A stretch of 64,000 nt of DNA from Caldimonas caldifontis (lineage in GTDB: Bacteria; Pseudomonadota; Gammaproteobacteria; Burkholderiales; Burkholderiaceae_C). A program made the translations under genes and the position numbers. Shown here in pieces: positions 1 to 64,000 of this stretch. The first letter of the stretch is position 1. Every line of letters begins with the position of its first letter. The DNA is taken from positions 1 to 64,000 of the forward strand of contig NZ_PSNX01000011.1 of NCBI RefSeq assembly GCF_002930615.1. Reading direction: 5' to 3'. Under the pieces are notes generated by a model that was not told the origin of the DNA, searched no databases, and was given only the letters and a program-made list of their open reading frames with translations.

Positions 1-29
1 GCAGCGAATTGCTCGGGCGTGATTTCCAT
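1..29 (-). CDS. 5' end of an unidentified gene, cut by the window edge
   Basis: An ATG on the minus strand at 29 opens a reading frame that reads MEITPEQFA before leaving the window. A run of G residues just upstream could serve as ribosome-binding site. Nine residues are too few to identify a product. It would be divergent from the DUF457 gene, with about 170 bases between them. Confidence 0.3.
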
Positions 30-104
30 GCCCCCAAGTGTCCAATGCCCCGACCATCATCGCAATTAGTGTGAACACGCCCTAGTGGCTGAGGGGGGCC
101 CTGT

Positions 105-157
105 CACACACCCCCAAAAGGGGGAAGGTGCAACGGGCCCACGGCATGGCCGTGCCC
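105..157. other. Hairpin-rich leader upstream of the DUF457 gene
   Basis: Two inverted repeats stand between the partial gene at the left edge and the start at 200: CCCCC (111-115) with GGGGG (120-124) around an AAAA loop, and CACGGC (140-145) with GCCGTG (149-154) around ATG. Neither is followed by a T-run, so they do not look like a rho-independent terminator. A role in the leader of the downstream gene is possible but unproven. Confidence 0.35.
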
Positions 158-199
158 CCGGGTCGGCAGGGCCTTCCGCGGGCGCCGACAATCGCAGCC

Positions 200-1207
200 A
201 TGGACTCGGTTTCGCAGATCGCCCTTGGGTCGGCCGTCGGCATGGCCGTGATGGGCCGTCGCACGGCCTTGTGGAAGGCCGCACTGTGGGGCGCCGTGGC
301 AGGCACCCTGCCCGACCTGGACGCCCTGGTGGACTTCGGCGACCCGGTGCGCAACATGACCTATCACCGGGGCGAGAGCCATGCGCTGTTCTACCTGACC
401 CTGGCCTCGCCGCTGCTGGCGTGGATCGTCACACGCGTGCATGGGGAGGCGGCCCTGTTCAAGCGCTGGTGGCTGGCGATCTGGCTCGTGCTCATCACAC
501 ACCCGCTGCTGGACACGATGACGGTGTACGGCACCCAGCTGGCCCTGCCTTTCAGCAACCACCCTTTCGGTGTGGGCAGCATCTTCATCATCGACCCGCT
601 CTATACCTTGCCGCTGCTGGTGGGCGTGGGCGTGGCGCTCGCCTCCCGCAGGACCGACCGGCTGCGCTGGAACACGGCCGGCCTGGTGCTGAGCACCGCC
701 TACCTGGGCTGGAGCGTGGTGGCCCAGCAGCAAGCGATGGCGGTGGCGCGCGAGTCCCTGGCCCGGCAGGGCGTGGAGGCGCAGCAGGTGATGGCCACCC
801 CCACCGCCTTCAACACCCTGCTGTGGCGCATCCTGGTGATCACGCCCGATGCTCACCTCGAAGGCTTCCACTCGCTGCTGGACGACGGCCGCGACGTGAC
901 CTTCGATCGCTTCGACCGCGGCACCGCGTTGTACGAGCAGTTGCGGGGTCACTGGCCGGTGGACCGCATCGCCTGGTTCAGCAAGGGTTACTTCAAGATG
1001 CACGAGCGCGATGACGACGTGCTGATGAGCGACCTGCGCATGGGCCAGGAGCCCTACTACGTGTTCACCTTCCGGATGGCGCAGCGGCACTCCGATCCCG
1101 TGCCGCTGGAGCGTCCCGAGCAGGTGGGCACGCGCCCCGACCTGGAGCGGGGACTGCCCTGGCTGTGGCGACGCATCTGGGGTGAGCCGCTGCCGCCGCC
1201 GCGTTGA
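200..1207 (+). CDS. DUF457/YdjM-family membrane-bound putative metal-dependent hydrolase
   Basis: A 335-residue membrane protein of the YdjM/DUF457 group, annotated as inner-membrane putative metal-dependent hydrolases; no substrate is established. Conserved polar motifs lie at membrane edges: PDLD (38-41), HRGESH (56-61) and THPLLD (100-105), which could bind metal. Hydrophobic segments lie near residues 26-37, 62-80, 92-103 and 130-150, followed by a soluble C-terminal half. The ATG at 200 is chosen because the upstream extension to 128 is rich in Pro, Arg and Gly and unlike the family. The gene stands alone, convergent with the Nudix/MBL gene three bases downstream. Confidence 0.75.
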   Translation: MDSVSQIALGSAVGMAVMGRRTALWKAALWGAVAGTLPDLDALVDFGDPVRNMTYHRGESHALFYLTLASPLLAWIVTRVHGEAALFKRWWLAIWLVLITHPLLDTMTVYGTQLALPFSNHPFGVGSIFIIDPLYTLPLLVGVGVALASRRTDRLRWNTAGLVLSTAYLGWSVVAQQQAMAVARESLARQGVEAQQVMATPTAFNTLLWRILVITPDAHLEGFHSLLDDGRDVTFDRFDRGTALYEQLRGHWPVDRIAWFSKGYFKMHERDDDVLMSDLRMGQEPYYVFTFRMAQRHSDPVPLERPEQVGTRPDLERGLPWLWRRIWGEPLPPPR

Positions 1208-1210
1208 GGC

Positions 1211-2875
1211 TCAGGCCGCGCTCCAGCCGGCTTCGTCCTGGCGCACGCGACCTTCGGTCTGCAGCTTGATCAGATGCGCCAGCAGCGATCGCTCGGCCAT
1301 GGCGTACAGGGCCGAGGGAATGTCGGTGTAGACACGCTCGCGCAGCCGGGCCACGGACGCCGGGCCCAGGGCCAGAGTCGCCTCCAGCACCAGCGCCTCC
1401 CGGCGCAGGCGGTGAGCGACGAGCGCTTCGATCACCTTCGCCGGCTGGGCCATCAGGAAGCCATGACCGGGCGCAAGCCATTCGAGGCCTTCGTCGAGCA
1501 AGCCCCGCAGCGAGGCGAGGTAGGCCGCCATGTCGCCGTCCGGCGGGTTGATGACCACCGTGGAGGACTGCATCACGTGGTCGCCGGTGAACAGCAGTTT
1601 TTCTTCCTCCAGCAGGAAGCACAGGTGGTTGGACGCGTGACCCGGCGTGTGCAGCACGCGCAGGTGCGTCTCGGAGGAGCACACCAGACGTTCGCCATGC
1701 TGCAGCTCCCGGTCCAGCGCCAGCCGGGGGTCTTGCCCCTGTGGATGGGCAGGCCAGCGGCCCCATACCGGCGCCCCGGTGGCCGCACTCAAGGCCTGCG
1801 ACGCGGGGGAATGGTCCTTGTGGCTGTGGGTGAGCACGATGGCCTCGATGGGGCCAGGGGCTGCGGCGAGCACGGCTCGCACGTGTTCCTCGTCGTCAGG
1901 CCCGGGGTCGATGACGGTCCATCGGTTGGCGGCTCCACCGCCCACGAGGTAGGTGTTGGTGCCCGGACCGGTCATCAGGCTGCCGTTGGGGGCGGTCACG
2001 CGGATCACGCGTTCGGACAGGCGCACCGGCACACCGGGAACGAGCGCATAGGACACGTGCCCGTGACCCAGGGGGTCGAGACGGCCGATCTCGGCCCAGG
2101 CCGGCTCCTCGGGCATCACCGGACGCTCCCCCTCGGGGCCTTGGCCCACCCGAGGCATCACCAGGGCCACCTGCCGCGGGGCACGGGCCCAGTCCATCAG
2201 GGCTTCGCACGTTTGGAAGCGGGCCAGCAGTTCCAGCGTCACCCGCGTGGGGGTCATCAGCTTGAAGTCTGTGCCACGCGAAAGAGCTTCCGCAGGACGC
2301 AGCCAGGCGTGCTCCACGGTCTCGTGTTCATCGTGCACGGCGGCTTGGCCCGCGGGGGCCACCGCCACGAAGAAGCGGGTGTCAAAGCGCTTGGCGCGGC
2401 CCAGGGGGGTGAGCCAATGGCTCAGATAGGCCAGCCGATCGAGCCGCAAGGTCCAGCCCGCTCGCGTGCACAGGTCAGCCCAGGCGAGTTCGCCGCAGTG
2501 GACCTGCCGCCGCCAGTGCATGGCCGTGTGCGCGTCGGGCAGGGGACCGTCGGCAAAGAGAAGCCCACACTCCTCGAAACACTCACGCACGGCACAGACA
2601 AAGTAGTCGCGAGCCCCTTCGGTCACACCCAGGCGCGCATTCGCCTGCGTGTCGGACAGGCCGGAGCTGCACATGGCGGCCTCGCGATCACCCGCATCGA
2701 CCAGCCCGCCAGGAAACACCCAGGCGCCGCTGTTGTGATCTCCGCGCTCGGCACGTCGCAGCAGCAGCACTTCCAGGCCCTCCGGCCCTGTGATGGCATC
2801 GCGCACCACCACAAGGGTGGCCGCAGGGCGGGGTGGACGGGGAGATGGGGATGAGGGTGCGGGGCGATCGGTCAT
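1211..2875 (-). CDS. Fusion of a Nudix hydrolase domain and a metallo-beta-lactamase fold hydrolase
   Basis: Predicted 554-residue two-domain enzyme. The N-terminal half (about 15-220) is Nudix: PGG at 55-57 and REcFEEcGLL at 97-106. The Nudix box is interrupted by about 24 extra residues, as in the NUDT19-like acyl-CoA/CoA diphosphatases. The C-terminal half (about 290-550) is an MBL domain of the LACTB2 type with TGPGTNTYLVG, the metal motif THSHKDH (349-355), HTPGH and FTGDH. The start at 2875 (MTDRPAP) is preferred because the upstream extension looks non-coding; the ATG at 2884 is the alternative. It follows the VWA gene by 94 bases on the same strand. The dual activity is inferred. Confidence 0.85.
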   Translation of the reverse strand: MTDRPAPSSPSPRPPRPAATLVVVRDAITGPEGLEVLLLRRAERGDHNSGAWVFPGGLVDAGDREAAMCSSGLSDTQANARLGVTEGARDYFVCAVRECFEECGLLFADGPLPDAHTAMHWRRQVHCGELAWADLCTRAGWTLRLDRLAYLSHWLTPLGRAKRFDTRFFVAVAPAGQAAVHDEHETVEHAWLRPAEALSRGTDFKLMTPTRVTLELLARFQTCEALMDWARAPRQVALVMPRVGQGPEGERPVMPEEPAWAEIGRLDPLGHGHVSYALVPGVPVRLSERVIRVTAPNGSLMTGPGTNTYLVGGGAANRWTVIDPGPDDEEHVRAVLAAAPGPIEAIVLTHSHKDHSPASQALSAATGAPVWGRWPAHPQGQDPRLALDRELQHGERLVCSSETHLRVLHTPGHASNHLCFLLEEEKLLFTGDHVMQSSTVVINPPDGDMAAYLASLRGLLDEGLEWLAPGHGFLMAQPAKVIEALVAHRLRREALVLEATLALGPASVARLRERVYTDIPSALYAMAERSLLAHLIKLQTEGRVRQDEAGWSAA

Positions 2876-2969
2876 GGGTGGCATCCGGGGCTCATGGTGC
2901 CTGCGCCCTGCAAGGGCGGCAGTCACCTTGGAGACCGATGATGCCCCATCCATGCCGCAGGTACGGTCC

Positions 2970-4022
2970 CTACAGCACCCGATGGAACCAGAAGACCGAC
3001 AGCCCGGCCGCCAGCAGCATCAGCGCCGCCGCAGCGGCAGCCAGCAGGGCGGTCACCTCGATCTCGCGGGTTTCCAACGCCAGCTTGGAGTGCAGCCCCT
3101 GGTAGATCTTCTTCAGATCCGGCGCCGTGCCGGCGTAGAAATACTCTCCCCCGGTGAGGTTGGCAATGCCCCGCAGCGACTCCTCGTCGAGGCGCACCCG
3201 CATCGACCAGCCGTCTCCCACGAGGATTTCTCCGTTTTCGGTACCCACGCCGATGGTGTAGACCTTCACGCCCCGTTCGGCCGCCATGCGCGCGGCCTCC
3301 ATGGGGTTGGGGCCGGTGGTGGTCTGACCATCGGTGAGCAGGATGATGGCCGCGGACGCATAGGAGCCCGGCTCCACCGGGGGCGGCGGCGGTTTGCCCC
3401 CCGCGCTGCGCTGGTCGAGCGATCGACCCAGTCGGCTGTCTTCCGAGCCGGGGCGGGGGTTGCTGCCCCGCAGGTCGAACTCCAGATCAGGGAAGATGGC
3501 CTGCAACGAGACCAGGATGCCACTGCCGACCGCCGTGGCACGCTGGAAGTTGAAGCGGTCGATGGCGGCCAGCACGTCTTCCTTGCTGTGCGTGGGCGGC
3601 TGCGTGAGCAGTGCCGTGCCCGCAAAGGTGACCACGCCGATGCGCGTGCCGCTGTCCTGCAGGGCCACGAACTCGCGTGCCGCCGCCTGGGCCGCCGCCA
3701 TGCGGCTGGGCTCGACGTCGGTGGCCCGCATGCTGCCGGACACATCCATCGCCAGGATCACCATGCGCTGCTGCGACGGCAGTGTCACGCTGGCCGTGGG
3801 CCGGGCGATCGCCACCAGCAGGGCCACCAGGGCCAGCAGCATCAGCGCGGGCGGCACATGGCGACGCCAGCCCGGTCCCTTGACCAGGGCTTCGCGCACC
3901 AGCGACAGGCCCGAGTACCGCAGCGCCATGCGCCGGCGTCGGCGCAAGAGCCACCAGTACGCCAGCACGCTCAGGGGCACCAGCACCAGCAGCCACAACA
4001 ATTCCGGCCAGATGAATGCCAT
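2970..4022 (-). CDS. VWA-domain membrane protein (BatA type)
   Basis: A 350-residue membrane-anchored von Willebrand factor A protein, last gene of the protease-MoxR-DUF58-VWA operon. It has a hydrophobic N-terminus (about 3-25), a second helix (about 58-73), a VWA domain with an intact MIDAS (DxSxS at 93-97, later a conserved Thr and Asp), and a C-terminal helix (about 325-348). This arrangement matches BatA-type partners of MoxR ATPases, which are thought to act in assembly or stress tolerance at the membrane. The start is the ATG at 4022, with GGGAGA before it; a GTG 18 bases upstream is less likely. A short Gly/Pro-rich insert lies near residues 205-220. Confidence 0.85.
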   Translation of the reverse strand: MAFIWPELLWLLVLVPLSVLAYWWLLRRRRRMALRYSGLSLVREALVKGPGWRRHVPPALMLLALVALLVAIARPTASVTLPSQQRMVILAMDVSGSMRATDVEPSRMAAAQAAAREFVALQDSGTRIGVVTFAGTALLTQPPTHSKEDVLAAIDRFNFQRATAVGSGILVSLQAIFPDLEFDLRGSNPRPGSEDSRLGRSLDQRSAGGKPPPPPVEPGSYASAAIILLTDGQTTTGPNPMEAARMAAERGVKVYTIGVGTENGEILVGDGWSMRVRLDEESLRGIANLTGGEYFYAGTAPDLKKIYQGLHSKLALETREIEVTALLAAAAAALMLLAAGLSVFWFHRVL

Positions 4023-4036
4023 GCTCGTCTCCCGGT

Positions 4037-5065
4037 TCACAAGGGGGCCGTCGAGGCCAGGGCCGCAGGTGGGCGCGACTGGATCGCACCGCCCCCCGCC
4101 GACAACCGCGCGCGCAGCTTGCGCAACTCGACGAAGCGCCGCACGGCCACCACCAGGTCTTCATCGGTGGCCAGTTCCAGGACATCCACGCCGGCATCGC
4201 CGAACGCCAGACGCAGCCGCGCCTCGCGGTCCTGCGCCACCTGTTCGAAACGTCGCCGAAACCCCGGGTCGTGGGTGTCCACCAGCTGCTGCTCGCCGGT
4301 TTCAGCGTCCTCGAACATCACCAGGCCCAGGTCGGGCAGCGACGCCTCCAAGGGGTCGGTCAGCCGCACCGCCAGCACCTCGTGGCGCTGTGCCAACCTT
4401 CCCAAGGGTTCGCTCCAGCCGGGTTGGGCAATGAAATCGGACACCACGAACACCAGCGAGCGGCGACGCATCATGCTGCCCGCGCGGTGAAAGAGCTCGG
4501 CCAGGTCGGTGTCGCCCTGGGCCCGTGCCGGCCGTCCGGTCGGACGCGCCGGACGCGCCAGCAGCCGATGCACCAGCTGCAACACCTGCTGGCGCCCGCT
4601 GCGCGCGGGGATCACGGTATCCACCGTGTCACCGCAGACAAGGGCGCCCACCCGGTTGCCATGACGCGTGAGCAGGCGTGACATAAGGGCCACGAAGGCA
4701 ATCAGCAGGTCGCGCTTGCTGAACTCGCCCGCGCCGAAATGCACCGAGCCGCTGAGGTCGAGCAGGAACCACACGTTGATGTCGCGGTCCTGCTGGAACT
4801 CGCGCACATGGGGCACCTGGATGCGCGCGGTCACGTTCCAGTCGATGTAGCGCACGTCATCGTGGAACTGGTACTCGCGCAGGTCGGCCAGGTCCAGCCC
4901 TTGGCCGCGGAAGAGCGTGCGGTAGTCCCCTTCGAGCAGCCCGTCGAGACGGCGCAGCACCTTCCATTCGAGACGGCGCAGCAGCCGGTCAGCCTCGCCA
5001 AGCGCGGCGTGGGTCTCGCTGGCCTCGATGGGTGCCGCCTCAGGCGGTGGCTTCGGTGCGCGCAT
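4037..5065 (-). CDS. DUF58 domain protein, MoxR partner
   Basis: A 342-residue soluble protein with the DUF58 signature around residues 50-80 (FRGQGLDLADLREYQ, then DVRYIDWNVTAR), followed by a VWA-like fold beginning WFLLDLSGSVHFG. DUF58 proteins are nearly always encoded next to MoxR AAA+ ATPases and VWA proteins and are presumed clients or adaptors. The start overlaps the end of the moxR-like gene by 26 bases, and 14 bases separate its stop from the VWA start, so the three are likely co-transcribed and translationally coupled. The molecular target is unknown. Confidence 0.88.
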   Translation of the reverse strand: MRAPKPPPEAAPIEASETHAALGEADRLLRRLEWKVLRRLDGLLEGDYRTLFRGQGLDLADLREYQFHDDVRYIDWNVTARIQVPHVREFQQDRDINVWFLLDLSGSVHFGAGEFSKRDLLIAFVALMSRLLTRHGNRVGALVCGDTVDTVIPARSGRQQVLQLVHRLLARPARPTGRPARAQGDTDLAELFHRAGSMMRRRSLVFVVSDFIAQPGWSEPLGRLAQRHEVLAVRLTDPLEASLPDLGLVMFEDAETGEQQLVDTHDPGFRRRFEQVAQDREARLRLAFGDAGVDVLELATDEDLVVAVRRFVELRKLRARLSAGGGAIQSRPPAALASTAPL

Positions 5066-6053
5066 GGGTGTCCAGGGGCTTGTCGGGGGCGGGCAGCTTG
5101 TCCATGATGCGCCGCACGATGTGATCGGCCGTGAGCGACTCGGCCAGGGCTTCGTACGACAGCACCAGGCGGTGGCGCAGCACGTCGGGCACGAGGTCGG
5201 TCAGGTCCTCGGGCAGCACATAGGGCCGCCCGCGCAGCAGCCCCAGCGCGCGCGCGCCCTCGATGAGGTTGATGGTGGCACGCGGGCTGGCGCCAAAGCT
5301 GAGGTAGCGTCCGAGTTCGGGCAGTCCAAAGCGCTCGGGCGAACGCGTGGCCGCGACCAGCTTCACCGCGTATTGAATGAGCGATGGATCCACATAGCTC
5401 TTGCGGCACTCCTTCTGCAGCTGCGCCAGTTCCTCGGTGGTGACCACCGCGGCCACTTCCTCGGCTGCACCAGTCACCCGCTGCACGATGACGAATTCCT
5501 CTTCCTCGCTCGGGTAGCCCACCAGCACCTTCATCATGAAGCGGTCCACCTGCGCCTCGGGCAGCGGGTAGGTGCCCTCGGTCTCGATGGGGTTCTGCGT
5601 GGCCATCACGAGGAAGGGCCGCGGCACCTTGTGGGTTTCCCCGGCAATGGTGACCTGGTATTCCTGCATCACCTCCAGCAAGGCGCTCTGCACCTTGGCC
5701 GGCGCGCGGTTGATCTCGTCGGCCAGCAGCAGGTGGGTGAAGACGGGGCCCAGGGAGGTGTTGAACTCGCCCATCTTCTGGTTGTAGATGCGCGTACCCA
5801 CCAGGTCGGCTGGCACCAGGTCGGGCGTGAACTGCACGCGCTTGAAGCTGCCACGCATGACACGTGCGAGGGTCTTCACCGTGAGCGTCTTGGCCAGGCC
5901 CGGCACGCCTTCCACCAGCAGATGGCCCTGGGCCAGCATGGCGACCAGCACGCGCTCGAGGAAATGGTCCTGCCCCACGACGACACGCTTGACCTCGTAG
6001 AGCACCCGCTGCATCTGCTCGGCCACGGCGTTGTGGTTGGCGTTGCTGTCCAT
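5040..6053 (-). CDS. MoxR-family AAA+ ATPase
   Basis: A 337-residue AAA+ ATPase of the MoxR family, chaperone-like proteins that act with VWA-domain partners. The Walker A motif (EGVPGLAKT, 48-56) uses the MoxR variant with Ala before Lys. Walker B is LLLADEINRA (108-117), sensor 1 is ATQNPIE near 160, and the C-terminal lid domain is complete. Length is normal. The ATG at 6053 follows a purine-rich stretch. It lies 35 bases after the protease gene and overlaps the DUF58 gene, forming one operon. Confidence 0.93.
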   Translation of the reverse strand: MDSNANHNAVAEQMQRVLYEVKRVVVGQDHFLERVLVAMLAQGHLLVEGVPGLAKTLTVKTLARVMRGSFKRVQFTPDLVPADLVGTRIYNQKMGEFNTSLGPVFTHLLLADEINRAPAKVQSALLEVMQEYQVTIAGETHKVPRPFLVMATQNPIETEGTYPLPEAQVDRFMMKVLVGYPSEEEEFVIVQRVTGAAEEVAAVVTTEELAQLQKECRKSYVDPSLIQYAVKLVAATRSPERFGLPELGRYLSFGASPRATINLIEGARALGLLRGRPYVLPEDLTDLVPDVLRHRLVLSYEALAESLTADHIVRRIMDKLPAPDKPLDTHARTEATA

Positions 6054-6088
6054 GCGTGAGTCCTTTCTCTGTCGGTGAAGGGAGTGGC

Positions 6089-7057
6089 TCAGAACGGCGA
6101 CAGGCCGACGGCGGCCGCCGCGTTCTCGATGGGCACCGCAAATCCGATGCCCACGAAGACCCGGTGTTCCGTGGGGTTGAGGATCGCGGTGACGATGCCC
6201 ACCACCTCGCCGTCCTGGGTGACCAGCGGCCCTCCCGAACTGCCAGGGTTGGCGGCCGCGTCGAACTGGATGAGATTCGTGAGGATGCGTTCGCCTTCGG
6301 GCGAGCGGAACTCGCGTCCCAGGCCCGACACCACGCCGGCCGTGGCGGTGGGGCCGATGCCGAAGGGGAAGCCCACGGCCACGACCTGATCGCCGGGCGC
6401 GAGGTCGGAGGTCGAACGCAGGGTCGCCGGAATCAGGTCATCGGGCAGGGTGCGCGGCTTGATCACCGCCAGGTCGTTCTCCGGCTGGGCGGCCACCATG
6501 TCGGCCTCGGCCACATGGCCATCGTCGAAGACCACCTGCAGGCGCGGTGCGCCCATCACGACGTGCAGGTTGGTGAGGATCAGGCCCTCATCGACGATGA
6601 CCACGCCCGTGCCGGTGCCGATCTCCCGCTGCCGCCCTTCGGCATTGGGCACGCTCAGGCCCCGCACGCGCACCACCGAGGGGCGGATCTTCTCGTAGGC
6701 CTTGGCCGCCAGGGAGGGCAGGGGCTTGTTGTTCAGGGTGTGCAGGACAGCCTTGTCGATATCGTCCTGCGTGAGGCGCGGGCTGCCCGGCTGCAAGGTG
6801 CTGTAGCCCATCATCAGGCCCAGGCCCAGCAATCCGCCAGCGAGCACCAGGCCCCATCGTTCATGGCGGTGCATCCATGCCACGAGACGGGCACGCCGGG
6901 ATGCCGGGGCGGCTGCCGCAGCCGGCGCGGTGCGCGCCACGGAGTCCCCCCCGGACGAAGGCTTTGCGGCCGGAGGCGGCTGCTGCGGCCGTGACGCCTC
7001 AGCCGGCGTCGCACGGGCGGGTGGCCTGGAACTGCTGTACAGCGCACGCTTGCTCAT
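6089..7057 (-). CDS. Membrane-anchored trypsin-like serine protease (S1C type, no PDZ domain)
   Basis: A 322-residue protease related to DegP/HtrA. The catalytic triad is visible as H165 (LTNLHVV), D195 (ENDLAVI) and S274 (PGSSGGP). A Pro/Ala-rich cytoplasmic stretch of about 65 residues precedes one membrane helix (about 68-85), so the protease domain should face the periplasm. The protein ends soon after the protease fold, without the PDZ domain of HtrA proteins. The start MSKRALYSS at 7057 is chosen because sequence upstream is Arg-rich and non-conserved. It is the first gene of the operon leading into moxR-DUF58-VWA, which suggests a shared envelope quality-control role (inference). Confidence 0.85.
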   Translation of the reverse strand: MSKRALYSSSRPPARATPAEASRPQQPPPAAKPSSGGDSVARTAPAAAAAPASRRARLVAWMHRHERWGLVLAGGLLGLGLMMGYSTLQPGSPRLTQDDIDKAVLHTLNNKPLPSLAAKAYEKIRPSVVRVRGLSVPNAEGRQREIGTGTGVVIVDEGLILTNLHVVMGAPRLQVVFDDGHVAEADMVAAQPENDLAVIKPRTLPDDLIPATLRSTSDLAPGDQVVAVGFPFGIGPTATAGVVSGLGREFRSPEGERILTNLIQFDAAANPGSSGGPLVTQDGEVVGIVTAILNPTEHRVFVGIGFAVPIENAAAAVGLSPF

Positions 7058-7269
7058 CGGTAAGCTGCCCCGACCGCCACCTCGTGCGCGACACCTGCGC
7101 AGACGCCCCGTGCGGCGGTGGCGCCGACCGAACGGAATCGCCGGTGAGCGTTTCGGCCCACCATGGCACACACGCTAACACGTCATGTGCGTGAATGCAT
7201 CTTGCCGCCGGCAACCCCTCAGCGCAAGCCGGAAATGTGCACGGTTCGCACCTGGTGGGGGAGCGTCCG

Positions 7270-7950
7270 TCAGCGGCTGGCTCGGCGCGGCGCAGCCCCG
7301 CTGGGCACCTGCGGCGCGGCGTCCCAGTCGGGCCCGTCGAACCAGGGGTCGCCGCGCAGCCAGGCGCTGAGCAGCTCCAGGCCATCGAGCCCCCAGAAAT
7401 GGCGTCCCTCGACCACCACGGTGGGCACGCCGAAGATGCCTTGTGCGGCGGCCTCTTCCGTGTTGGCCCGCAGGCGCGCCTTCACGGCGTCGCCCTGGGC
7501 TGCGACGAGCAGGTCGCTGGCCTGCCCCGGCGACAGAGCCTCGGCAAGGGCCTGAGTCTGCTCCACCGTTCCCGCCGACTCGCCGCTGCGCCAGACGCGC
7601 CGCAGCACCGTTTCGCAAGCCCAGCGATTGGCGGCACCCTCCTGGTGGGTGGCCGCGCCATGCGCCAGCAGCAGGCGCGACAGCGCCAGGGGGTTGAAGG
7701 GATGCTGTGCGGGCATCTTCAGCTCGATGCTCAGGCGGTGCGCCAGCCAGGCCACCTGGCGGTAGGTCCAGTCGCGCTTGGGTGCAATCTCGGCCGGTCC
7801 CAGCTGACCCCAGTGTTGCAGCAGACCGGCGAACAGCACCGGCCGGTAGCTCACGGCATAGGAGAGGCCCTCCAGCACCTGGGGCAGGCGTTCGAAGGCC
7901 AGGTAGGCATAGGGCGAGACCGGATCCAGCCAGAAGGTCAAGGCCTTCAT
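7270..7950 (-). CDS. 2-hydroxychromene-2-carboxylate isomerase family protein (DsbA fold)
   Basis: A 226-residue thioredoxin-fold protein of the HCCA isomerase/kappa-class GST family. The N-terminus reads FWLDPVSPYAYLAFERL, where DsbA's CxxC is replaced by a Ser-containing glutathione-site motif. GVPTVVVEGRHFWG near residue 175 is the cis-Pro region. Family members isomerise 2-hydroxychromene-2-carboxylate in naphthalene breakdown or act as glutathione transferases; the substrate here is unknown. The start overlaps the stop of the DUF1289 gene by 4 bases (ATGA). A second family member lies at 15597-16202. Confidence 0.85.
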   Translation of the reverse strand: MKALTFWLDPVSPYAYLAFERLPQVLEGLSYAVSYRPVLFAGLLQHWGQLGPAEIAPKRDWTYRQVAWLAHRLSIELKMPAQHPFNPLALSRLLLAHGAATHQEGAANRWACETVLRRVWRSGESAGTVEQTQALAEALSPGQASDLLVAAQGDAVKARLRANTEEAAAQGIFGVPTVVVEGRHFWGLDGLELLSAWLRGDPWFDGPDWDAAPQVPSGAAPRRASR

Positions 7951-8168
7951 GTCCCCTCCGCCCGGATCTGGGCTGCCGCATCTCGCCGTGCAGGCAGACG
8001 CTTCCAGACAGCCCGCTTGTCCAGGTCACTCATCGTTGACCAGGCCGCGATCTCGTCCAGGGTGCGATGGCAGCCTTCGCACCAGCCGGTGGCCGCGTTC
8101 ATGCGGCACACATTCACGCAGGGGCTGGGCACGAGGCCCTGGGCCGGCGACGGTGTGTTGCCGCTCAC
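7947..8168 (-). CDS. DUF1289 small Cys-rich protein
   Basis: A 73-residue protein with the DUF1289 signature PSPCVNVCRMNAATGWCEGC followed by RTLDEIAAWSTMSD. Four Cys residues in C-x3-C...C-x2-C spacing suggest metal binding; the family has no assigned function. The GTG at 8168 is chosen because it overlaps the stop of the YbaK gene by 4 bases (GTGA); a longer ATG form from 8261 would run through the upstream gene. The stop likewise overlaps the next ATG by 4 bases. Confidence 0.82.
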   Translation of the reverse strand: MSGNTPSPAQGLVPSPCVNVCRMNAATGWCEGCHRTLDEIAAWSTMSDLDKRAVWKRLPARRDAAAQIRAEGT

Positions 8169-8665
8169 AGCACCACGTCCTCGACCGGCGCGCCCGTCAG
8201 CGCCACGAGCTGCTGCGGCGCCACCGGAAAGACCCCGTTGGGATGCCCCGCCGCAGCCCACACCACGTCGAAACGGAAGAGCTCGCGGTCGATCAGCATG
8301 ACCGGCGGCTGCAGGTGGGCCACCGGCGACACACCTCCGATCGAAAACCCCGTGCGGGCCTTGACGAAATCCGCATCGGCGCGGCCCAGCGGCCCCACGA
8401 GCGCCGCCACCTTCTTCTCGTCCACGCGCTTGTCGCCCGAGGTCACGACCAGCACCGCAGCTTCGTCGGACTTGCGGCGAAACACGATGCTCTTGGCGAT
8501 CTGGCCCACCACGATGCCCAGGGCTTCGGCCGCCTCCTGGGCCGTGCGGGCGGCCACTTCCAGGAAGACCGGCGGCTGCGCATGGCCGGCTTCGGCCAGG
8601 GCCCGGGCCACGCGCTGGAAGCCTTCGGGGCGTTCATGCAAATCCGGTGGCAGCACTGTGCTCAT
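8165..8665 (-). CDS. YbaK/EbsC-family aminoacyl-tRNA deacylase
   Basis: A 166-residue protein of the YbaK/ProX editing family, which hydrolyses misacylated tRNA (for example Cys-tRNA-Pro) in trans. Seen in the sequence are the conserved Lys in IAKSIVFRR, SGDKRVDEKKV, and GFSIGGVSPV with a Gly/Ser-rich substrate loop. Length is normal. The start overlaps the stop of the HMG-CoA lyase gene by 4 bases. There is no obvious functional link to leucine breakdown; the specific tRNA cannot be read from sequence. Confidence 0.88.
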   Translation of the reverse strand: MSTVLPPDLHERPEGFQRVARALAEAGHAQPPVFLEVAARTAQEAAEALGIVVGQIAKSIVFRRKSDEAAVLVVTSGDKRVDEKKVAALVGPLGRADADFVKARTGFSIGGVSPVAHLQPPVMLIDRELFRFDVVWAAAGHPNGVFPVAPQQLVALTGAPVEDVVL

Positions 8666-9582
8666 GCCGGGGCCTCCTCACGCACCCGCTTGGCCAGCAG
8701 GGCATTGGCGGCGCGCGAGACCGGCTTGCGGCCCAGCACGCGCGAGATGAAGTCGCCCGCATCGACCAGCGCGTCCAGGTCCACGCCGCAATCGATGCCC
8801 AGGCCCTGGAGCAGGAAGACCACGTCCTCGGTGGCCACATTGCCCGTGGCCCCCTTGGCATAGGGGCAGCCCCCCAGGCCGGCCACGCTGGTGTCGAAGT
8901 GGTGGATGCCCATCTCCAGGCAGGCGTAGATGTTGCCGACGGCCTGGCCGTAGGTGTCGTGGAAATGCCCGCTCACTTCGTGCAGCGGATAGTGGCGCAG
9001 CGCCCGCTCCATCGCGGCGCGCACCTTCAGCGGTGTGCCCACACCGATGGTGTCGGCCACGCCCACGTGCTGTACGCCGATGTCCTTCATCAGGCGCACC
9101 ACCCGCTCGACCTCGTCGGCCGAGACCTCGCCCTGGTAGGGGCAGCCCACGGCACAGGAAATGGCTCCGCGCACCTTGAGGCCCTGCTCGCGTGCGGCGG
9201 CCGCCACCGGGCGGAAGCGCTCGATCGATTCCTCGATCGAGCAGTTGATGTTGCGCTGGCTGAAGGCCTCGCTGGCGGCGCCGAACACCACGATCTCGTC
9301 GGGCCGGGTGGGCAGCGCGGCCTCCAGGCCCTTCATGTTGGGCACCAGCACCGAGTAGCGCACCCCGGGCTTGCGCTTAAGGCCGACCATCACCTCGGCG
9401 TTGTCGGCCATCTGGGGCACCCATTTGGGGGAGACGAAGCTGGTCACCTCGATCTCTCTCAGGCCGGCGGCCTGCAGGCGGTGCACGAGTTCGATCTTGT
9501 GCGCCGCCGACACCGGCTGCTTCTCGTTCTGCAGGCCGTCGCGCGGCCCCACATCCACCAGGGTGACTTGATCAGGAAACAT
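8662..9582 (-). CDS. mvaB: Hydroxymethylglutaryl-CoA lyase
   Basis: A 306-residue HMG-CoA lyase (liuE role), which splits HMG-CoA into acetyl-CoA and acetoacetate in the last step of leucine catabolism. Family motifs are DVGPRDGLQNE (near 11-21), metal-binding HFHDTYGQ (near 201-208), and GLGGCPYAKGATGN with the catalytic Cys (near 236). The gene begins a chain of four overlapping genes on the minus strand. It is separated from mccA by a small gene on the opposite strand, so it probably has its own promoter in the 122-base gap at 9583-9704, where I see no LiuR palindrome. Confidence 0.95.
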   Translation of the reverse strand: MFPDQVTLVDVGPRDGLQNEKQPVSAAHKIELVHRLQAAGLREIEVTSFVSPKWVPQMADNAEVMVGLKRKPGVRYSVLVPNMKGLEAALPTRPDEIVVFGAASEAFSQRNINCSIEESIERFRPVAAAAREQGLKVRGAISCAVGCPYQGEVSADEVERVVRLMKDIGVQHVGVADTIGVGTPLKVRAAMERALRHYPLHEVSGHFHDTYGQAVGNIYACLEMGIHHFDTSVAGLGGCPYAKGATGNVATEDVVFLLQGLGIDCGVDLDALVDAGDFISRVLGRKPVSRAANALLAKRVREEAPA

Positions 9583-9704
9583 GGCAAGACTCCAACAGCA
9601 CCCCGCGATTGTGCCCCCCCAATTGGAGGGAATTCCACCTTATTGGGGATGGCCGACCCTCGTCAGGGGAACAAGAATTCCTTCCATCACGAAGGACACG
9701 CATC

Positions 9705-10037
9705 ATGGACAGCACCCATCGCCTCCACCTCGCCACCCGCATCCACTTCGCCCTGCTGCGCGAACTGGGCAGCGGCATCGATGTGGGCCTGATGCTCAGC
9801 CGCGACCTGTACGCGCTGGACGTGATCAACGTCTGCCGCGCCAGCGAGAACGAAGAACTGGAACAGCTGGCCGAGCAGTTCGTGCGGGTGAGCCAGGCAC
9901 AGCCTTCCGACGGTGCGGCAGCCTCTCGCCCGGTGCGGCCGCGCCCTGTCACACCCTTTCCTGCCCAGCCCACGCGCTCGGCCTGGTGGCGCCACCTGAG
10001 CGCCGCCTTCCATCCGTCCCCGATCGGGGCCCGCTGA
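9705..10037 (+). CDS. Small conserved-looking protein of unknown function
   Basis: A 110-residue protein that I do not recognise. Its N-terminal two thirds are helical-looking and well composed (MDSTHRLHLATRIHFALLRE...), and its tail is rich in Pro, Arg and Ala. The start at 9705 has a good ribosome-binding site (GAAGGA, about 9 bases upstream); an earlier ATG at 9609 lies in non-coding-looking sequence. It has no signal peptide or membrane helix. It is the only plus-strand gene within the leucine block, divergent from mvaB and convergent with mccA (18-base gap). It may be a regulatory or structural small protein, but nothing in the sequence says which. Confidence 0.6.
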   Translation: MDSTHRLHLATRIHFALLRELGSGIDVGLMLSRDLYALDVINVCRASENEELEQLAEQFVRVSQAQPSDGAAASRPVRPRPVTPFPAQPTRSAWWRHLSAAFHPSPIGAR

Positions 10038-10055
10038 GCGCCTGCAGCCCCGCCC

Positions 10056-12044
10056 TCAAGACGCCTTCAGGCGCAGCAGCTCGGCCCCTTCGGCCACCTG
10101 GTCTCCCACCTCGTAAAGCAGTTCTTCCACCACACCATCGGCGGGCGCTGCGATGGTGTGCTCCATTTTCATTGCCTCCATCACCGCCAGCGCCTGGCCC
10201 TTCTGGACCGCCTGGCCCGGCGTCACGTGCAGCGCCAGCACCTTGCCCGGCATCGGCGCAGTCAGGCGGCCGCTGTCGTGGCTGCCCTCGCCGGCATGGG
10301 CGATGGCGTCGATCCAGCGCAACGCGGCCACCGCTTCCGGACCGAACACGTGGAAGTGTTCCCCCTGGCGGTAGACGGCCAGTCGCCAGCGCGCCTCCCC
10401 CAGCACCACCTCGTGCGCTTCGTTGCCGTGGGAGCGCACGTGCAGCAACTGCCGCTGTCCGCCCAGGTCGAGTGCGTGCCGGCCGTCATGCAGGTATTCC
10501 AGATAGGCCACGTGGCGATCGCCCCCGGTTTCGATCTCCATGCGCCGGCGGGCCGTGCCATGCAAGCGCCAGCCATCGCGCCGGCTCCAGGGATCGGCAT
10601 CCTGCAGCATCGCTTCATCAGCCAGTACGCGCGCGGCCACGCCGGCCACGGCACAGGCCAGGGGCAGGCCGGGCTGGCCGAAGAGCTGGGCGCGCTCACG
10701 CTCGATCAGGGCGGTGTCGAGATCGGCTCCGGCAAAGGAGGCGCTGGCCACCACGCGGCGCAGGAAGGCCACGTTGGTGTGCAAGCCCACGATATGGGTC
10801 TCGGCCAACGCCGCATCGAGCCGCGCCAGGGCCTGCTCGCGCGTGTCGCCATGCACGATGAGCTTGGCGATCATCGAGTCGTAATAGGGCGAGATCTCGT
10901 CGCCTTCGCGCACGCCGGCATCCACACGCACGGGCGCCACCGCGAACTCGCTGGACTGCGCCGGCAGACGGAACACCCGCAACTGCCCGGTGGCCGGCAG
11001 GAAATTCGCTTCGGGGTTCTCGGCGCACAGCCGCGCCTCAATCGCATGGCCGCGGATGCGCAGGTCATCCTGCCGCGCCGGCAGTGGCTCGCCAGCCGCC
11101 ACCCGCAGCTGCCACTCCACCAGGTCGTGGCCGGTGATGGCTTCAGTGACCGGGTGCTCCACCTGCAGCCGGGTGTTCATCTCCATGAAGTAGAAGCGGC
11201 CGTCCTGCTCGGCGATGAACTCCACCGTTCCCGCACCCACGTAGCCCACGGCCCTCGCCGCGGCCACGGCCGCCTCGCCCATCTCGCGCCGGCGCTCCGG
11301 GGTCATGCCGGGGGCCGGGGCCTCTTCCAGCACTTTCTGGTGGCGGCGCTGCACCGAGCAGTCGCGCTCGAAGAGATAAACGCCGTTGCCGTGGGCATCG
11401 CAGAACACCTGGATCTCGATGTGGCGCGGCCGGGTCACGTAGCGTTCCACCAGCACATGGTCATCGCCGAAGCTGGAACGCGCCTCGCGCTTGCACGAGG
11501 CCAGCGCCGCCTCGAACTCCTCAGCCGCCTGCACCGCGCGCATGCCCTTGCCGCCCCCGCCGGCGCTGGCCTTGATCAGCACCGGAAAGCCGATGGCCTG
11601 GGCCTGCGCCAGCAGGAAGTCGCTCTCCTGCCGATCCCCGTGGTAGCCCGGCACCAGGGGCACGCCGGCCTTTTCCATCAGGGCCTTGGCGGCCGCCTTG
11701 CTGCCCATCGCGGCGATGGCCGAGGCGGGCGGGCCGATGAAGGCGATGCCCGCCTGCTCGCAGGCCTGGGCAAAAACCTCGTTCTCGCTGAGGAAGCCAT
11801 AGCCCGGATGAATGGCCTGGGCACCCGTGGCACGCGCCACCTCCAGGATGCGTTCATGGCGCAGGTAGCTGTCGCGCGGCGCGGGCCCACCGATGTGCAC
11901 CGCCTCGTCACACACCTGCACGTGCTTGGCCTGGACGTCGGCATCGGAATACACCGCCACGGTGCGGATGCCCAGCCGGCGCGCAGTGGCCGCCACGCGG
12001 CAGGCGATCTCGCCGCGGTTCGCAATCAGGATCTTCTTGAACAT
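10056..12044 (-). CDS. mccA: Methylcrotonyl-CoA carboxylase, biotin-carrying alpha subunit
   Basis: A 662-residue biotin carboxylase plus biotin carrier subunit (liuD role). With the beta subunit it carboxylates 3-methylcrotonyl-CoA in leucine catabolism. The biotin carboxylase domain begins MFKKILIANRGEIACRV and carries the ATP-grasp glycine loop KASAGGGGKGMR. A C-terminal biotinyl domain has the modified Lys in EAMKM. The sequence alone resembles propionyl- and geranyl-CoA carboxylases; the assignment rests on the adjacent mccB, hydratase and lyase. It lies 10 bases after the DUF4126 gene. The ATG at 12044 is fixed by homology. Confidence 0.93.
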   Translation of the reverse strand: MFKKILIANRGEIACRVAATARRLGIRTVAVYSDADVQAKHVQVCDEAVHIGGPAPRDSYLRHERILEVARATGAQAIHPGYGFLSENEVFAQACEQAGIAFIGPPASAIAAMGSKAAAKALMEKAGVPLVPGYHGDRQESDFLLAQAQAIGFPVLIKASAGGGGKGMRAVQAAEEFEAALASCKREARSSFGDDHVLVERYVTRPRHIEIQVFCDAHGNGVYLFERDCSVQRRHQKVLEEAPAPGMTPERRREMGEAAVAAARAVGYVGAGTVEFIAEQDGRFYFMEMNTRLQVEHPVTEAITGHDLVEWQLRVAAGEPLPARQDDLRIRGHAIEARLCAENPEANFLPATGQLRVFRLPAQSSEFAVAPVRVDAGVREGDEISPYYDSMIAKLIVHGDTREQALARLDAALAETHIVGLHTNVAFLRRVVASASFAGADLDTALIERERAQLFGQPGLPLACAVAGVAARVLADEAMLQDADPWSRRDGWRLHGTARRRMEIETGGDRHVAYLEYLHDGRHALDLGGQRQLLHVRSHGNEAHEVVLGEARWRLAVYRQGEHFHVFGPEAVAALRWIDAIAHAGEGSHDSGRLTAPMPGKVLALHVTPGQAVQKGQALAVMEAMKMEHTIAAPADGVVEELLYEVGDQVAEGAELLRLKAS

Positions 12045-12054
12045 GCACAGCCTT

Positions 12055-12678
12055 TCAGGCACCCCGCGCATCGGCCACCGAGCGGCCGCGCAGGCGTTGG
12101 AACACAAAACGCAGGAATCTGGCCAGCCACCACACCAGCAGCAGCGAGCCCAGCACGGCCAGGCCCAGCAGGCCAAGGAAGAGCACCGGGTTGGCCAGTG
12201 ACAGCCACAAGGCCCCCAGGCTCAGCCCGTCCTCGGCCAGCGACAGCCCCCAGTTGGAAAAGGGCTCGGGCGAGGTGTTGACCGCCGCGCGCGTGCTCGC
12301 CTTGGCGGCATGGCTGCTGGCCGCCAGTGCCGCGCCCAGCACTGCCGCGACGGCCGTGACCGTGCCCTGGTCGTAGCCGAACACGCCCGCCGCCAGTGCC
12401 GCCCCGGCAGGAATCCGCACGAAGGTCTGCAGGCCGTCCCACAAGGTGTCCAGCCCCGGCACCTTGTCGGCCAGAAACTCCACCGCCAGCATCAGCCCCG
12501 AGGCCCCGAGCATCAGCGGATGCTCCAGCAGCGAAAGGCCTTGGGGCAACTCGATCCAGCCCAGCCAAGCCGCCGCCCCGGCGGCGAACAGCACGGCATA
12601 CACCCGCAGGCCGCTGGCCCAGCCCAGCGCTCCCGCCAGGGCGATGAGCTGCACGGTGTCGAAGCCCGGTGCGTCCAT
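12055..12678 (-). CDS. DUF4126 integral membrane protein
   Basis: A 207-residue membrane protein of the DUF4126 family. It has several helices (about 10-40, 55-68, 85-125 and 150-190), small-residue-rich segments and an amphipathic Arg-rich C-terminus. A charged loop with KASTRAAVNTSPEPFSN lies between the membrane segments. No function is known for the family. It sits inside the mcc operon, 6 bases after the hydratase gene and 10 bases before mccA, so it is almost certainly co-transcribed with leucine catabolism genes. Confidence 0.8.
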   Translation of the reverse strand: MDAPGFDTVQLIALAGALGWASGLRVYAVLFAAGAAAWLGWIELPQGLSLLEHPLMLGASGLMLAVEFLADKVPGLDTLWDGLQTFVRIPAGAALAAGVFGYDQGTVTAVAAVLGAALAASSHAAKASTRAAVNTSPEPFSNWGLSLAEDGLSLGALWLSLANPVLFLGLLGLAVLGSLLLVWWLARFLRFVFQRLRGRSVADARGA

Positions 12679-12684
12679 GGGTGC

Positions 12685-13470
12685 TCACGACACCACCCAC
12701 GGCGGGCTGCGCTTGTCGAGGAAGGACCGCACCCCGGCGCGGCCTTCGTCGCTGGCGCGGATGTCGGCGATGCGTCGCGCCGTGTCGTCACGCAGCGCCG
12801 CGCTGATCGGCTGGCCGGCCACGTCCTGCACCAGGCGTTTGCAGGCCTTCACCGCCTGCGGGCCGTTGGCCACCAGGGCCGCCACGATCGCATCGACACG
12901 CTCGTCCAGCACCTCGGCCGGGCAGACCTCGTGCACCAGTCCCAGGCGGTGCGCCTCGGCCGCACTGAAGCGTTCGGCCGTGATGAAGTAACGCCGCGCG
13001 GCCTGCTCCCCCATCGCGCGGATGACGTAGGGGCTGATGGTGGCCGGCAAGAGGCCGAGCTTTGCCTCGGACAGGCAGAACTGCACCCCCTCGGCCGCCA
13101 CGAGCACGTCACACACGGCGGCCAGGCCCACGCCGCCGGCATAGCAGTCGCCCTGGAGGCGGCCCACCACCGGCAGCGGGCAGCTGTAGAGCGTCCACAG
13201 CATCTCGGCCAGGCGTGCCGCGTCGTCGCGGTTCTGCTCCCAGGTGTAGTCGGCCATCGCGCGCATCCAGTTCAGGTCGGCGCCCGCACTGAAGGCCTTG
13301 CCGTGGGCGCCCAGGACCACCGCGCGCAACTGCGGGTTGTGGCCCAGCGCCAGGAAGGTCTTGGTCAGTTCGGCGATGGTGGCGTCGTTGAAGGCATTGC
13401 GCACCTCCGGCCGGTTGAGCCAGACATGGGCCACGGGGCCGTCGATGCGGATGTCGAGTGTGCTGGACAT
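12685..13470 (-). CDS. liuC: Methylglutaconyl-CoA hydratase (enoyl-CoA hydratase family)
   Basis: A 261-residue crotonase-fold enzyme expected to hydrate 3-methylglutaconyl-CoA to HMG-CoA. Crotonase features are LNRPEVRNAFNDATIAEL at the N-terminus, the oxyanion-hole segment KAFSAGADLNWM, and GDCYAGGVGLAAVCDV. The start at 13470 has a strong GGAGG 9 bases upstream; a longer frame to 13599 overlaps mccB and is not needed. Substrate assignment comes from its place between mccB and mccA; sequence alone supports only enoyl-CoA hydratase. Confidence 0.9.
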   Translation of the reverse strand: MSSTLDIRIDGPVAHVWLNRPEVRNAFNDATIAELTKTFLALGHNPQLRAVVLGAHGKAFSAGADLNWMRAMADYTWEQNRDDAARLAEMLWTLYSCPLPVVGRLQGDCYAGGVGLAAVCDVLVAAEGVQFCLSEAKLGLLPATISPYVIRAMGEQAARRYFITAERFSAAEAHRLGLVHEVCPAEVLDERVDAIVAALVANGPQAVKACKRLVQDVAGQPISAALRDDTARRIADIRASDEGRAGVRSFLDKRSPPWVVS

Positions 13471-13484
13471 GAGGCCGCCCTCCA

Positions 13485-15092
13485 TCACATGCGGAAGACA
13501 CCGAACTTGGTGTCGGGGATGGGTGCATTGAGGCTGGCGCTCAGGCCCAGGGCGAGGACGCGGCGGGTGTCGGCCGGGTCGATCACCCCATCGTCCCACA
13601 GCCGGGCCGAGGCGTAATACGGATGGCCCTGGTCTTCATACTGCTGGCGGATCGGGGCCTTGAATGCCTCTTCCTCCTCGGCGCTCCACTGCCCGCCCTT
13701 GGCTTCGATGCCATCGCGCTTGACGGTGGCCAGCACGCTGGCCGCCTGCTCGCCGCCCATCACACTGATGCGCGCATTCGGCCACATCCACAGGAAGCGG
13801 GGCGAATAGGCCCGGCCGCACATGCCGTAGTTGCCGGCACCGAAGCTGCCACCGATGATCACGGTGAACTTGGGCACCTGGGCGCAGGCGACCGCCGTCA
13901 CCATCTTGGCGCCGGCGCGTGCGATGCCCTCGTTCTCGTACTTGCGGCCCACCATGAAGCCGGTGATGTTCTGCAGGAAGACCAACGGCACCTTGCGCTG
14001 GCAGCACAGCTCGATGAAATGCGCGCCCTTGTTGGCGCTTTCACTGAAGAGGATGCCGTTGTTGGCCACGATGCCCACCGGCATGCCCTCGATGTGCGCA
14101 AAGCCGCACACCAGGGTGCTGCCGTAGCGGGACTTGAACTCGTCGAACTCACTGGCATCGACGATGCGGGCGATGACCTCGCGCACGTCGAAGGGCTTGC
14201 GCGTGTCGGTGGGGATCACGCCGTGCAGTTCTTCCGGGGCGTACTTGGGCGGCCGCGGCGGCACGCAGGCCAGCGGCTGGGGCTTGCGTCGGTTGAAGCG
14301 CGCCACCGAAGCGCGTGCCAGCGCCAGGGCATGCAGGTCGTTGTCGGCCAAGTGGTCGGCCACGCCCGACAGGCGTGTGTGCACGTCACCGCCACCCAGG
14401 TCCTCGGCGCTCACCACCTCGCCGGTGGCTGCCTTCACCAGGGGCGGTCCGCCCAGGAAGATGGTGCCCTGGTTCCTGACGATGATGGTCTCGTCGCTCA
14501 TGGCCGGCACATAGGCGCCGCCCGCCGTGCACGAGCCCATCACCACCGCCAGCTGCGGGATGCCGGCCGCGCTCATCGTGGCCTGGTTGTAGAAGATGCG
14601 CCCGAAGTGGTCGCGGTCGGGAAAGACCTCATCCTGGTTGGGCAGGTTGGCGCCGCCGCTGTCGACCAGGTAGATGCAGGGCAAGCCGTTCTGCTGGGCC
14701 ACCTCCTGCGCGCGCAGGTGTTTCTTCACCGTCATGGGGTAGTAGGTGCCGCCCTTGACGGTGGCATCGTTGCACACGATCACGCAGTCCACGCCCGACA
14801 CGCGCCCGATGCCGGCGATCAGCCCCGCGCCGGGGGCGTCGTTGCCGTACATGTTCAATGCGGCCAGCGGCGCCAGTTCCAGGAAGGGCGTGCCCGGGTC
14901 GAGCAGCATCTCCACCCGCTCGCGCGGCAGCAGCTTGCCACGCGCCAGGTGCTTGGCCCGCGCCGCCTCGCCACCCCCCTGGGCGATGGTGGCCAGACGC
15001 TGGTTGAGGTCATCGACCAGCGCACGCATCACCGCGGCATTGGCCTTGAAATCGTCGGCGCGCGGGTTCAGGCGGGATTCGATCGGGCTCAT
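13485..15092 (-). CDS. mccB: Methylcrotonyl-CoA carboxylase, beta (carboxyltransferase) subunit
   Basis: A 535-residue carboxyltransferase (liuB role), of standard length. It has the two-lobed crotonase-like fold: an acyl-CoA side with [19 protein letters not shown] and a carboxybiotin side with [16 protein letters not shown] and [16 protein letters not shown], which are typical of MCC rather than propionyl-CoA carboxylase. It is the first gene of the mccB-liuC-DUF4126-mccA operon. The palindromic LiuR-type site at 15128-15149 lies 36 bases upstream of its start codon, suitably placed to control it. Confidence 0.95.
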
Positions 15093-15127
15093 GCGGTCTC
15101 CAGCAGGGTCCGCCGGGGGCGGCCTGT

Positions 15128-15149
15128 TTGACGTTTACGTAAACGTCAA
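15128..15149. promoter_or_regulatory. LiuR-type operator upstream of mccB
   Basis: A perfect 22-base palindrome: arms TTGACG and CGTCAA flank the core TTTACGTAAA. Near copies precede the isovaleryl-CoA dehydrogenase operon (30532-30557) and lie beside the MerR-type gene (31038-31057). LiuR regulators of proteobacteria bind ACGT-centred palindromes before leucine genes, so this is probably the operator for the mcc operon. Confidence 0.85.
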
Positions 15150-15190
15150 TTCTAGGCGGAGTCCAACCCGGCTGACCAGCAGGGTGCGCC

Positions 15191-15583
15191 CTACTTCTTC
15201 GGTTTTTCCGCCACGGGGGCGCCCGCCGCTTTCCAGGCGGAAAACCCCCCCTCGATATGGGCCACGCGCGCCAACCCCATGTCCTGCAGGGTCTTGGTGG
15301 CCAGGGCCGAGCGCCAGCCGGCGGCGCAGAACAGCACGAATTCCTTGTCCTCGGCGAACACCGGGCGGTGATAGGGCGACTCCGGATCCACCCAGAACTC
15401 CAGCATCCCGCGCGGTGCATGCACGGCACCGGGGATCACCCCCTCGCGCTCGAGCTCGCGCACGTCGCGCACGTCGACGAAGCACACGCCGGGGTCATCA
15501 AGGCGCGCACGGGCCTGTTCAACGCTGTAGGTCGTCACCTGGGCCATGGCTTCATCCACCAGGGCCTTGTAGCCTTTCTTCAT
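15191..15583 (-). CDS. Rhodanese-like domain protein
   Basis: A 130-residue single-domain rhodanese. The active-site loop reads VLFCAAGWRSALA, so the catalytic Cys is present, and CFVDVRDVRELEREG is the conserved N-terminal motif. The first 20 residues precede the domain and there is no signal peptide, so it is probably cytoplasmic. Such proteins move sulfane sulfur or bind oxyanions; the substrate is unknown. It lies 13 bases after the isomerase gene, at the end of the TRAP transporter operon. Confidence 0.85.
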   Translation of the reverse strand: MKKGYKALVDEAMAQVTTYSVEQARARLDDPGVCFVDVRDVRELEREGVIPGAVHAPRGMLEFWVDPESPYHRPVFAEDKEFVLFCAAGWRSALATKTLQDMGLARVAHIEGGFSAWKAAGAPVAEKPKK

Positions 15584-15596
15584 CCGCACCTCCGTG

Positions 15597-16202
15597 TCAG
15601 AAGGGTCCCTGGGAGAGCCAGCGCTCGATCTGGGCCTTGCGGTCGTTGCCCCAGAAGGGCTCGCCATCCACGATCACATACGGGGCGCCGAACATGCCGG
15701 CCGCCACGGCCGACTCATTCGCGCGCTTGAGCCGCTCTTTCCAGGCGGGCTCGTTCCAGACCGCCTCGGCGTGGTCGGGCTCCAGCCCAAACTCCGCCGC
15801 CAGGGCCTTCAGCGCCTCGGGGTCCGACAGATTCACCCCCCGGGCGAAATAGGCCCGCAGGCAGGCGCGTGCCCAGGCCACGGCCCGCCCGGGGTCGTTC
15901 TCGTTGAGCCACCAGAACACCCGCGCCGCGTTCTGCGTCGGGATGGGAAACACCTCGGGCTGGGTATAGGGCAAGCCCTCGAATCGCGCAGAACGGGCGA
16001 AGTCGCGCAACACATAGTCGCGCTTGATGGGGTGCGCCACGGGCGGCTTCAGTTCGGCCGCCTGGAAGGTCACCCCCAGCAGCACGGCGTGCCAGCGCAC
16101 CGTGCGCCCATGCCGTGCCGCCAGCGCCTCGATCCACTCGGACGTGATGTACGAATAGGGCGAGGAGAAATCGAAGTAGAAGTCGATCGGTGGCTTGTTC
16201 AT
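15597..16202 (-). CDS. 2-hydroxychromene-2-carboxylate isomerase family protein (second copy)
   Basis: A 201-residue DsbA-fold isomerase/kappa-class GST relative. The N-terminus has FYFDFSSPYSYITSEWIE with the Ser-Pro-Tyr active-site motif, and MFGAPYVIVDGEPFWGND carries the cis-Pro. It starts 4 bases after the TRAP large permease stop, so it is co-transcribed with the transporter. This suggests that the imported compound or one of its products is its substrate, perhaps an aromatic acid; that is inference. It is closer to the classical HCCA isomerases than the copy at 7270. Confidence 0.87.
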   Translation of the reverse strand: MNKPPIDFYFDFSSPYSYITSEWIEALAARHGRTVRWHAVLLGVTFQAAELKPPVAHPIKRDYVLRDFARSARFEGLPYTQPEVFPIPTQNAARVFWWLNENDPGRAVAWARACLRAYFARGVNLSDPEALKALAAEFGLEPDHAEAVWNEPAWKERLKRANESAVAAGMFGAPYVIVDGEPFWGNDRKAQIERWLSQGPF

Positions 16203-16206
16203 CCCC

Positions 16207-18162
16207 TCAACGGTACAACAGTTGGGGCAGCCACAGGCCGATACCCGGGAAAACGTAGAGCAGCACGATCGCGATGATCTGGATCCCCATGAAGGGCAAC
16301 ATGCCCAGGAAGATCTGATTGAGCGTCACGTGCGGCGGCGCCACCCCCTTCAGGTAGAAGGCCGACATCGCCACTGGCGGGCTCAGGAAGGCCGTCTGCA
16401 GGTTCAGCGCCACGAGGAGCCCGAAGAAGAGCGGGTCGATGCCGAAGTTGTCCAGCAACGGGATGAAGATGGGCATGAAGATCACGATGATCTCGGTCCA
16501 CTCCAGCGGCCAGCCCAGCAGAAAGATCAGCACCTGGGACAGGATCAGGAACTGTGTGGGCGTGAGGTTCAGGCTCATCACCCAGTGCTCCACCAGCTCC
16601 TGCCCGCCCAGCAGGGCAAAGGCCGCCGAGAAGATGGCCGAGCCCACGAAGAGCCAGCACACCATGGCCGAGGTCTTGGCGGTCAGAAACACCGACTCCT
16701 TCACCACCCGCACGTTGAGCTGGCGGTAGGCGGCGGCCAGCAGGAAGCCCCCCAGGGCCCCCATCGCGGCCGCCTCGGTGGGCGTGGTCAGCCCGAAGAC
16801 GATCGAGCCCAGCACGGCGGCAATCAGCACCACCAGTGGGAAGAAGGAGGCCAGGAGCATCTTGAACACTTCCAGCCGCGCAAAGCTCAGGAACAGATAG
16901 AACAGCGTGACGACAGCACCCAGGATGGAGAACACCACCCACCACCAGGTGGGTGCCGGCCGCGTCGTCTCTGCCGTCACGGCCTCGCCCTGCGGTGCGC
17001 CGCCCGGCTCGGCCAGCGCGGGAGCCGCCGGCGCGGGTTCGTCTTCCTCGGCGCCAGGGGGTTCGCTCAGGGCCAGGGGCTCGGTGGGGGCCTCCTCATC
17101 GTCTTCCACGGGCGGCTCGGCCAGGCCCCCGGCCATCGAAGGCTCTGCCAAGCCGCTGGTCTGGGGCGCGCCGTCAGCAGCAAAGCTGATGGGCTCGATG
17201 TCGTATTCGGGCTCAGCAGCCACCGTCGTCACAGCGCGGTAGGTGCTCGTGGCAAGCAACAGGAAGAGCAAGCCCGGCATCAGCACGACACCGAGCTGCT
17301 TGAGCACGTGCGACAAGGGCACATCGGCATTGCGTTGCCCTTTCAAGGCCGACAACAGGCGCAGCAGGGCATGGTGGGTGCCGGTCTGCGCAAGACGCTG
17401 GTTATGCGGCGGCAGTTCCACACGACGTTGCGCCTCAGACAGCGGCGGCGCCCAATGTGGTTTGAGCTTGGCCATGATGATCACATAGACCACATACAGC
17501 CCGGCCAGCATCAGTCCCGGGAAAAAGGCGCCCGCATAGAGCTGAACCACCGACACCCCCGCCGTTGCCCCGTACAGGATCAGCAGCACCGACGGAGGAA
17601 TCAGGATGCCCAGACATCCACCGGCCGTGATCGAACCTGCGGCCATGGGAGTGCTGTAGCCGGCTCGCAGCATGGCCGGCAGCGCCAGCAGTCCCATGAG
17701 CGTCACGACGGCCCCCACGATGCCCGTGGCCGTGGCAAACACGGCACAGGTCACCAGCGTGGCCACGGCCAGTGAGCCGGGGATGCGCGCCATCGACAGG
17801 TGCAGGCTCTTGAAGAGCTTCTCGATCAGATTGGCACGCTCAACGAGATAGCCCATGAAGACGAAAAGCGGCACGGCAATGAGCACGTCGTTGGTCATGC
17901 TCTTGTAGGCCGCCTGCACCATCAGGTCGAGCGTGCGCGTGATGTCTCGGTCGTAGGCCAACCAGGTGAAGATCATGCCCATGCCCATCAGCGTGAACGC
18001 CGTGGGAAACCCCAGCATGATGGCCACCACCACCAGCGAGAGCATCAGCAGGCCCAGGTGCCCCTTGGTGATGGTCTCCACCCCCAGCAGCAGCCAGACG
18101 ATACCGACCACGACCAGGGCCATGATGCCCAGGCCAAACCGCAGTTCCGGACGGATCTTCAC
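16207..18162 (-). CDS. dctM: TRAP transporter large permease (DctM) with a long acidic insert
   Basis: A 651-residue multi-pass permease, the channel subunit of a tripartite periplasmic transporter. Family motifs are GSITAGGCLGILIPPSVLLILYG (about 176-198, summarised by its GG...IPPS core) and TTPTEAAAMGALGG (about 459-472). Typical DctM proteins are 425-450 residues. The excess is one insert at about 235-430, including extra helices (about 290-303 and 405-428) and an acidic Pro/Ala/Glu linker (about 315-400). The start overlaps the small permease stop by 4 bases. Confidence 0.9.
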   Translation of the reverse strand: MKIRPELRFGLGIMALVVVGIVWLLLGVETITKGHLGLLMLSLVVVAIMLGFPTAFTLMGMGMIFTWLAYDRDITRTLDLMVQAAYKSMTNDVLIAVPLFVFMGYLVERANLIEKLFKSLHLSMARIPGSLAVATLVTCAVFATATGIVGAVVTLMGLLALPAMLRAGYSTPMAAGSITAGGCLGILIPPSVLLILYGATAGVSVVQLYAGAFFPGLMLAGLYVVYVIIMAKLKPHWAPPLSEAQRRVELPPHNQRLAQTGTHHALLRLLSALKGQRNADVPLSHVLKQLGVVLMPGLLFLLLATSTYRAVTTVAAEPEYDIEPISFAADGAPQTSGLAEPSMAGGLAEPPVEDDEEAPTEPLALSEPPGAEEDEPAPAAPALAEPGGAPQGEAVTAETTRPAPTWWWVVFSILGAVVTLFYLFLSFARLEVFKMLLASFFPLVVLIAAVLGSIVFGLTTPTEAAAMGALGGFLLAAAYRQLNVRVVKESVFLTAKTSAMVCWLFVGSAIFSAAFALLGGQELVEHWVMSLNLTPTQFLILSQVLIFLLGWPLEWTEIIVIFMPIFIPLLDNFGIDPLFFGLLVALNLQTAFLSPPVAMSAFYLKGVAPPHVTLNQIFLGMLPFMGIQIIAIVLLYVFPGIGLWLPQLLYR

Positions 18163-18755
18163 GGCCGACCTCCTGCGGAAGCGCCGTGGTCATCGGCATG
18201 GACCATCTCCTTGAGCTTGTCGACATCGACCTCCTCGACATCGCGCTCGCGTGAGGGCCACTGGCCTTCACGCAGGCAGATGATGCAGCGAGCGATCTCG
18301 GCAAAGCCCTGCAGCAGCAGCGTGGCGCCGGCCAGGGGGATGACGAACTTGAAGGGATACAACGGCAGCGGTGTGGCCGAGAAGGTCTGCTCGCGGATGG
18401 CCAGCGATTCCTGGGCATAGGTCCAGCCTGCCCAGGTGAGCGCGATCACGCCAGGCAGGAAGAAGACGAAATAGAGCAGCAGGTCCACGCCCGCCTGGGC
18501 CCGCGGGCTGAAGAAACCGTAGAGCACGTCCCCGCGGACGTGGCCGTTCTTCGACAGCGTGTAGGCCCCCGCGAGCATGAACATGGTGCCGTAGAGCATG
18601 ATCTGGGCGTCGAAGACCCAGGCGTGCGGATTGTTCATCACGTAGCGGGAGAACACCTCCCAGCTGATCAGCAGGGTCAGTCCCACGGCGGCCCAGGCCG
18701 CAGCCTTGCCGATCCAGGTGGACACTGCGTCGATCGCGAGCAGCAGTTTTTGCAT
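18159..18755 (-). CDS. dctQ: TRAP transporter small permease (DctQ)
   Basis: A 198-residue four-helix membrane protein, the small integral subunit of the TRAP transporter. Hydrophobic segments lie near 12-35, 50-70, 90-112 and 135-160. A conserved Trp-rich region (NPHAWVFDAQIMLYGTMF) fits DctQ of the mannitol/chloroaromatic type. The ATG at 18755 is chosen because the 16 residues upstream are Pro-rich and overlap the intergenic hairpin region. It is encoded between the binding protein and the large permease. Confidence 0.88.
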   Translation of the reverse strand: MQKLLLAIDAVSTWIGKAAAWAAVGLTLLISWEVFSRYVMNNPHAWVFDAQIMLYGTMFMLAGAYTLSKNGHVRGDVLYGFFSPRAQAGVDLLLYFVFFLPGVIALTWAGWTYAQESLAIREQTFSATPLPLYPFKFVIPLAGATLLLQGFAEIARCIICLREGQWPSRERDVEEVDVDKLKEMVHADDHGASAGGRP

Positions 18756-18802
18756 GAGACGAAAGCAAAGTGGAGATGGGCCCGGAGGCGGCCGCATACA
18801 CA

Positions 18803-18834
18803 CACGCCACGCACCCCCGGGGGCGCGTGGCGTG
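18803..18834. other. Strong intercistronic hairpin between dctP and dctQ
   Basis: Ten-base arms CACGCCACGC (18803-18812) and GCGTGGCGTG (18825-18834) are perfect complements, with CCCCC and GGGGG inside them. It lies 20 bases after the binding-protein stop and has no T-run. Such hairpins commonly protect upstream mRNA from 3' decay and partly block read-through, giving more binding protein than permease. That role is inferred from position. Confidence 0.65.
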
Positions 18835-18854
18835 CATGAGGTGGCGTCGGCGAC

Positions 18855-19985
18855 TCAGGTCTTCTTGGGTGCGAAGTAGTGGTTGTAGGCCATCCGGTAG
18901 TCGACCATCGTGTCGAACTGCCAGCGCCCGGCACGCTGAGCGAACGTCCGCATGGAATCCATCACCTTCTTGAACATCGGATTCTCGGCCGACTTCTTCG
19001 CCGTGACCTTGTCCCAGGAAGCCAACTGCGCGCGCAGGATGGCATCCGGCGTTTTGTAGAAGCGCACCCCCTGCTTGCTCTGCATCTCCAGGTAATCTGT
19101 GGAGTTGCGATCGGCGGCCTTCCAGCTCATATCGGCCGAGGCAGCCTGCACGGCGTAGTCGATCACCGATTTCAGTTCGCCAGGCAAGGCGTTGTATTTG
19201 GTCTTGTTGAACAGGATCTCGAACTGCTCGCTGCTCTGGTGGAAGCTTTGCAGCATGCAAACCTTGGTGACGTCCGGGAAGCCCAGCACCCGGTCGCTGG
19301 AGGCATTGTTGAACTCGGCCGCATCGAGCAGGCCGCGGTCCAGCGCCGGCACGATTTCCCCACCAGGCAGCGGGTTCACCGCCAGGCCCAGGTCAGTGAA
19401 GATGTCCACCGCCAGACCCACGGTCCGGTATTTCAGGCCCTTGAGATCCTGCACCCGGGCCACCGGCTTCTTGAACCAACCCAGAGGCTGTGTGGGCATG
19501 GGGCCATAGAGGAAGGACTGCACGTCCAGGTTCAGACCCTTGTAAATCTCGTCCAGCAGTTCCTTGCCGCCGCCGTAGTAGTGCCAGGCCAGCACCATGT
19601 TGGCGTCCATGCCGAAGGCCGGGCCCGAGCCCCAGAGCGCCACCGCCTGGTTCTTGCCGTACCAGTAGGCGACCACGCCGTGGCCGCCGTCGAGCGTGCC
19701 CTTGGCCACCGCATCGAGCAGCTGGAAGGCCGGCACGACGGAGCCCGCCGGCAGCACCTCGATCTTCAGGCGGTTGCCCGCCATGTCGTTGACCTTCTTG
19801 GCGAAGTCGTTTGCGTACTCGTGGAAGATGTCCTTGGCCGGCCAGGTGCTCTGGAAGCGCATGGACACGGTCTGAGCCGTCGACACCATCGGGAAGGCGG
19901 CGGCGCCGGCGCCCACGGCACCGGCCGCGGCAGTCTTGAGGAAACGGCGCCGCTGAGGCGCCTTCTGGGGTTTGGTCTCGCTCAC
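18855..19985 (-). CDS. dctP: TRAP transporter periplasmic solute-binding protein, Tat-exported
   Basis: A 376-residue binding protein of the FcbT1/TakP-like group (COG4663). Members bind 2-oxo acids, lactate or chloroaromatic acids. The N-terminus has a twin-arginine signal, RRRFLKTAAAGAVGAGAAAF, which predicts folded export, with cleavage after STAQT near residue 37. The mature part begins MRFQSTWPAKDIF, and GLKYRTVGLAVDIF contains the conserved ligand Arg region. The start is a GTG at 19985 with a strong AAGGAG 6 bases upstream. It is the first gene of dctP-dctQ-dctM-isomerase-rhodanese. The ligand is not determined. Confidence 0.92.
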   Translation of the reverse strand: MSETKPQKAPQRRRFLKTAAAGAVGAGAAAFPMVSTAQTVSMRFQSTWPAKDIFHEYANDFAKKVNDMAGNRLKIEVLPAGSVVPAFQLLDAVAKGTLDGGHGVVAYWYGKNQAVALWGSGPAFGMDANMVLAWHYYGGGKELLDEIYKGLNLDVQSFLYGPMPTQPLGWFKKPVARVQDLKGLKYRTVGLAVDIFTDLGLAVNPLPGGEIVPALDRGLLDAAEFNNASSDRVLGFPDVTKVCMLQSFHQSSEQFEILFNKTKYNALPGELKSVIDYAVQAASADMSWKAADRNSTDYLEMQSKQGVRFYKTPDAILRAQLASWDKVTAKKSAENPMFKKVMDSMRTFAQRAGRWQFDTMVDYRMAYNHYFAPKKT

Positions 19986-20199
19986 ATCGGTCTCCTTGTG
20001 TGGTGCATGTTCCGGAGCAGTCCCAGAGGTCTGCGCCTCCGTGGACTCAACGATGCTAGGCAGGAGCGCGCCAGGGCGGGCTAGCACAAACCCGCGTCCG
20101 GCCTCGCGCCAGCCTGGAAAGGTGCGCTGCGCGCGCAGCGTGACCCCGCAAGCTGAACGCGATCTGAATGCCGCACCCGCCCCCGCGTCAGAGCGATCG

Positions 20200-21669
20200 C
20201 TACTTGCGCCAGAAGGACGGTGTGAAGAGGACGATGAACGTGAGCATTTCCAGCCGCCCCAGCAGCATGGCGACGGTGCAGACCCAGGTCTGGAAGTCGG
20301 TGAGCCCGGCAAAGTTGCCAGCAGGGCCGACGCTGCCGAGTCCAGGACCCATGTTGTTCACGCTGGCCACCACGGCCGTGAAGGCCGTCACGACGTCCAG
20401 GTCGGTCGCCAGCAGCACCATGGTCAGACCGATGATGGTGGCGCCGTACACCAGCATGAACCCCAGGACCGCGAAGATCGTGTTGTTGTCCACCGTGGCG
20501 CCGCCGAGCTTCACGGGGTTCACGGCCCTGGGGTGGACGAGCCGCGCCATCTCCCGGCGAGCCTGCTTGATCAGGATGATGACCCGCACCATCTTGATCC
20601 CCGCCCCGGTGGAGCCGGCGCTCGTGGACAGCCCCGACAGCATCAGCATCAGCACCGGTGCAAAGATGGGCCACTGGGCGTAGTCGGTGTTGGCGTAGCC
20701 GGTGGTCGTGGCGATCGAGACCACGTTGAAGAAGGCCATGCGCAAAGCGTGCAGCGGATCCTCGTAGGTGCCCTTGAGCCACAGCAGCACCGCCACCACC
20801 AGGGAAGCGATCACCAGCAGACCCACCGTGGCGCGGCTCTCAGTGTCCGACCACAAGCGGCTCCAACTGCGCTTGCGCACCGCCACGAAATACATCGCGA
20901 AGTTGCAGGCGGCCACCATCATGAAGAACACGCAGACCCACTCGGCCAGCGGCGAGTCGAACTGCCCGAAACTCGCGTCATACGACGAAAGCCCCCCCAG
21001 GCTGACGGTGGTGAACATGTGGACCCATGCGTCATACCAGCTCATGCCCGCCAGACGATAGGCGAGCACGCACAGCAGCGACAGCACGCAATAGATGCTC
21101 CACAAACCCTTGGCCGTCTCGGTGATGCGCGGCGTGAGCTTGGTGTCCTTCATCGGGCCGGCCGCCTCGGCCCGGAAGAGTTGGCTGCCGCCCATGCCCA
21201 GCATGGGCAGGATGGCCACGGCGAGCACCAGGATGCCCATGCCACCCATCCACTGCATGAAGCATCGCCACAGGTTGATCGACGGCGGCAGCAGGTCCAG
21301 GCCCGTCAGCACCGTGGCCCCCGTGGTGGTGAGGCCCGACATGGCCTCGAAGTAGGCGTCCGTGAACGACAACTCGCTGCCTTCCTGCCTGAAATAGACC
21401 ATCAGGGGCACGCTGGCAAACAGAGGCAGCACCGTCCAGACCAGGGCCACCAGCATGATGCCGTCGCGCGGCTGAAGCTCGCGCCGGTGACGGCGGGCCA
21501 GCAAGCGCATGACGGCCCCTGAAGCGAACGTCAGGGCCATGCCCACATGCCATGAACTCAGCGCGGCGTCCTGCCCGAACCACGCCACCCCGAGCGGAAC
21601 AGCCATGGTGAGGGCAAAGAACATCACGATCATGCCCAGGATCGAGAAGACGGGCAGGATGGATTGCAT
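20200..21669 (-). CDS. trkH: Trk potassium uptake system membrane subunit
   Basis: A 489-residue integral membrane protein of the TrkH/KtrB superfamily, the K+-translocating subunit. Selectivity-filter loops are visible, including MSGLTTTGATVL in the first repeat, VSLGGLSSYDASFG in the second, STSAGSTGAGIKM in the third and NNMGPGLGSVGPAGNFAG in the fourth. The start is the ATG at 21669. It lies 13 bases after trkA, in the same operon. The 214-base gap downstream, at 19986-20199, contains a 16-base GC palindrome at 20125-20140 but no clear terminator. Confidence 0.95.
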   Translation of the reverse strand: MQSILPVFSILGMIVMFFALTMAVPLGVAWFGQDAALSSWHVGMALTFASGAVMRLLARRHRRELQPRDGIMLVALVWTVLPLFASVPLMVYFRQEGSELSFTDAYFEAMSGLTTTGATVLTGLDLLPPSINLWRCFMQWMGGMGILVLAVAILPMLGMGGSQLFRAEAAGPMKDTKLTPRITETAKGLWSIYCVLSLLCVLAYRLAGMSWYDAWVHMFTTVSLGGLSSYDASFGQFDSPLAEWVCVFFMMVAACNFAMYFVAVRKRSWSRLWSDTESRATVGLLVIASLVVAVLLWLKGTYEDPLHALRMAFFNVVSIATTTGYANTDYAQWPIFAPVLMLMLSGLSTSAGSTGAGIKMVRVIILIKQARREMARLVHPRAVNPVKLGGATVDNNTIFAVLGFMLVYGATIIGLTMVLLATDLDVVTAFTAVVASVNNMGPGLGSVGPAGNFAGLTDFQTWVCTVAMLLGRLEMLTFIVLFTPSFWRK

Positions 21670-21682
21670 GGGCAAGGGGGCG

Positions 21683-23125
21683 TCAGAAGAAGGTGGCGCT
21701 GACCTGCAGGAGCTTCTCCACGTCACGCACCATGCGCTTGCGCGGCAGGAAGACGATGACGTGGTCATTGGCCTCGATCACCGTGTCGTGGTGCGCAATG
21801 ATGACCTGGGCGGATTTCAGGGCCTGTTCCCGCTGCAGGTCGTCTGCCCCATTCTCCGGAAGGCCGCGCACGATGGCACCGATCTGCGCGCCGGGCGGCA
21901 GCGTCAGTTCACCGATCGGACGCCCCACCACCTTGGAGGTCTTGGCATCGCCCCGGACCACCGCCTCCAGGGCCTCGGCCGCCCCACGTCGAAGCGAATG
22001 CACGGCCTCGACGTCGCCGCGGCGCACGTAGGCGAGCAGCTCGCCGATCACCGTCTGAGCCGGCGACAGGGCGATGTCGATCTGCGAGCCCTGCATCAGG
22101 TCCGCGTAGGCCTTGCGGTTGATGAGCGCCAGCACCCGCTTGGCGCCCATGCGCTTGGCCAGCAGGCAGGCCATGATGTTGTCCTCGTCGTCGCTGGTGA
22201 GGCCCAGGAAAAGATCCATGTCGTGGATGTTCTCGCCTTCCAGCAGCTCCTCGTCGGTCGAGTCCCCCTTGAGGATGAGGGTGTCAGCCGGCAGCTGTGA
22301 GGCCAGGTACTCGCAACGACCTGCGTCATGCTCGATGATCTTGACCCGGTATTCGCCCTTGAGCTCCCGCGCCAGGCGCAAGCCCACACGCCCGCCCCCG
22401 GCAATCATCACCCGCTTCACCGGACGGTCACGCCGGCGCAGCGCCTCCAGCACGGTGCGGATGTGCCGGGTGGCCGCCAGCACGAAGACTTCGTCGCCCG
22501 GCTCGATGCGCGTGATGCCATCGCAGGCGATCGCCTGGTCGGGTCCTTCGGGGTCTGGTCGGTAGATGGACACGATGCGCATGTCCACGTCAGGCACGAG
22601 ACTCGGCAGCTCGGAAATGGTGTGACGCACCAGCGGCGCACCGGCCACGGCCCGCACCGCAATCAGGCTCACCAGCCCTTGCGCGAACTCCAGCACCTGC
22701 AATGCTTCAGGGTAGGCAATGAGCTGGCGCACGTAGCGCGTCACCGACGCTTCGGGACAGATCACCCGATTCACGGCAAACCCGGACTTCTCCATCAGCG
22801 GCGAGCCGTCGGGGAACTCCGGGGAACGCAGCCGGGCGATCGTGGTGGGAATGTTGAAGACGTCGTGCGCGATCTTGCAGGTGACGAGGTTGGTTTCGTC
22901 CATCGGCGCGCAGGCGATCATCATGTCGGCGTCCTGCGCCCCGGCCTCCTGCAGCACCGAAGGCTGGATGCCGTTACCGACCACACCGCGCAGGTCGAAT
23001 CGGTCCTGCAGCTCGCGCAGACGCTGGGGGTTGGTGTCGATGACCGTGATGTCGTTCTTCTCCGACACCAGGCTCTCCGCCACACTTTCGCCCACCCGGC
23101 CGGCGCCGAGGATGATGATGTTCAT
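21683..23125 (-). CDS. trkA: Trk system potassium transporter, NAD-binding subunit
   Basis: A 480-residue cytoplasmic gating subunit made of two RCK halves. Rossmann dinucleotide motifs occur at residues 7-12 (GAGRVG) and 243-248 (GGGRVG), each followed by a conserved acidic residue, and a TrkA-C domain ends each half. It binds TrkH and controls K+ flux in response to NAD(H) or ATP. Length is normal. It precedes trkH by 13 bases, and both genes appear intact. Confidence 0.96.
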   Translation of the reverse strand: MNIIILGAGRVGESVAESLVSEKNDITVIDTNPQRLRELQDRFDLRGVVGNGIQPSVLQEAGAQDADMMIACAPMDETNLVTCKIAHDVFNIPTTIARLRSPEFPDGSPLMEKSGFAVNRVICPEASVTRYVRQLIAYPEALQVLEFAQGLVSLIAVRAVAGAPLVRHTISELPSLVPDVDMRIVSIYRPDPEGPDQAIACDGITRIEPGDEVFVLAATRHIRTVLEALRRRDRPVKRVMIAGGGRVGLRLARELKGEYRVKIIEHDAGRCEYLASQLPADTLILKGDSTDEELLEGENIHDMDLFLGLTSDDEDNIMACLLAKRMGAKRVLALINRKAYADLMQGSQIDIALSPAQTVIGELLAYVRRGDVEAVHSLRRGAAEALEAVVRGDAKTSKVVGRPIGELTLPPGAQIGAIVRGLPENGADDLQREQALKSAQVIIAHHDTVIEANDHVIVFLPRKRMVRDVEKLLQVSATFF

Positions 23126-23197
23126 GGGGCGCGATTATGCGCAGATGTTGCGGCGCAGCAAACCCTCGGGCATGCCCACCCCCTTGGCTTCACCGGA

Positions 23198-24328
23198 TCA
23201 CCCCAGGGCGCGGCCGATCAGGATGCGCTGCACATCGGAGGTGCCCTCGTAGATCTGGCACACCCTCACGTCGCGGTAGATGCGCTCGACCGGGAAATCG
23301 CTGACATAGCCATAGCCACCGTGCACCTGGATGGCGTCCGAGCAGACCCGCTCGGCCATCTCGCTGGCGAAGAGCTTGGCCATGGCCGCCTCCTTCAGGC
23401 AGGGCACACCCGCGTCCTTCAGGCTGGCCGCATGATGGATCATCTGGCGCGCCACCTCGATCTGCATGGCCATGTCGGCCAGGCGGAACTGCACGGCCTG
23501 GTGGTTGAAGATGGGCTGCCCGAAAGCGACACGCTCCTTGCTGTAGGCCAGGGCTGCCTCGAAGGCCGCACGCGCCATGCCCAGGCTTTGCGCCGCAATG
23601 CCGATGCGCCCACCCTCCAGCCCCGACAGCGCAATCTTCAGGCCCATGCCCTCCTCGCCCAGCCGGTTCGCCACGGGCACGCGACAGTCCTCGAAGAGGA
23701 TCTGGGCCGTGTCGCTGCTGTGCTGGCCCATCTTCTCTTCCAGCCGCGCCATTGTGTAGCCCGGCGTGGCCGTGGGCACAAGAAAGGCGCTGATGCCCTT
23801 CTTGCCTGCGGCCTTGTCGGTCACCGCCATCACGATGGCCACGTCGCCGTGCTTGCCACTGGTGATGAACTGCTTCACCCCGTTGAGCACGTAGTGGTCA
23901 CCGTCACGCACGGCCGTGGTCTTCAGGCCCCCGGCCTCGCTGCCCACATGCGGCTCGGTCAGGCAGAAGGCGCCGAGCATGTCGCCGCGCGCCAGGGGCT
24001 TGAGGTAGCGCTGCTTCTGGTCCTCGTTGCCATAGGCCATGAGGATGGAGCAGACCGGGCAGTTGTTGACGCTCACCACGGTGCTGGTGCCACCGTCGCC
24101 GGCGGCGATCTCTTCGAGGATCACGGCCAGGGCGAGATAGTCCAGCCCGGCGCCGTCGTACTCGGCCGGCACCGCCACCCCGTAGCAGCCCAGCGCCGCC
24201 AGGCCCTTCAGCTCGTCGGCCGGAAAGTGGTGCTCCTTGTCCCAGCGCGCCGCGTGGGGCGCGATGTGGTCCTGCACATAGGCGCGCACGGCGTCCTGCA
24301 CCGCACGGTGGTCTTCGCTCAGCAGCAT
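23198..24328 (-). CDS. Acyl-CoA dehydrogenase (short/branched-chain type)
   Basis: A 376-residue FAD-dependent acyl-CoA dehydrogenase. It has the FAD-binding segment AFCLTEPHVGSEAGG, the ITSG motif near 165, and the C-terminal IYEGTSDVQR, whose Glu is the usual catalytic base of short- and medium-chain enzymes. This differs from the isovaleryl-CoA dehydrogenase at 28798. The start at 24328 (MLLSEDHRAV) matches family N-termini; a longer frame to 24400 would overlap the SDR gene by 50 bases. It is probably co-transcribed with the SDR and thiolase genes. Substrate chain length is not established. Confidence 0.88.
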   Translation of the reverse strand: MLLSEDHRAVQDAVRAYVQDHIAPHAARWDKEHHFPADELKGLAALGCYGVAVPAEYDGAGLDYLALAVILEEIAAGDGGTSTVVSVNNCPVCSILMAYGNEDQKQRYLKPLARGDMLGAFCLTEPHVGSEAGGLKTTAVRDGDHYVLNGVKQFITSGKHGDVAIVMAVTDKAAGKKGISAFLVPTATPGYTMARLEEKMGQHSSDTAQILFEDCRVPVANRLGEEGMGLKIALSGLEGGRIGIAAQSLGMARAAFEAALAYSKERVAFGQPIFNHQAVQFRLADMAMQIEVARQMIHHAASLKDAGVPCLKEAAMAKLFASEMAERVCSDAIQVHGGYGYVSDFPVERIYRDVRVCQIYEGTSDVQRILIGRALG

Positions 24329-24350
24329 GATGTCGACAGGCGTGTGCGGC

Positions 24351-25019
24351 TCACCAGGCGATGGGCGAGCCGTCGTGGTTGAGGAAATGCCCGTTGTCAT
24401 CGGGCGTCAGGCGGGCCAGCAGCCGGCGCAGGTCGGCCACGCTGCGCTCGGGCGGGAGGCTGGCGTTGGGGCCACCCATGTCGGTCTGCACCCAGCCCGG
24501 GTGCACCGCCACGCAAGTGATGCCGCGTGGCCCCAGCGTCAGGGCCGCATCGCGCAGCACCGAGTTCACCGCGGCCTTCGAGGCCCGGTAGAGCCAGCCG
24601 GTGGTCGAACTGCGCTGGCCGATCGAACCCATCATCGACGACAGCACCATCAGCTTCGCGCCCGCAGCAAGCGTGGCTTCGATCTGCGGCAGCACGCGCA
24701 TGGGGCCCAGCACATTGGTGCGCATCACCGTGTCAAAGTCGTCCTGGGTGGGCGACTCCAGCCCCTGGGTGCGCGGGCCATAGACCCCCGCATTCAGGAC
24801 GACGGCATCGAAGCGCTCGCCATCGAGCCGCCAGCCCAGGCCGGCCACACTGGCGGCATCGAGCAGGTCCAGCGGCAAGGCCTCGCAGCCCAGGGCACGC
24901 AGGGCCGACAGGCCCGCCTCGCTGCGTGCCGTGGCCACGACGCGGGCGCCCGCCGTGCGGAACTGGCGGGCGAACTCCAGCCCCAGCCCACGCGATGCCC
25001 CGATCACCAGGACCTGCAT
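24351..25019 (-). CDS. Short-chain dehydrogenase/reductase
   Basis: A 222-residue classical SDR. The cofactor motif is GASRGLGLEF near residues 7-16, NAGVYGP lies near 76-82, and the catalytic Ser and the YRASK motif (YxxxK) are near 128-148. The ATG at 25019 follows an in-frame GTG, either of which could start translation. It lies 10 bases after the thiolase gene and 22 bases before the acyl-CoA dehydrogenase, which suggests a role in acyl-CoA or hydroxyacyl metabolism. The substrate is unknown. Confidence 0.85.
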   Translation of the reverse strand: MQVLVIGASRGLGLEFARQFRTAGARVVATARSEAGLSALRALGCEALPLDLLDAASVAGLGWRLDGERFDAVVLNAGVYGPRTQGLESPTQDDFDTVMRTNVLGPMRVLPQIEATLAAGAKLMVLSSMMGSIGQRSSTTGWLYRASKAAVNSVLRDAALTLGPRGITCVAVHPGWVQTDMGGPNASLPPERSVADLRRLLARLTPDDNGHFLNHDGSPIAW

Positions 25020-25029
25020 CACATCCGCC

Positions 25030-26208
25030 TCAGACCAGCTCGACGGCCATGGCGGTCGCTTCCCCGCCGCCGATGCACAGCGAGGCCACGCCCTTCTTCA
25101 GGCCGTGCTTGCGCAGCGCGCCCAGCAGGGTCACGACGATGCGCGCACCGCTGGCACCGATGGGATGGCCCAGGGCCACGGCCCCCCCATTGATGTTCAC
25201 CTTGTCATGGGGCAGCTTGTGCTCGGCCATCGCAGCCATGGTCACCGCCGCAAAGGCCTCGTTGACTTCCCACAGATCCACGTCCTTCGCCGCCCAGCCG
25301 GCCTTCTTGAGCACCTTGTCGATGGCACCCACCGGGGCCGTGGTGAACCACTCGGGCGCCTGCGCGTGCATGCTGTGTGCCACGATGCGCGCCACCGGCG
25401 TCACACCCAGCCTGGCCGCAGTGGACTGGCGCATCAGCACCAGCGCGGCAGCGCCGTCGGAGATGCTCGACGAGGTGGCCGCCGTGATGCTGCCGTCCTT
25501 CTTGAACGCCGGCTTCAGGCCGGGGATCTTGTCGAGCTTGGCCTTGGCCGGCTGCTCGTCCTTGCTGATCTTCACCTCGCCGCCTTTGCCGGCCAGCGTC
25601 ACGGGCGCCATCTCCCAGTCGAAGCTGCCGTCCTCATTGGCGCGGCGGGCCCGTTCGGTCGACGTGATGGCGAAGGCATCCTGGGCGTCTCGGCTGAAAC
25701 CGTACTTGGCCACGCAGCTCTCGGCGAACACACCCATGGCCTTGCCGCGTTCGTAGGCGTCTTCCAGGCCATCCAGGGCCATGTGATCGTAGAAGGCCGT
25801 GGCACCGTACTTCTGGCCCTTGCGGATGAAGGCCAGGTGAGGCGCATTGGTCATGCTTTCCATGCCGCCGGCCACCATGACCTCGGCGCTGCCGGCGGCC
25901 AGCATGTCGTGCGCGAACATCATCGCGCGCATGCCCGAGCCGCACATCTTCGACAAGGTGACCGCGCCCGTCGCGTCGGGCAGACCCGCGCGGCGCACCG
26001 CCTGACGCGCCGGCGCCTGGCCCTGGCCGGCCATCAGGCAGTTGCCCATCAGCACTTCATCGACAGCCGTGCCCTGGATGCCAGCCCGCTCCACCGCGGC
26101 CTGGATGGCGATGGCCCCAAGCTCCCAGGCCTGCAGGCTGGAGAAATCGCCCAGCAGACCCCCGATGGGGGTGCGGGCGGCGGATGCGATGACGATGGGG
26201 TCGGACAT
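25030..26208 (-). CDS. Acetyl-CoA C-acetyltransferase (thiolase)
   Basis: A 392-residue thiolase II. The nucleophilic Cys is C89 (SKMCGSGM), the catalytic His lies in GHPIGASGAR near 347-356, and the second Cys is in CIGGGEATA near 379. These fit acetoacetyl-CoA thiolases (AtoB/PhaA type). In this context it could convert acetoacetyl-CoA, made from the leucine product acetoacetate, into two acetyl-CoA, or work in the reverse direction for polyhydroxyalkanoate. The gene lies 34 bases after aceK. Confidence 0.92.
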   Translation of the reverse strand: MSDPIVIASAARTPIGGLLGDFSSLQAWELGAIAIQAAVERAGIQGTAVDEVLMGNCLMAGQGQAPARQAVRRAGLPDATGAVTLSKMCGSGMRAMMFAHDMLAAGSAEVMVAGGMESMTNAPHLAFIRKGQKYGATAFYDHMALDGLEDAYERGKAMGVFAESCVAKYGFSRDAQDAFAITSTERARRANEDGSFDWEMAPVTLAGKGGEVKISKDEQPAKAKLDKIPGLKPAFKKDGSITAATSSSISDGAAALVLMRQSTAARLGVTPVARIVAHSMHAQAPEWFTTAPVGAIDKVLKKAGWAAKDVDLWEVNEAFAAVTMAAMAEHKLPHDKVNINGGAVALGHPIGASGARIVVTLLGALRKHGLKKGVASLCIGGGEATAMAVELV

Positions 26209-26242
26209 GATGCTCTCCTACGGAAAAAGGCGGGGCAATCGT

Positions 26243-28048
26243 TCAGGACGAGAGTGCCGGACTGCCGGCCGCCTGGGGTTGATCGGGGTTGTGGACATGG
26301 CGCAGCCGCGAAAAACGCTTGTCCACGTCATAGGGAAACACGTCGTGCACATGGCCGGCGAGGATGCGTTCCTTGTGCGCCTGCCAGTAGGCCGGGTCCA
26401 GCAGGTCGGCATGGTGACGCATGAAGACCTCGCGCACCGACGCATTGCCCAGCAGGAAAGGCCCGAAGGTTTCGGGAAACACATCCTTGGGGCCGACGCT
26501 GTACCAGACCTCGCCCGACATCTCCTCTTCCTCGGTGCGAGGTTCGGGCACCTTGCGGAAGTTGCAGTCGGTGAGGTATTCGATCTCGTCGTAGTCGTAG
26601 AACACCACCTTGCCGTGGCGCGTCACGCCGAAGTTCTTCCAGAGCATGTCGCCGGGGAAGATGTTCGCCGCCACGAGGTCCTTGATCGCGTTGCCGTACT
26701 CGATGACCGCATGCGTCATCTGCTCGGTGGATGCTTCCTGCAGATAGATGTTGAGCGGGATCATGCGGCGCTCGATGTAGAGATGCTTGATCACCAGATC
26801 GTCGCCATCTTCCTCGATGAGGCTCGGGCAGAAGTGCTTGAGCTCCTCGACAAGCTCGTCCTCGAAGCGCGAGCGCGGGAAGGCCACGTTGGAGTACTCC
26901 AGCGTGTCGGCCATGCGCCCCACGCGGTCGTGGGTCTTCACCAGCAGGTACTTGCGCTGGATCAGCTCGCGTGAGGTGTCCTTCTGCGGTGGGTAGAAAT
27001 CCTTGATGACCTTGAACACATAGGGGTAGGACGGCAGGTCGAAGACCAGCATGACCATGCCCTTGATGCCCGGTGCGATGCGGAAGTGATCGCTGGAGTG
27101 CTTCAGGTGGTAGAGGAAATCGCGGTAGAAGAGGTTCTTGCCCTGCTTGTGCAGGCCGAGTGCGTTGTAGATCTCCGAGCGCGGCTTGCGTGGCATCAGC
27201 GAGCGCAGGAACTGCACGTAGGCCGCCGGGATCTCCATGTCCACGAGGAAATAGGCGCGCGCGAAGCTGAACAGCATCTGCAGTTCATCCTCGCCGAAGA
27301 GGGCCGCGTCGATGTAGAGCTGGCGGCGCGAGGTGTGCAGCAGCGGCAGCGCGAACGGGATCTCGCGAAAGCCGTTGATGATCTTGCCCACGATGTAAGC
27401 GCCCTTGTTGCGGAAGAACAGCGAGGACAGCACCTGCAGCTGGAAATTGGTGCGCAGGCGCACCTCACCGAATTCCTCGCGCATGGCCCGCAGCACGTAC
27501 TCGACATCGCGGCCGAGGTCCTCGAACTCCAGCGCGAGCTGGAAGTTGTTCACCACCCGCAGCAGCGTCTCGCGCAATGTTTCGCGCGTGGGGTAGTAGG
27601 CGCGGTAGGTGGGTTGCGAGCCCGGCTCGTCGTTCTCGAGGTACTCCGTCGAGATGGCCGGTCGCACGAAGATGAAATCGTTGTGAAAGTAGCTGCGGTG
27701 CAGGATCTTGGTCGTGACCGAGTTGAAGAAGGTCTCGGCCAGCTCGGGCTGCAGGTGGTTGGTGAGCAGTCCGATGTAGTGGAGCTTGACCTGATGCCAC
27801 ACGTCCATGGGCAGCTCGTGGGCGCGGAACTGATGCTGCAGCCGCTCCACCGCCTCGTCCACACGCTTGTCGTAGAACTCGATGCGCTCGCGCTGGGCCC
27901 GCTGCTGTCCGTGCCAGTCGGCAGCCTCGAAGCGGCTTTTGGCCTCGACGCTGGCCTGGCGGAAGAGGCGATAGTGCCGGTTGAAGCCCTCCAGCAGGGC
28001 CGCCGCAATGTCGAAGGCCCGCGGGTCAGTGAGCTTCTGGGGGAACAT
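26243..28048 (-). CDS. aceK: Isocitrate dehydrogenase kinase/phosphatase
   Basis: A 601-residue bifunctional AceK, which phosphorylates and dephosphorylates isocitrate dehydrogenase to direct isocitrate into the glyoxylate shunt. The family ATP loop [18 protein letters not shown] and the following VFKVIKD Lys are visible near residues 325-350, and the catalytic [15 protein letters not shown] lies near 480. Length is normal. The ATG at 28048 shares one base with the stop of the carbonic anhydrase gene (TGATG), so the two are translationally coupled. The neighbouring acetyl-CoA-producing genes fit a role in growth on C2-yielding substrates. Confidence 0.96.
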
Positions 28049-28731
28049 CACGCCACCTTGCGCGGCGCCGAGGCCGTGTCATACCGCGCGTACACCGCCC
28101 TCACTGCCCGTTCATAGGCCGGCTGAACTTCTTCGGGCCCCGCCACCGTCATCGTCAGATCCTGCAGCAATCCGTTGTGCAGGCCATAGAACCACCCATG
28201 CACCACCACCGCCTGGCCACGCTGCCAGGCATCCTGGACCACCGTGGTCTGGCACACGTTCTCTGCCTGCTCGATCACGTTGAGTTCGCACAAGGCATCG
28301 ACCTGCCTCGCGTCGGGCACGGTGGCCAGCCAGTCGCTGTGACGATCCCGCACGTCCTGCACGTGACGCAGCCAGTTGTCCACGATGCCCACCCGCCGGT
28401 CACGCAAAGCCGCCGCCACGCCGCCACAGCCGGAATGGCCCACGACGATGATGTGCTGCACCTTCAGCACATCGGTCGCGAACTGGATCACCGACATGCA
28501 GTTGAGATCGGAGTGGACGACCACGTTGGCGACATTGCGGTGCACGAAGAGCTCACCGGGCATCAGGCCCACCAGCTCATTGGCCGGCACGCGGCTGTCG
28601 GCGCAGCCGATCCACAAGTACTGTGGCGTCTGCTGCTTGAGCAGCCGGGTGAAGAAACCGGGCTCACGCGCCTCGGTCTGGCGCGCCCACTCGCGGTTGC
28701 TTTCGAAGAGCTCGGTCAGCTGGGTTGACAT
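28048..28731 (-). CDS. can: Beta-class carbonic anhydrase
   Basis: A 227-residue zinc enzyme interconverting CO2 and bicarbonate. Zinc ligands are in CADSRVP (near 41-47) and GHSGCGG (near 98-104), the normal beta-class pattern. The start MSTQLTELF at 28731 is chosen because the 20 residues upstream do not match the family. It lies 66 bases after the isovaleryl-CoA dehydrogenase gene and directly before aceK. A plausible inference is that it feeds bicarbonate to the methylcrotonyl-CoA carboxylase of the same pathway. Confidence 0.93.
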
Positions 28732-28797
28732 GATGGTGCAGCGCAATATCCCAGCCCGGAGTGTAGGCGCTGACGGGCGCCAGGCGCACAACCGAGC

Positions 28798-29976
28798 TCA
28801 CATCGTTTCAGCAAAGAGCTCCCGGCCAATGAGCATACGCCGGATCTCCGACGTGCCCGCGCCGATCTCATAGAGCTTGGCATCGCGCCACAGCCGGCCG
28901 AGCGGGTACTCATTGATGTAGCCATTGCCGCCGAAGATCTGGATGCCCTCCCCGGCCATCCAGGTGGCCTTTTCGGCGCACCAGAGGATGACGCTCGCGC
29001 AGTCCTTGCGCACCTGGCGCACGTGCTCGCTGCCCAGCATGTCGAGGTTCTTGCCCACGGTGTAGCAGAAGGCGCGTGCGGCCTGAAGCACGGTGTACAT
29101 GTCGGCCACCTTGCCCTGGATGAGCTGGAATTCGCCGATGCTCTGGCCGAACTGCTTGCGGTCATGGATGTAGGGCACCACGTTGTCCATCACCGCCTGC
29201 ATGATGCCGATGGGCCCGGCTGCCAGCACGGCGCGCTCGTAGTCCAGGCCGCTCATCAGCACCTTGGCGCCGCCATTCACGGCCCCCAGCACGTTCTCCG
29301 CCGGCACCTCCACGTTCTGGAACACGAGCTCACCGGTGTGCGAGCCACGCATGCCCAGCTTGTCGAGCTTCTGGGCGATGGAAAAGCCCTTCATGCCCTT
29401 TTCGATCAGGAAGGCCGTCACGCCACGGGCGCCCAGTTCGGGCTCGGTCTTGGCATAGACCACCAGGGTGTCGGCGTCGGGGCCGTTGGTGATCCACATC
29501 TTGCTGCCGTTGAGCAGGTAGTAGCCGCCCTTGTCTTCGGCCCTGAGCTTCATGCTGATCACGTCCGATCCGGCGCCCGGCTCGCTCATCGCCAGCGCAC
29601 CCACATGCTCGCCACTGATGAGCTTGGGCAGGTACTTCCTGCGCTGCGCCTCGTTGCCGTTGCGCTTGATCTGATTGACGCACAGATTGGAGTGGGCCCC
29701 ATAGGACAGCCCCACCGAGGCGCTTGCGCGGCTGATCTCCTCCATGGCCACCATGTGGGCCAGGTAGCCCATGCCGGCGCCGCCGTACTCCTCGGAGACG
29801 GTGATGCCCAGGACGCCGAGGTCACCCATCTTGCGCCACAGATCCATCGGGAACTGATCGCTGCGATCGATCTCGGCGGCCCGCGGGGCGATTTCGGCTT
29901 GCGCAAACGCGCGCACGGTGTCGCGCAGGGCATCGATGTCTTCGCCAAGCTGGAAGTTGAGTCCGGGCAGTTGCAT
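28798..29976 (-). CDS. ivd: Isovaleryl-CoA dehydrogenase
   Basis: A 392-residue FAD enzyme (liuA role) that oxidises isovaleryl-CoA to 3-methylcrotonyl-CoA, the step before MCC. The segment [14 protein letters not shown] holds the catalytic Glu at the position special to isovaleryl-CoA dehydrogenases, and the C-terminal motif is [12 protein letters not shown] with Ala-Gly instead of the usual EGT. FAD-binding [16 protein letters not shown] is normal. The start is the ATG at 29976 after GAAGGA. It follows the thioesterase gene by 46 bases, downstream of a LiuR-type operator. Confidence 0.95.
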
Positions 29977-30022
29977 GGTGGGGTGTCCTTCGGGGAAAGT
30001 GTTCAATCGGAGCAGCACAGCG

Positions 30023-30490
30023 TCAGTGGCGCACGCCCTCGCGGCCCCTCACGGCCATGATGGTGGCGGTCATGGTGGCCACCACCCGTTCGCCGGACGG
30101 CGCGCGCTCCAGCGCCTGACCATCCACGACCGAGATCGTGCGCCCGGCCTTGGTGACCCGGGCCTCGAAGCGGAAATCGGGGCCACGCGCCGGCGCGAGC
30201 AGATTGACCTTGAACTCGATGGTCAGCACCGCCGCGTCGGCCGGCATCAGGGAAAACGCGGCATAGCCGCAAGCAGAATCGAGGGCGGTCGAAACCACCC
30301 CCGCGTGCAGGAAGCCGTGTTGCTGCGTCAGGTCGTCCCGATGCCGCATTCGCAGGATCACACAGCCGGGTTCGACGGTGTCGAGGTGAATGCCCAGTGT
30401 GGACATCACCGACTGGCGCCCGAAGGACGCACGCACCCGATCGGCATAGCCGGGGTCGACCGGCACGAACTCGGTGGGGATGGGCGGCAT
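30023..30490 (-). CDS. PaaI-type hotdog-fold thioesterase
   Basis: A 155-residue hotdog thioesterase. The signature [22 protein letters not shown] lies near residues 56-77 (key part HGFLHAGV...LDSACG), with the acidic active-site residue present. The ATG at 30490 has GGAG 7 bases upstream; a GTG at 30526 lies just after the operator and lacks a ribosome-binding site. It is the first gene after the palindrome at 30532 and is probably co-transcribed with ivd. It may relieve CoA sequestration by hydrolysing branched acyl-CoAs (inference). Confidence 0.85.
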
Positions 30491-30531
30491 TGCGGACTCC
30501 GGCGCTGGGATCGGAACGAAGCTCACAGCCT

Positions 30532-30557
30532 AATTGACGTTAACGTAAACGTCAATT
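30532..30557. promoter_or_regulatory. LiuR-type operator upstream of the thioesterase-ivd operon
   Basis: A 26-base inverted repeat with one mismatched pair: outer arms AATTGACG and CGTCAATT, core TTAACGTAAA. It matches the site at 15128 except for one core base. It lies between the end of liuR (30592) and the thioesterase start (30490), consistent with control of thioesterase-ivd. Confidence 0.85.
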
Positions 30558-30591
30558 CTGGTTCGACCCACTCCGGGCACCCAGGACCCGC

Positions 30592-31017
30592 TCACGCCCG
30601 CTTCTTGCGTTCGCTTTCGCCCAGCAGGCGCCGCGCTTCCCGTTCGTGGCTGCTCACTTCTTCCAGCGTGACCTGCAGGTCGGCGAGTTGCTGCTCCAGC
30701 TGTTCTCGATGTGCGGCCAGCACCACCAGGAACTTCTTGAGCTGAGGCACGGTGTCGCGGGGCGACTCGTACATGTCCACCAGCTCCTTGATTTCCGCCA
30801 GGCTCAAGCCCAGGCGCTTGCCGCGCAGCGTGAGCTTCAGCCGCGTGCGGTCGCGCGCCGTGTAGATGCGGTTGCGCCCATTCGGGCCGCTGCGCTCGGG
30901 GCTGAGCAGTCCACAGTCCTCGTAGAAGCGGATGGCCCGGGTGGTCAGGTCGAACTCACGCGCGAGCTCGCTGATCGTGTACTGCGGCGACGCGGCGGTG
31001 ACAGCGGAAGTAGCCAT
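30592..31017 (-). CDS. liuR: MerR-family regulator of leucine/isovalerate catabolism (LiuR type)
   Basis: A 141-residue MerR-family protein. The winged-helix DNA-binding region spans about 13-80 (YTISELAREFDLTTRAIRFYE, then GLLSP and NRIYTARDRTRLKLTL), followed by a dimerisation coiled coil (about 90-130) and a basic tail. LiuR proteins control liu/ivd genes and respond to branched acyl-CoA intermediates. Its position beside ivd, and three ACGT-centred palindromes near leucine genes, support the assignment. A -10-like TATAGG lies 5 bases before its ATG and the 31038 palindrome overlaps the expected -35 region, suggesting autoregulation. Confidence 0.88.
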   Translation of the reverse strand: MATSAVTAASPQYTISELAREFDLTTRAIRFYEDCGLLSPERSGPNGRNRIYTARDRTRLKLTLRGKRLGLSLAEIKELVDMYESPRDTVPQLKKFLVVLAAHREQLEQQLADLQVTLEEVSSHEREARRLLGESERKKRA

Positions 31018-31022
31018 GGCTG

Positions 31023-31057
31023 CCTATACTGGGCAAGTGACGTTTACGTAAAGTGTA
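31023..31057. promoter_or_regulatory. Divergent liuR / MBL-hydrolase promoter with a half-degenerate LiuR site
   Basis: TGACG plus the core TTTACGTAAA (38-52 of this kilobase) match the other two sites, but the right arm is degenerate (GTGTA instead of CGTCA). TATACT at 31025-31030 reads as a plus-strand -10, and TATAGG on the minus strand (31023-31028) as a -10 for liuR. The site overlaps both promoter regions and could serve both. Confidence 0.7.
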
Positions 31058-31061
31058 GCGA

Positions 31062-32120
31062 ATGAATCCGCAGGAACAGCGTCTGGACTACCCACTGGGC
31101 GACCGCCTCCCCGACCCCGGCACCACGATGGACGTGCTGCCCGGTCTGCGCTGGGTGCGCATGGGCCTGCCCTTTGCGCTCGACCACATCAACCTGTGGC
31201 TGCTGCGCGACCGCCTGGACGGCAAGGAGGGCTGGACGCTCGTCGACTGCGGCATCGCCAACGACGCCACGCGCGAGGCCTGGGAGCAGGTCTTCGCGGC
31301 CGAGCTGGACGGCCTGCCGGTGCTGCGCGTGATCGTCACCCACATGCACCCTGACCATATCGGCCTGGCCCACTGGCTCACCGAGCGCTGGGAGTGCCGG
31401 ATGTGGATCAGCGCCACCGACTACAACGCCGCCCGCGTGGGCAGCCTGCGCGCCGGCGGGCATGGCGGCGACAGCGCCGCGGCCTTTTTCGCCAGCCATG
31501 GCCTCACTGACCCTGACTCGGTGGAGCGCGTACGCCAGCGCGGCAACTACTATGCCTCGATGGTGCCGCGCGTACCCGAGCAGTTCCGCCGCCTCATGGA
31601 CGGCCAGTCACTGGCCATCGGATCGCGGCCGTGGCGCTGCATCGCCGGCTACGGTCATGCGCCCGAGCACATCTCGCTGCACACCACGGAGGGTGGCCCC
31701 GTGCTGATCTCGGGTGACATGCTGCTGCCCCGCATCTCCACCAACGTCAGCGTCTTCGACATCGAGCCCGAGGCCAATCCGCTGCCCCTGTACCTGGAGT
31801 CCCTGCGCCGACTGCGCACGCTGCCCGAAGACACGCTGGTGCTGCCCTCGCACGGACGCCCGTTCCGTGGGCTTCATGAGCGTGTGCGCCAACTCGAGGC
31901 GCATCACGCCGAACGCCTGCAGGAGGTGATGGACGCCTGCGCCACCGCCCCGCGCTGCGCGGCCGACCTCCTGGAGGTGATGTTCAAACGCAAGCTCGAC
32001 CTGCACCAGACCACCTTCGCGATGGGCGAGGCCCTGGCCCACCTGCACGCGCTGTGGTTCGACGGGCGCCTCAGCCGCGAACAAGGTCGCGACGGCGTCT
32101 GGCGCTTCTCGATCGTCTGA
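31062..32120 (+). CDS. MBL-fold metallo-hydrolase
   Basis: A 352-residue metallo-beta-lactamase superfamily hydrolase. Metal ligands are THMHPDHIG (near 91-99), a later His in GYGHAPEHIS and Asp in ISGDMLLPRIS, with a C-terminal extension after LPSHGRPF (near 265). The substrate is unknown; relatives include glyoxalase-II-like and acyl hydrolases. It is divergent from liuR across the operator at 31038, so it may belong to the leucine regulon. It has no good ribosome-binding site. Its stop abuts that of dgt with no bases between (TGATCA). Confidence 0.85.
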   Translation: MNPQEQRLDYPLGDRLPDPGTTMDVLPGLRWVRMGLPFALDHINLWLLRDRLDGKEGWTLVDCGIANDATREAWEQVFAAELDGLPVLRVIVTHMHPDHIGLAHWLTERWECRMWISATDYNAARVGSLRAGGHGGDSAAAFFASHGLTDPDSVERVRQRGNYYASMVPRVPEQFRRLMDGQSLAIGSRPWRCIAGYGHAPEHISLHTTEGGPVLISGDMLLPRISTNVSVFDIEPEANPLPLYLESLRRLRTLPEDTLVLPSHGRPFRGLHERVRQLEAHHAERLQEVMDACATAPRCAADLLEVMFKRKLDLHQTTFAMGEALAHLHALWFDGRLSREQGRDGVWRFSIV

Positions 32121-33233
32121 TCAGAACAGGCGTGATCCCGTGAGCCGCTCATGCTCGCGGATGGCAAAGCGGTCGGTCATGCCCGCGATGTAGTCGGCGA
32201 TCGCCCGCCGGCCCTTGCGACCGTCCTGCCAGTGGTCGGCCGGCATCTCGCGAGGGTCCTGGTCGTAGGCGGCAAACAGCTCGCGCACCACCTGCTTGCC
32301 CCGCTCGGTGGTCTCCACCACCTGGGGATGGCGGTAAAGATTGGCGCGCAGGAAGCGCTTGAGCGTGTCGCTCTCGCGGCGCATCGTCTCAGTGAAGCAC
32401 AGCAGGCCCGGCAGTTGCCGCACCTCGTCCACATGCCGTGGGTGGTGCCGGTCCAGGGCCTGGCGGGTGGCCTCGATCACGTCATAGACCTGATCCGACA
32501 GCATGCGGCGGATGGCCTCGGCCAGCACACGTTTCGGCGGTAACGCAGGATGCTCGCGCAGCACCGCATGCCGGTAGCGCGCCACCAGCGGCACCTCGTC
32601 GAGCTGCTCGAAATGCAGCAGCCCCGAGCGCACGCCATCGTCGATGTCATGGGCGTTGTAGGCGATCTCGTCGGCCAGGTTGCACAGCTGGGCCTCCAGG
32701 CTGGGGCGGGTGCCGTCCAGGAAGCGCCGGCCCACGTCGCCCAGGCGCTGCGCATTCGTGCGCGAACAGTGCTTGAGCACCCCCTCGCGGGTCTCGAAGC
32801 TCAGGTTCAAGCCATCAAAGCCCGGGTAGCGCTCTTCCAGCTCGTCGATCACCCGCAGGCTCTGCAGGTTGTGCTCGAACCCCCCATCGTCGCGCATGCA
32901 CTCGTGCAGCGCATCCTGGCCCGCATGGCCGAACGGGGTGTGCCCGAGGTCATGGGCCAGCGCGATGGCCTCCACCAGGTCCTCGTGCAGATCCAGCACC
33001 CGCGCGATCGAACGACCGAGCTGCGCCACCTCCAGCGAGTGGGTCAGCCGCGTGCGGAAGAGATCGCCTTCGTGATTCAGGAAGACCTGGGTCTTGTAGA
33101 CCAGGCGTCGGAAGGCCGTGCTGTGCACGATGCGGTCGCGGTCACGCTGGAAGGCGTTGCGCGTGGGCGCATCAGGTTCAGGATGGCGCCGGCCGCGCGA
33201 CTGTGCCGGATCGCAGGCATAGGGCGCGAGCAT
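32121..33233 (-). CDS. dgt: Deoxyguanosinetriphosphate triphosphohydrolase-like protein
   Basis: A 370-residue HD-domain nucleotide triphosphohydrolase of the dGTPase type, which removes triphosphate from dGTP or other dNTPs. HD-superfamily residues are visible in FRTRLTHSLEVAQLGR, ALAHDLGHTPFGHAGQ (the HD pair) and YNAHDIDDG. The N-terminal RNAFQRDRDRIVHSTAFRRL is characteristic. It lies 13 bases after aroB and ends the pil-aro operon, a common order in Burkholderiales. Exact nucleotide preference cannot be read from sequence. Confidence 0.93.
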   Translation of the reverse strand: MLAPYACDPAQSRGRRHPEPDAPTRNAFQRDRDRIVHSTAFRRLVYKTQVFLNHEGDLFRTRLTHSLEVAQLGRSIARVLDLHEDLVEAIALAHDLGHTPFGHAGQDALHECMRDDGGFEHNLQSLRVIDELEERYPGFDGLNLSFETREGVLKHCSRTNAQRLGDVGRRFLDGTRPSLEAQLCNLADEIAYNAHDIDDGVRSGLLHFEQLDEVPLVARYRHAVLREHPALPPKRVLAEAIRRMLSDQVYDVIEATRQALDRHHPRHVDEVRQLPGLLCFTETMRRESDTLKRFLRANLYRHPQVVETTERGKQVVRELFAAYDQDPREMPADHWQDGRKGRRAIADYIAGMTDRFAIREHERLTGSRLF

Positions 33234-33246
33234 GTCTCGCTACCGC

Positions 33247-34326
33247 TCAGCCGCTGTGGGCCTCGATCACCTGAGCCACGAGGGTGTCGGGCGCCGGGCG
33301 AACCCCCGCACGGCCCAGGGCCTCGATGACCACAAAGCGGATCTCGCCGCCTTCGTTCTTTTTGTCCACGCTCATCAACTCGAGGTAGCGCTCCGCACCC
33401 AGTGCCGGGCCGCGCACCGGCAAGCCCGCGCGCTCGATGAGGCGCCGCATCCGATCGACAAACGCAGGTGGCATCAAGCCGAGGCGGGCCGACAACTCGC
33501 TGGCCATCACCATGCCGCAGCCCACTGCCTCGCCGTGCAGCCACTCGCCATAGCCCAGGCCGGCTTCAATCGCATGACCGAAGGTGTGGCCGAAGTTGAG
33601 GATGGCGCGCAGGCCGGCTTCCTTTTCGTCCTGACCGACCACCCAGGCCTTGATCTCGCAGGAACGCCGCACCGCATAGGCCAGCGCGTCCTTGTCGCGA
33701 GCCCGCAGCGCATCCAGGTTCGTTTCGATCCAGTCGAGAAAGGCCGGATCGGCGATGGGCCCGTACTTGATCACCTCGGCCAGGCCAGCCGACAGTTCGC
33801 GCTCCGGCAGGGTGTCGAGCACATCGAGGTCGCACACCACCAGCAGCGGCTGATAGAAGGCTCCGATCATGTTCTTGCCGCGCGGATGGTTGATCGCCGT
33901 CTTGCCCCCCACCGACGAATCCACCTGAGCCAGCAGCGTCGTCGGGATCTGCACGAAGGGCACACCCCGCATGTAGCAGGCGGCGGCAAAGCCCGTCATG
34001 TCGCCCACCACACCACCGCCCAGCGCATACAGCACCGTCTTGCGGTCGCAGCCATGGGCCAGCAAGACATCGAAGATGCGATCGAGACTGGCCCAGTCCT
34101 TGTGAGCTTCGCCGTCGGGCAGGATGATCTGGACGACCTCACGGTGGCGCTGCTTGAGGACCGACTCCAGGCGCTGGGCATACAAGGGGGCCACCACGTC
34201 GTTGGTGACGATGGCGGCCAGTGGGGCACTTGGCAGCGTTGCGTAGCTCTCCTGATCAGCCAGAAGGCCGGCACCGATCAGGATGGCATAAGAACGATCC
34301 CCGAGCGAGAGTTTCAGGCTGTGCAC
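33247..34326 (-). CDS. aroB: 3-dehydroquinate synthase
   Basis: A 359-residue enzyme making 3-dehydroquinate from DAHP, the second shikimate pathway step. Seen are the NAD-binding [38 protein letters not shown], and the metal-ligand region with [11 protein letters not shown] and [11 protein letters not shown]. The GTG at 34326 ([13 protein letters not shown]) is chosen to match known N-termini; an upstream TTG would add 13 unlikely residues. It follows aroK by 95 bases. Confidence 0.95.
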
Positions 34327-34421
34327 GGCAATTAGCGCAAAGGAGACGGGAGAAGGAATGCCCAAGCTGCATCAACCTGCCGGCTGTGCAGGAGAGGCTC
34401 TTATTGTCCCGCATTTGGCCG

Positions 34422-34958
34422 TCAGCAAGCGCGGCCGTTGGCAGCGTCCAGTTCAAGCTGGGTGGCGATCAGGTTCGCCAGCATGCTGACCGAGGGTCGA
34501 CCGGTGTCGATCACAAAGGTTGCGACATCTCGGTACAGGGGGTCCCGCACCGCGTAGAGTTCACGCAGTCTCTTGAGGGGATCAGATACTTGCAGCAAGG
34601 GCCGCTGCCGATCGTGACGAAGTCGGCGCACGAGGTCGTCGGGCGATGCACGCAGATAGACCACCGATCGGGCTTGGCGCAGACACTCTCGATTGTCGTC
34701 CCGCAGGACAATCCCGCCACCAGTGGCAAGAACCCCCTGATAACCTCCGTCCAGGAACTCGGCAAGAACCCGATGCTCGATTTCCCTGAAACGCTCCTCA
34801 CCCTCTTGTTCGAAGAAGCTGCGGATTGGCATTCCAATCCGGTCTGTAATCACTGCATCAGTATCTTGGAACGCTGTGTTGAGACGCTTGGCCAACTGGC
34901 GCCCAACCGTGGACTTCCCACAGCCGGGCAGGCCAATAAGAACGATGCAGCTTCTCAA
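34422..34958 (-). CDS. aroK: Shikimate kinase
   Basis: A 178-residue kinase phosphorylating shikimate. The P-loop GLPGCGKSTVG is at residues 9-19, the shikimate-binding FFEQEGEERFREIE near 48-61, GGGIVL near 79-84, and the lid R in RHDRQRPLL near 116-124. The only plausible start is a TTG at 34958, which overlaps the stop of the upstream lipoprotein gene by 4 bases (TTGA). The overlap implies translational coupling, which may compensate for the weak start codon and the lack of a clear ribosome-binding site. Confidence 0.93.
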   Translation of the reverse strand: MRSCIVLIGLPGCGKSTVGRQLAKRLNTAFQDTDAVITDRIGMPIRSFFEQEGEERFREIEHRVLAEFLDGGYQGVLATGGGIVLRDDNRECLRQARSVVYLRASPDDLVRRLRHDRQRPLLQVSDPLKRLRELYAVRDPLYRDVATFVIDTGRPSVSMLANLIATQLELDAANGRAC

Positions 34959-36634
34959 GGAACAAGACTACAGCTCACCGTCGCGCCGGCGGCGTATTGA
35001 GGAAGCGTTCCGAATGGGCTCTCAACAAAAGCAGGTGGTGGCGTCTCGCGAGATATCGCTGTCGCATCCACATCCAAAACGCGCAGGATGCTCGCACGCG
35101 CCTCGGTGCCCGAGATGCCCGATGCAGCAACCGTCAGCTCCATCTGAACCCAGTAGCCATAGTTCTTCGGGTATTGGACCGAGACAACCATCGTGCCATC
35201 GGGGCCAGTGCGTCCGTTGGAGGGCGTCGTACTGATCGTAACCGCAGACTTCGGAGGTTCCAAAACCACCGGCTGACCAGAACGCTGAAAATAGTTCTCA
35301 CCTGCCTCCAGGACATTGTTCCGATTGATGTCTTCATTCGGACACTGGTAAACCGGACCTCCAACAACCCAGGCGGATCCGTCCCAAGTGAGGAAACCCG
35401 TGAAGAAGTCGGTCAGATCAACCGATGGTGTGATCACCACATCGGGCTTTGCGCGGCCGGAAGAATCGGCTACCGAGACCACGAAGTCTTTGATATACGA
35501 GAGTTGGTTGGCAGACTGCCTGATCTGGTCATTGAAACCAATAGCCACAGACACGGGCTGGTCCGTAACCGTCACGGTCGTAAGCGCTTGATTGGGACAG
35601 GTGCCTGCCGGGAAATCGTTGAGATCGTAACACGCTCGAATAGTCACGCCGTTTGTCGGGCTAGCACGATCCGCCGGGATATACGCCGCAGTCGCCTCGC
35701 CATTTGTATTTGAGTAGACCAAATCAGTAGTGGAAAAACTACCCCCGATCGAATTCGCATCGCCGTTGAGGTCGAAACGCACTCGAACACGTGGGATCGG
35801 AGCATTGCTGGCGCCGAGAAAGAGTGCACGAATCTCTGTTCGGCTGCTGGTGCTGCCACCTGTGTTGGCGCCAACCACGCTTGGATTCGCGGTCACACTG
35901 GCCGAGTTGATCGGGCCGACTGCAGGATCTATGGTGGTCGACTGGACTTGAATGGGCTGTACAACGCTCGCTCCAGCCGCTTGGGCAGTGAGCCGCAATT
36001 CGCCGAGGATGTTCGGGGCGATATAGCTGAAGTTGTACTTCCCATCCGTCCCGGTCACGCCCGTCACAGTAGCAATACCGTTGCCAGATACAGAGATGGA
36101 CTGCCCCACCATGCCGCTACCGCTGGCGTCTGTCAGACGAAACTCGACGGTTCCAGACGACCCAGGAGCAATAATAGGCGGGTTAGGTGAGGCAGACAGA
36201 TTGGCTCCGACGACTTGGAACGAAGCCGTCCGCGAGATCGAACCGCTCGTAGCCGTGAGCGTCACGATACGATTAGACCGATCCGCTCCAAGGGAGATCT
36301 GCCCAGTGACACGCCCGCTGCTGTCCGTGGAGGGCGCAGAAGCGATCAGCAGCGCTCCTGTATCCACCGACAGGGCTACGGGTGCATCCGCCACCACCAC
36401 GCCACCGGCGCCAACTGCGGTGATCGTCGCTGTCACGGAATCCGTGCTGGTGTTCGGAAGAGTGTTCCGGTCGAGGATCACCACCAGCTCTGCGACCTGC
36501 GCGCTACCCCCGGGATCAGGGTCGCCGCCACAGTTCGAGTCGAAGACCGAGCAGCCGGAGCCCCCTCCCCCACCACCGCAGGCCGACAAGATCAACGAGC
36601 CCGCAGCCATCCACAACCATCTGCCCATCTTCAT
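34955..36634 (-). CDS. Ig-like repeat lipoprotein of unknown function between pilQ and aroK
   Basis: A 559-residue protein that I do not recognise by name. It has a lipoprotein signal with lipobox LSAC (Cys near 19), a Gly-rich linker, and at least three bacterial Ig-like (Big_1-type) beta-rich segments at about 48-140, 148-230 and 240-345, with a further C-terminal beta region. A calcium-loop-like stretch, DINRNNVLEAGEN, lies near residue 443. It is probably anchored at the outer membrane with repeats in the periplasm or outside. It starts 54 bases after pilQ and overlaps aroK by 4 bases. Its base composition is visibly less GC-rich than most of the window. Function in pilus biology or adhesion is inferred from location only. 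Confidence 0.8.
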   Translation of the reverse strand: MKMGRWLWMAAGSLILSACGGGGGGSGCSVFDSNCGGDPDPGGSAQVAELVVILDRNTLPNTSTDSVTATITAVGAGGVVVADAPVALSVDTGALLIASAPSTDSSGRVTGQISLGADRSNRIVTLTATSGSISRTASFQVVGANLSASPNPPIIAPGSSGTVEFRLTDASGSGMVGQSISVSGNGIATVTGVTGTDGKYNFSYIAPNILGELRLTAQAAGASVVQPIQVQSTTIDPAVGPINSASVTANPSVVGANTGGSTSSRTEIRALFLGASNAPIPRVRVRFDLNGDANSIGGSFSTTDLVYSNTNGEATAAYIPADRASPTNGVTIRACYDLNDFPAGTCPNQALTTVTVTDQPVSVAIGFNDQIRQSANQLSYIKDFVVSVADSSGRAKPDVVITPSVDLTDFFTGFLTWDGSAWVVGGPVYQCPNEDINRNNVLEAGENYFQRSGQPVVLEPPKSAVTISTTPSNGRTGPDGTMVVSVQYPKNYGYWVQMELTVAASGISGTEARASILRVLDVDATAISRETPPPAFVESPFGTLPQYAAGATVSCSLVP

Positions 36635-36688
36635 TGCATGCTTCCCGTGAAGTTCATGTTGACATTTTTACGTGGCGTGCGCCGAGGT

Positions 36689-38881
36689 TCAGCGCACCCC
36701 CCCTCGCTCTGAAACAATTCGCGGCGTTAGGAACACCAGCAATTCCGTCTTTGACGTGGACTTGCCGCGCTGCTTGAAGAGATAACCCAGGACAGGGATA
36801 TCGCCCAGCAGCGGAACCTTGTTCACATCCTCGCGTTCACTCATGGTGAAAATGCCGCCGATCACGACCGTACCACCGTTTTCCACGAGCACCTGGGTTT
36901 TCACGTGCTTGGTATCGATCGCATAGCCCCCCGGGGTCAGAATACCCGGCGTGTCCTTGTTCACATCCACGTCAAGAATGATCCCACCCTCTGGCGTGAT
37001 CTGAGGCTTGACCTCCAGCTTGAGACTGGCCTTGCGGAACTCAACACTGGTGGCACCGCTGGATGTTGCGTTCTGATAAGGCAACTCCGTTCCCTGCTCA
37101 ATCAGCGCAGTGACTTGGTCAGCAGTAATAACCCGAGGACTGGACACCACGCGCCCCTTCCCATCAGCCTCGAGCGCAGAGATCTCGAGGTTGAGGAACC
37201 GGTTGGCCGCGGAGCTAAACAGCGACAGGGCCAGAGTCGCCGGGTTCACTGTATCGATAGCCTGGGCAGGCATGTTGACGAAGTAGCTGTTCGGGATATA
37301 GCTACCGCTCGTTACTTGCGCCTGGAGGGTCTGCTCTCCAATGCCGAGGTAGTTGCCGCCAATACCAATACGGTTGCTCCCGCCGACACCCCAGCCCGGA
37401 ACACCTCCACGCAGGCCGCGCAAGTCGGTAGCACCTAGCTTCACACCCAGCTGGCGTCCGAAGCTGTCATCTGCCTCGACGATTCGCGCTTCAATCATCA
37501 CCTGACGTACAGGAATGTCGATCTTGCTGATCAGTTGCTGGACCTCCTCCAGTTTGGACGCCACGTCGGTAATGAAGAGCTGATTGGTGCGTGGCTCAGC
37601 GATCACACTGCCCCGCGGAGTGAGGATGCGCATGCCGCCTGCGCCAGATGCCCCTCCCGGCGACGCGTTTGCGCCACCACCGGTACCGACGAGGCTCCGC
37701 ACGACATCGGTAGCTTTCGCATAGTTGAGCTGGAACGACTGCGTGCGCAATGGCTCCAGCTGAGCGATCTGAGCCTGCGCTTCGAGCTCCATCTTCTCCT
37801 TGGCGGCGATTTCGTCCTTAGGTGCAATCCACAGGACGTTGCCCGCTTTCCGATAGCCGAGCCCCTTGGCCTGGAGAATGATCTCCAGCGCCTGGTCCCA
37901 AGGTACATCGCGCAGCCGCAAGGTGACATTGCCTGTGACAGAGTCGCTGGTGACCACATTGAAGTTTGTGAAGTCAGCGATCACCTGCAAGAGTGCACGC
38001 ACCTCGATGTTCTGGAAGTTCAGCGACAGTTTCTCGCCCTGGAATGTCGGGCCTTGCACCAACCGGTTGGGGTCTTCCTTTTGGGGGCGCACCTCCAAGA
38101 CAAACTGAGTGTCTGTCTGGTACGCGCTGTGCTCCCAGTTACCACGGGGCTCCACGACCATACGAACCAGATCGCCAACCTGCGTCGTCGACACCATCTG
38201 GACTGGTGTGCCGAAATCCGTCACGTCAAGGCGGCGGCGTAGGTTGTCGGGCAGATTGGTCTTCAGAAACTCAACCACGAGATTCTGACCTTGCTGGCGG
38301 ATGTCTACGCCAACCTGGGTACTTGGAAGATCCACAACAACGCGCCCGGCCCCTTCGGCGCCCCGACGGAAATCCACGCCTCGCAAGGCTTGCACGGATG
38401 TATTCACACTGGGGGCGAAGTGCACAGTGCCACCGCCGGCTGGAGAGGCAGCGGCAGTCGTCGCAGCCACAGCGCCCGTATTCTCCAGGACCAGCAACAG
38501 CGCATTGCCCTCCAACTGGGCCGTGTAGTTGGCCGGTTGCTTCAGATTGAGCACCAAGCGTGTGCGCTCGCCGGCTTGGGCCACATTGGCCGAGCGGACG
38601 TTGCCCTGGTTGATCTCCACGCTGGGGCGCGGCAGATCGCTGGTCACGCCAGGCAGGTCGATGGCAATGCGGGGCGGGGTCTGGACGGTGAACCCGCCCG
38701 GCACGGCCGACAAGGGCTGCGTCAGCTCGATGCGCACCACTTCCGCGCCGGCGGACTGGCTGGCACTGATCGAGCGAATGGCGGCCTGGGCCCAGGCGAC
38801 CATGGGTGCCATCGCGAAGGCCAGGCCCAGAGCGCCGAGGCGCAGCGTCTTCATCTTGGAGTGTTCCTGCATGGTTTTCAT
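36689..38881 (-). CDS. pilQ: Type IV pilus secretin
   Basis: A 730-residue outer-membrane secretin through which the type IV pilus is extruded. It has a signal peptide (cleavage near AWAQA), two AMIN-like domains (about 30-130 and 150-260) that bind peptidoglycan, an STN/N0 domain (about 290-345), an N1 domain, and a C-terminal secretin domain ending VPLLGDIPVLGYLFKQRG...LLVFLTPRIV. The start at 38881 is chosen because its ATG overlaps the pilP stop by 4 bases; an internal ATG at 38854 gives a tidier signal peptide. It is the last pil gene of the operon. Confidence 0.96.
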   Translation of the reverse strand: MKTMQEHSKMKTLRLGALGLAFAMAPMVAWAQAAIRSISASQSAGAEVVRIELTQPLSAVPGGFTVQTPPRIAIDLPGVTSDLPRPSVEINQGNVRSANVAQAGERTRLVLNLKQPANYTAQLEGNALLLVLENTGAVAATTAAASPAGGGTVHFAPSVNTSVQALRGVDFRRGAEGAGRVVVDLPSTQVGVDIRQQGQNLVVEFLKTNLPDNLRRRLDVTDFGTPVQMVSTTQVGDLVRMVVEPRGNWEHSAYQTDTQFVLEVRPQKEDPNRLVQGPTFQGEKLSLNFQNIEVRALLQVIADFTNFNVVTSDSVTGNVTLRLRDVPWDQALEIILQAKGLGYRKAGNVLWIAPKDEIAAKEKMELEAQAQIAQLEPLRTQSFQLNYAKATDVVRSLVGTGGGANASPGGASGAGGMRILTPRGSVIAEPRTNQLFITDVASKLEEVQQLISKIDIPVRQVMIEARIVEADDSFGRQLGVKLGATDLRGLRGGVPGWGVGGSNRIGIGGNYLGIGEQTLQAQVTSGSYIPNSYFVNMPAQAIDTVNPATLALSLFSSAANRFLNLEISALEADGKGRVVSSPRVITADQVTALIEQGTELPYQNATSSGATSVEFRKASLKLEVKPQITPEGGIILDVDVNKDTPGILTPGGYAIDTKHVKTQVLVENGGTVVIGGIFTMSEREDVNKVPLLGDIPVLGYLFKQRGKSTSKTELLVFLTPRIVSERGGVR

Positions 38882-39423
38882 TGGGTCTTCTCCTGAAGCT
38901 GGAGGCTGCTGGTGCGCTCGATCCACTCGCCAGCGGCGTCCTGAACGATCTCCCGGAGAGCGACCTCCGTCTCGGTGATGCCGGTGATGCGGCCGTAGTT
39001 CTGGCCGAGGTAGTCGCCTACCTTGACCTGATAAAGCAACTGATCAACCCGCAGCAAGGCGTACTGCCGGCCCTGACGCGACACGCTGCCAACCATGGTC
39101 ATGCTGTCCAGGGGATAGGCCTCCAGCGGCTCACGCCGTCGGTTCAATTCGGCGGCGATGAGGGAGTTCGGCTGGCGCGCCTCCAGCTTCAGTGCCACGG
39201 TCAGTTTCTGAGGGCTGAAGGGCTCGACCCCGTCAACCGCCACGTAGGCCTGAGGGTCGAACTGCTTGGGGGGCTCCAGCGGGGTCACGCGGGGCTGGAC
39301 TTCGCGCTTTTGCTGCTCCATCCAGGCCTGCAACTCCTCCTGAGGCCCCCCGCATCCGGCAAGCGCCAGCGCCAGGGCGACAGAGGACAAGGGCAGGAGG
39401 CGGAACTGGGAGAGGCGTCTCAT
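38878..39423 (-). CDS. pilP: Type IV pilus inner-membrane lipoprotein PilP
   Basis: A 181-residue lipoprotein with lipobox LAGC (Cys near 24) and the PilP fold ending in YQVKVGDYLGQNYGRITGI. PilP links the PilMNO inner-membrane complex to the PilQ secretin. It overlaps pilO upstream and pilQ downstream by 4 bases each, which suggests coupled translation and fixed stoichiometry. Length is normal. Confidence 0.95.
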   Translation of the reverse strand: MRRLSQFRLLPLSSVALALALAGCGGPQEELQAWMEQQKREVQPRVTPLEPPKQFDPQAYVAVDGVEPFSPQKLTVALKLEARQPNSLIAAELNRRREPLEAYPLDSMTMVGSVSRQGRQYALLRVDQLLYQVKVGDYLGQNYGRITGITETEVALREIVQDAAGEWIERTSSLQLQEKTQ

Positions 39424-40109
39424 CGCTTGGCCCCCGTCTTCTTGGCAGCCTCAGCGGCTGCCTTGCGTTGCGCGTCGATCTCGCTTTGATCCAGATAGCG
39501 GTAAGTCCGGGCGGTCGCATCCATGCCCAGGGTGCCGGCACCCTCGCTGCCCTTGGGAACGGAAATGTTCAGGCCGTGGAGGGTCACGATGCGCGAAAGG
39601 TTGGCGATGTCGCCTGCAAAGGCGCCGATGTCGTGGTAACGACCCGTCACGCGGATGGCGATGGGCAACTCCGCGTAGTAGTCCTTCACCACCACCTGCC
39701 CGGGGCGGAAAAGCTCAAACTGCAGCGCCCGGCCCAGGCCCGCCTGGTTGATGTCGGACAGCAGGGCATCCATTTCGGCTTTGCCGGGAAGCTGCTTCTC
39801 GAGCTGGGTCACGTATTCCTGCACCTGCAGACGCTGCTTGCGAAGCTCACCCAGGTTGACCGCCTGCCCCAGCTTGTTGCGGTAGGTCTGCTTGAGCTGA
39901 GGCTCCTTGTTCCGCTCGGCTTCGAGCGCGTCGGCCTCGTTGGTGAGGATGAGGAACCAGCCGGCGACCACAATGGCCACTGCCGCCAGCACCCACATTG
40001 CAATCTGTGGAAGGATGGGCCATTGCCCAGGCTCGTTGGGGTCGAGCCCGCGAAACTGCGACGCGATCTCGTCCGACAGCTCGCTCAGGTTGAGGTTTGC
40101 TTTTGCCAT
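39420..40109 (-). CDS. pilO: Type IV pilus assembly protein PilO
   Basis: A 229-residue bitopic inner-membrane protein. One membrane helix (about 35-56) follows a short cytoplasmic N-terminus; a coiled coil (about 60-115) and the ferredoxin-like PilO domain follow. It pairs with PilN in the pilus alignment complex. The start at 40109 has a good AGAGGA ribosome-binding site. The C-terminus is an Ala/Lys-rich tail. It lies 13 bases after pilN and overlaps pilP by 4 bases. Confidence 0.94.
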   Translation of the reverse strand: MAKANLNLSELSDEIASQFRGLDPNEPGQWPILPQIAMWVLAAVAIVVAGWFLILTNEADALEAERNKEPQLKQTYRNKLGQAVNLGELRKQRLQVQEYVTQLEKQLPGKAEMDALLSDINQAGLGRALQFELFRPGQVVVKDYYAELPIAIRVTGRYHDIGAFAGDIANLSRIVTLHGLNISVPKGSEGAGTLGMDATARTYRYLDQSEIDAQRKAAAEAAKKTGAKR

Positions 40110-40122
40110 CTTTTCCTCTCCC

Positions 40123-40758
40123 TCACGACGCGGGACCCGCGCGCGGCGCGGGTGCGGCCCCGGCAGCCGAGGCATCCTGGGGACGCTTGAGGGCCACACG
40201 CATGGAGAACTCGTACAGTCGGCGCTGGCCGGCATCCGCGCGTTCGGCCCTGCGCCCATCGGCACGAACGTTGGCCACCTTGATCTCGATGAGCTCCGGC
40301 CGCTCCAGCCAGGGCGAGTTGTAGGCCGTGTTGCGCAGCATCTCGGACACGCGCTCGTTGGTCTGCGCAACCCCGGCCACGGACACCATCTGCCCGTCCT
40401 GGCGGATGGAAGTCAGATAGACACCTTCGGGCGTCTGCCGGACCAGCTCGTTGAGCAGGTGCACCGGCATGTTGCGATCGGTCTGGAGATCCTCCACGGC
40501 CTTCTGCCTGGCCTTCAGGGCATCGATCTCGGCGCGCAGGTTGGCGATGTCCTTGATCTGCTCATCCAGCTTGGCGATCTCGCTCTGCAGAAAGGCATTG
40601 CGCTCCTGCTGGGTGGAGATCATCTGCTGCAGCACGGCGTACCACAGGACCACAACCAAGCCGCCCGCAAGGGCCGAGAAGCCCAGGACGGCAAAGAAGG
40701 CCTGCTTGCGGCGGCGACGCTTTTCTTCCCGGTGGGGAAGCAGGTTGATGAGGATCAT
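40123..40758 (-). CDS. pilN: Type IV pilus assembly protein PilN
   Basis: A 211-residue bitopic membrane protein. The N-terminus MILINLLPHREEKRRRRK contains the INLLP motif that binds PilM. A membrane helix (about 22-44), a coiled coil (about 48-95) and a ferredoxin-like domain follow. The Ala/Pro-rich C-terminal tail is unremarkable. It overlaps pilM by 4 bases. Confidence 0.95.
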   Translation of the reverse strand: MILINLLPHREEKRRRRKQAFFAVLGFSALAGGLVVVLWYAVLQQMISTQQERNAFLQSEIAKLDEQIKDIANLRAEIDALKARQKAVEDLQTDRNMPVHLLNELVRQTPEGVYLTSIRQDGQMVSVAGVAQTNERVSEMLRNTAYNSPWLERPELIEIKVANVRADGRRAERADAGQRRLYEFSMRVALKRPQDASAAGAAPAPRAGPAS

Positions 40759-41834
40759 TGCAGGAACCTCCGCATCGCCAGGCCGCAGGCCGTCAGGTAG
40801 GACGGCGCCTCGCGACGCAGCTTGCTTTCACGCACGCTGGAACCCAGCTTCATGCCGTCGAAGGGGTTGACGATCATCGAGGCAAAGCCCGTCTGCTCGG
40901 TGACCCGCTCTTTCAGACCGGGCAGCGCTGCACTCCCGCCCGCCAGCATCACGTAGTGCACCTTGTGATGGGGTGTGCTGGTGAAGAAATACTGCAGCGC
41001 GCGGCCGACTTCCTGGGCCATGCTGTCCACGAAGGGGTTGAGGATGGACTGTTCGTAGTCCTCGGGCAGGTCGCCCGCCAGCTTTTTCTGCTCGGCCTCC
41101 TCGAACGAGAAACCATACTGACGGGAGATCAGCTGGGTCAGCTGGCTGCCACCGAAGGCCTGGTCGCGGTCGTAGAGCAGTTCGTCGTCGCGCAGCACCT
41201 TGAGGCTGGTGGTCTCGGCCCCGATCTCGAACAGCGCCACGAGCGAATCGCGCCCCTCATTGGGCAGCGCCTGGATCAGGCGCCCGACCGCCAGCCGGGA
41301 GGCGTGCGATTCGATGTCCAGCACGAGCGGCTTCAGGCCGGCGGCCTCGGCCAGGCCCTGGCGGTCCTGGACGCGGTCCTTGCGGGAGGCCGCAATCAGC
41401 ACCTCCACATCGCCGGCCGACGTGGGGCTCGGGCCAACCACGCAGAAGTCGAGGCTGACTTCATCAAGGGAAAAGGGGATGTACTGGTTGGCCTCGGACT
41501 CGACCTGCATCTCGAGTTCTTCCTCGCGCAGGCCGGCCGGCAGCATGATCTTCTTGGTGATCACCGCCGACTGAGGCATGGCCATGGCCACATGCTTGGT
41601 GCGGGTGCCGCTTTTCACCACGACACGCCGCACGGCATCGGCCACTTCGTCGAACTTCTCGATCTGGCCGTCCGCGATCCAGCCCTTCTCGAAGCTTTCC
41701 GTTGCAAAACGCTCGACGATGTACTCGCCGGAAGCACTTTGGCCCAGCTCAACCAGCTTCACGCTCGACGAGCTGATGTCCAGCCCGACAAGCGGCGGAT
41801 GCTTGCGGCCCAACAAAACATCAAGAAGGCTCAC
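40755..41834 (-). CDS. pilM: Type IV pilus assembly protein PilM
   Basis: A 359-residue actin-like cytoplasmic ATPase that binds the PilN N-terminus. Actin-fold features are GLDISSSSVKLVEL (phosphate loop 1), FEIGAETTSLKVL (phosphate loop 2) and MLAGGSAALPGL (adenosine motif). The GTG at 41834 is chosen because VSLLDVLLGRKHPPL matches PilM N-termini and GGGGGA lies upstream. It is the first gene of pilMNOPQ, divergent from mrcA across 263 bases (41835-42097), where no strong minus-strand promoter is obvious. Confidence 0.95.
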   Translation of the reverse strand: MSLLDVLLGRKHPPLVGLDISSSSVKLVELGQSASGEYIVERFATESFEKGWIADGQIEKFDEVADAVRRVVVKSGTRTKHVAMAMPQSAVITKKIMLPAGLREEELEMQVESEANQYIPFSLDEVSLDFCVVGPSPTSAGDVEVLIAASRKDRVQDRQGLAEAAGLKPLVLDIESHASRLAVGRLIQALPNEGRDSLVALFEIGAETTSLKVLRDDELLYDRDQAFGGSQLTQLISRQYGFSFEEAEQKKLAGDLPEDYEQSILNPFVDSMAQEVGRALQYFFTSTPHHKVHYVMLAGGSAALPGLKERVTEQTGFASMIVNPFDGMKLGSSVRESKLRREAPSYLTACGLAMRRFLQ

Positions 41835-42086
41835 GGGGTCCCCCAACGGCGCTCACAGGTGCGCCGGATTGTTAATAAGTTACTTCAATGCTAGCAGTAA
41901 AGCCTTTGTGCAACAAAGATTTTTTCACGGTTTGGCCGTTTGTTTCCGTCGCGAAAAGCTGACTTGAAAGCAGCATTTCCGGGAGAACCCTGAGCACCAC
42001 CGGACATTGAAACAAGCTGTGTCTGCAGCGTTTTTGCGACGCCCATCCGGCAAGGCATCCAAGCCGGTGGGGCAACGGCGCCTTCC

Positions 42087-42092
42087 TATAAT
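42087..42092 (+). promoter_or_regulatory. Consensus -10 box 5 bases before mrcA
   Basis: A perfect TATAAT ends 5 bases before the mrcA ATG. Transcription would begin at or next to the start codon, giving a leaderless mRNA. No good -35 is seen at the normal spacing, and no ribosome-binding site lies before the ATG. Confidence 0.55.
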
Positions 42093-42097
42093 CCAGC

Positions 42098-44461
42098 ATG
42101 GCCGACCACGACCCCTCCTCCCCGTCTCGCCGCCGAGTTTCGATGCCACCCTGGTCACGCATGGTCTTGCGGATCCTGGCCTGGGTGGCCGGCGGTGCTG
42201 CGGCTGCCGCGCTGTCCGGGGCCTTGCTGGGTGTCATTGCACTGTCGGTGGCCTACCCCAATCTCCCGGACATCGATGGCCTGACCGATTACCGGCCCAA
42301 ACTCCCCATGAGGGTGTTCTCGGCCGACGGTGTGCTGATTGGCGAGTTTGGCGAGGAGCGCCGCAAGTTCGTCCCCATCGAAGAGATCCCGGCGGTGATG
42401 AAGCAGGCGGTGCTCGCCATCGAGGATGCGCGCTTCTACGATCACATCGGCATCGACTACAAGGGCATGGCGCGTGCTGCGCTGGCCAACTTCGGCTCGG
42501 TGGGCAGCCAGGGGGCCTCGACCATCACGATGCAGGTGGCGCGCAACTTCTATCTCTCTTCCGAGAAGACGCTGACGCGCAAGATCTATGAGGTCCTGCT
42601 GGCCCTGAAGATTGAGAACCAGCTCACCAAGGACGAAATCCTCGAGCTCTACATGAACCAGATCTTCCTGGGTCAGCGGGCTTATGGTTTTGCCGCCGCC
42701 AGCGAGATCTACTTCGGCAAGGACCTCAAGGACATCACCATCGCCGAGGCCGCCATGCTTGCCGGACTGCCCAAGGCACCGGCCGCCTACAACCCCATCC
42801 GCAACCCGCCGCGCGCCAAGATCCGACAGCAGTACATCATCGACCGGATGCTGGAAAACGGGTTCATCACGCCGGAGCAGCATGCCGCAGCCAAAGCCGA
42901 GGTGCTGCGCTACCGCCAGACGCCGAGCTTGCCAGTCCACGCCGAGTACGTGGCCGAGACGGCTCGCCAGCTCATCTACAACCAGTACGGTGACGAAAGC
43001 TACTCGCGCGGGCTGAATGTCTACACGAGCATTCGTTCGGACGAACAGACGGCTGCCTACCGTGCGCTGCGCAAAGGCATCACCGACTTCGAACGCCGGC
43101 AGTGGTATCGCGGCCCGGAAGGTCACGTCGATCTGCCCAAAGACCCCGCACTGGTCGATGCACGTGTGGCCGAAGCGCTGGTGGATCACCCCGACAATGA
43201 CGAGATCCGCGCCGCAGTTGTGCTGGAGCTGGACCCCAAGAAGCTGGTGGCCATGCTCGCCGATGGCGAAACGGTCACCATCGGCCCGGAGGGGCTTCGT
43301 CCGGTGCAGTCCGGGCTGTCGGCCAAGGCCAACCCCAAGGTCCAGATCCGGGTCGGATCGATCATTCGCGTGATCAACCTCGGCCGGGCAGGCTGGGCTG
43401 CCACCCAGTTGCCCGAAGTCGAAGGCGCTTTCGTCTCGCTGGACCCCACGACAGGCGAGATCCGCGCCCTGGTCGGCGGCTTCGACTACGCCAAGAGCCG
43501 CTTCAACCACGCGACCCAGGCGTGGCGCCAGCCTGGCTCGAGTTTCAAGCCCTTCATCTACTCGGCGGCCCTGGAACGCGGCTTCACCCCCGCCACGGTG
43601 GTGAACGACGCCCCCCTCTTCTACGACGCCACGACCACCGGCAGCAAGCCCTGGGAGCCGAAGAACTACGACGGCACCTTTGATGGCCCCATGTCGATGC
43701 GGCGCGCGCTGGCCCGGTCCAAGAACATGGTCTCCATCCGCGTGGTGGAAGCCATCGGCCCGGCGTATGCGCAGGAGTGGGTGACGCGCTTCGGCTTTGA
43801 TCGCGAGCGGCATCCCCCCTACCTCACGCTGGCACTGGGCGCCGGCTCGGTCACGCCGCTCCAGATGGCCACCGGCTATGCGGTGTTTGCCAACGGCGGT
43901 TACCGGGTGGCACCCTCACTGGTCACCAAGGTCACCGACAACCGGGGGCAGGTGCTGGTCGAGTACAAGCCGCCCGCGCTCGATGAGAGCATGCGGGTGA
44001 TCGATCCGCGCAATGCCTTCGTGATGAACAGCCTCCTCCAGGAGGTCACCCGCAGTGGCACGGCCGCCCGCGCGCAGGCCACCCTCAAGCGCCCCGACCT
44101 GTACGGCAAGACCGGCACGACGAATGACTCGGTGGATGCATGGTTCGCGGGTTTCCAGCCGGGACGGGTGGCGGTGGTGTGGATTGGCTACGGCACCCCG
44201 AAGAAGCTCGGCAGCAATGAAACCGGCGGCGGCCTCTCCCTGCCGGTGTGGATCGACTACATGGCTGCCTACCTGAAGGATGTGCCAGTGGCCCAGCCCA
44301 GCGTGCCGCCGGGGCTGATCCAGGTGGGTGGTGAGTGGTTCTACGACGAGTATGCGCACGGAGCCGGCGTCACCAGCCTGGGCCTTGAGGATCCGACCGC
44401 GCCGGCGACCACCACCACGGAAGAGGAACGCCGCAGCATCCTCGATCTCTTCCGCCCCTGA
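42098..44461 (+). CDS. mrcA: Penicillin-binding protein 1A (bifunctional murein synthase)
   Basis: A 787-residue class A PBP that polymerises and cross-links peptidoglycan. It has a membrane helix (about 24-50), a glycosyltransferase 51 domain with EDARFYDHIGIDYKG (Glu near 109) and the GASTITMQVARN motif, and a transpeptidase domain with S481-x-x-K484, a following SKN-type motif (ARSKNMVS) and KTGT (671-674). Catalytic residues all appear present. Divergent from pilM, as is usual in beta- and gammaproteobacteria. The start ATG lacks a ribosome-binding site but has a TATAAT just before it; downstream ATGs at residues 16 and 22 are alternatives. Confidence 0.95.
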   Translation: MADHDPSSPSRRRVSMPPWSRMVLRILAWVAGGAAAAALSGALLGVIALSVAYPNLPDIDGLTDYRPKLPMRVFSADGVLIGEFGEERRKFVPIEEIPAVMKQAVLAIEDARFYDHIGIDYKGMARAALANFGSVGSQGASTITMQVARNFYLSSEKTLTRKIYEVLLALKIENQLTKDEILELYMNQIFLGQRAYGFAAASEIYFGKDLKDITIAEAAMLAGLPKAPAAYNPIRNPPRAKIRQQYIIDRMLENGFITPEQHAAAKAEVLRYRQTPSLPVHAEYVAETARQLIYNQYGDESYSRGLNVYTSIRSDEQTAAYRALRKGITDFERRQWYRGPEGHVDLPKDPALVDARVAEALVDHPDNDEIRAAVVLELDPKKLVAMLADGETVTIGPEGLRPVQSGLSAKANPKVQIRVGSIIRVINLGRAGWAATQLPEVEGAFVSLDPTTGEIRALVGGFDYAKSRFNHATQAWRQPGSSFKPFIYSAALERGFTPATVVNDAPLFYDATTTGSKPWEPKNYDGTFDGPMSMRRALARSKNMVSIRVVEAIGPAYAQEWVTRFGFDRERHPPYLTLALGAGSVTPLQMATGYAVFANGGYRVAPSLVTKVTDNRGQVLVEYKPPALDESMRVIDPRNAFVMNSLLQEVTRSGTAARAQATLKRPDLYGKTGTTNDSVDAWFAGFQPGRVAVVWIGYGTPKKLGSNETGGGLSLPVWIDYMAAYLKDVPVAQPSVPPGLIQVGGEWFYDEYAHGAGVTSLGLEDPTAPATTTTEEERRSILDLFRP

Positions 44462-44493
44462 AGCGCCCCTCGCCGGGGCCTTCGGTGCGGGTC

Positions 44494-44847
44494 TCAGGGG
44501 GGGCTGAAGCGCACCGGTTTGCCGGCCTGCTCGCTGGCACATGCCGACAGCATGTCGAAGAAGTCTGCATCGGTCCGGGTGTCAAGCCAGCGCCCGTCGA
44601 CATGGCGGTAGTGATAGCCGCCGGAGCGTGCGGCGAGCCAGATCTCATGCAGCGGCGGCTGCGTGTTGATGACGATCTTGCTCCCGTTGGGAAACACCAG
44701 TTCCAGGAGCCCCCCTGTGCGATGGGTGTCGATGTCGACGACGTCCTCCTGCAGCAACTGGTCCGCACGCGCTTCCACGGCAGCCAGGACCGCCAGGCTG
44801 CGTTCGTGGTACTCGCTGTCGCTCAAGGGAGTGGGGTCCAGAGCCAT
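44494..44847 (-). CDS. cyaY: Frataxin-like iron donor protein CyaY
   Basis: A 117-residue frataxin homologue that binds iron and modulates Fe-S cluster assembly at IscS. The acidic N-terminal helix and the DVDIDTHRTGGLLELVFPNGSKIVIN beta region (key part TGGLLELVFPNGS) fit CyaY, as does the closing WLDTRTDADFFDML. Length is normal. It lies between mrcA and lptM-lysA on the opposite strand, convergent with mrcA. Its start is 18 bases from that of lptM, so the two promoters must overlap. Confidence 0.93.
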   Translation of the reverse strand: MALDPTPLSDSEYHERSLAVLAAVEARADQLLQEDVVDIDTHRTGGLLELVFPNGSKIVINTQPPLHEIWLAARSGGYHYRHVDGRWLDTRTDADFFDMLSACASEQAGKPVRFSPP

Positions 44848-44853
44848 CGCCGA

Positions 44854-44859
44854 TAGAAT
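44854..44859 (+). promoter_or_regulatory. -10-like box 6 bases before lptM
   Basis: TAGAAT lies 6 bases before the lptM ATG, the same geometry as at mrcA, so the lptM-lysA transcript may be leaderless. No ribosome-binding site precedes the ATG. Confidence 0.45.
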
Positions 44860-44865
44860 CCGTGC

Positions 44866-45033
44866 ATGTCGAAACGTGGCCTGATTCTATCTGCCGGCCT
44901 GCTCGCGCTGCTGGCCCTGGGCCTGTCGGCATGCGGGCAGAAGGGTCCTCTCTACCTGCCCCAGACCGCATCGCCTGCCCCGGCCGATGCTGCCTCGGCC
45001 CCCACCTCCCCCTCACCTGTCCCGTCGCGATGA
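44866..45033 (+). CDS. lptM: Short lipoprotein, LptM (YifL) type
   Basis: A 55-residue lipoprotein: MSKRGLILSAGLLALLALGL is the signal, LSAC the lipobox (Cys23), then GQKGPLYLP and a Pro/Ala/Ser tail. CGxKGPLYLP is the hallmark of LptM, which assists oxidative maturation of the LptDE translocon in enterobacteria. The genomic place between cyaY and lysA is conserved. The stop overlaps the lysA start by 4 bases (ATGA). Confidence 0.88.
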   Translation: MSKRGLILSAGLLALLALGLSACGQKGPLYLPQTASPAPADAASAPTSPSPVPSR

Positions 45034-46298
45034 ACCTGCCCGGTGCTCCCTTTCTCGCCTACCGCGGCGAGTCGCTGTATCTCGAGGACTGCGCCCTGGA
45101 CGCATTGGCCGAGCGCTTCGGCACGCCGCTGTATGTGTACTCCCAGGCCGCCATGCTGGCGGCGCTGGCGCCGTATCAACGGGCGCTGGCGGGGCGCGAC
45201 CACCTCATCTGCTACGCGATGAAGGCCAATTCCAACCTGGCCGTGCTGCAGACCTTCGCACGCGCCGGTTGCGGCTTCGACATCGTCTCGGGCGGTGAGC
45301 TCGCGCGCGTGCTGGCCGTGGGCGTGAGCGCCGACCGGGTGGTGTTTTCCGGCGTGGGCAAGACGCGTGAGGAGATGCGCCTGGCCTTGCAGGCCGGCGT
45401 GAAGTGCTTCAACGTGGAGAGCGAGGCCGAACTCGAGGTGCTGTCGGCCATGGCAGTTCAGGAGGGACGCACCGCCCGCATCAGCCTGCGTGTGAACCCG
45501 GACGTGGACGCGGGGACGCATCCCTACATTTCCACCGGGCTGAAAGCGAACAAGTTCGGCGTGGCCCACGAGCGTGCCGTGGCCCTCTATCGGCGAGCGG
45601 CAGGGCTGCCCGGCCTGGAGGTGGTGGGCATCGACTGCCACATCGGGTCGCAGATCACCGACGTGGCCCCCTACCTGGATGCGCTGGACCGTGTGCTCGA
45701 CCTGGTAGAGGCGATCGAGGCCGAGGGCATCCGCCTGCACCATCTCGACCTGGGTGGCGGCTTGGGGATCACCTACACCGACGAGGCGCCGCCCACGGCC
45801 GATGTGCTGATCTCCGCCCTGCTCCAGCGCCTGGACGCACGCGGGCACGGCCATCGCATGGTGATGTTCGAGCCGGGGCGCTCCCTGGTGGGCAATGCCG
45901 GCGTGCTGCTCACCGAGGTTCTTTACCTCAAGCCGGGAGAAGAGAAGAACTTCTGCATCGTCGATGCGGCCATGAACGACCTGATGCGCCCGGCGATGTA
46001 CGAGGCCACGATGGGCATCGTGCCGACGCGCCTGCATAACGCCTCCCCGGTCACCTACGACGTCGTGGGGCCCGTGTGCGAGTCGGGCGACTGGCTGGGC
46101 CGCGACCGCGCCCTGGCGGTGCAACCGGGTGCCCGGCTGGCCATCCTGTCGGCCGGGGCCTACGGCATGACCATGGCCAGCAACTACAACACCCGTGGTC
46201 GTGCGGCCGAGGTGCTGGTCATCGGGGACCAGGCCCACCTCGTGCGCGAGCGGGAGCAGCCGGCCGAACTCTTTCGCAACGAGCGGCTGCTGCCCTGA
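45030..46298 (+). CDS. lysA: Diaminopimelate decarboxylase
   Basis: A 422-residue PLP enzyme making lysine from meso-diaminopimelate. The PLP Lys lies in CYAMKANSN near residue 63, HIGSQITD near 204 and GGGLGI near 243 bind phosphate, and CESGDWLGRD near 352 holds the active-site Cys and acidic residue. Start at 45030 overlaps the lptM stop. dapF, which makes its substrate, lies 3 kb away on the other strand. Confidence 0.96.
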   Translation: MNLPGAPFLAYRGESLYLEDCALDALAERFGTPLYVYSQAAMLAALAPYQRALAGRDHLICYAMKANSNLAVLQTFARAGCGFDIVSGGELARVLAVGVSADRVVFSGVGKTREEMRLALQAGVKCFNVESEAELEVLSAMAVQEGRTARISLRVNPDVDAGTHPYISTGLKANKFGVAHERAVALYRRAAGLPGLEVVGIDCHIGSQITDVAPYLDALDRVLDLVEAIEAEGIRLHHLDLGGGLGITYTDEAPPTADVLISALLQRLDARGHGHRMVMFEPGRSLVGNAGVLLTEVLYLKPGEEKNFCIVDAAMNDLMRPAMYEATMGIVPTRLHNASPVTYDVVGPVCESGDWLGRDRALAVQPGARLAILSAGAYGMTMASNYNTRGRAAEVLVIGDQAHLVREREQPAELFRNERLLP

Positions 46299-46301
46299 CG
46301 C

Positions 46302-47489
46302 TCAGGGCACCTGCTTAAGGATGGCCAGCCCCTTGAGGTACTCGCCCTCGGGGAAGCAGATCGTCATCGGGTGGTCGGGCGCGGCCTCCAAGCGTGACAG
46401 GATCATCCCATCCACCCCGGCATCCAGGCCGGCGCCCGCCACGATCTTGTGAAAGAGTTCGGCACCGATGCCACCCGAACACGAGAAGGTCAGCAGCAGC
46501 CCCCCGGGAGCCAGCAGCTTGAAGGCCAGGCGGTTGATGTCCTTGTAGGCCCGGGAGGCCCGCTCGGCGTGGGCGGCGGTCGGGGCGAATTTCGGCGGAT
46601 CGAGCACGATGGCGTCGAAGGAGCGGCCTTCCTTGATCAGACGGCGCAAGGTCTCGTTCACGTCGGCATCGAGGGCCTGGTGGCGCGCGGCGTCGAAGCC
46701 GTTGAGCCGCACATGCGCGTCGGCCCGGGCCAGGGCCGGCCCGGAGGAATCCACGCTCACCACCTCCTCGGCCCCGCCGGCCAGCGCCGCCACGCTGAAG
46801 CCGCCGGTGTAGCTGTAGCAGTTGAGCACTCGCCGGCAGCCGAAGTGCTGCACCCACTGAGCGAAGCGCCCGCGGTTGTCGCGCTGGTCGAGGTAGTAGC
46901 CGGTCTTGTGGCCCTCGGCCACGTCCAGCGTGAGCTGCCAGCCGTTCTCGTGGATGCGCACTTCGGTGGGCCCCTCGCCTCGTAGCCAGCCGCTGGCGGG
47001 CGCCAGACCTTCGAGGCTGCGCACGCCGGAGTCCGACCGTTCGTAGAGGCGCTGCACGCCGGTCGCCGCGAGCAACTGGTCGGCGATCACCGCCTTCCAG
47101 CGTTCGGTGCCCGCCGAGAGGAACTGGGCGCTGAGCGTGTCGCCATAGCGGTCGACGATAAGCCCGGGCAGGCCGTCGGCCTCGCCATGGATCAGCCGCA
47201 CGGCGTCGCTGTTGAGCGGCAGGCGATCGCGCAACGCCAGCGCGCGGGCAATGCGACGCGAGAAGAAGTCGGCGTCGATGCGCTCGTTCTCGTCGAAGCT
47301 CCACGCACGCACCCGGATCATGGAGGTGGGGCTGAACGCGGCCCAGGCCAGGAAACGGCCATCGTGAGCCTCGACACGCACGGTCTCGCCGGCGTCGGCC
47401 TTGCCGCGGGCGATGGAGCCCTGGAAGACCCAGGGATGTTGGCGCAGCAGGGAGCGCTCCTTGCCTTCGCGCAGGGTGATGACTTTCAT
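46302..47489 (-). CDS. rlmI: 23S rRNA m5C1962 methyltransferase, RlmI family
   Basis: A 395-residue SAM-dependent methyltransferase with an N-terminal PUA domain (about 1-70), an EEHEE-like middle region, and a Rossmann methyltransferase domain. Visible motifs are YYLDQRDNRGRF, NCYSYTGGFSVAAL (SAM motif I), DPPKFAPT (motif IV) and TFSCSGGI with the catalytic Cys (motif VI). Length is normal. It follows the end of the original xerC frame by 15 bases, in an operon led by the lpxL-like genes. Confidence 0.92.
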   Translation of the reverse strand: MKVITLREGKERSLLRQHPWVFQGSIARGKADAGETVRVEAHDGRFLAWAAFSPTSMIRVRAWSFDENERIDADFFSRRIARALALRDRLPLNSDAVRLIHGEADGLPGLIVDRYGDTLSAQFLSAGTERWKAVIADQLLAATGVQRLYERSDSGVRSLEGLAPASGWLRGEGPTEVRIHENGWQLTLDVAEGHKTGYYLDQRDNRGRFAQWVQHFGCRRVLNCYSYTGGFSVAALAGGAEEVVSVDSSGPALARADAHVRLNGFDAARHQALDADVNETLRRLIKEGRSFDAIVLDPPKFAPTAAHAERASRAYKDINRLAFKLLAPGGLLLTFSCSGGIGAELFHKIVAGAGLDAGVDGMILSRLEAAPDHPMTICFPEGEYLKGLAILKQVP

Positions 47490-47504
47490 GGGTGTGGATG
47501 CGCC

Positions 47505-48416
47505 TCAGGGCTTGCGCCTGGCCCGCGGATGAGCCTTGTCATAGACCCGGGCCAGGTGCTGGAAATCGAGCTGGGTGTAGATCTACAGCAGCTCCTGCAC
47601 CGCACGCAGGTCGCCGCTGGACTGCAGCAGGTGCGAGGCGAAGGAGTGGCGCAGCATGTGCGGGTGCACCTGGGTGGGCAGCCCGGCCTGCAGGGCGCGC
47701 CGCGACAGGCGCAGGCGCAGCTGCTGGGGGGAAAGCCGCGCCCCGCGCTCGCTCAGCAGCAGGGGGGCGTCATCGGCTCGCACGTAGCGAGGCCGATGGG
47801 CGAGCCAGGCCACGAGGGCCTCGCGTGCCGCAGCACCGATCGGCACGCTGCGCCGCTTGCCGCCCTTGCCCAGCACATGCACCTCGGCCTCGGCCAGATC
47901 GACCCAGCCTCGGGAGGCGGCGGTGCTGCGCACGTCCAGCCCCACCAGCTCGCTGATGCGCAAACCGCAGCCGTAGAGCAACTCGACGATGCAGCGGTCG
48001 CGTGCGGCCAGGGCGGGATCCTCGTCCTGTACCGGGGTGTGTTCAGCCAGCGCCACGGAATGGTCCACCGACAGCGCCTTGGGCAGCGGTTTGGGCGCCT
48101 TGGGGGCCTTCAGGCCCTCGACGGGGTTGTGGGCGATGCCCCCCTGGCGCCCCCACCAGCGATAGCAGCCGCGCCAGGCGCTCAGCGTGCGGGCCAGGCT
48201 GCGCCCGGACAGGCCCTGGGCGTGCAGCCGGCCCAGCCAGCGGCGCACGTGGTGGGGCTGCACCGCATCCAGCGGCACGCCGGCTTCGACGGCCAGACGC
48301 TGCAGTTGGGCCAGGTCGCGGGCATAGGCCGTGAGCGTGAGTTCGGCCATGCGTCGCTCGACGCGCAGGTGCTCGAGGTAACGCTCGATCTGCGGATCGA
48401 TGCCGTCGCCGTCCAT
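47505..48416 (-). pseudogene. xerC: Tyrosine recombinase XerC, disrupted near the C-terminus
   Basis: XerC acts with XerD at dif to resolve chromosome dimers. The N-terminal SAM-like domain and catalytic residues R153, K184, H253 and R256 are intact. After AVQELL (277) the frame meets TAG at 47583-47585, then continues in the same frame with IYTQLDFQHLARVYDKAHP to a normal stop at 47505. XerC normally has GHANISTTQ between ELL and IYT, so about nine codons have been replaced by one stop. The second catalytic His (in GH) is lost and the nucleophile Tyr (in IYT) is untranslated. The junction carries a 10-base palindrome, GTAGATCTAC. It could be a true pseudogene, a local deletion in this strain, or an assembly error. 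It lies 10 bases after DUF484. Confidence 0.85.
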
Positions 48417-48426
48417 GGCCGCGTGC

Positions 48427-49116
48427 TCAGCCCTCGGGCAGCAGGCGCGTCAGGCCGGCGCTGGCCAGATCGCCCACGCGCATCAGGAACTCGGTGCCCA
48501 TGTCGGCGGTGTAGCGGGTCGGATCAGGAGACCCCAGGACCAGCAGACCGAAGGCCGGAGCCCCCACGGCATGACGCAGCGGAATCATCGCCACCGAGGC
48601 CACGGTCTCTGGATCGTCCAGCCAGCGTACTGCCTCGAAGCCCGCATTGGCGCCGCAGTAGGGTTGGGTGAGGCTGGAGGCGAGTGCCCGCGTGTCCTCG
48701 CTCGCGCCCTGGGCGAAGGCGTGGTCGGCATAGGCACCCACGACGCCCCAGACGCGGATACCCGCCTGGGGAATCAGGAACTGGGCCTTGAGTTCATGCA
48801 CCAGGGTGCCGGGCAGGTCGGCAGGGTCGGCCGTGAGCATCAGCGCACGCGTCCAGCGGTGCAGCTTGTCGGCGATGGCCATGTTCTCCTGGCCATGGCG
48901 GATCATCTCCATGAGACGCATCTCCAGGCCGCGGATCTTCTCGCGCAGCATCTCCATCTGGCGCTCCTGCAGCGAGACGGCGCGATGGCCATGCGGGCTG
49001 GTGAGCTGGATGCTGGCCAGCAGCTCGGCATGCCGCTCGAAGAAACCGGGCGTGTTGGCGAGGAAGCGGGCGATGTCATCCTCGGTGATGCCCTGGATGC
49101 CGGAAGAGGTGCTCAC
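48427..49116 (-). CDS. DUF484 family protein
   Basis: A 229-residue GAF-like protein of the DUF484 family, normally encoded between dapF and xerC. It has an N-terminal helical segment ([20 protein letters not shown]), a coiled coil (about 50-85) and a GAF-like domain (about 95-225). Function is unestablished. It overlaps dapF by 4 bases. Confidence 0.9.
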
Positions 49117-49970
49117 AGTTCGATTTCTCCTTCAAAGACGGTCTGCGCCGGGCCGGTCATGAACACATGCGCGTCCCCGCCCGCCCATTCGATGCGCAGC
49201 CGGCCGCCTCGCGTGTCGACCTCGACCGCCGGATCGAGCAGCCCCTGGCGAATGCCGGCCACGACAGCCGCGCAGGCGCCGGTACCACAGGCCAGGGTTT
49301 CACCCGCATCGCGCTCGTACACGCGCAGCTTCACATGGCCGCGGTCGATGATCTGCAGGAAGCCGGCGTTGACCTTGCGGGGAAAGCGCGGGTGCTGCTC
49401 GATGCGCGGGCCCCACTGCGCCACCGGGGCCTGGTCCACATCGTCGACGAGCAGGACCGCATGCGGGTTGCCCATGGACAGCACGGCAACCTCCACGCGC
49501 GCATCGCCCAGATCCAGGGGCCACAGCGGGAAGCCCGCCCCCACCCGCCGGGGCGTGAGATCCGAGGCATCGAACGGGACGCGGTCGAGCTCGAAGATCG
49601 GCGCGTTCATGTCCACCGTCACGCGACCATCGGCTTGCGCCTGCAGCACGAGGCGGTTGTTGACGGTCTCCACCCGCAAGGGATTGCGGTCGCTCAGACC
49701 CTTCTCGTGCACGAAGCGCACGAAGCAGCGCGCACCATTGCCGCAATGCTCGACCTCCTCGCCCGAGGCGCCGTTGAAGATGCGGTAGCGGAAGTCGGCA
49801 TCGGCCGAGGAGGCGCGCTCGACCACGAGGATCTGGTCGGCTCCCACGCCGAAGCGGCGGTCGCCCAGGCGCTGCAACTGCGCCACCGACAGCGACAGCG
49901 GCGTGGTGGTGGCATCAATGACGACGAAGTCATTGCCCGCCCCCTGCATTTTGGTGAAGCGCAGTCTCAT
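49113..49970 (-). CDS. dapF: Diaminopimelate epimerase
   Basis: A 285-residue cofactor-independent epimerase converting LL- to meso-diaminopimelate for lysine and murein. The two catalytic Cys residues lie in EHCGNGARC (near 77-85) and LACGTGACA (near 222-230). [10 protein letters not shown] at the N-terminus is typical. It starts 37 bases after the lpxL-like gene and overlaps DUF484. Confidence 0.96.
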
Positions 49971-50007
49971 GGCGAAGATTATCCCCCGCCTGCGGCCGGG
50001 CGGGCGA

Positions 50008-50889
50008 TCAGTACAGGCGAGGCTCGCCCGGGGGACGGGTCTTGAAGCGCTTGTGGACCCAGAGGTACTGCGCGGGCAGGCGCTCGATCTCGCGTTCGAT
50101 CCACTGGTTCATGCGCAGCGTGTCAGCCAGCGCATCGTCGGTGGGAAAGTCTGTCCACGGTGGCAGGAAACGCACCACATAGCCCTCGCCGCCCGGCAGC
50201 ATCTCGGCCACCACGGGCTGCACCACCATGTCGAGGGCCCGGGCCATGCGAGACGGCGCCAGCAGCGTGGCCGCAGGCACACCGAAAAACGGCACGAAGG
50301 CGGCATCCTTGGGGCCGAAATCCATGTCCGGCAGGTTGAAGAAGGGCTGGCCGCGACGGATGCAGCGCATCAGGGGCTTGGCCGACTCCTTGCGCGAAAA
50401 GATCTCGGCGTTGCCAAAGCGCAGCCGGCCGCGGCGAATCGCTGCATCGAAGACCTTGTCGCTCTGGGCCTGGTAGATGGAGGTGCCGGTCTTCTTCACA
50501 TGCAGCTGGATGGCCACGCCGGCCACGTCCAGGGCCATGAAGTGGGGGGCGAGCCACATCACGGGCTTGTCGCTGCGGTCTGCCAGGCCGATGTCGCCTT
50601 CCACGTGGATCAGGCGCTCCAGGCGAGCCCGCGATCCGTACCACAGCAGGCCTCGTTCGAGCAGGCTGCGCCCCAGCCACTGGAAATGTTCCCGCGCCAG
50701 TGCCTCACGCTCAGCTGCCGACTGCTGGGGAAAGCACAGTTCCAGGTTGCGCAGGGCAATGCGCCGGCGCGACCTCCCGAGTGCATAGAGCGCCCGCCCG
50801 AGCATGCGCCCGATCACGGCCTGCATCGACAGCGGCAACCAGTGCAACAGCCACATCAAGCCGATGGTGGCACGGCTTCCCAGATGCAT
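50008..50889 (-). CDS. lpxL: Lipid A biosynthesis acyltransferase (LpxL/HtrB family)
   Basis: A 293-residue inner-membrane acyltransferase that adds a secondary acyl chain to lipid A. It has an N-terminal hydrophobic anchor (about 8-30), the catalytic HX4D motif in PHFMALD near residue 127, and the late motif [13 protein letters not shown]. Its ATG at 50889 shares a base with the stop of the preceding acyltransferase gene (TGATG), so the pair is coupled. Chain-length specificity cannot be read. Confidence 0.9.
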
Positions 50890-51752
50890 CACGCCAGCAC
50901 TCCGTCCGCGGGCGCCGTGCGGGGGTTCTTGTAGCGGTGATAGCCCCAGAGGTACTGGCCTGGGCATTGCAGGATCAATCGTTCCATTGCGCGGTTGATG
51001 CAGGCGGCGGCCGATTCTGCCTCATGGGGCACGGCTTCCTCCAGGGGCGAAAACCGCACGACATAGCCCGCACCCCTCGGAAGGCGCTCGCCCCATGCCA
51101 GCACGATGTGCGCGCCCGTCTGGTGGGCCAGGCGCGCCGCCAGGGTCATGGTGTAGGCCGGCTTGCCGAAGAACGGGGCCCACACCCCCATCCCCTCGGG
51201 CGGCACCTGGTCAGGCAGGAGCCCCACCGCTTCCCCGGCCTTCAGGGCACGGATCATCTGCCGCACGCCCGCAAGCGTCGCCGGCGCCGTCTTCAGGCCC
51301 GGCCGGTGGCGGGCCGTGTCCACCAGATCGCGCAGCGCCGCCTTGCGGGGTGGGCGGTACAGGGCCGTCAGCGCCCCATAACGCTCGCCGAAACGCTCGG
51401 CATAGACCTGGGCCGTCACCTCGAAGCAACCCAGGTGGGGCGTGAGGAAGATCAGGCCCCGCCCTGCGCGGTGGGCCGCATCGACACAGTCCGCACCTTC
51501 CACGCGGGCACGTGCTCCCAGATCGGCATCGTGCGGCCGCATCCACAACCACGGCAGCTCGGCGGCCATGCGACCGGCCTGGGCCACGGCGGGCCGCACG
51601 GCCGACCACGGGAGCCCTGCCTGCGCAGCATTGGCACGAAAACGCCGACGGTAGCTGGGCGACAGTGCGTACGCCAGCCAGCCCAGCCCCCCCCCGATCC
51701 AGTGGAGCAGCCACAAGGGCCATCGGGAAAGCACACGGAAGAGGAATTGCAT
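50889..51752 (-). CDS. Second lysophospholipid/lipid A acyltransferase-like protein
   Basis: A 287-residue paralogue of the LpxL family. It has an N-terminal hydrophobic region (about 5-28), an HX4E form of the catalytic motif in PHLGCFE (near 107-113), and QYLWGYHRYKNP near the end. The ATG at 51752 is chosen because upstream sequence is the intergenic region shared with metK. It heads the operon acyltransferase-lpxL-dapF-DUF484-xerC-rlmI. It may add the other secondary acyl chain (LpxM role) or act on another lipid. Confidence 0.87.
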   Translation of the reverse strand: MQFLFRVLSRWPLWLLHWIGGGLGWLAYALSPSYRRRFRANAAQAGLPWSAVRPAVAQAGRMAAELPWLWMRPHDADLGARARVEGADCVDAAHRAGRGLIFLTPHLGCFEVTAQVYAERFGERYGALTALYRPPRKAALRDLVDTARHRPGLKTAPATLAGVRQMIRALKAGEAVGLLPDQVPPEGMGVWAPFFGKPAYTMTLAARLAHQTGAHIVLAWGERLPRGAGYVVRFSPLEEAVPHEAESAAACINRAMERLILQCPGQYLWGYHRYKNPRTAPADGVLA

Positions 51753-51757
51753 GTTTC

Positions 51758-51763
51758 TATAAT
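51758..51763 (+). promoter_or_regulatory. Consensus -10 box for metK
   Basis: A perfect TATAAT lies 5 bases from the start codon of the divergent acyltransferase gene. Transcription from it would start near 51770 and leave a leader of about 183 bases before the metK GTG at 51953. A good -35 is not evident. Confidence 0.55.
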
Positions 51764-51769
51764 GCGTCC

Positions 51770-51952
51770 ATCGCCGGGTTAAGGAACAACTTGCGGGGCG
51801 ATGCAGAGGGGCAAGCATAGCGAGCCCGCTGCCGGGTGAGTGCCTGCTTCGAGGGCTCGCTCCATAAATTCCGCTAAAGCGTTCGCCGCTCCTCCAGCAC
51901 ACCCGAGACGGCAAACGCCCGAAGGTGAGTCAACTTGATTGGAGGCCCTGCA
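51770..51952 (+). promoter_or_regulatory. Long structured 5' leader of metK, possible cis-regulatory RNA
   Basis: Predicted structure by eye: GCGAGCCC (51820-51827) pairs perfectly with GGGCTCGC (51853-51860). GCGTTCGCCG (51879-51888) pairs with CGGCAAACGC (51909-51918) with one mismatch. The 20-base loop of the second stem contains CCTCCA (51891-51896), complementary to TGGAGG (51940-51945), the metK ribosome-binding site. This would allow a loop-to-SD pseudoknot that hides the site. I do not recognise a known SAM riboswitch class. Confidence 0.45.
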
Positions 51953-53137
<1,185 letters not shown>

Positions 53138-53189
53138 CACCTACGATGTGAGCGCCCGCACACGCGGGGTCGCACCGGAAACTTGGAAC

Positions 53190-53216
53190 AAGCGTGCCTT
53201 TCGGCACGCTTTTTTC
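53190..53216 (+). terminator. Rho-independent terminator after metK
   Basis: A nine-base stem AAGCGTGCC / GGCACGCTT around a TTTC loop is followed by a run of T residues, 53 bases after the metK stop. Confidence 0.9.
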
Positions 53217-53256
53217 TTGTGTGCCATCCAATGACCCGCACTAGCATGGCGCCTCC

Positions 53257-54516
53257 ATGCTGAAGAAGATCCCCGTCGACCAGGTGCGCCTGGGCATGTT
53301 CCTGCACGGCCTGTGCGGGTCGTCCTGGCTCGACCATCCGTTCTGGAAGACCTCCTTCGTCATCAAGGACCAGGCCGATCTCGACAAGCTCCTGCGCAGC
53401 CCCGTCAAGGAGGTGCTGATCGACGTGGACAAGGGGCTGGATGTGGCGGCCCCGGCAGAGGCTCCTGCCCCTGGCACGGCGGACGACGAAAGGCTGAGGG
53501 CCGAGCTGCGCCAGGAAGGCCCTGCCACCCGGCCGTCGCGCCCGGTGCCCGAGGCCCTGAGCCTCGGCGCCGAGGTCGAACGCGCGCAACGGGTGCTGGC
53601 CCAGGCGAAGAAGGAGGTCGGCGTGCTCTTCCGGGAGGCCAGGCTGGGCAAGGTCGTCTCCACCGAACACCTCGGCCCGCTGGTGGATGACATCTCGGAT
53701 TCCGTGCTGCGCAACCCCAGCGCCCTGATCAGCCTGGCGCGGCTCAAGACCAAGGACGACTACACCTACCTCCACTCGGTGGCGGTGGCGGCGCTGGCCG
53801 CGGGCCTGGCGCGCCAGCTTCAGCTCTCCACCGACGAAATCCGCGAGGCGGCGCTGGCCGGCCTGCTGCACGACCTGGGCAAGGCGGCCATCCCGCTGGA
53901 CATCCTGAACAAGCCGGGGCGCCTGACGGACGAGGAGTTCGGCCAGGTCAAGGCCCATCCGCGGGCCGGCTACGACATGCTGGTGGAGGCCGGCGTGCAG
54001 TCGGAGATGGCATTGGACGTGTGCCTGCACCACCACGAGAAGGTGGATGGCAGCGGCTACCCCGATCGCCTGAGGGGCGACGCCATCAGCCTGTACGCCA
54101 AGATGGGCGCGGTGTGCGACGTCTACGACGCCATCACCTCCGACCGCCCCTACAAGGCCGGCTGGCACCCGGCGGAATCGATCCGTCGCATGGCGCAGTG
54201 GACCAAGGAGGGCCACTTCGACGAACGCGTCTTCCAGGCCTTCGTGAAGTGCGTGGGCATCTACCCGACCGGCTCGCTGGTGCGCATGCACTCAGGACGC
54301 CTGGGTGTGGTGCTCGACCAGAGCGAACGCTCGCTGCTCCTGCCACGCGTGAAGGTCTTCTTCTCGACCAAGTCGAACACCTACATCGTGCCCGAGGTGC
54401 TGGAGCTGGGGACGGTGCAGACCAACGACCGCATCGTCGGCCATGAGGACCCGCAGGCCTGGAGCATCGCCAACCTGGATGAGATGTGGACGGGCATCCC
54501 CGGCCGCAAGCCCTGA
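53257..54516 (+). CDS. HD-GYP domain protein, probable cyclic-di-GMP phosphodiesterase
   Basis: A 419-residue soluble protein. The N-terminal DUF3391 domain (about 1-130) precedes an HD-GYP domain (about 150-340). Metal and substrate residues are intact: HD in GLLHDLGK (205-206) and HHHEKVDGSGYP (258-269). Members hydrolyse cyclic di-GMP and so affect motility and biofilm. No sensory or membrane domain is visible. It follows the metK terminator by 40 bases, so it has its own promoter. Its stop abuts that of the HAD gene (TGATCA). Confidence 0.9.
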   Translation: MLKKIPVDQVRLGMFLHGLCGSSWLDHPFWKTSFVIKDQADLDKLLRSPVKEVLIDVDKGLDVAAPAEAPAPGTADDERLRAELRQEGPATRPSRPVPEALSLGAEVERAQRVLAQAKKEVGVLFREARLGKVVSTEHLGPLVDDISDSVLRNPSALISLARLKTKDDYTYLHSVAVAALAAGLARQLQLSTDEIREAALAGLLHDLGKAAIPLDILNKPGRLTDEEFGQVKAHPRAGYDMLVEAGVQSEMALDVCLHHHEKVDGSGYPDRLRGDAISLYAKMGAVCDVYDAITSDRPYKAGWHPAESIRRMAQWTKEGHFDERVFQAFVKCVGIYPTGSLVRMHSGRLGVVLDQSERSLLLPRVKVFFSTKSNTYIVPEVLELGTVQTNDRIVGHEDPQAWSIANLDEMWTGIPGRKP

Positions 54517-55304
54517 TCAGCGGGCGGCCAGCACGGCGTGCGCCACCTCGGCAAAACCGCTGCCACGCTCGGAGGGCGTGACGTAGCGAGGCAGGTGCTG
54601 CATCTGGGGCACGAAGCGCGCGATGTTCGCCACCCCGACACTGTGGGCGAAGCGCTCGAACATGGGCTGATCGTTGGTGGAGTCGCCCACGTAGGCCCAG
54701 CGGTCGAGTTCGCTCGCCAGGTCGATACCCAGCAGTTCCCTGACGATCCAGCAGGCACCGCTCCACTTGCCGTGTGTGCCGAACCAGCCGTTGATGTGGA
54801 TGGAGCTGACGGTGGCCACCATGCCCTCGGATTGCATCAGCGCCACGACCTGGTCGATGCGCTCCTGCGGCAGGTGGGTGAACTCGCTGTGGTCGATGGC
54901 GATGTCGGTGACGCGCCCGGCGCTGTCGCGAGCGAGGTGTGCGCCGGGCACCTCGACAAGGATGCGCTGCGCAACCTCCCCCAGGCGGCGGGCATTGTGC
55001 GTGCGGGTGGCTTCGTCCTGCACATAGAGCCGCCGGCCGTCGGGCAGTACCGCCAGCGCACCGTTCTCCGGCACGATGGCTGCCACCGGCCATGCTCGCG
55101 CAAAGGGTTCCGACCAGCCCATCGGGCGGCCGGTGATGGGGATGACCACCAGCCCGGCGTCCTTCAACTCGTGCAGCGCCTGCAGGGCATCGGACGTGAT
55201 GGCCCCGTCGCGGGTCAGCGTGTCGTCAATGTCGGTGAAGACGCCGCGCAACTGGCGACGGGCCTCCGCCGGCCAGGCGGACAAAGGCTGCATCACGGCG
55301 GGCG

Positions 55305-55308
<4 letters not shown>
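54517..55308 (-). CDS. HAD-IIB family phosphatase
   Basis: A 263-residue HAD-superfamily hydrolase with a Cof-type C2 cap. Motif I is FTDIDDTLT (near 24-32), motif II T in ITGRPMGW, and motif IV GDSTNDQPMF near 212. These features fit sugar phosphatases such as mannosyl-3-phosphoglycerate phosphatase or general Cof enzymes; the substrate is unknown. Its start overlaps the prfC stop by 4 bases, and it is therefore coupled to prfC. Confidence 0.85.
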
Positions 55309-56906
<1,598 letters not shown>

Positions 56907-57053
56907 GAGAGACTCCAGGGGCCCGGCTCGAGCCAGGCAGGCTGGTGCCAGGCGGCACCGCGGCACACCGCCTTGGTGTGCGCAAAAACGCAAATGCTAC
57001 CGTTTTTGCCGCCGCGCGGCCGGCAGCGGGCCCCAACGCTTCGCCAGGACGGC

Positions 57054-57059
57054 TACAAT
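57054..57059 (+). promoter_or_regulatory. -10 box for ahcY
   Basis: TACAAT lies 7 bases upstream of the SAH riboswitch, so transcription should begin at the 5' edge of the aptamer, as expected for this riboswitch. No clear -35 is visible. Confidence 0.6.
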
Positions 57060-57065
57060 TCACGT

Positions 57066-57132
57066 CCTCCGAGGAGCGTTGCAAGGCCGCCCAGGCCCCA
57101 GGCTCGGAATTCATCTGCAACGGCGCTCACCC
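57066..57132 (+). promoter_or_regulatory. S-adenosylhomocysteine riboswitch
   Basis: The region has the conserved blocks of the SAH riboswitch: CCGAGGAGCGTTGCAAGG at its 5' side, CCCAGGCTCGGA in the middle and GCAACGGCGCTCACCC at the 3' side. Pairings visible are TCCGAG (57068-57073) with CTCGGA (57103-57108), GAGCG (57074-57078) with CGCTC (57124-57128), and TTGCA (57079-57083) with TGCAA (57116-57120). SAH binding turns on ahcY, which removes SAH. Confidence 0.93.
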
Positions 57133-57202
57133 GCATGTGTCCTGCCGGGTGAGTCTCACAAAATCCCTCAGTGCACAGCGGTTTTTCCACCAGGAGAAAC
57201 AC

Positions 57203-58654
<1,452 letters not shown>

Positions 58655-58659
58655 TTGAC

Positions 58660-58744
58660 CACCCCCTACGGCCTGCGGCCGCCCCCTCAAGGGGGCGACG
58701 CTGGCGGACCGGCCGAGCCGGATCCGCGGCGTCCGCTGGACTCC
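58660..58744. repeat. REP-like palindromic intergenic element between ahcY and tlyA
   Basis: A block of nested hairpins: CGGCC/GGCCG around TGC (58669-58681), GCCCCCT/AGGGGGC around CA (58681-58696), and GACGC (58697-58701) with GCGTC (58729-58733) enclosing a GC-rich arm. I recall similar elements scattered between genes of Comamonadaceae-type genomes, but no second copy lies in this window. It may limit read-through or stabilise ahcY mRNA. Confidence 0.6.
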
Positions 58745-58754
58745 TGAGGCTTCG

Positions 58755-59516
58755 ATGATGCGAGTGGATCAACTGCTGGTGCAGCGGGGCCTGGCGCCGT
58801 CGCGTTCGGCGGCCCAGCGGCTGATCGAGCGCGGGGCCGTGCGCTGGAAGGGGCCGCGGGGCTGGCAGGTGCCGAAGAAGGCGGGCGAAGACCTGCCCGA
58901 GGGCTGCACGCTCGAGGTCACCGACGACGCCGAGCTGCGCTTCGCCTCGCGCGGTGGGCTCAAGCTGGAAGGCGCCCTGCGCGAGAGTGGCCTGGACGTG
59001 CGCGGCTGGCGCTGCCTGGATGTGGGTCAGAGCACCGGCGGTTTCACCGACGTGCTGCTGCAGGCGGGTGCGGCGGCGGTGGTGGGGCTGGACGTGGGCC
59101 ATGACCAGCTGCATGAGCGGCTGCGCAGCGACGCGCGGGTCACGGCCTACGAGGGCCTCAACGCGCGGGCGCCCGACGGCAGCGACTTTGCGCGCGACCA
59201 GCCTGCGGCCAGTTTCGACCTGATGGTGGGCGACCTGTCCTTCATCTCGCTCACGCTGGTGCTGCCCGCGCTGGCGCCCTGGCTCAAGCCCGGCTCCCAG
59301 GTGCTGATGCTGGTGAAACCCCAGTTCGAGCTGAGCCCGGATCAGGTGGGCAAGGGCGGACTGGTGAAAGACGCCCGTCTCTACCCCCTGGTGGAGCAGC
59401 GCCTGCGCGCCGCCTGCGATGCGCTGGGCTGGACGGTGCGAGGCTGGTGGGACAGCCCCGTCACCGGCGGCGATGGCAACCGCGAGTTCTTCATCTGGGC
59501 ACAAACGCGGGGCTGA
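58755..59516 (+). CDS. tlyA: TlyA-family rRNA 2'-O-methyltransferase
   Basis: A 253-residue protein with an N-terminal S4 RNA-binding domain (RVDQLLVQRGLAPSRSAAQR) and an FtsJ-like methyltransferase domain. SAM motif I is CLDVGQSTGGFTDVLLQ near 84-100. TlyA enzymes methylate the 2'-OH of cytidines in 16S and 23S rRNA; older annotations call them hemolysins. The start is one of two adjacent ATGs (58755 or 58758). It lies between ahcY and metF. Confidence 0.92.
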   Translation: MMRVDQLLVQRGLAPSRSAAQRLIERGAVRWKGPRGWQVPKKAGEDLPEGCTLEVTDDAELRFASRGGLKLEGALRESGLDVRGWRCLDVGQSTGGFTDVLLQAGAAAVVGLDVGHDQLHERLRSDARVTAYEGLNARAPDGSDFARDQPAASFDLMVGDLSFISLTLVLPALAPWLKPGSQVLMLVKPQFELSPDQVGKGGLVKDARLYPLVEQRLRAACDALGWTVRGWWDSPVTGGDGNREFFIWAQTRG

Positions 59517-59547
59517 AGGCCCCATCGAACGGAAAAGAGAGGATCCG

Positions 59548-60393
59548 ATGCAAGCGACCCCAGACCGGCTGCCGGTCAGCCTGGAGTTCTTTCCGCCCAA
59601 GACACCCGAGGGCGTGGACAAGCTCACCACCGTGCGCGCGCAGCTCTACGCCCTCAGGCCCGAGTACTGCTCGGTGACCTACGGCGCCGGCGGTTCCACG
59701 CAGGGCGGCACCCTGCAGACGGTGCAGTCCATCCTGTCCGAGGGCGTGGATGCCGCCCCGCACTTCTCGTGCATCGGCGCCACACGCGACAGCGTGCGGG
59801 CCCAGCTCGAACAGTTCCGGCAGATGGGGATCCGCCGCCTCGTGGCCCTGCGCGGTGACCTGCCCAGTGGCTACGGTGGCTTCGGCGAGTTCCGCTACGC
59901 CAGCGACCTGGTGGCCTTCATCCGCGAGACCACGGGCGATCACTTCCATATCGAGGTAGGTGCGTATCCCGAAGTGCACCCCCAGGCCCGCTCACCCGAA
60001 GCCGACCTCCAGGCCTTCGCCACCAAGGTCAGGGCCGGAGCCAACGCGGCCATCACGCAGTACTTCTTCAACAGCGACGCCTACTTCCGCTTCGTCGACG
60101 ATGTGCACAAGCTTGGCGTGGACGTGCCCATCATCCCGGGCATCATGCCGATCACCAATTCATCGCAGCTCATGCGCTTCTCGGATGCCTGCGGAGCCGA
60201 GATCCCGCGCTGGATCCGGATGCGCCTGGCGGCCTACGGCGACGACAAGGCCTCGATCCAGGCCTTCGGCCTGGACGTGGTGAGCGACCTGTGCGACCAG
60301 CTGCGCGTCGCTGGCGCGCCGGGGCTGCACTTCTACACGATGAACCAGGCCCACGCCACGCTGCAGATCTGCGAGCGGCTGGGGCTGCGCTGA
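59548..60393 (+). CDS. metF: 5,10-methylenetetrahydrofolate reductase
   Basis: A 281-residue flavoenzyme reducing methylene-THF to methyl-THF for methionine synthesis. SLEFFPPKTPEG holds the N-terminal Glu, VTYGAGGSTQGGT and ALRGDLP are family motifs, and IPGIMPI and FYTMNQA close the barrel. The start MQATPDRLP has GAGAGGA upstream. Length matches bacterial MetF. It is convergent with the cyclo-ligase gene (16-base gap). Confidence 0.96.
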   Translation: MQATPDRLPVSLEFFPPKTPEGVDKLTTVRAQLYALRPEYCSVTYGAGGSTQGGTLQTVQSILSEGVDAAPHFSCIGATRDSVRAQLEQFRQMGIRRLVALRGDLPSGYGGFGEFRYASDLVAFIRETTGDHFHIEVGAYPEVHPQARSPEADLQAFATKVRAGANAAITQYFFNSDAYFRFVDDVHKLGVDVPIIPGIMPITNSSQLMRFSDACGAEIPRWIRMRLAAYGDDKASIQAFGLDVVSDLCDQLRVAGAPGLHFYTMNQAHATLQICERLGLR

Positions 60394-60409
60394 ACGCACC
60401 GGGAGGCGT

Positions 60410-60991
60410 TCAGCCGCGCTCCCACATCACCCCCTCCTCGGTGAGGAGGGTGTCGAGGCAGGCCTCGCCTGGCAGAGGTTTGAGCAGGGGCAGGAAGCCG
60501 TGCGCATAGCCCAGGCCCACCGACCACGGGCGCGGGCTCAGCGCAGCCAGGGTGCGGTCGATGAAGCCGCCGCCGTAGCCCAGGCGCAGGCCCGCCGGCC
60601 CGAAGCCCACGCAGGGCACCAGCAGCAGCTCGGGCTCGAAGGCCTCGGTGTCCTTGGGCTTGGGGATGCCGTAGGCGTCCTCCTCCATCGGGCAGCCCGG
60701 GAACCACACATGGAAACGCAGCTGGCCGCTGGCCTTGTCCACCACGGGCAGTCCGATCTGGCGTGCCGTGCCGTCAGGGGCGCCCTCCTGCCAGCGGTAG
60801 AGCGCCGGCAGCGGGTCGAACTCGCCCTTGATGGGCCAGTAGGCGCCGATGCGCGTCTCGCGCCGGCCCACCAGCCAGCCGCGCAGCACCGTCTGCAGCC
60901 CCACGGCGCGCTCCAGCCGGTCGGGCAGGGCCTGACGGGCAGCGAGCAGGCGATCGCGCAGGGCGCGGCGGTCTTGATCGGGCGAGCTCAT
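60410..60991 (-). CDS. 5-formyltetrahydrofolate cyclo-ligase
   Basis: A 193-residue enzyme converting 5-formyl-THF to methenyl-THF with ATP. Family motifs are IGAYWPIKGEFDPLP near 70 and LRLGYGGGFIDRTLA near 145, where the Gly-rich loop binds phosphate. The start MSSPDQDRR at 60991 has GGAGA upstream. It faces metF, so two folate one-carbon genes are adjacent. YgfA/FAU1-type in other genomes. Confidence 0.92.
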   Translation of the reverse strand: MSSPDQDRRALRDRLLAARQALPDRLERAVGLQTVLRGWLVGRRETRIGAYWPIKGEFDPLPALYRWQEGAPDGTARQIGLPVVDKASGQLRFHVWFPGCPMEEDAYGIPKPKDTEAFEPELLLVPCVGFGPAGLRLGYGGGFIDRTLAALSPRPWSVGLGYAHGFLPLLKPLPGEACLDTLLTEEGVMWERG

Positions 60992-61109
60992 CGGGGCGGT
61001 CTCCTGGGCCACAGGCCCGTGCGGATGCCGGGGATTGTGCCCGGGCAAGGCCATCCCGCGCGCTCGGGCTTGCCCGGCCATGGGCTGCGGACCGTGGCAG
61101 GATGAGCCC

Positions 61110-61802
61110 ATGGACACCTCCGTGGTGAAAAGCTGGTTCGAGGACATGCCCCTGACGCTGGGCCCAGGCTGGTGGGCCTCGCTCGCTCTGTGGCTGCTGG
61201 GCCTGCTCTTCATGGCCGCCGCCTTCCGCAGCCTGCTGCGCGCCCGGCCGCTGGGCCTGCTGGTGCACACCCTGACGGGGCTCGTGCTGCTGATGAGCGG
61301 GGTCGCCATCAGCCTGATCGGGCTGGGGGTGCACGGCTACCGCGCGCTCACGCACGAGCAGGTGGCCGCGCACATCCGCATCGAGCCGCTGGGCGCCCAG
61401 CACTTCCGCGCCCACTTCACCCTGCCCGACGGCAGCCGCAAGGCGTTCGAGCTGCGCGGCGATGCCCTCTACGTGGACGCGCATGTGCTGAAATGGAAAC
61501 CTGCGGCCAATCTCCTCGGGCTGCACACGGCCTATGAACTGGACCGGGTGTCGGGCCGCTACGTTGCGCTGGACCAGGAGCGCACGGCCGAACGCACGGT
61601 GCACAGCCTGCGGCTGGACCGGCCGGTCGATCTCTTCACCCTGCGCGAGCGCTTTGGCTGGCTCTCCGGCCTGCTCGACACCGACTACGGCTCGGCGAGC
61701 TTCAAGGCCGTGAACGGCGCGAGCGAAATGGAGCTGCGCGTGTCCACCACCGGCCTGCTGCTGCGCGCCGTTCCTCCCGGCACGCCCCCTGCTGCCGACT
61801 GA
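61110..61802 (+). CDS. Two-helix membrane protein of unknown function
   Basis: A 230-residue protein that I do not recognise. Two membrane helices (about 18-40 and 48-75) are followed by a soluble domain of about 150 residues, probably periplasmic, rich in beta-like segments (HIRIEPLGAQHFRAHFTLPDGS). The start at 61110 has AGGATGAG upstream. Arg- and Leu-rich with no enzymatic motif. It follows the cyclo-ligase gene divergently and precedes azlC by 110 bases. Confidence 0.75.
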   Translation: MDTSVVKSWFEDMPLTLGPGWWASLALWLLGLLFMAAAFRSLLRARPLGLLVHTLTGLVLLMSGVAISLIGLGVHGYRALTHEQVAAHIRIEPLGAQHFRAHFTLPDGSRKAFELRGDALYVDAHVLKWKPAANLLGLHTAYELDRVSGRYVALDQERTAERTVHSLRLDRPVDLFTLRERFGWLSGLLDTDYGSASFKAVNGASEMELRVSTTGLLLRAVPPGTPPAAD

Positions 61803-61912
61803 GGCCGGCCCCACTGGCTCCCCCCGGTCGCCTGCTGGGCGGTTCCGTCCAATCATCCGATGTTCAGGTGGCTGTACGCCAGTTTTGGCGACAATGCGGG
61901 ACTGTCCTTTCC

Positions 61913-62659
61913 ATGAACATCGCTCTGCTTCGCGCCACCTGGCGCCACCCGGAATTCCGCCTCGGCGCCCGCCACATGGTGAGCCTGGCGCTCGGCATCG
62001 CTGCCTGGGGCCTGGTGACCGGCGTGGCCATGGTGAAGACAGGCCTGTCGGTGCCGCTGGCACTGTTCATGACCTTCTTCGTGTTCGCCGGCAGCGCGCA
62101 GCTGGCCGCCCTGCCCCTGATGGCTGCGGGGGCGCCCATGTGGGTGGTGTGGGCGGCCGCCACCTGCGTGAACCTGCGCTTCGTGATCTTCAGCGCGATG
62201 TGGCGGCCCTATTTCGCACGCTTCCCGCTGCGCCAGCGCTGCGTGCTGGGCTACTTCAGCGGCGACCTGAACTACGTGATGTTCATGAAGCGCTTTCCCG
62301 ACCCCGGGCATCGCGTGCCCGACCAGATGCCCTACTACTGGGGCGGGGTGGTCACCAATTGGGTCGCCTGGCAAAGCGCTTCGGTGCTGGGCATCCTGCT
62401 GGCCAACGTCATCCCGACCGCGTGGGGGCTGGGCTTCGCCGGTGTGCTGGCCCTGCTGGGGGTGATGTGTTCGCTGCTGGGAGAGCGCGCCACCTGGGTG
62501 GCTGCCGGCGTGGCCGGCGCTGCCGCGGTGGCGGCCTATGCCCTGCCCCTCAAGCTCAACATCGTGGTGGCCATTGCCGCCGCAGTGGCCGCCGGACTCG
62601 TGATGGAAACTGCCGAGCGGGCATGGAAGCGGGCACATCGGACCGGAGCGGGCACATGA
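61913..62659 (+). CDS. azlC: AzlC-family branched-chain amino acid exporter, large subunit
   Basis: A 248-residue membrane protein of the AzlC/YgaZ family, which with AzlD exports branched-chain amino acids. FFVFAGSAQLAALPLM near 55-70 and the conserved CVNLRFVIFSA near 83-93 are family motifs, and several helices are evident. The ATG at 61913 begins MNIALLRATWRHPEF; a GACAAT sequence lies 19 bases upstream. Overlaps azlD by 4 bases. Confidence 0.9.
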   Translation: MNIALLRATWRHPEFRLGARHMVSLALGIAAWGLVTGVAMVKTGLSVPLALFMTFFVFAGSAQLAALPLMAAGAPMWVVWAAATCVNLRFVIFSAMWRPYFARFPLRQRCVLGYFSGDLNYVMFMKRFPDPGHRVPDQMPYYWGGVVTNWVAWQSASVLGILLANVIPTAWGLGFAGVLALLGVMCSLLGERATWVAAGVAGAAAVAAYALPLKLNIVVAIAAAVAAGLVMETAERAWKRAHRTGAGT

Positions 62660-62985
62660 GCACCTGGGAGGCCATCCTCACGATCGCCGGACTGGCCGTG
62701 ATCACCGTCCTCACGCGCAGCTTCTTCCTGCTGCCCGAGCGTGAGCTGCACATGCCCGGCCTCGTCAAGCGTGGCCTGAAGTACGCGCCGCTGGCCGCAC
62801 TGGCCGCCGTCATCGCCCCTGAGGTGCTGATGACGCAGGGAACGCTCATCACCACCTGGCAAGATGCAAGGATCTTCGGCCTGGCGGCGGCCACGGCCTA
62901 CTACTTCTGGCGGCGCGACATCCTGGGCACCATCCTCACCGGCATGGCCATCTACCTGCCGCTGCGCCTGGCGCTGGGCTGGTAA
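62656..62985 (+). CDS. azlD: AzlD-family transporter small subunit
   Basis: A 109-residue membrane protein with about three helices (5-23, 42-62 and 84-105), partner of AzlC (YgaH type). The family motif LTRSFFLLP lies near residues 19-27. ATGA overlap with azlC implies coupled translation. The link to the leucine pathway elsewhere in the window is only thematic. Confidence 0.9.
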   Translation: MSTWEAILTIAGLAVITVLTRSFFLLPERELHMPGLVKRGLKYAPLAALAAVIAPEVLMTQGTLITTWQDARIFGLAAATAYYFWRRDILGTILTGMAIYLPLRLALGW

Positions 62986-63000
62986 CGCACACCGGGCTCC

Positions 63001-63006
63001 TACAAT
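63001..63006 (+). promoter_or_regulatory. -10 box for pgk
   Basis: TACAAT 15 bases after the azlD stop; transcription would start near 63013 and leave a 45-base leader before the pgk ATG. No strong -35 seen. Confidence 0.5.
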
Positions 63007-63057
63007 CGGCAGTTTTCCTAGCCACTGCCGCGGCGCCCCGGCCGCCATCGTCCGACC

Positions 63058-64000
63058 ATGAACGTGCTCCGCTTTTCCGATCTGATCGCCCAAGGCCAGG
63101 TGGCTGGGCGTCGTGTCTTCATCCGTGCCGATCTCAACGTCCCGCAGGACGACGCGGGCCGCATCACCGAGGACACCCGCATCCGCGCGTCGGTGCCCTG
63201 CATCGAGATGGCCCTGAAGGCCGGTGCCGCCGTGATGGTGACCTCCCACCTGGGCCGCCCGACCGAAGGGGAGTTCAAGCCCGCGGATTCGCTGGCGCCG
63301 GTGGCGCAGCGCCTGGGTGAGCTGCTGGGCCGCGAGGTGCCGCTGCGCTCGAACTGGGTGGATGGCGTGGAGGTGCAGCCCGGCCAGGTCGTGCTGCTCG
63401 AGAACTGCCGCGTCAACAAGGGCGAGAAAAAGAACGACGAGGCCCTGGCACGCAAGATGGCCGCGCTGTGCGACATCTTCGTGCACGACGCCTTCGGCAC
63501 CGCCCACCGCGCCGAAGCCTCCACCTATGGCATCGCGCAGTTCGCCAAGGTGGCCTGCGCCGGCCCGCTGCTGGCCGCCGAGATCGACGCCATCACCAAG
63601 GCCCTGGCCAACCCCAGGCGTCCGCTGGCGGCCATCGTGGCCGGCTCCAAGGTCAGCACCAAGCTCACCATCCTGCAAAGCCTCGCCAGGAACGTCGACC
63701 AGCTCATCGTGGGCGGTGGCATTGCCAACACCTTCATGCTGGCCGCGGGCCTGCCCATCGGCAAGTCGCTGGCCGAGCCCGACCTGCTGGACGAGGCCCG
63801 TGCCGTGATGAATGCGATGAAGGCGCGCGGCGCGGCGGTGCCCATCCCGGTGGACGTGGTCGTGGCCAAGGCATTCGCGGCTGATGCTGCCGCCACCGTC
63901 AAGGCGGCCACGGACGTGGCCGGGGACGACCTGATCCTGGACATCGGCCCGAAGACGGCCGCAATGCTGGCCGACCAGCTCAAGGCCGCCGGCACCATCG
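63058..64000 (+). CDS. pgk: Phosphoglycerate kinase, 3' end outside the window
   Basis: The first 314 residues of a glycolytic kinase of about 395 that transfers phosphate between 1,3-bisphosphoglycerate and ADP. N-domain substrate motifs are present: RADLNVP near 24-30, [10 protein letters not shown] near 62-71 and [12 protein letters not shown] near 119-130, then [13 protein letters not shown]. The hinge and start of the C-domain ([20 protein letters not shown]) follow. The stop lies beyond position 64000. Confidence 0.96.

Follow-up and report, generated by a model that had tools for sequence, protein, structure and literature searches.

A truncated xerC gene in a Caldimonas caldifontis genome that retains XerD, the FtsK gamma domain and a candidate dif site

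How does a genome that keeps XerD, the gamma domain of FtsK and a candidate dif site come to encode an XerC that stops before its active-site tyrosine, and is that stop real? XerC belongs to the pair of enzymes by which joined sister chromosomes are parted. The window analysed here runs over 64 000 nucleotides from the start of contig C3 in a draft Caldimonas caldifontis assembly (genome G000; 3.64 Mb, 33 contigs, completeness 100). At about 47.5 kb from the start of this 174-kb contig, the lesion is not near a contig end. The xerC frame on the minus strand (48416–47505) was found to read to DLRAVQELL, then TAG at 47585–47583 and, in the same frame, on to a closing stop at 47507–47505, as an earlier note made from the sequence had described. 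The truncated gene (47583–48416, minus strand) comprises 277 codons followed by TAG; its product matches Pfam families PF02899 and PF00589, the N-terminal SAM-like domain being retained together with most of the catalytic domain. Beyond TAG lies an in-frame remnant of the xerC C-terminus (47505–47582, minus strand; IYTQLDFQHLARVYDKAHPRARRKP, then the stop), which includes the codon for the active-site tyrosine. The observation of a truncated xerC was confirmed. The best NCBIfam family of the product was TIGR02224 (XerC), whose strict cut-off of 335.15 bits, passed by just two of 14 control genomes, was reached neither by the 277-residue product (275.3 bits) nor when the tail past TAG was included (302.7 bits). 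The gene neighbourhood matches that of xerC in C. manganoxidans.

Catalytic positions were located by aligning the XerC of C. manganoxidans with an XerD of known structure (1a0p), on the assumption that the set R-K-H-R-[H/W]-Y can be assigned to XerC positions. The R, K, H and R upstream of the lesion are present in the product (CGLRISEL, GKGGKRR, HMLRHSF). The segment carrying the second catalytic histidine is missing, the codon for the nucleophilic tyrosine stands beyond TAG, and the product is also without the C-terminal end that contacts XerD. The frame and the alignment of relatives agree in this respect with the earlier claim that the second catalytic histidine and the tyrosine are lost from the encoded protein. 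The accessible part of one paper gives the same catalytic set for XerA (PMC5357621).

The complete XerC of C. manganoxidans, which carries GHAHITTTQIYT at the lesion site, allowed the lesion to be described codon by codon. Eight residues are missing here and a stop stands at the ninth codon, which encodes glutamine in C. manganoxidans; the net loss is 24 bases, in frame. This matches the initial description of about nine codons replaced by one stop. That description is equivalent to a loss of eight codons together with a TAG at the glutamine codon, and either one event or two could have given rise to it. Counted in bases, a single one would have taken the place of about 25 where the conserved GHAxxxTTQ block ends.

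The junction reads GTAGATCTAC (47577–47586, no strand assigned), includes the TAG, and occupies the place that eight further codons and the glutamine codon take up in relatives. The palindrome to which the earlier note had drawn attention is present, with one copy in the window and no copy in 100 shuffles, but most of it is older than the lesion. Its core, AGATCT, occurs 16 times in the window against 7.6 expected, with 3 of 100 shuffles reaching 16, and is found at the same codons of C. manganoxidans xerC (CAGATCTAC). By this comparison the AGATCT at the junction is ancestral, and the palindrome adds only the G and T in front, so that it rests on two flanking bases. Because AGATCT is common in the window and present at the site in C. 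manganoxidans, the palindrome is weak evidence of mechanism, and it was dropped as a sign of a special one.

Among relatives, GHA....TQ followed by the tyrosine is intact in 30 of 31 scanned xerC loci, representing 29 distinct genomes (L006 and L035 are one genome). The earlier assertion that all XerC proteins carry GHANISTTQ or a close variant was thus borne out in those 30 loci; the remaining one, L034, was not matched by the pattern. Some match to the xerC product at E ≤ 0.001 was obtained in all 40 genomes searched, and a strong match in all nine genomes of the genus, this one included. When the family was surveyed using XerC of C. manganoxidans as query, 376 of 399 genomes matched at E ≤ 1e-50, which leaves 23 without a match at that threshold. 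Of these 376 matches, 150 were listed; among them only that of G000 contains an internal stop, while each of the remaining 149 reaches residue 302 or 303 out of 303.

Several genomes gave no XerC match at E ≤ 1e-50. Four of them, 95–99% complete, belong to genus g68 (G075, G190, G267 and G334), which has no genome among the matches listed, five candidates being scored per genome; divergence rather than loss of XerC may account for the absence in this genus. Four near-complete genomes from other genera were likewise without a match at this threshold (G082 and G336 of g75, G204 of g93, G237 of g138); other members of these genera do have one.

The genes around xerC are intact. Upstream lie an open frame that we take to be a DUF484-type gene (48427–49116, minus strand; 92% identity with its C. 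manganoxidans counterpart in the same place) and a presumed dapF-like gene (49113–49970, minus strand; 89% identical to its counterpart in the same place). Downstream is an open, rlmI-like frame (46302–47489, minus strand; 88% identical to C. manganoxidans); the name rlmI was taken from a 43-base match to two plasmid-collection records, the plasmid search being otherwise without matches. When the window was compared with contig C4 of C. manganoxidans, 47 of the 54 best matches, some of which are in antisense frames, were free of stops, while xerC and six others had one. Four of these six stops were inspected and all lay outside the real reading frame; the matches at 2225–3049 (40% identity) and 40382–40864 were left out of the inspection. 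No lesion comparable to that of xerC was found among the inspected window matches to C. manganoxidans, which were looked at for stops and not systematically for frameshifts.

The age of the lesion was approached through the rate of change of these genes. Residues differing between G000 and C. manganoxidans were assigned to one side or the other by sharing with an outgroup, using six outgroups. For xerC, 5–14 amino-acid changes fell on the side of this genome against 21–28 on the intact C. manganoxidans side, a result that partly reflects a faster-changing C. manganoxidans xerC. The corresponding counts were 3–7 against 2–7 for the DUF484-type gene, 4–7 against 5–8 for the dapF-like gene and 11–18 against 18–22 for the rlmI-like gene. 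Judged from these counts, the per-residue rate of change of xerC in this genome is about that of the neighbouring rlmI, and it is the C. manganoxidans xerC that is the fast one. Past TAG, 21 of 25 residues are identical to C. manganoxidans XerC. No relaxed constraint or decay was detected in the surviving xerC codons in the six-outgroup comparison. The normal rate of change and the conserved codons past TAG together indicate that normal selection acted on xerC up to very recent times, if it has ceased at all. As far as sequence comparison goes, this pattern fits a young mutation, perhaps arisen in culture, and fits an assembly error equally.

An assembly or consensus artefact, in which the xerC of the strain is normal and the draft is wrong at about 47575–47595, is therefore a possible explanation, albeit on balance an unlikely one. 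This is how a lone lesion in a gene otherwise normally constrained, codons past the stop included, could arise, and the assembly is a draft in 33 contigs; the singularity of this stop among the 150 family matches listed, and the retention of the partner XerD, FtsK-gamma and the target dif, point the same way. Homopolymer and repeat-collapse errors are the typical errors of assemblers, and a replacement of about 25 bases by one without microhomology, as seen here, is unusual among them. The site is, moreover, far from the ends of its 174-kb contig, the sequence around it has no second copy, and the matches elsewhere in the window that were inspected for stops held nothing comparable.

We consider it probable that the lesion is instead a recent, real, strain-level loss of function, a natural or laboratory knock-out in an otherwise ordinary two-recombinase Xer system. 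The intact genes of relatives, the position of the lesion deep in a contig, the lack of a substitute XerC in the assembly, and the apparently intact XerD, FtsK-gamma and dif described below argue for a knock-out. Against it stands the number of bases lost, which is divisible by three although nothing in a pseudogene would require this; the chance of it is about one in three.

The earlier note had raised the possibility that another recombinase has taken over, and the search of the genome went against it. Tyrosine recombinases were located at four places, namely xerC, xerD, an integron integrase and a P4-type integrase. No second xerC was found in the assembly; the only other xerC-like match in the genome, 77 bases at 73%, lies inside the integron integrase. 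None of the scanned proteins reached the 267-bit cut-off for an XerS-type protein (best 101.5 bits; xerC product 53 bits), and no XerH-type protein was found, as judged only from the absence of a further PF00589 place in the genome. A replacement recombinase was dropped as an explanation on these results.

The gene beside the integron integrase, at L002:997–2163 (G000:C7), is presumably a dinB-like polymerase gene; the integrase itself is full-length (NF011946, 561.4 bits). The integrase at L004:772–2163 (G000:C28), which we take to be of the P4 kind, gave a domain match to NF007246 of 211.6 bits, below the cut-off of 434, and perhaps belongs to a genomic island.

The other components of dimer resolution appear to be in place. 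XerD (299 amino acids), in which GHADISTTQIYTH is intact, exceeded its cut-off of 329.6 bits with a score of 371.9, and the FtsK gamma domain scored 94.7 bits against 30.6 within an open frame of 819 codons. Three dif patterns were without a match in this genome and a fourth gave two poor matches; a core pattern then found a candidate dif on contig C31, AGTGGCGATAA TGTATA TTATGTCAAAT, as the one mismatch-free match in the genome. This match alone was used, one-mismatch matches being at the level of chance (5 and 1 here, 3 and 3 with a reversed control pattern). Once the core pattern had found the site, decay of dif or of its XerC arm along with xerC was dropped. The candidate of C. manganoxidans reads ATGATCGATAA TGTATA TTATGTCAAAT, and the same gene, presumably peroxiredoxin-like, adjoins both sites; the check for dif suggested at the outset thus yielded a candidate in the same gene context in the two genomes. 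The XerC arm ends CGATAA here and likewise in C. manganoxidans.

A candidate dif was present in all nine genomes of the genus, the dif-like one being picked by further letters in G003, G004 and G007, which had two or three mismatch-free matches each. These candidates (L057, L058, L059, L060, L061, L062, L063, L064 and L065) differ from one another in the XerC arm and in the six central bases, the centres being TGTATA, TGTGCG and TGTGTG, while all have TTATGTCAAAT or a near match to it as the XerD arm. The KOPS motif of E. coli is GGGNAGGG, and KOPS-like octamers of this sequence point towards the candidate dif of the present genome (11:2 before and 2:6 after it, 60 kb being taken). GC skew around the site was too weak for the terminus to be placed. 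The candidate resembles the Burkholderiales sites in Table 1 of PMC2731167, a paper available here in part.

These results bear on the idea that XerC has become redundant, dimers being resolved by XerD alone or by another tyrosine recombinase of the genome while xerC is discarded. The full-length integron integrase (NF011946) and the P4-type integrase supply candidates for such a role, but both are from mobile-element families and no XerS- or XerH-type protein accompanies them. A dif that retains its XerC arm, as in C. manganoxidans, is also at odds with redundancy, as are the lack of long-term relaxation of xerC and the co-occurrence of an xerC match and a dif candidate in nine of nine genomes of the genus. 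We regard redundancy as very unlikely.

If stable, the truncated XerC could contact the XerC arm of dif but would be unable to cleave DNA; it would also be without the C-terminal end by which XerC helps to switch XerD on. With neither cleavage nor this help, the recombination that FtsK activates at dif would not succeed. Chromosome dimers would then be dealt with inefficiently, with chaining, breakage and repair, a state that is survivable for bacteria. In the accessible text of PMC5052618, the Holliday junction made by XerD is resolved by XerC, and both C-termini are important for controlling the activity of the partner; the same donor–acceptor contact is described in the part of PMC7399989 at hand. 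Since the C-termini exert this control in those accounts, an XerC cut at this point should neither cleave nor switch on XerD.

An asymmetric arrangement of the Xer system, with XerC as a non-cutting DNA-binding partner, XerD as the sole enzyme to exchange strands at dif and junctions finished by other means, overlaps both with redundancy and with a truncated form kept on purpose, and we hold it to be extremely unlikely. Barely credible is the proposal that the truncated XerC has been retained for a function, binding dif beside XerD without catalysis, or that read-through of TAG completes the protein. The normal constraint over the first 277 codons is in its favour, but read-through would not restore the eight missing residues, the histidine included. 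A protein kept on purpose would, furthermore, have lost the C-terminus important for partner control (role taken from the accessible text of PMC5052618), and its form is shared neither by any other locus scanned nor by the other family matches listed.

Would a strain survive such a loss? Survival without functional XerC appears plausible. In the accessible part of PMC8609362, a ΔxerC strain of P. aeruginosa was grown and imaged, and its modest chaining is a milder defect than the filamentation or doublets that have been reported in E. coli. Some proteobacteria, a minority, naturally lack the dif/Xer system altogether: according to the available portion of PMC2731167, no dif motif was present in 12.2% of the species covered. 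The earlier view that loss of XerC would be surprising unless the protein had been replaced is softened by these two reports, as far as their accessible text goes; the loss is less surprising than supposed. Among the titles and abstracts listed for xerC/dif, for truncated or lost xerC and for Caldimonas genomes, no report of this xerC lesion was found, those listed for xerC/dif did not name Caldimonas, and an earlier report is possible; the truncated xerC of PMC6053426 is, in the part seen, the recombinase of an integrative element and a different matter.

If the probable knock-out is real, it is a natural one with XerD, FtsK-gamma and dif intact, and could serve to gauge the cost of losing dimer resolution outside laboratory strains. 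If it is not, the genome, which represents its species in a reference collection, contains an error that needs correction. Either way, there is no evidence for a new recombination system, and the case is ordinary in kind.

The nearest comparison is with the XerC of C. manganoxidans (L035 / G005:C4), which is 76–77% identical over the kept part and has the same flanking genes and the same dif context; unlike the xerC product described here, it is complete. With respect to the XerC of XerCD/dif/FtsK dimer resolution (TIGR02224), the product is alike over 277 codons, in a genome that has XerD, FtsK-gamma and dif, but it is without the second catalytic histidine, the tyrosine and the C-terminal end. 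The XerS, XerH and XerA systems work with a single recombinase, according to the accessible part of PMC5357621; no such protein was found in this genome, and its dif is an ordinary 11-6-11 two-arm site. The Y272F and ΔxerC strains of P. aeruginosa, as described in the part of PMC8609362 available, have also lost the catalytic tyrosine or the whole protein, and their cells grow; they differ in having been made in the laboratory and, for the point mutant, in having a full-length protein.
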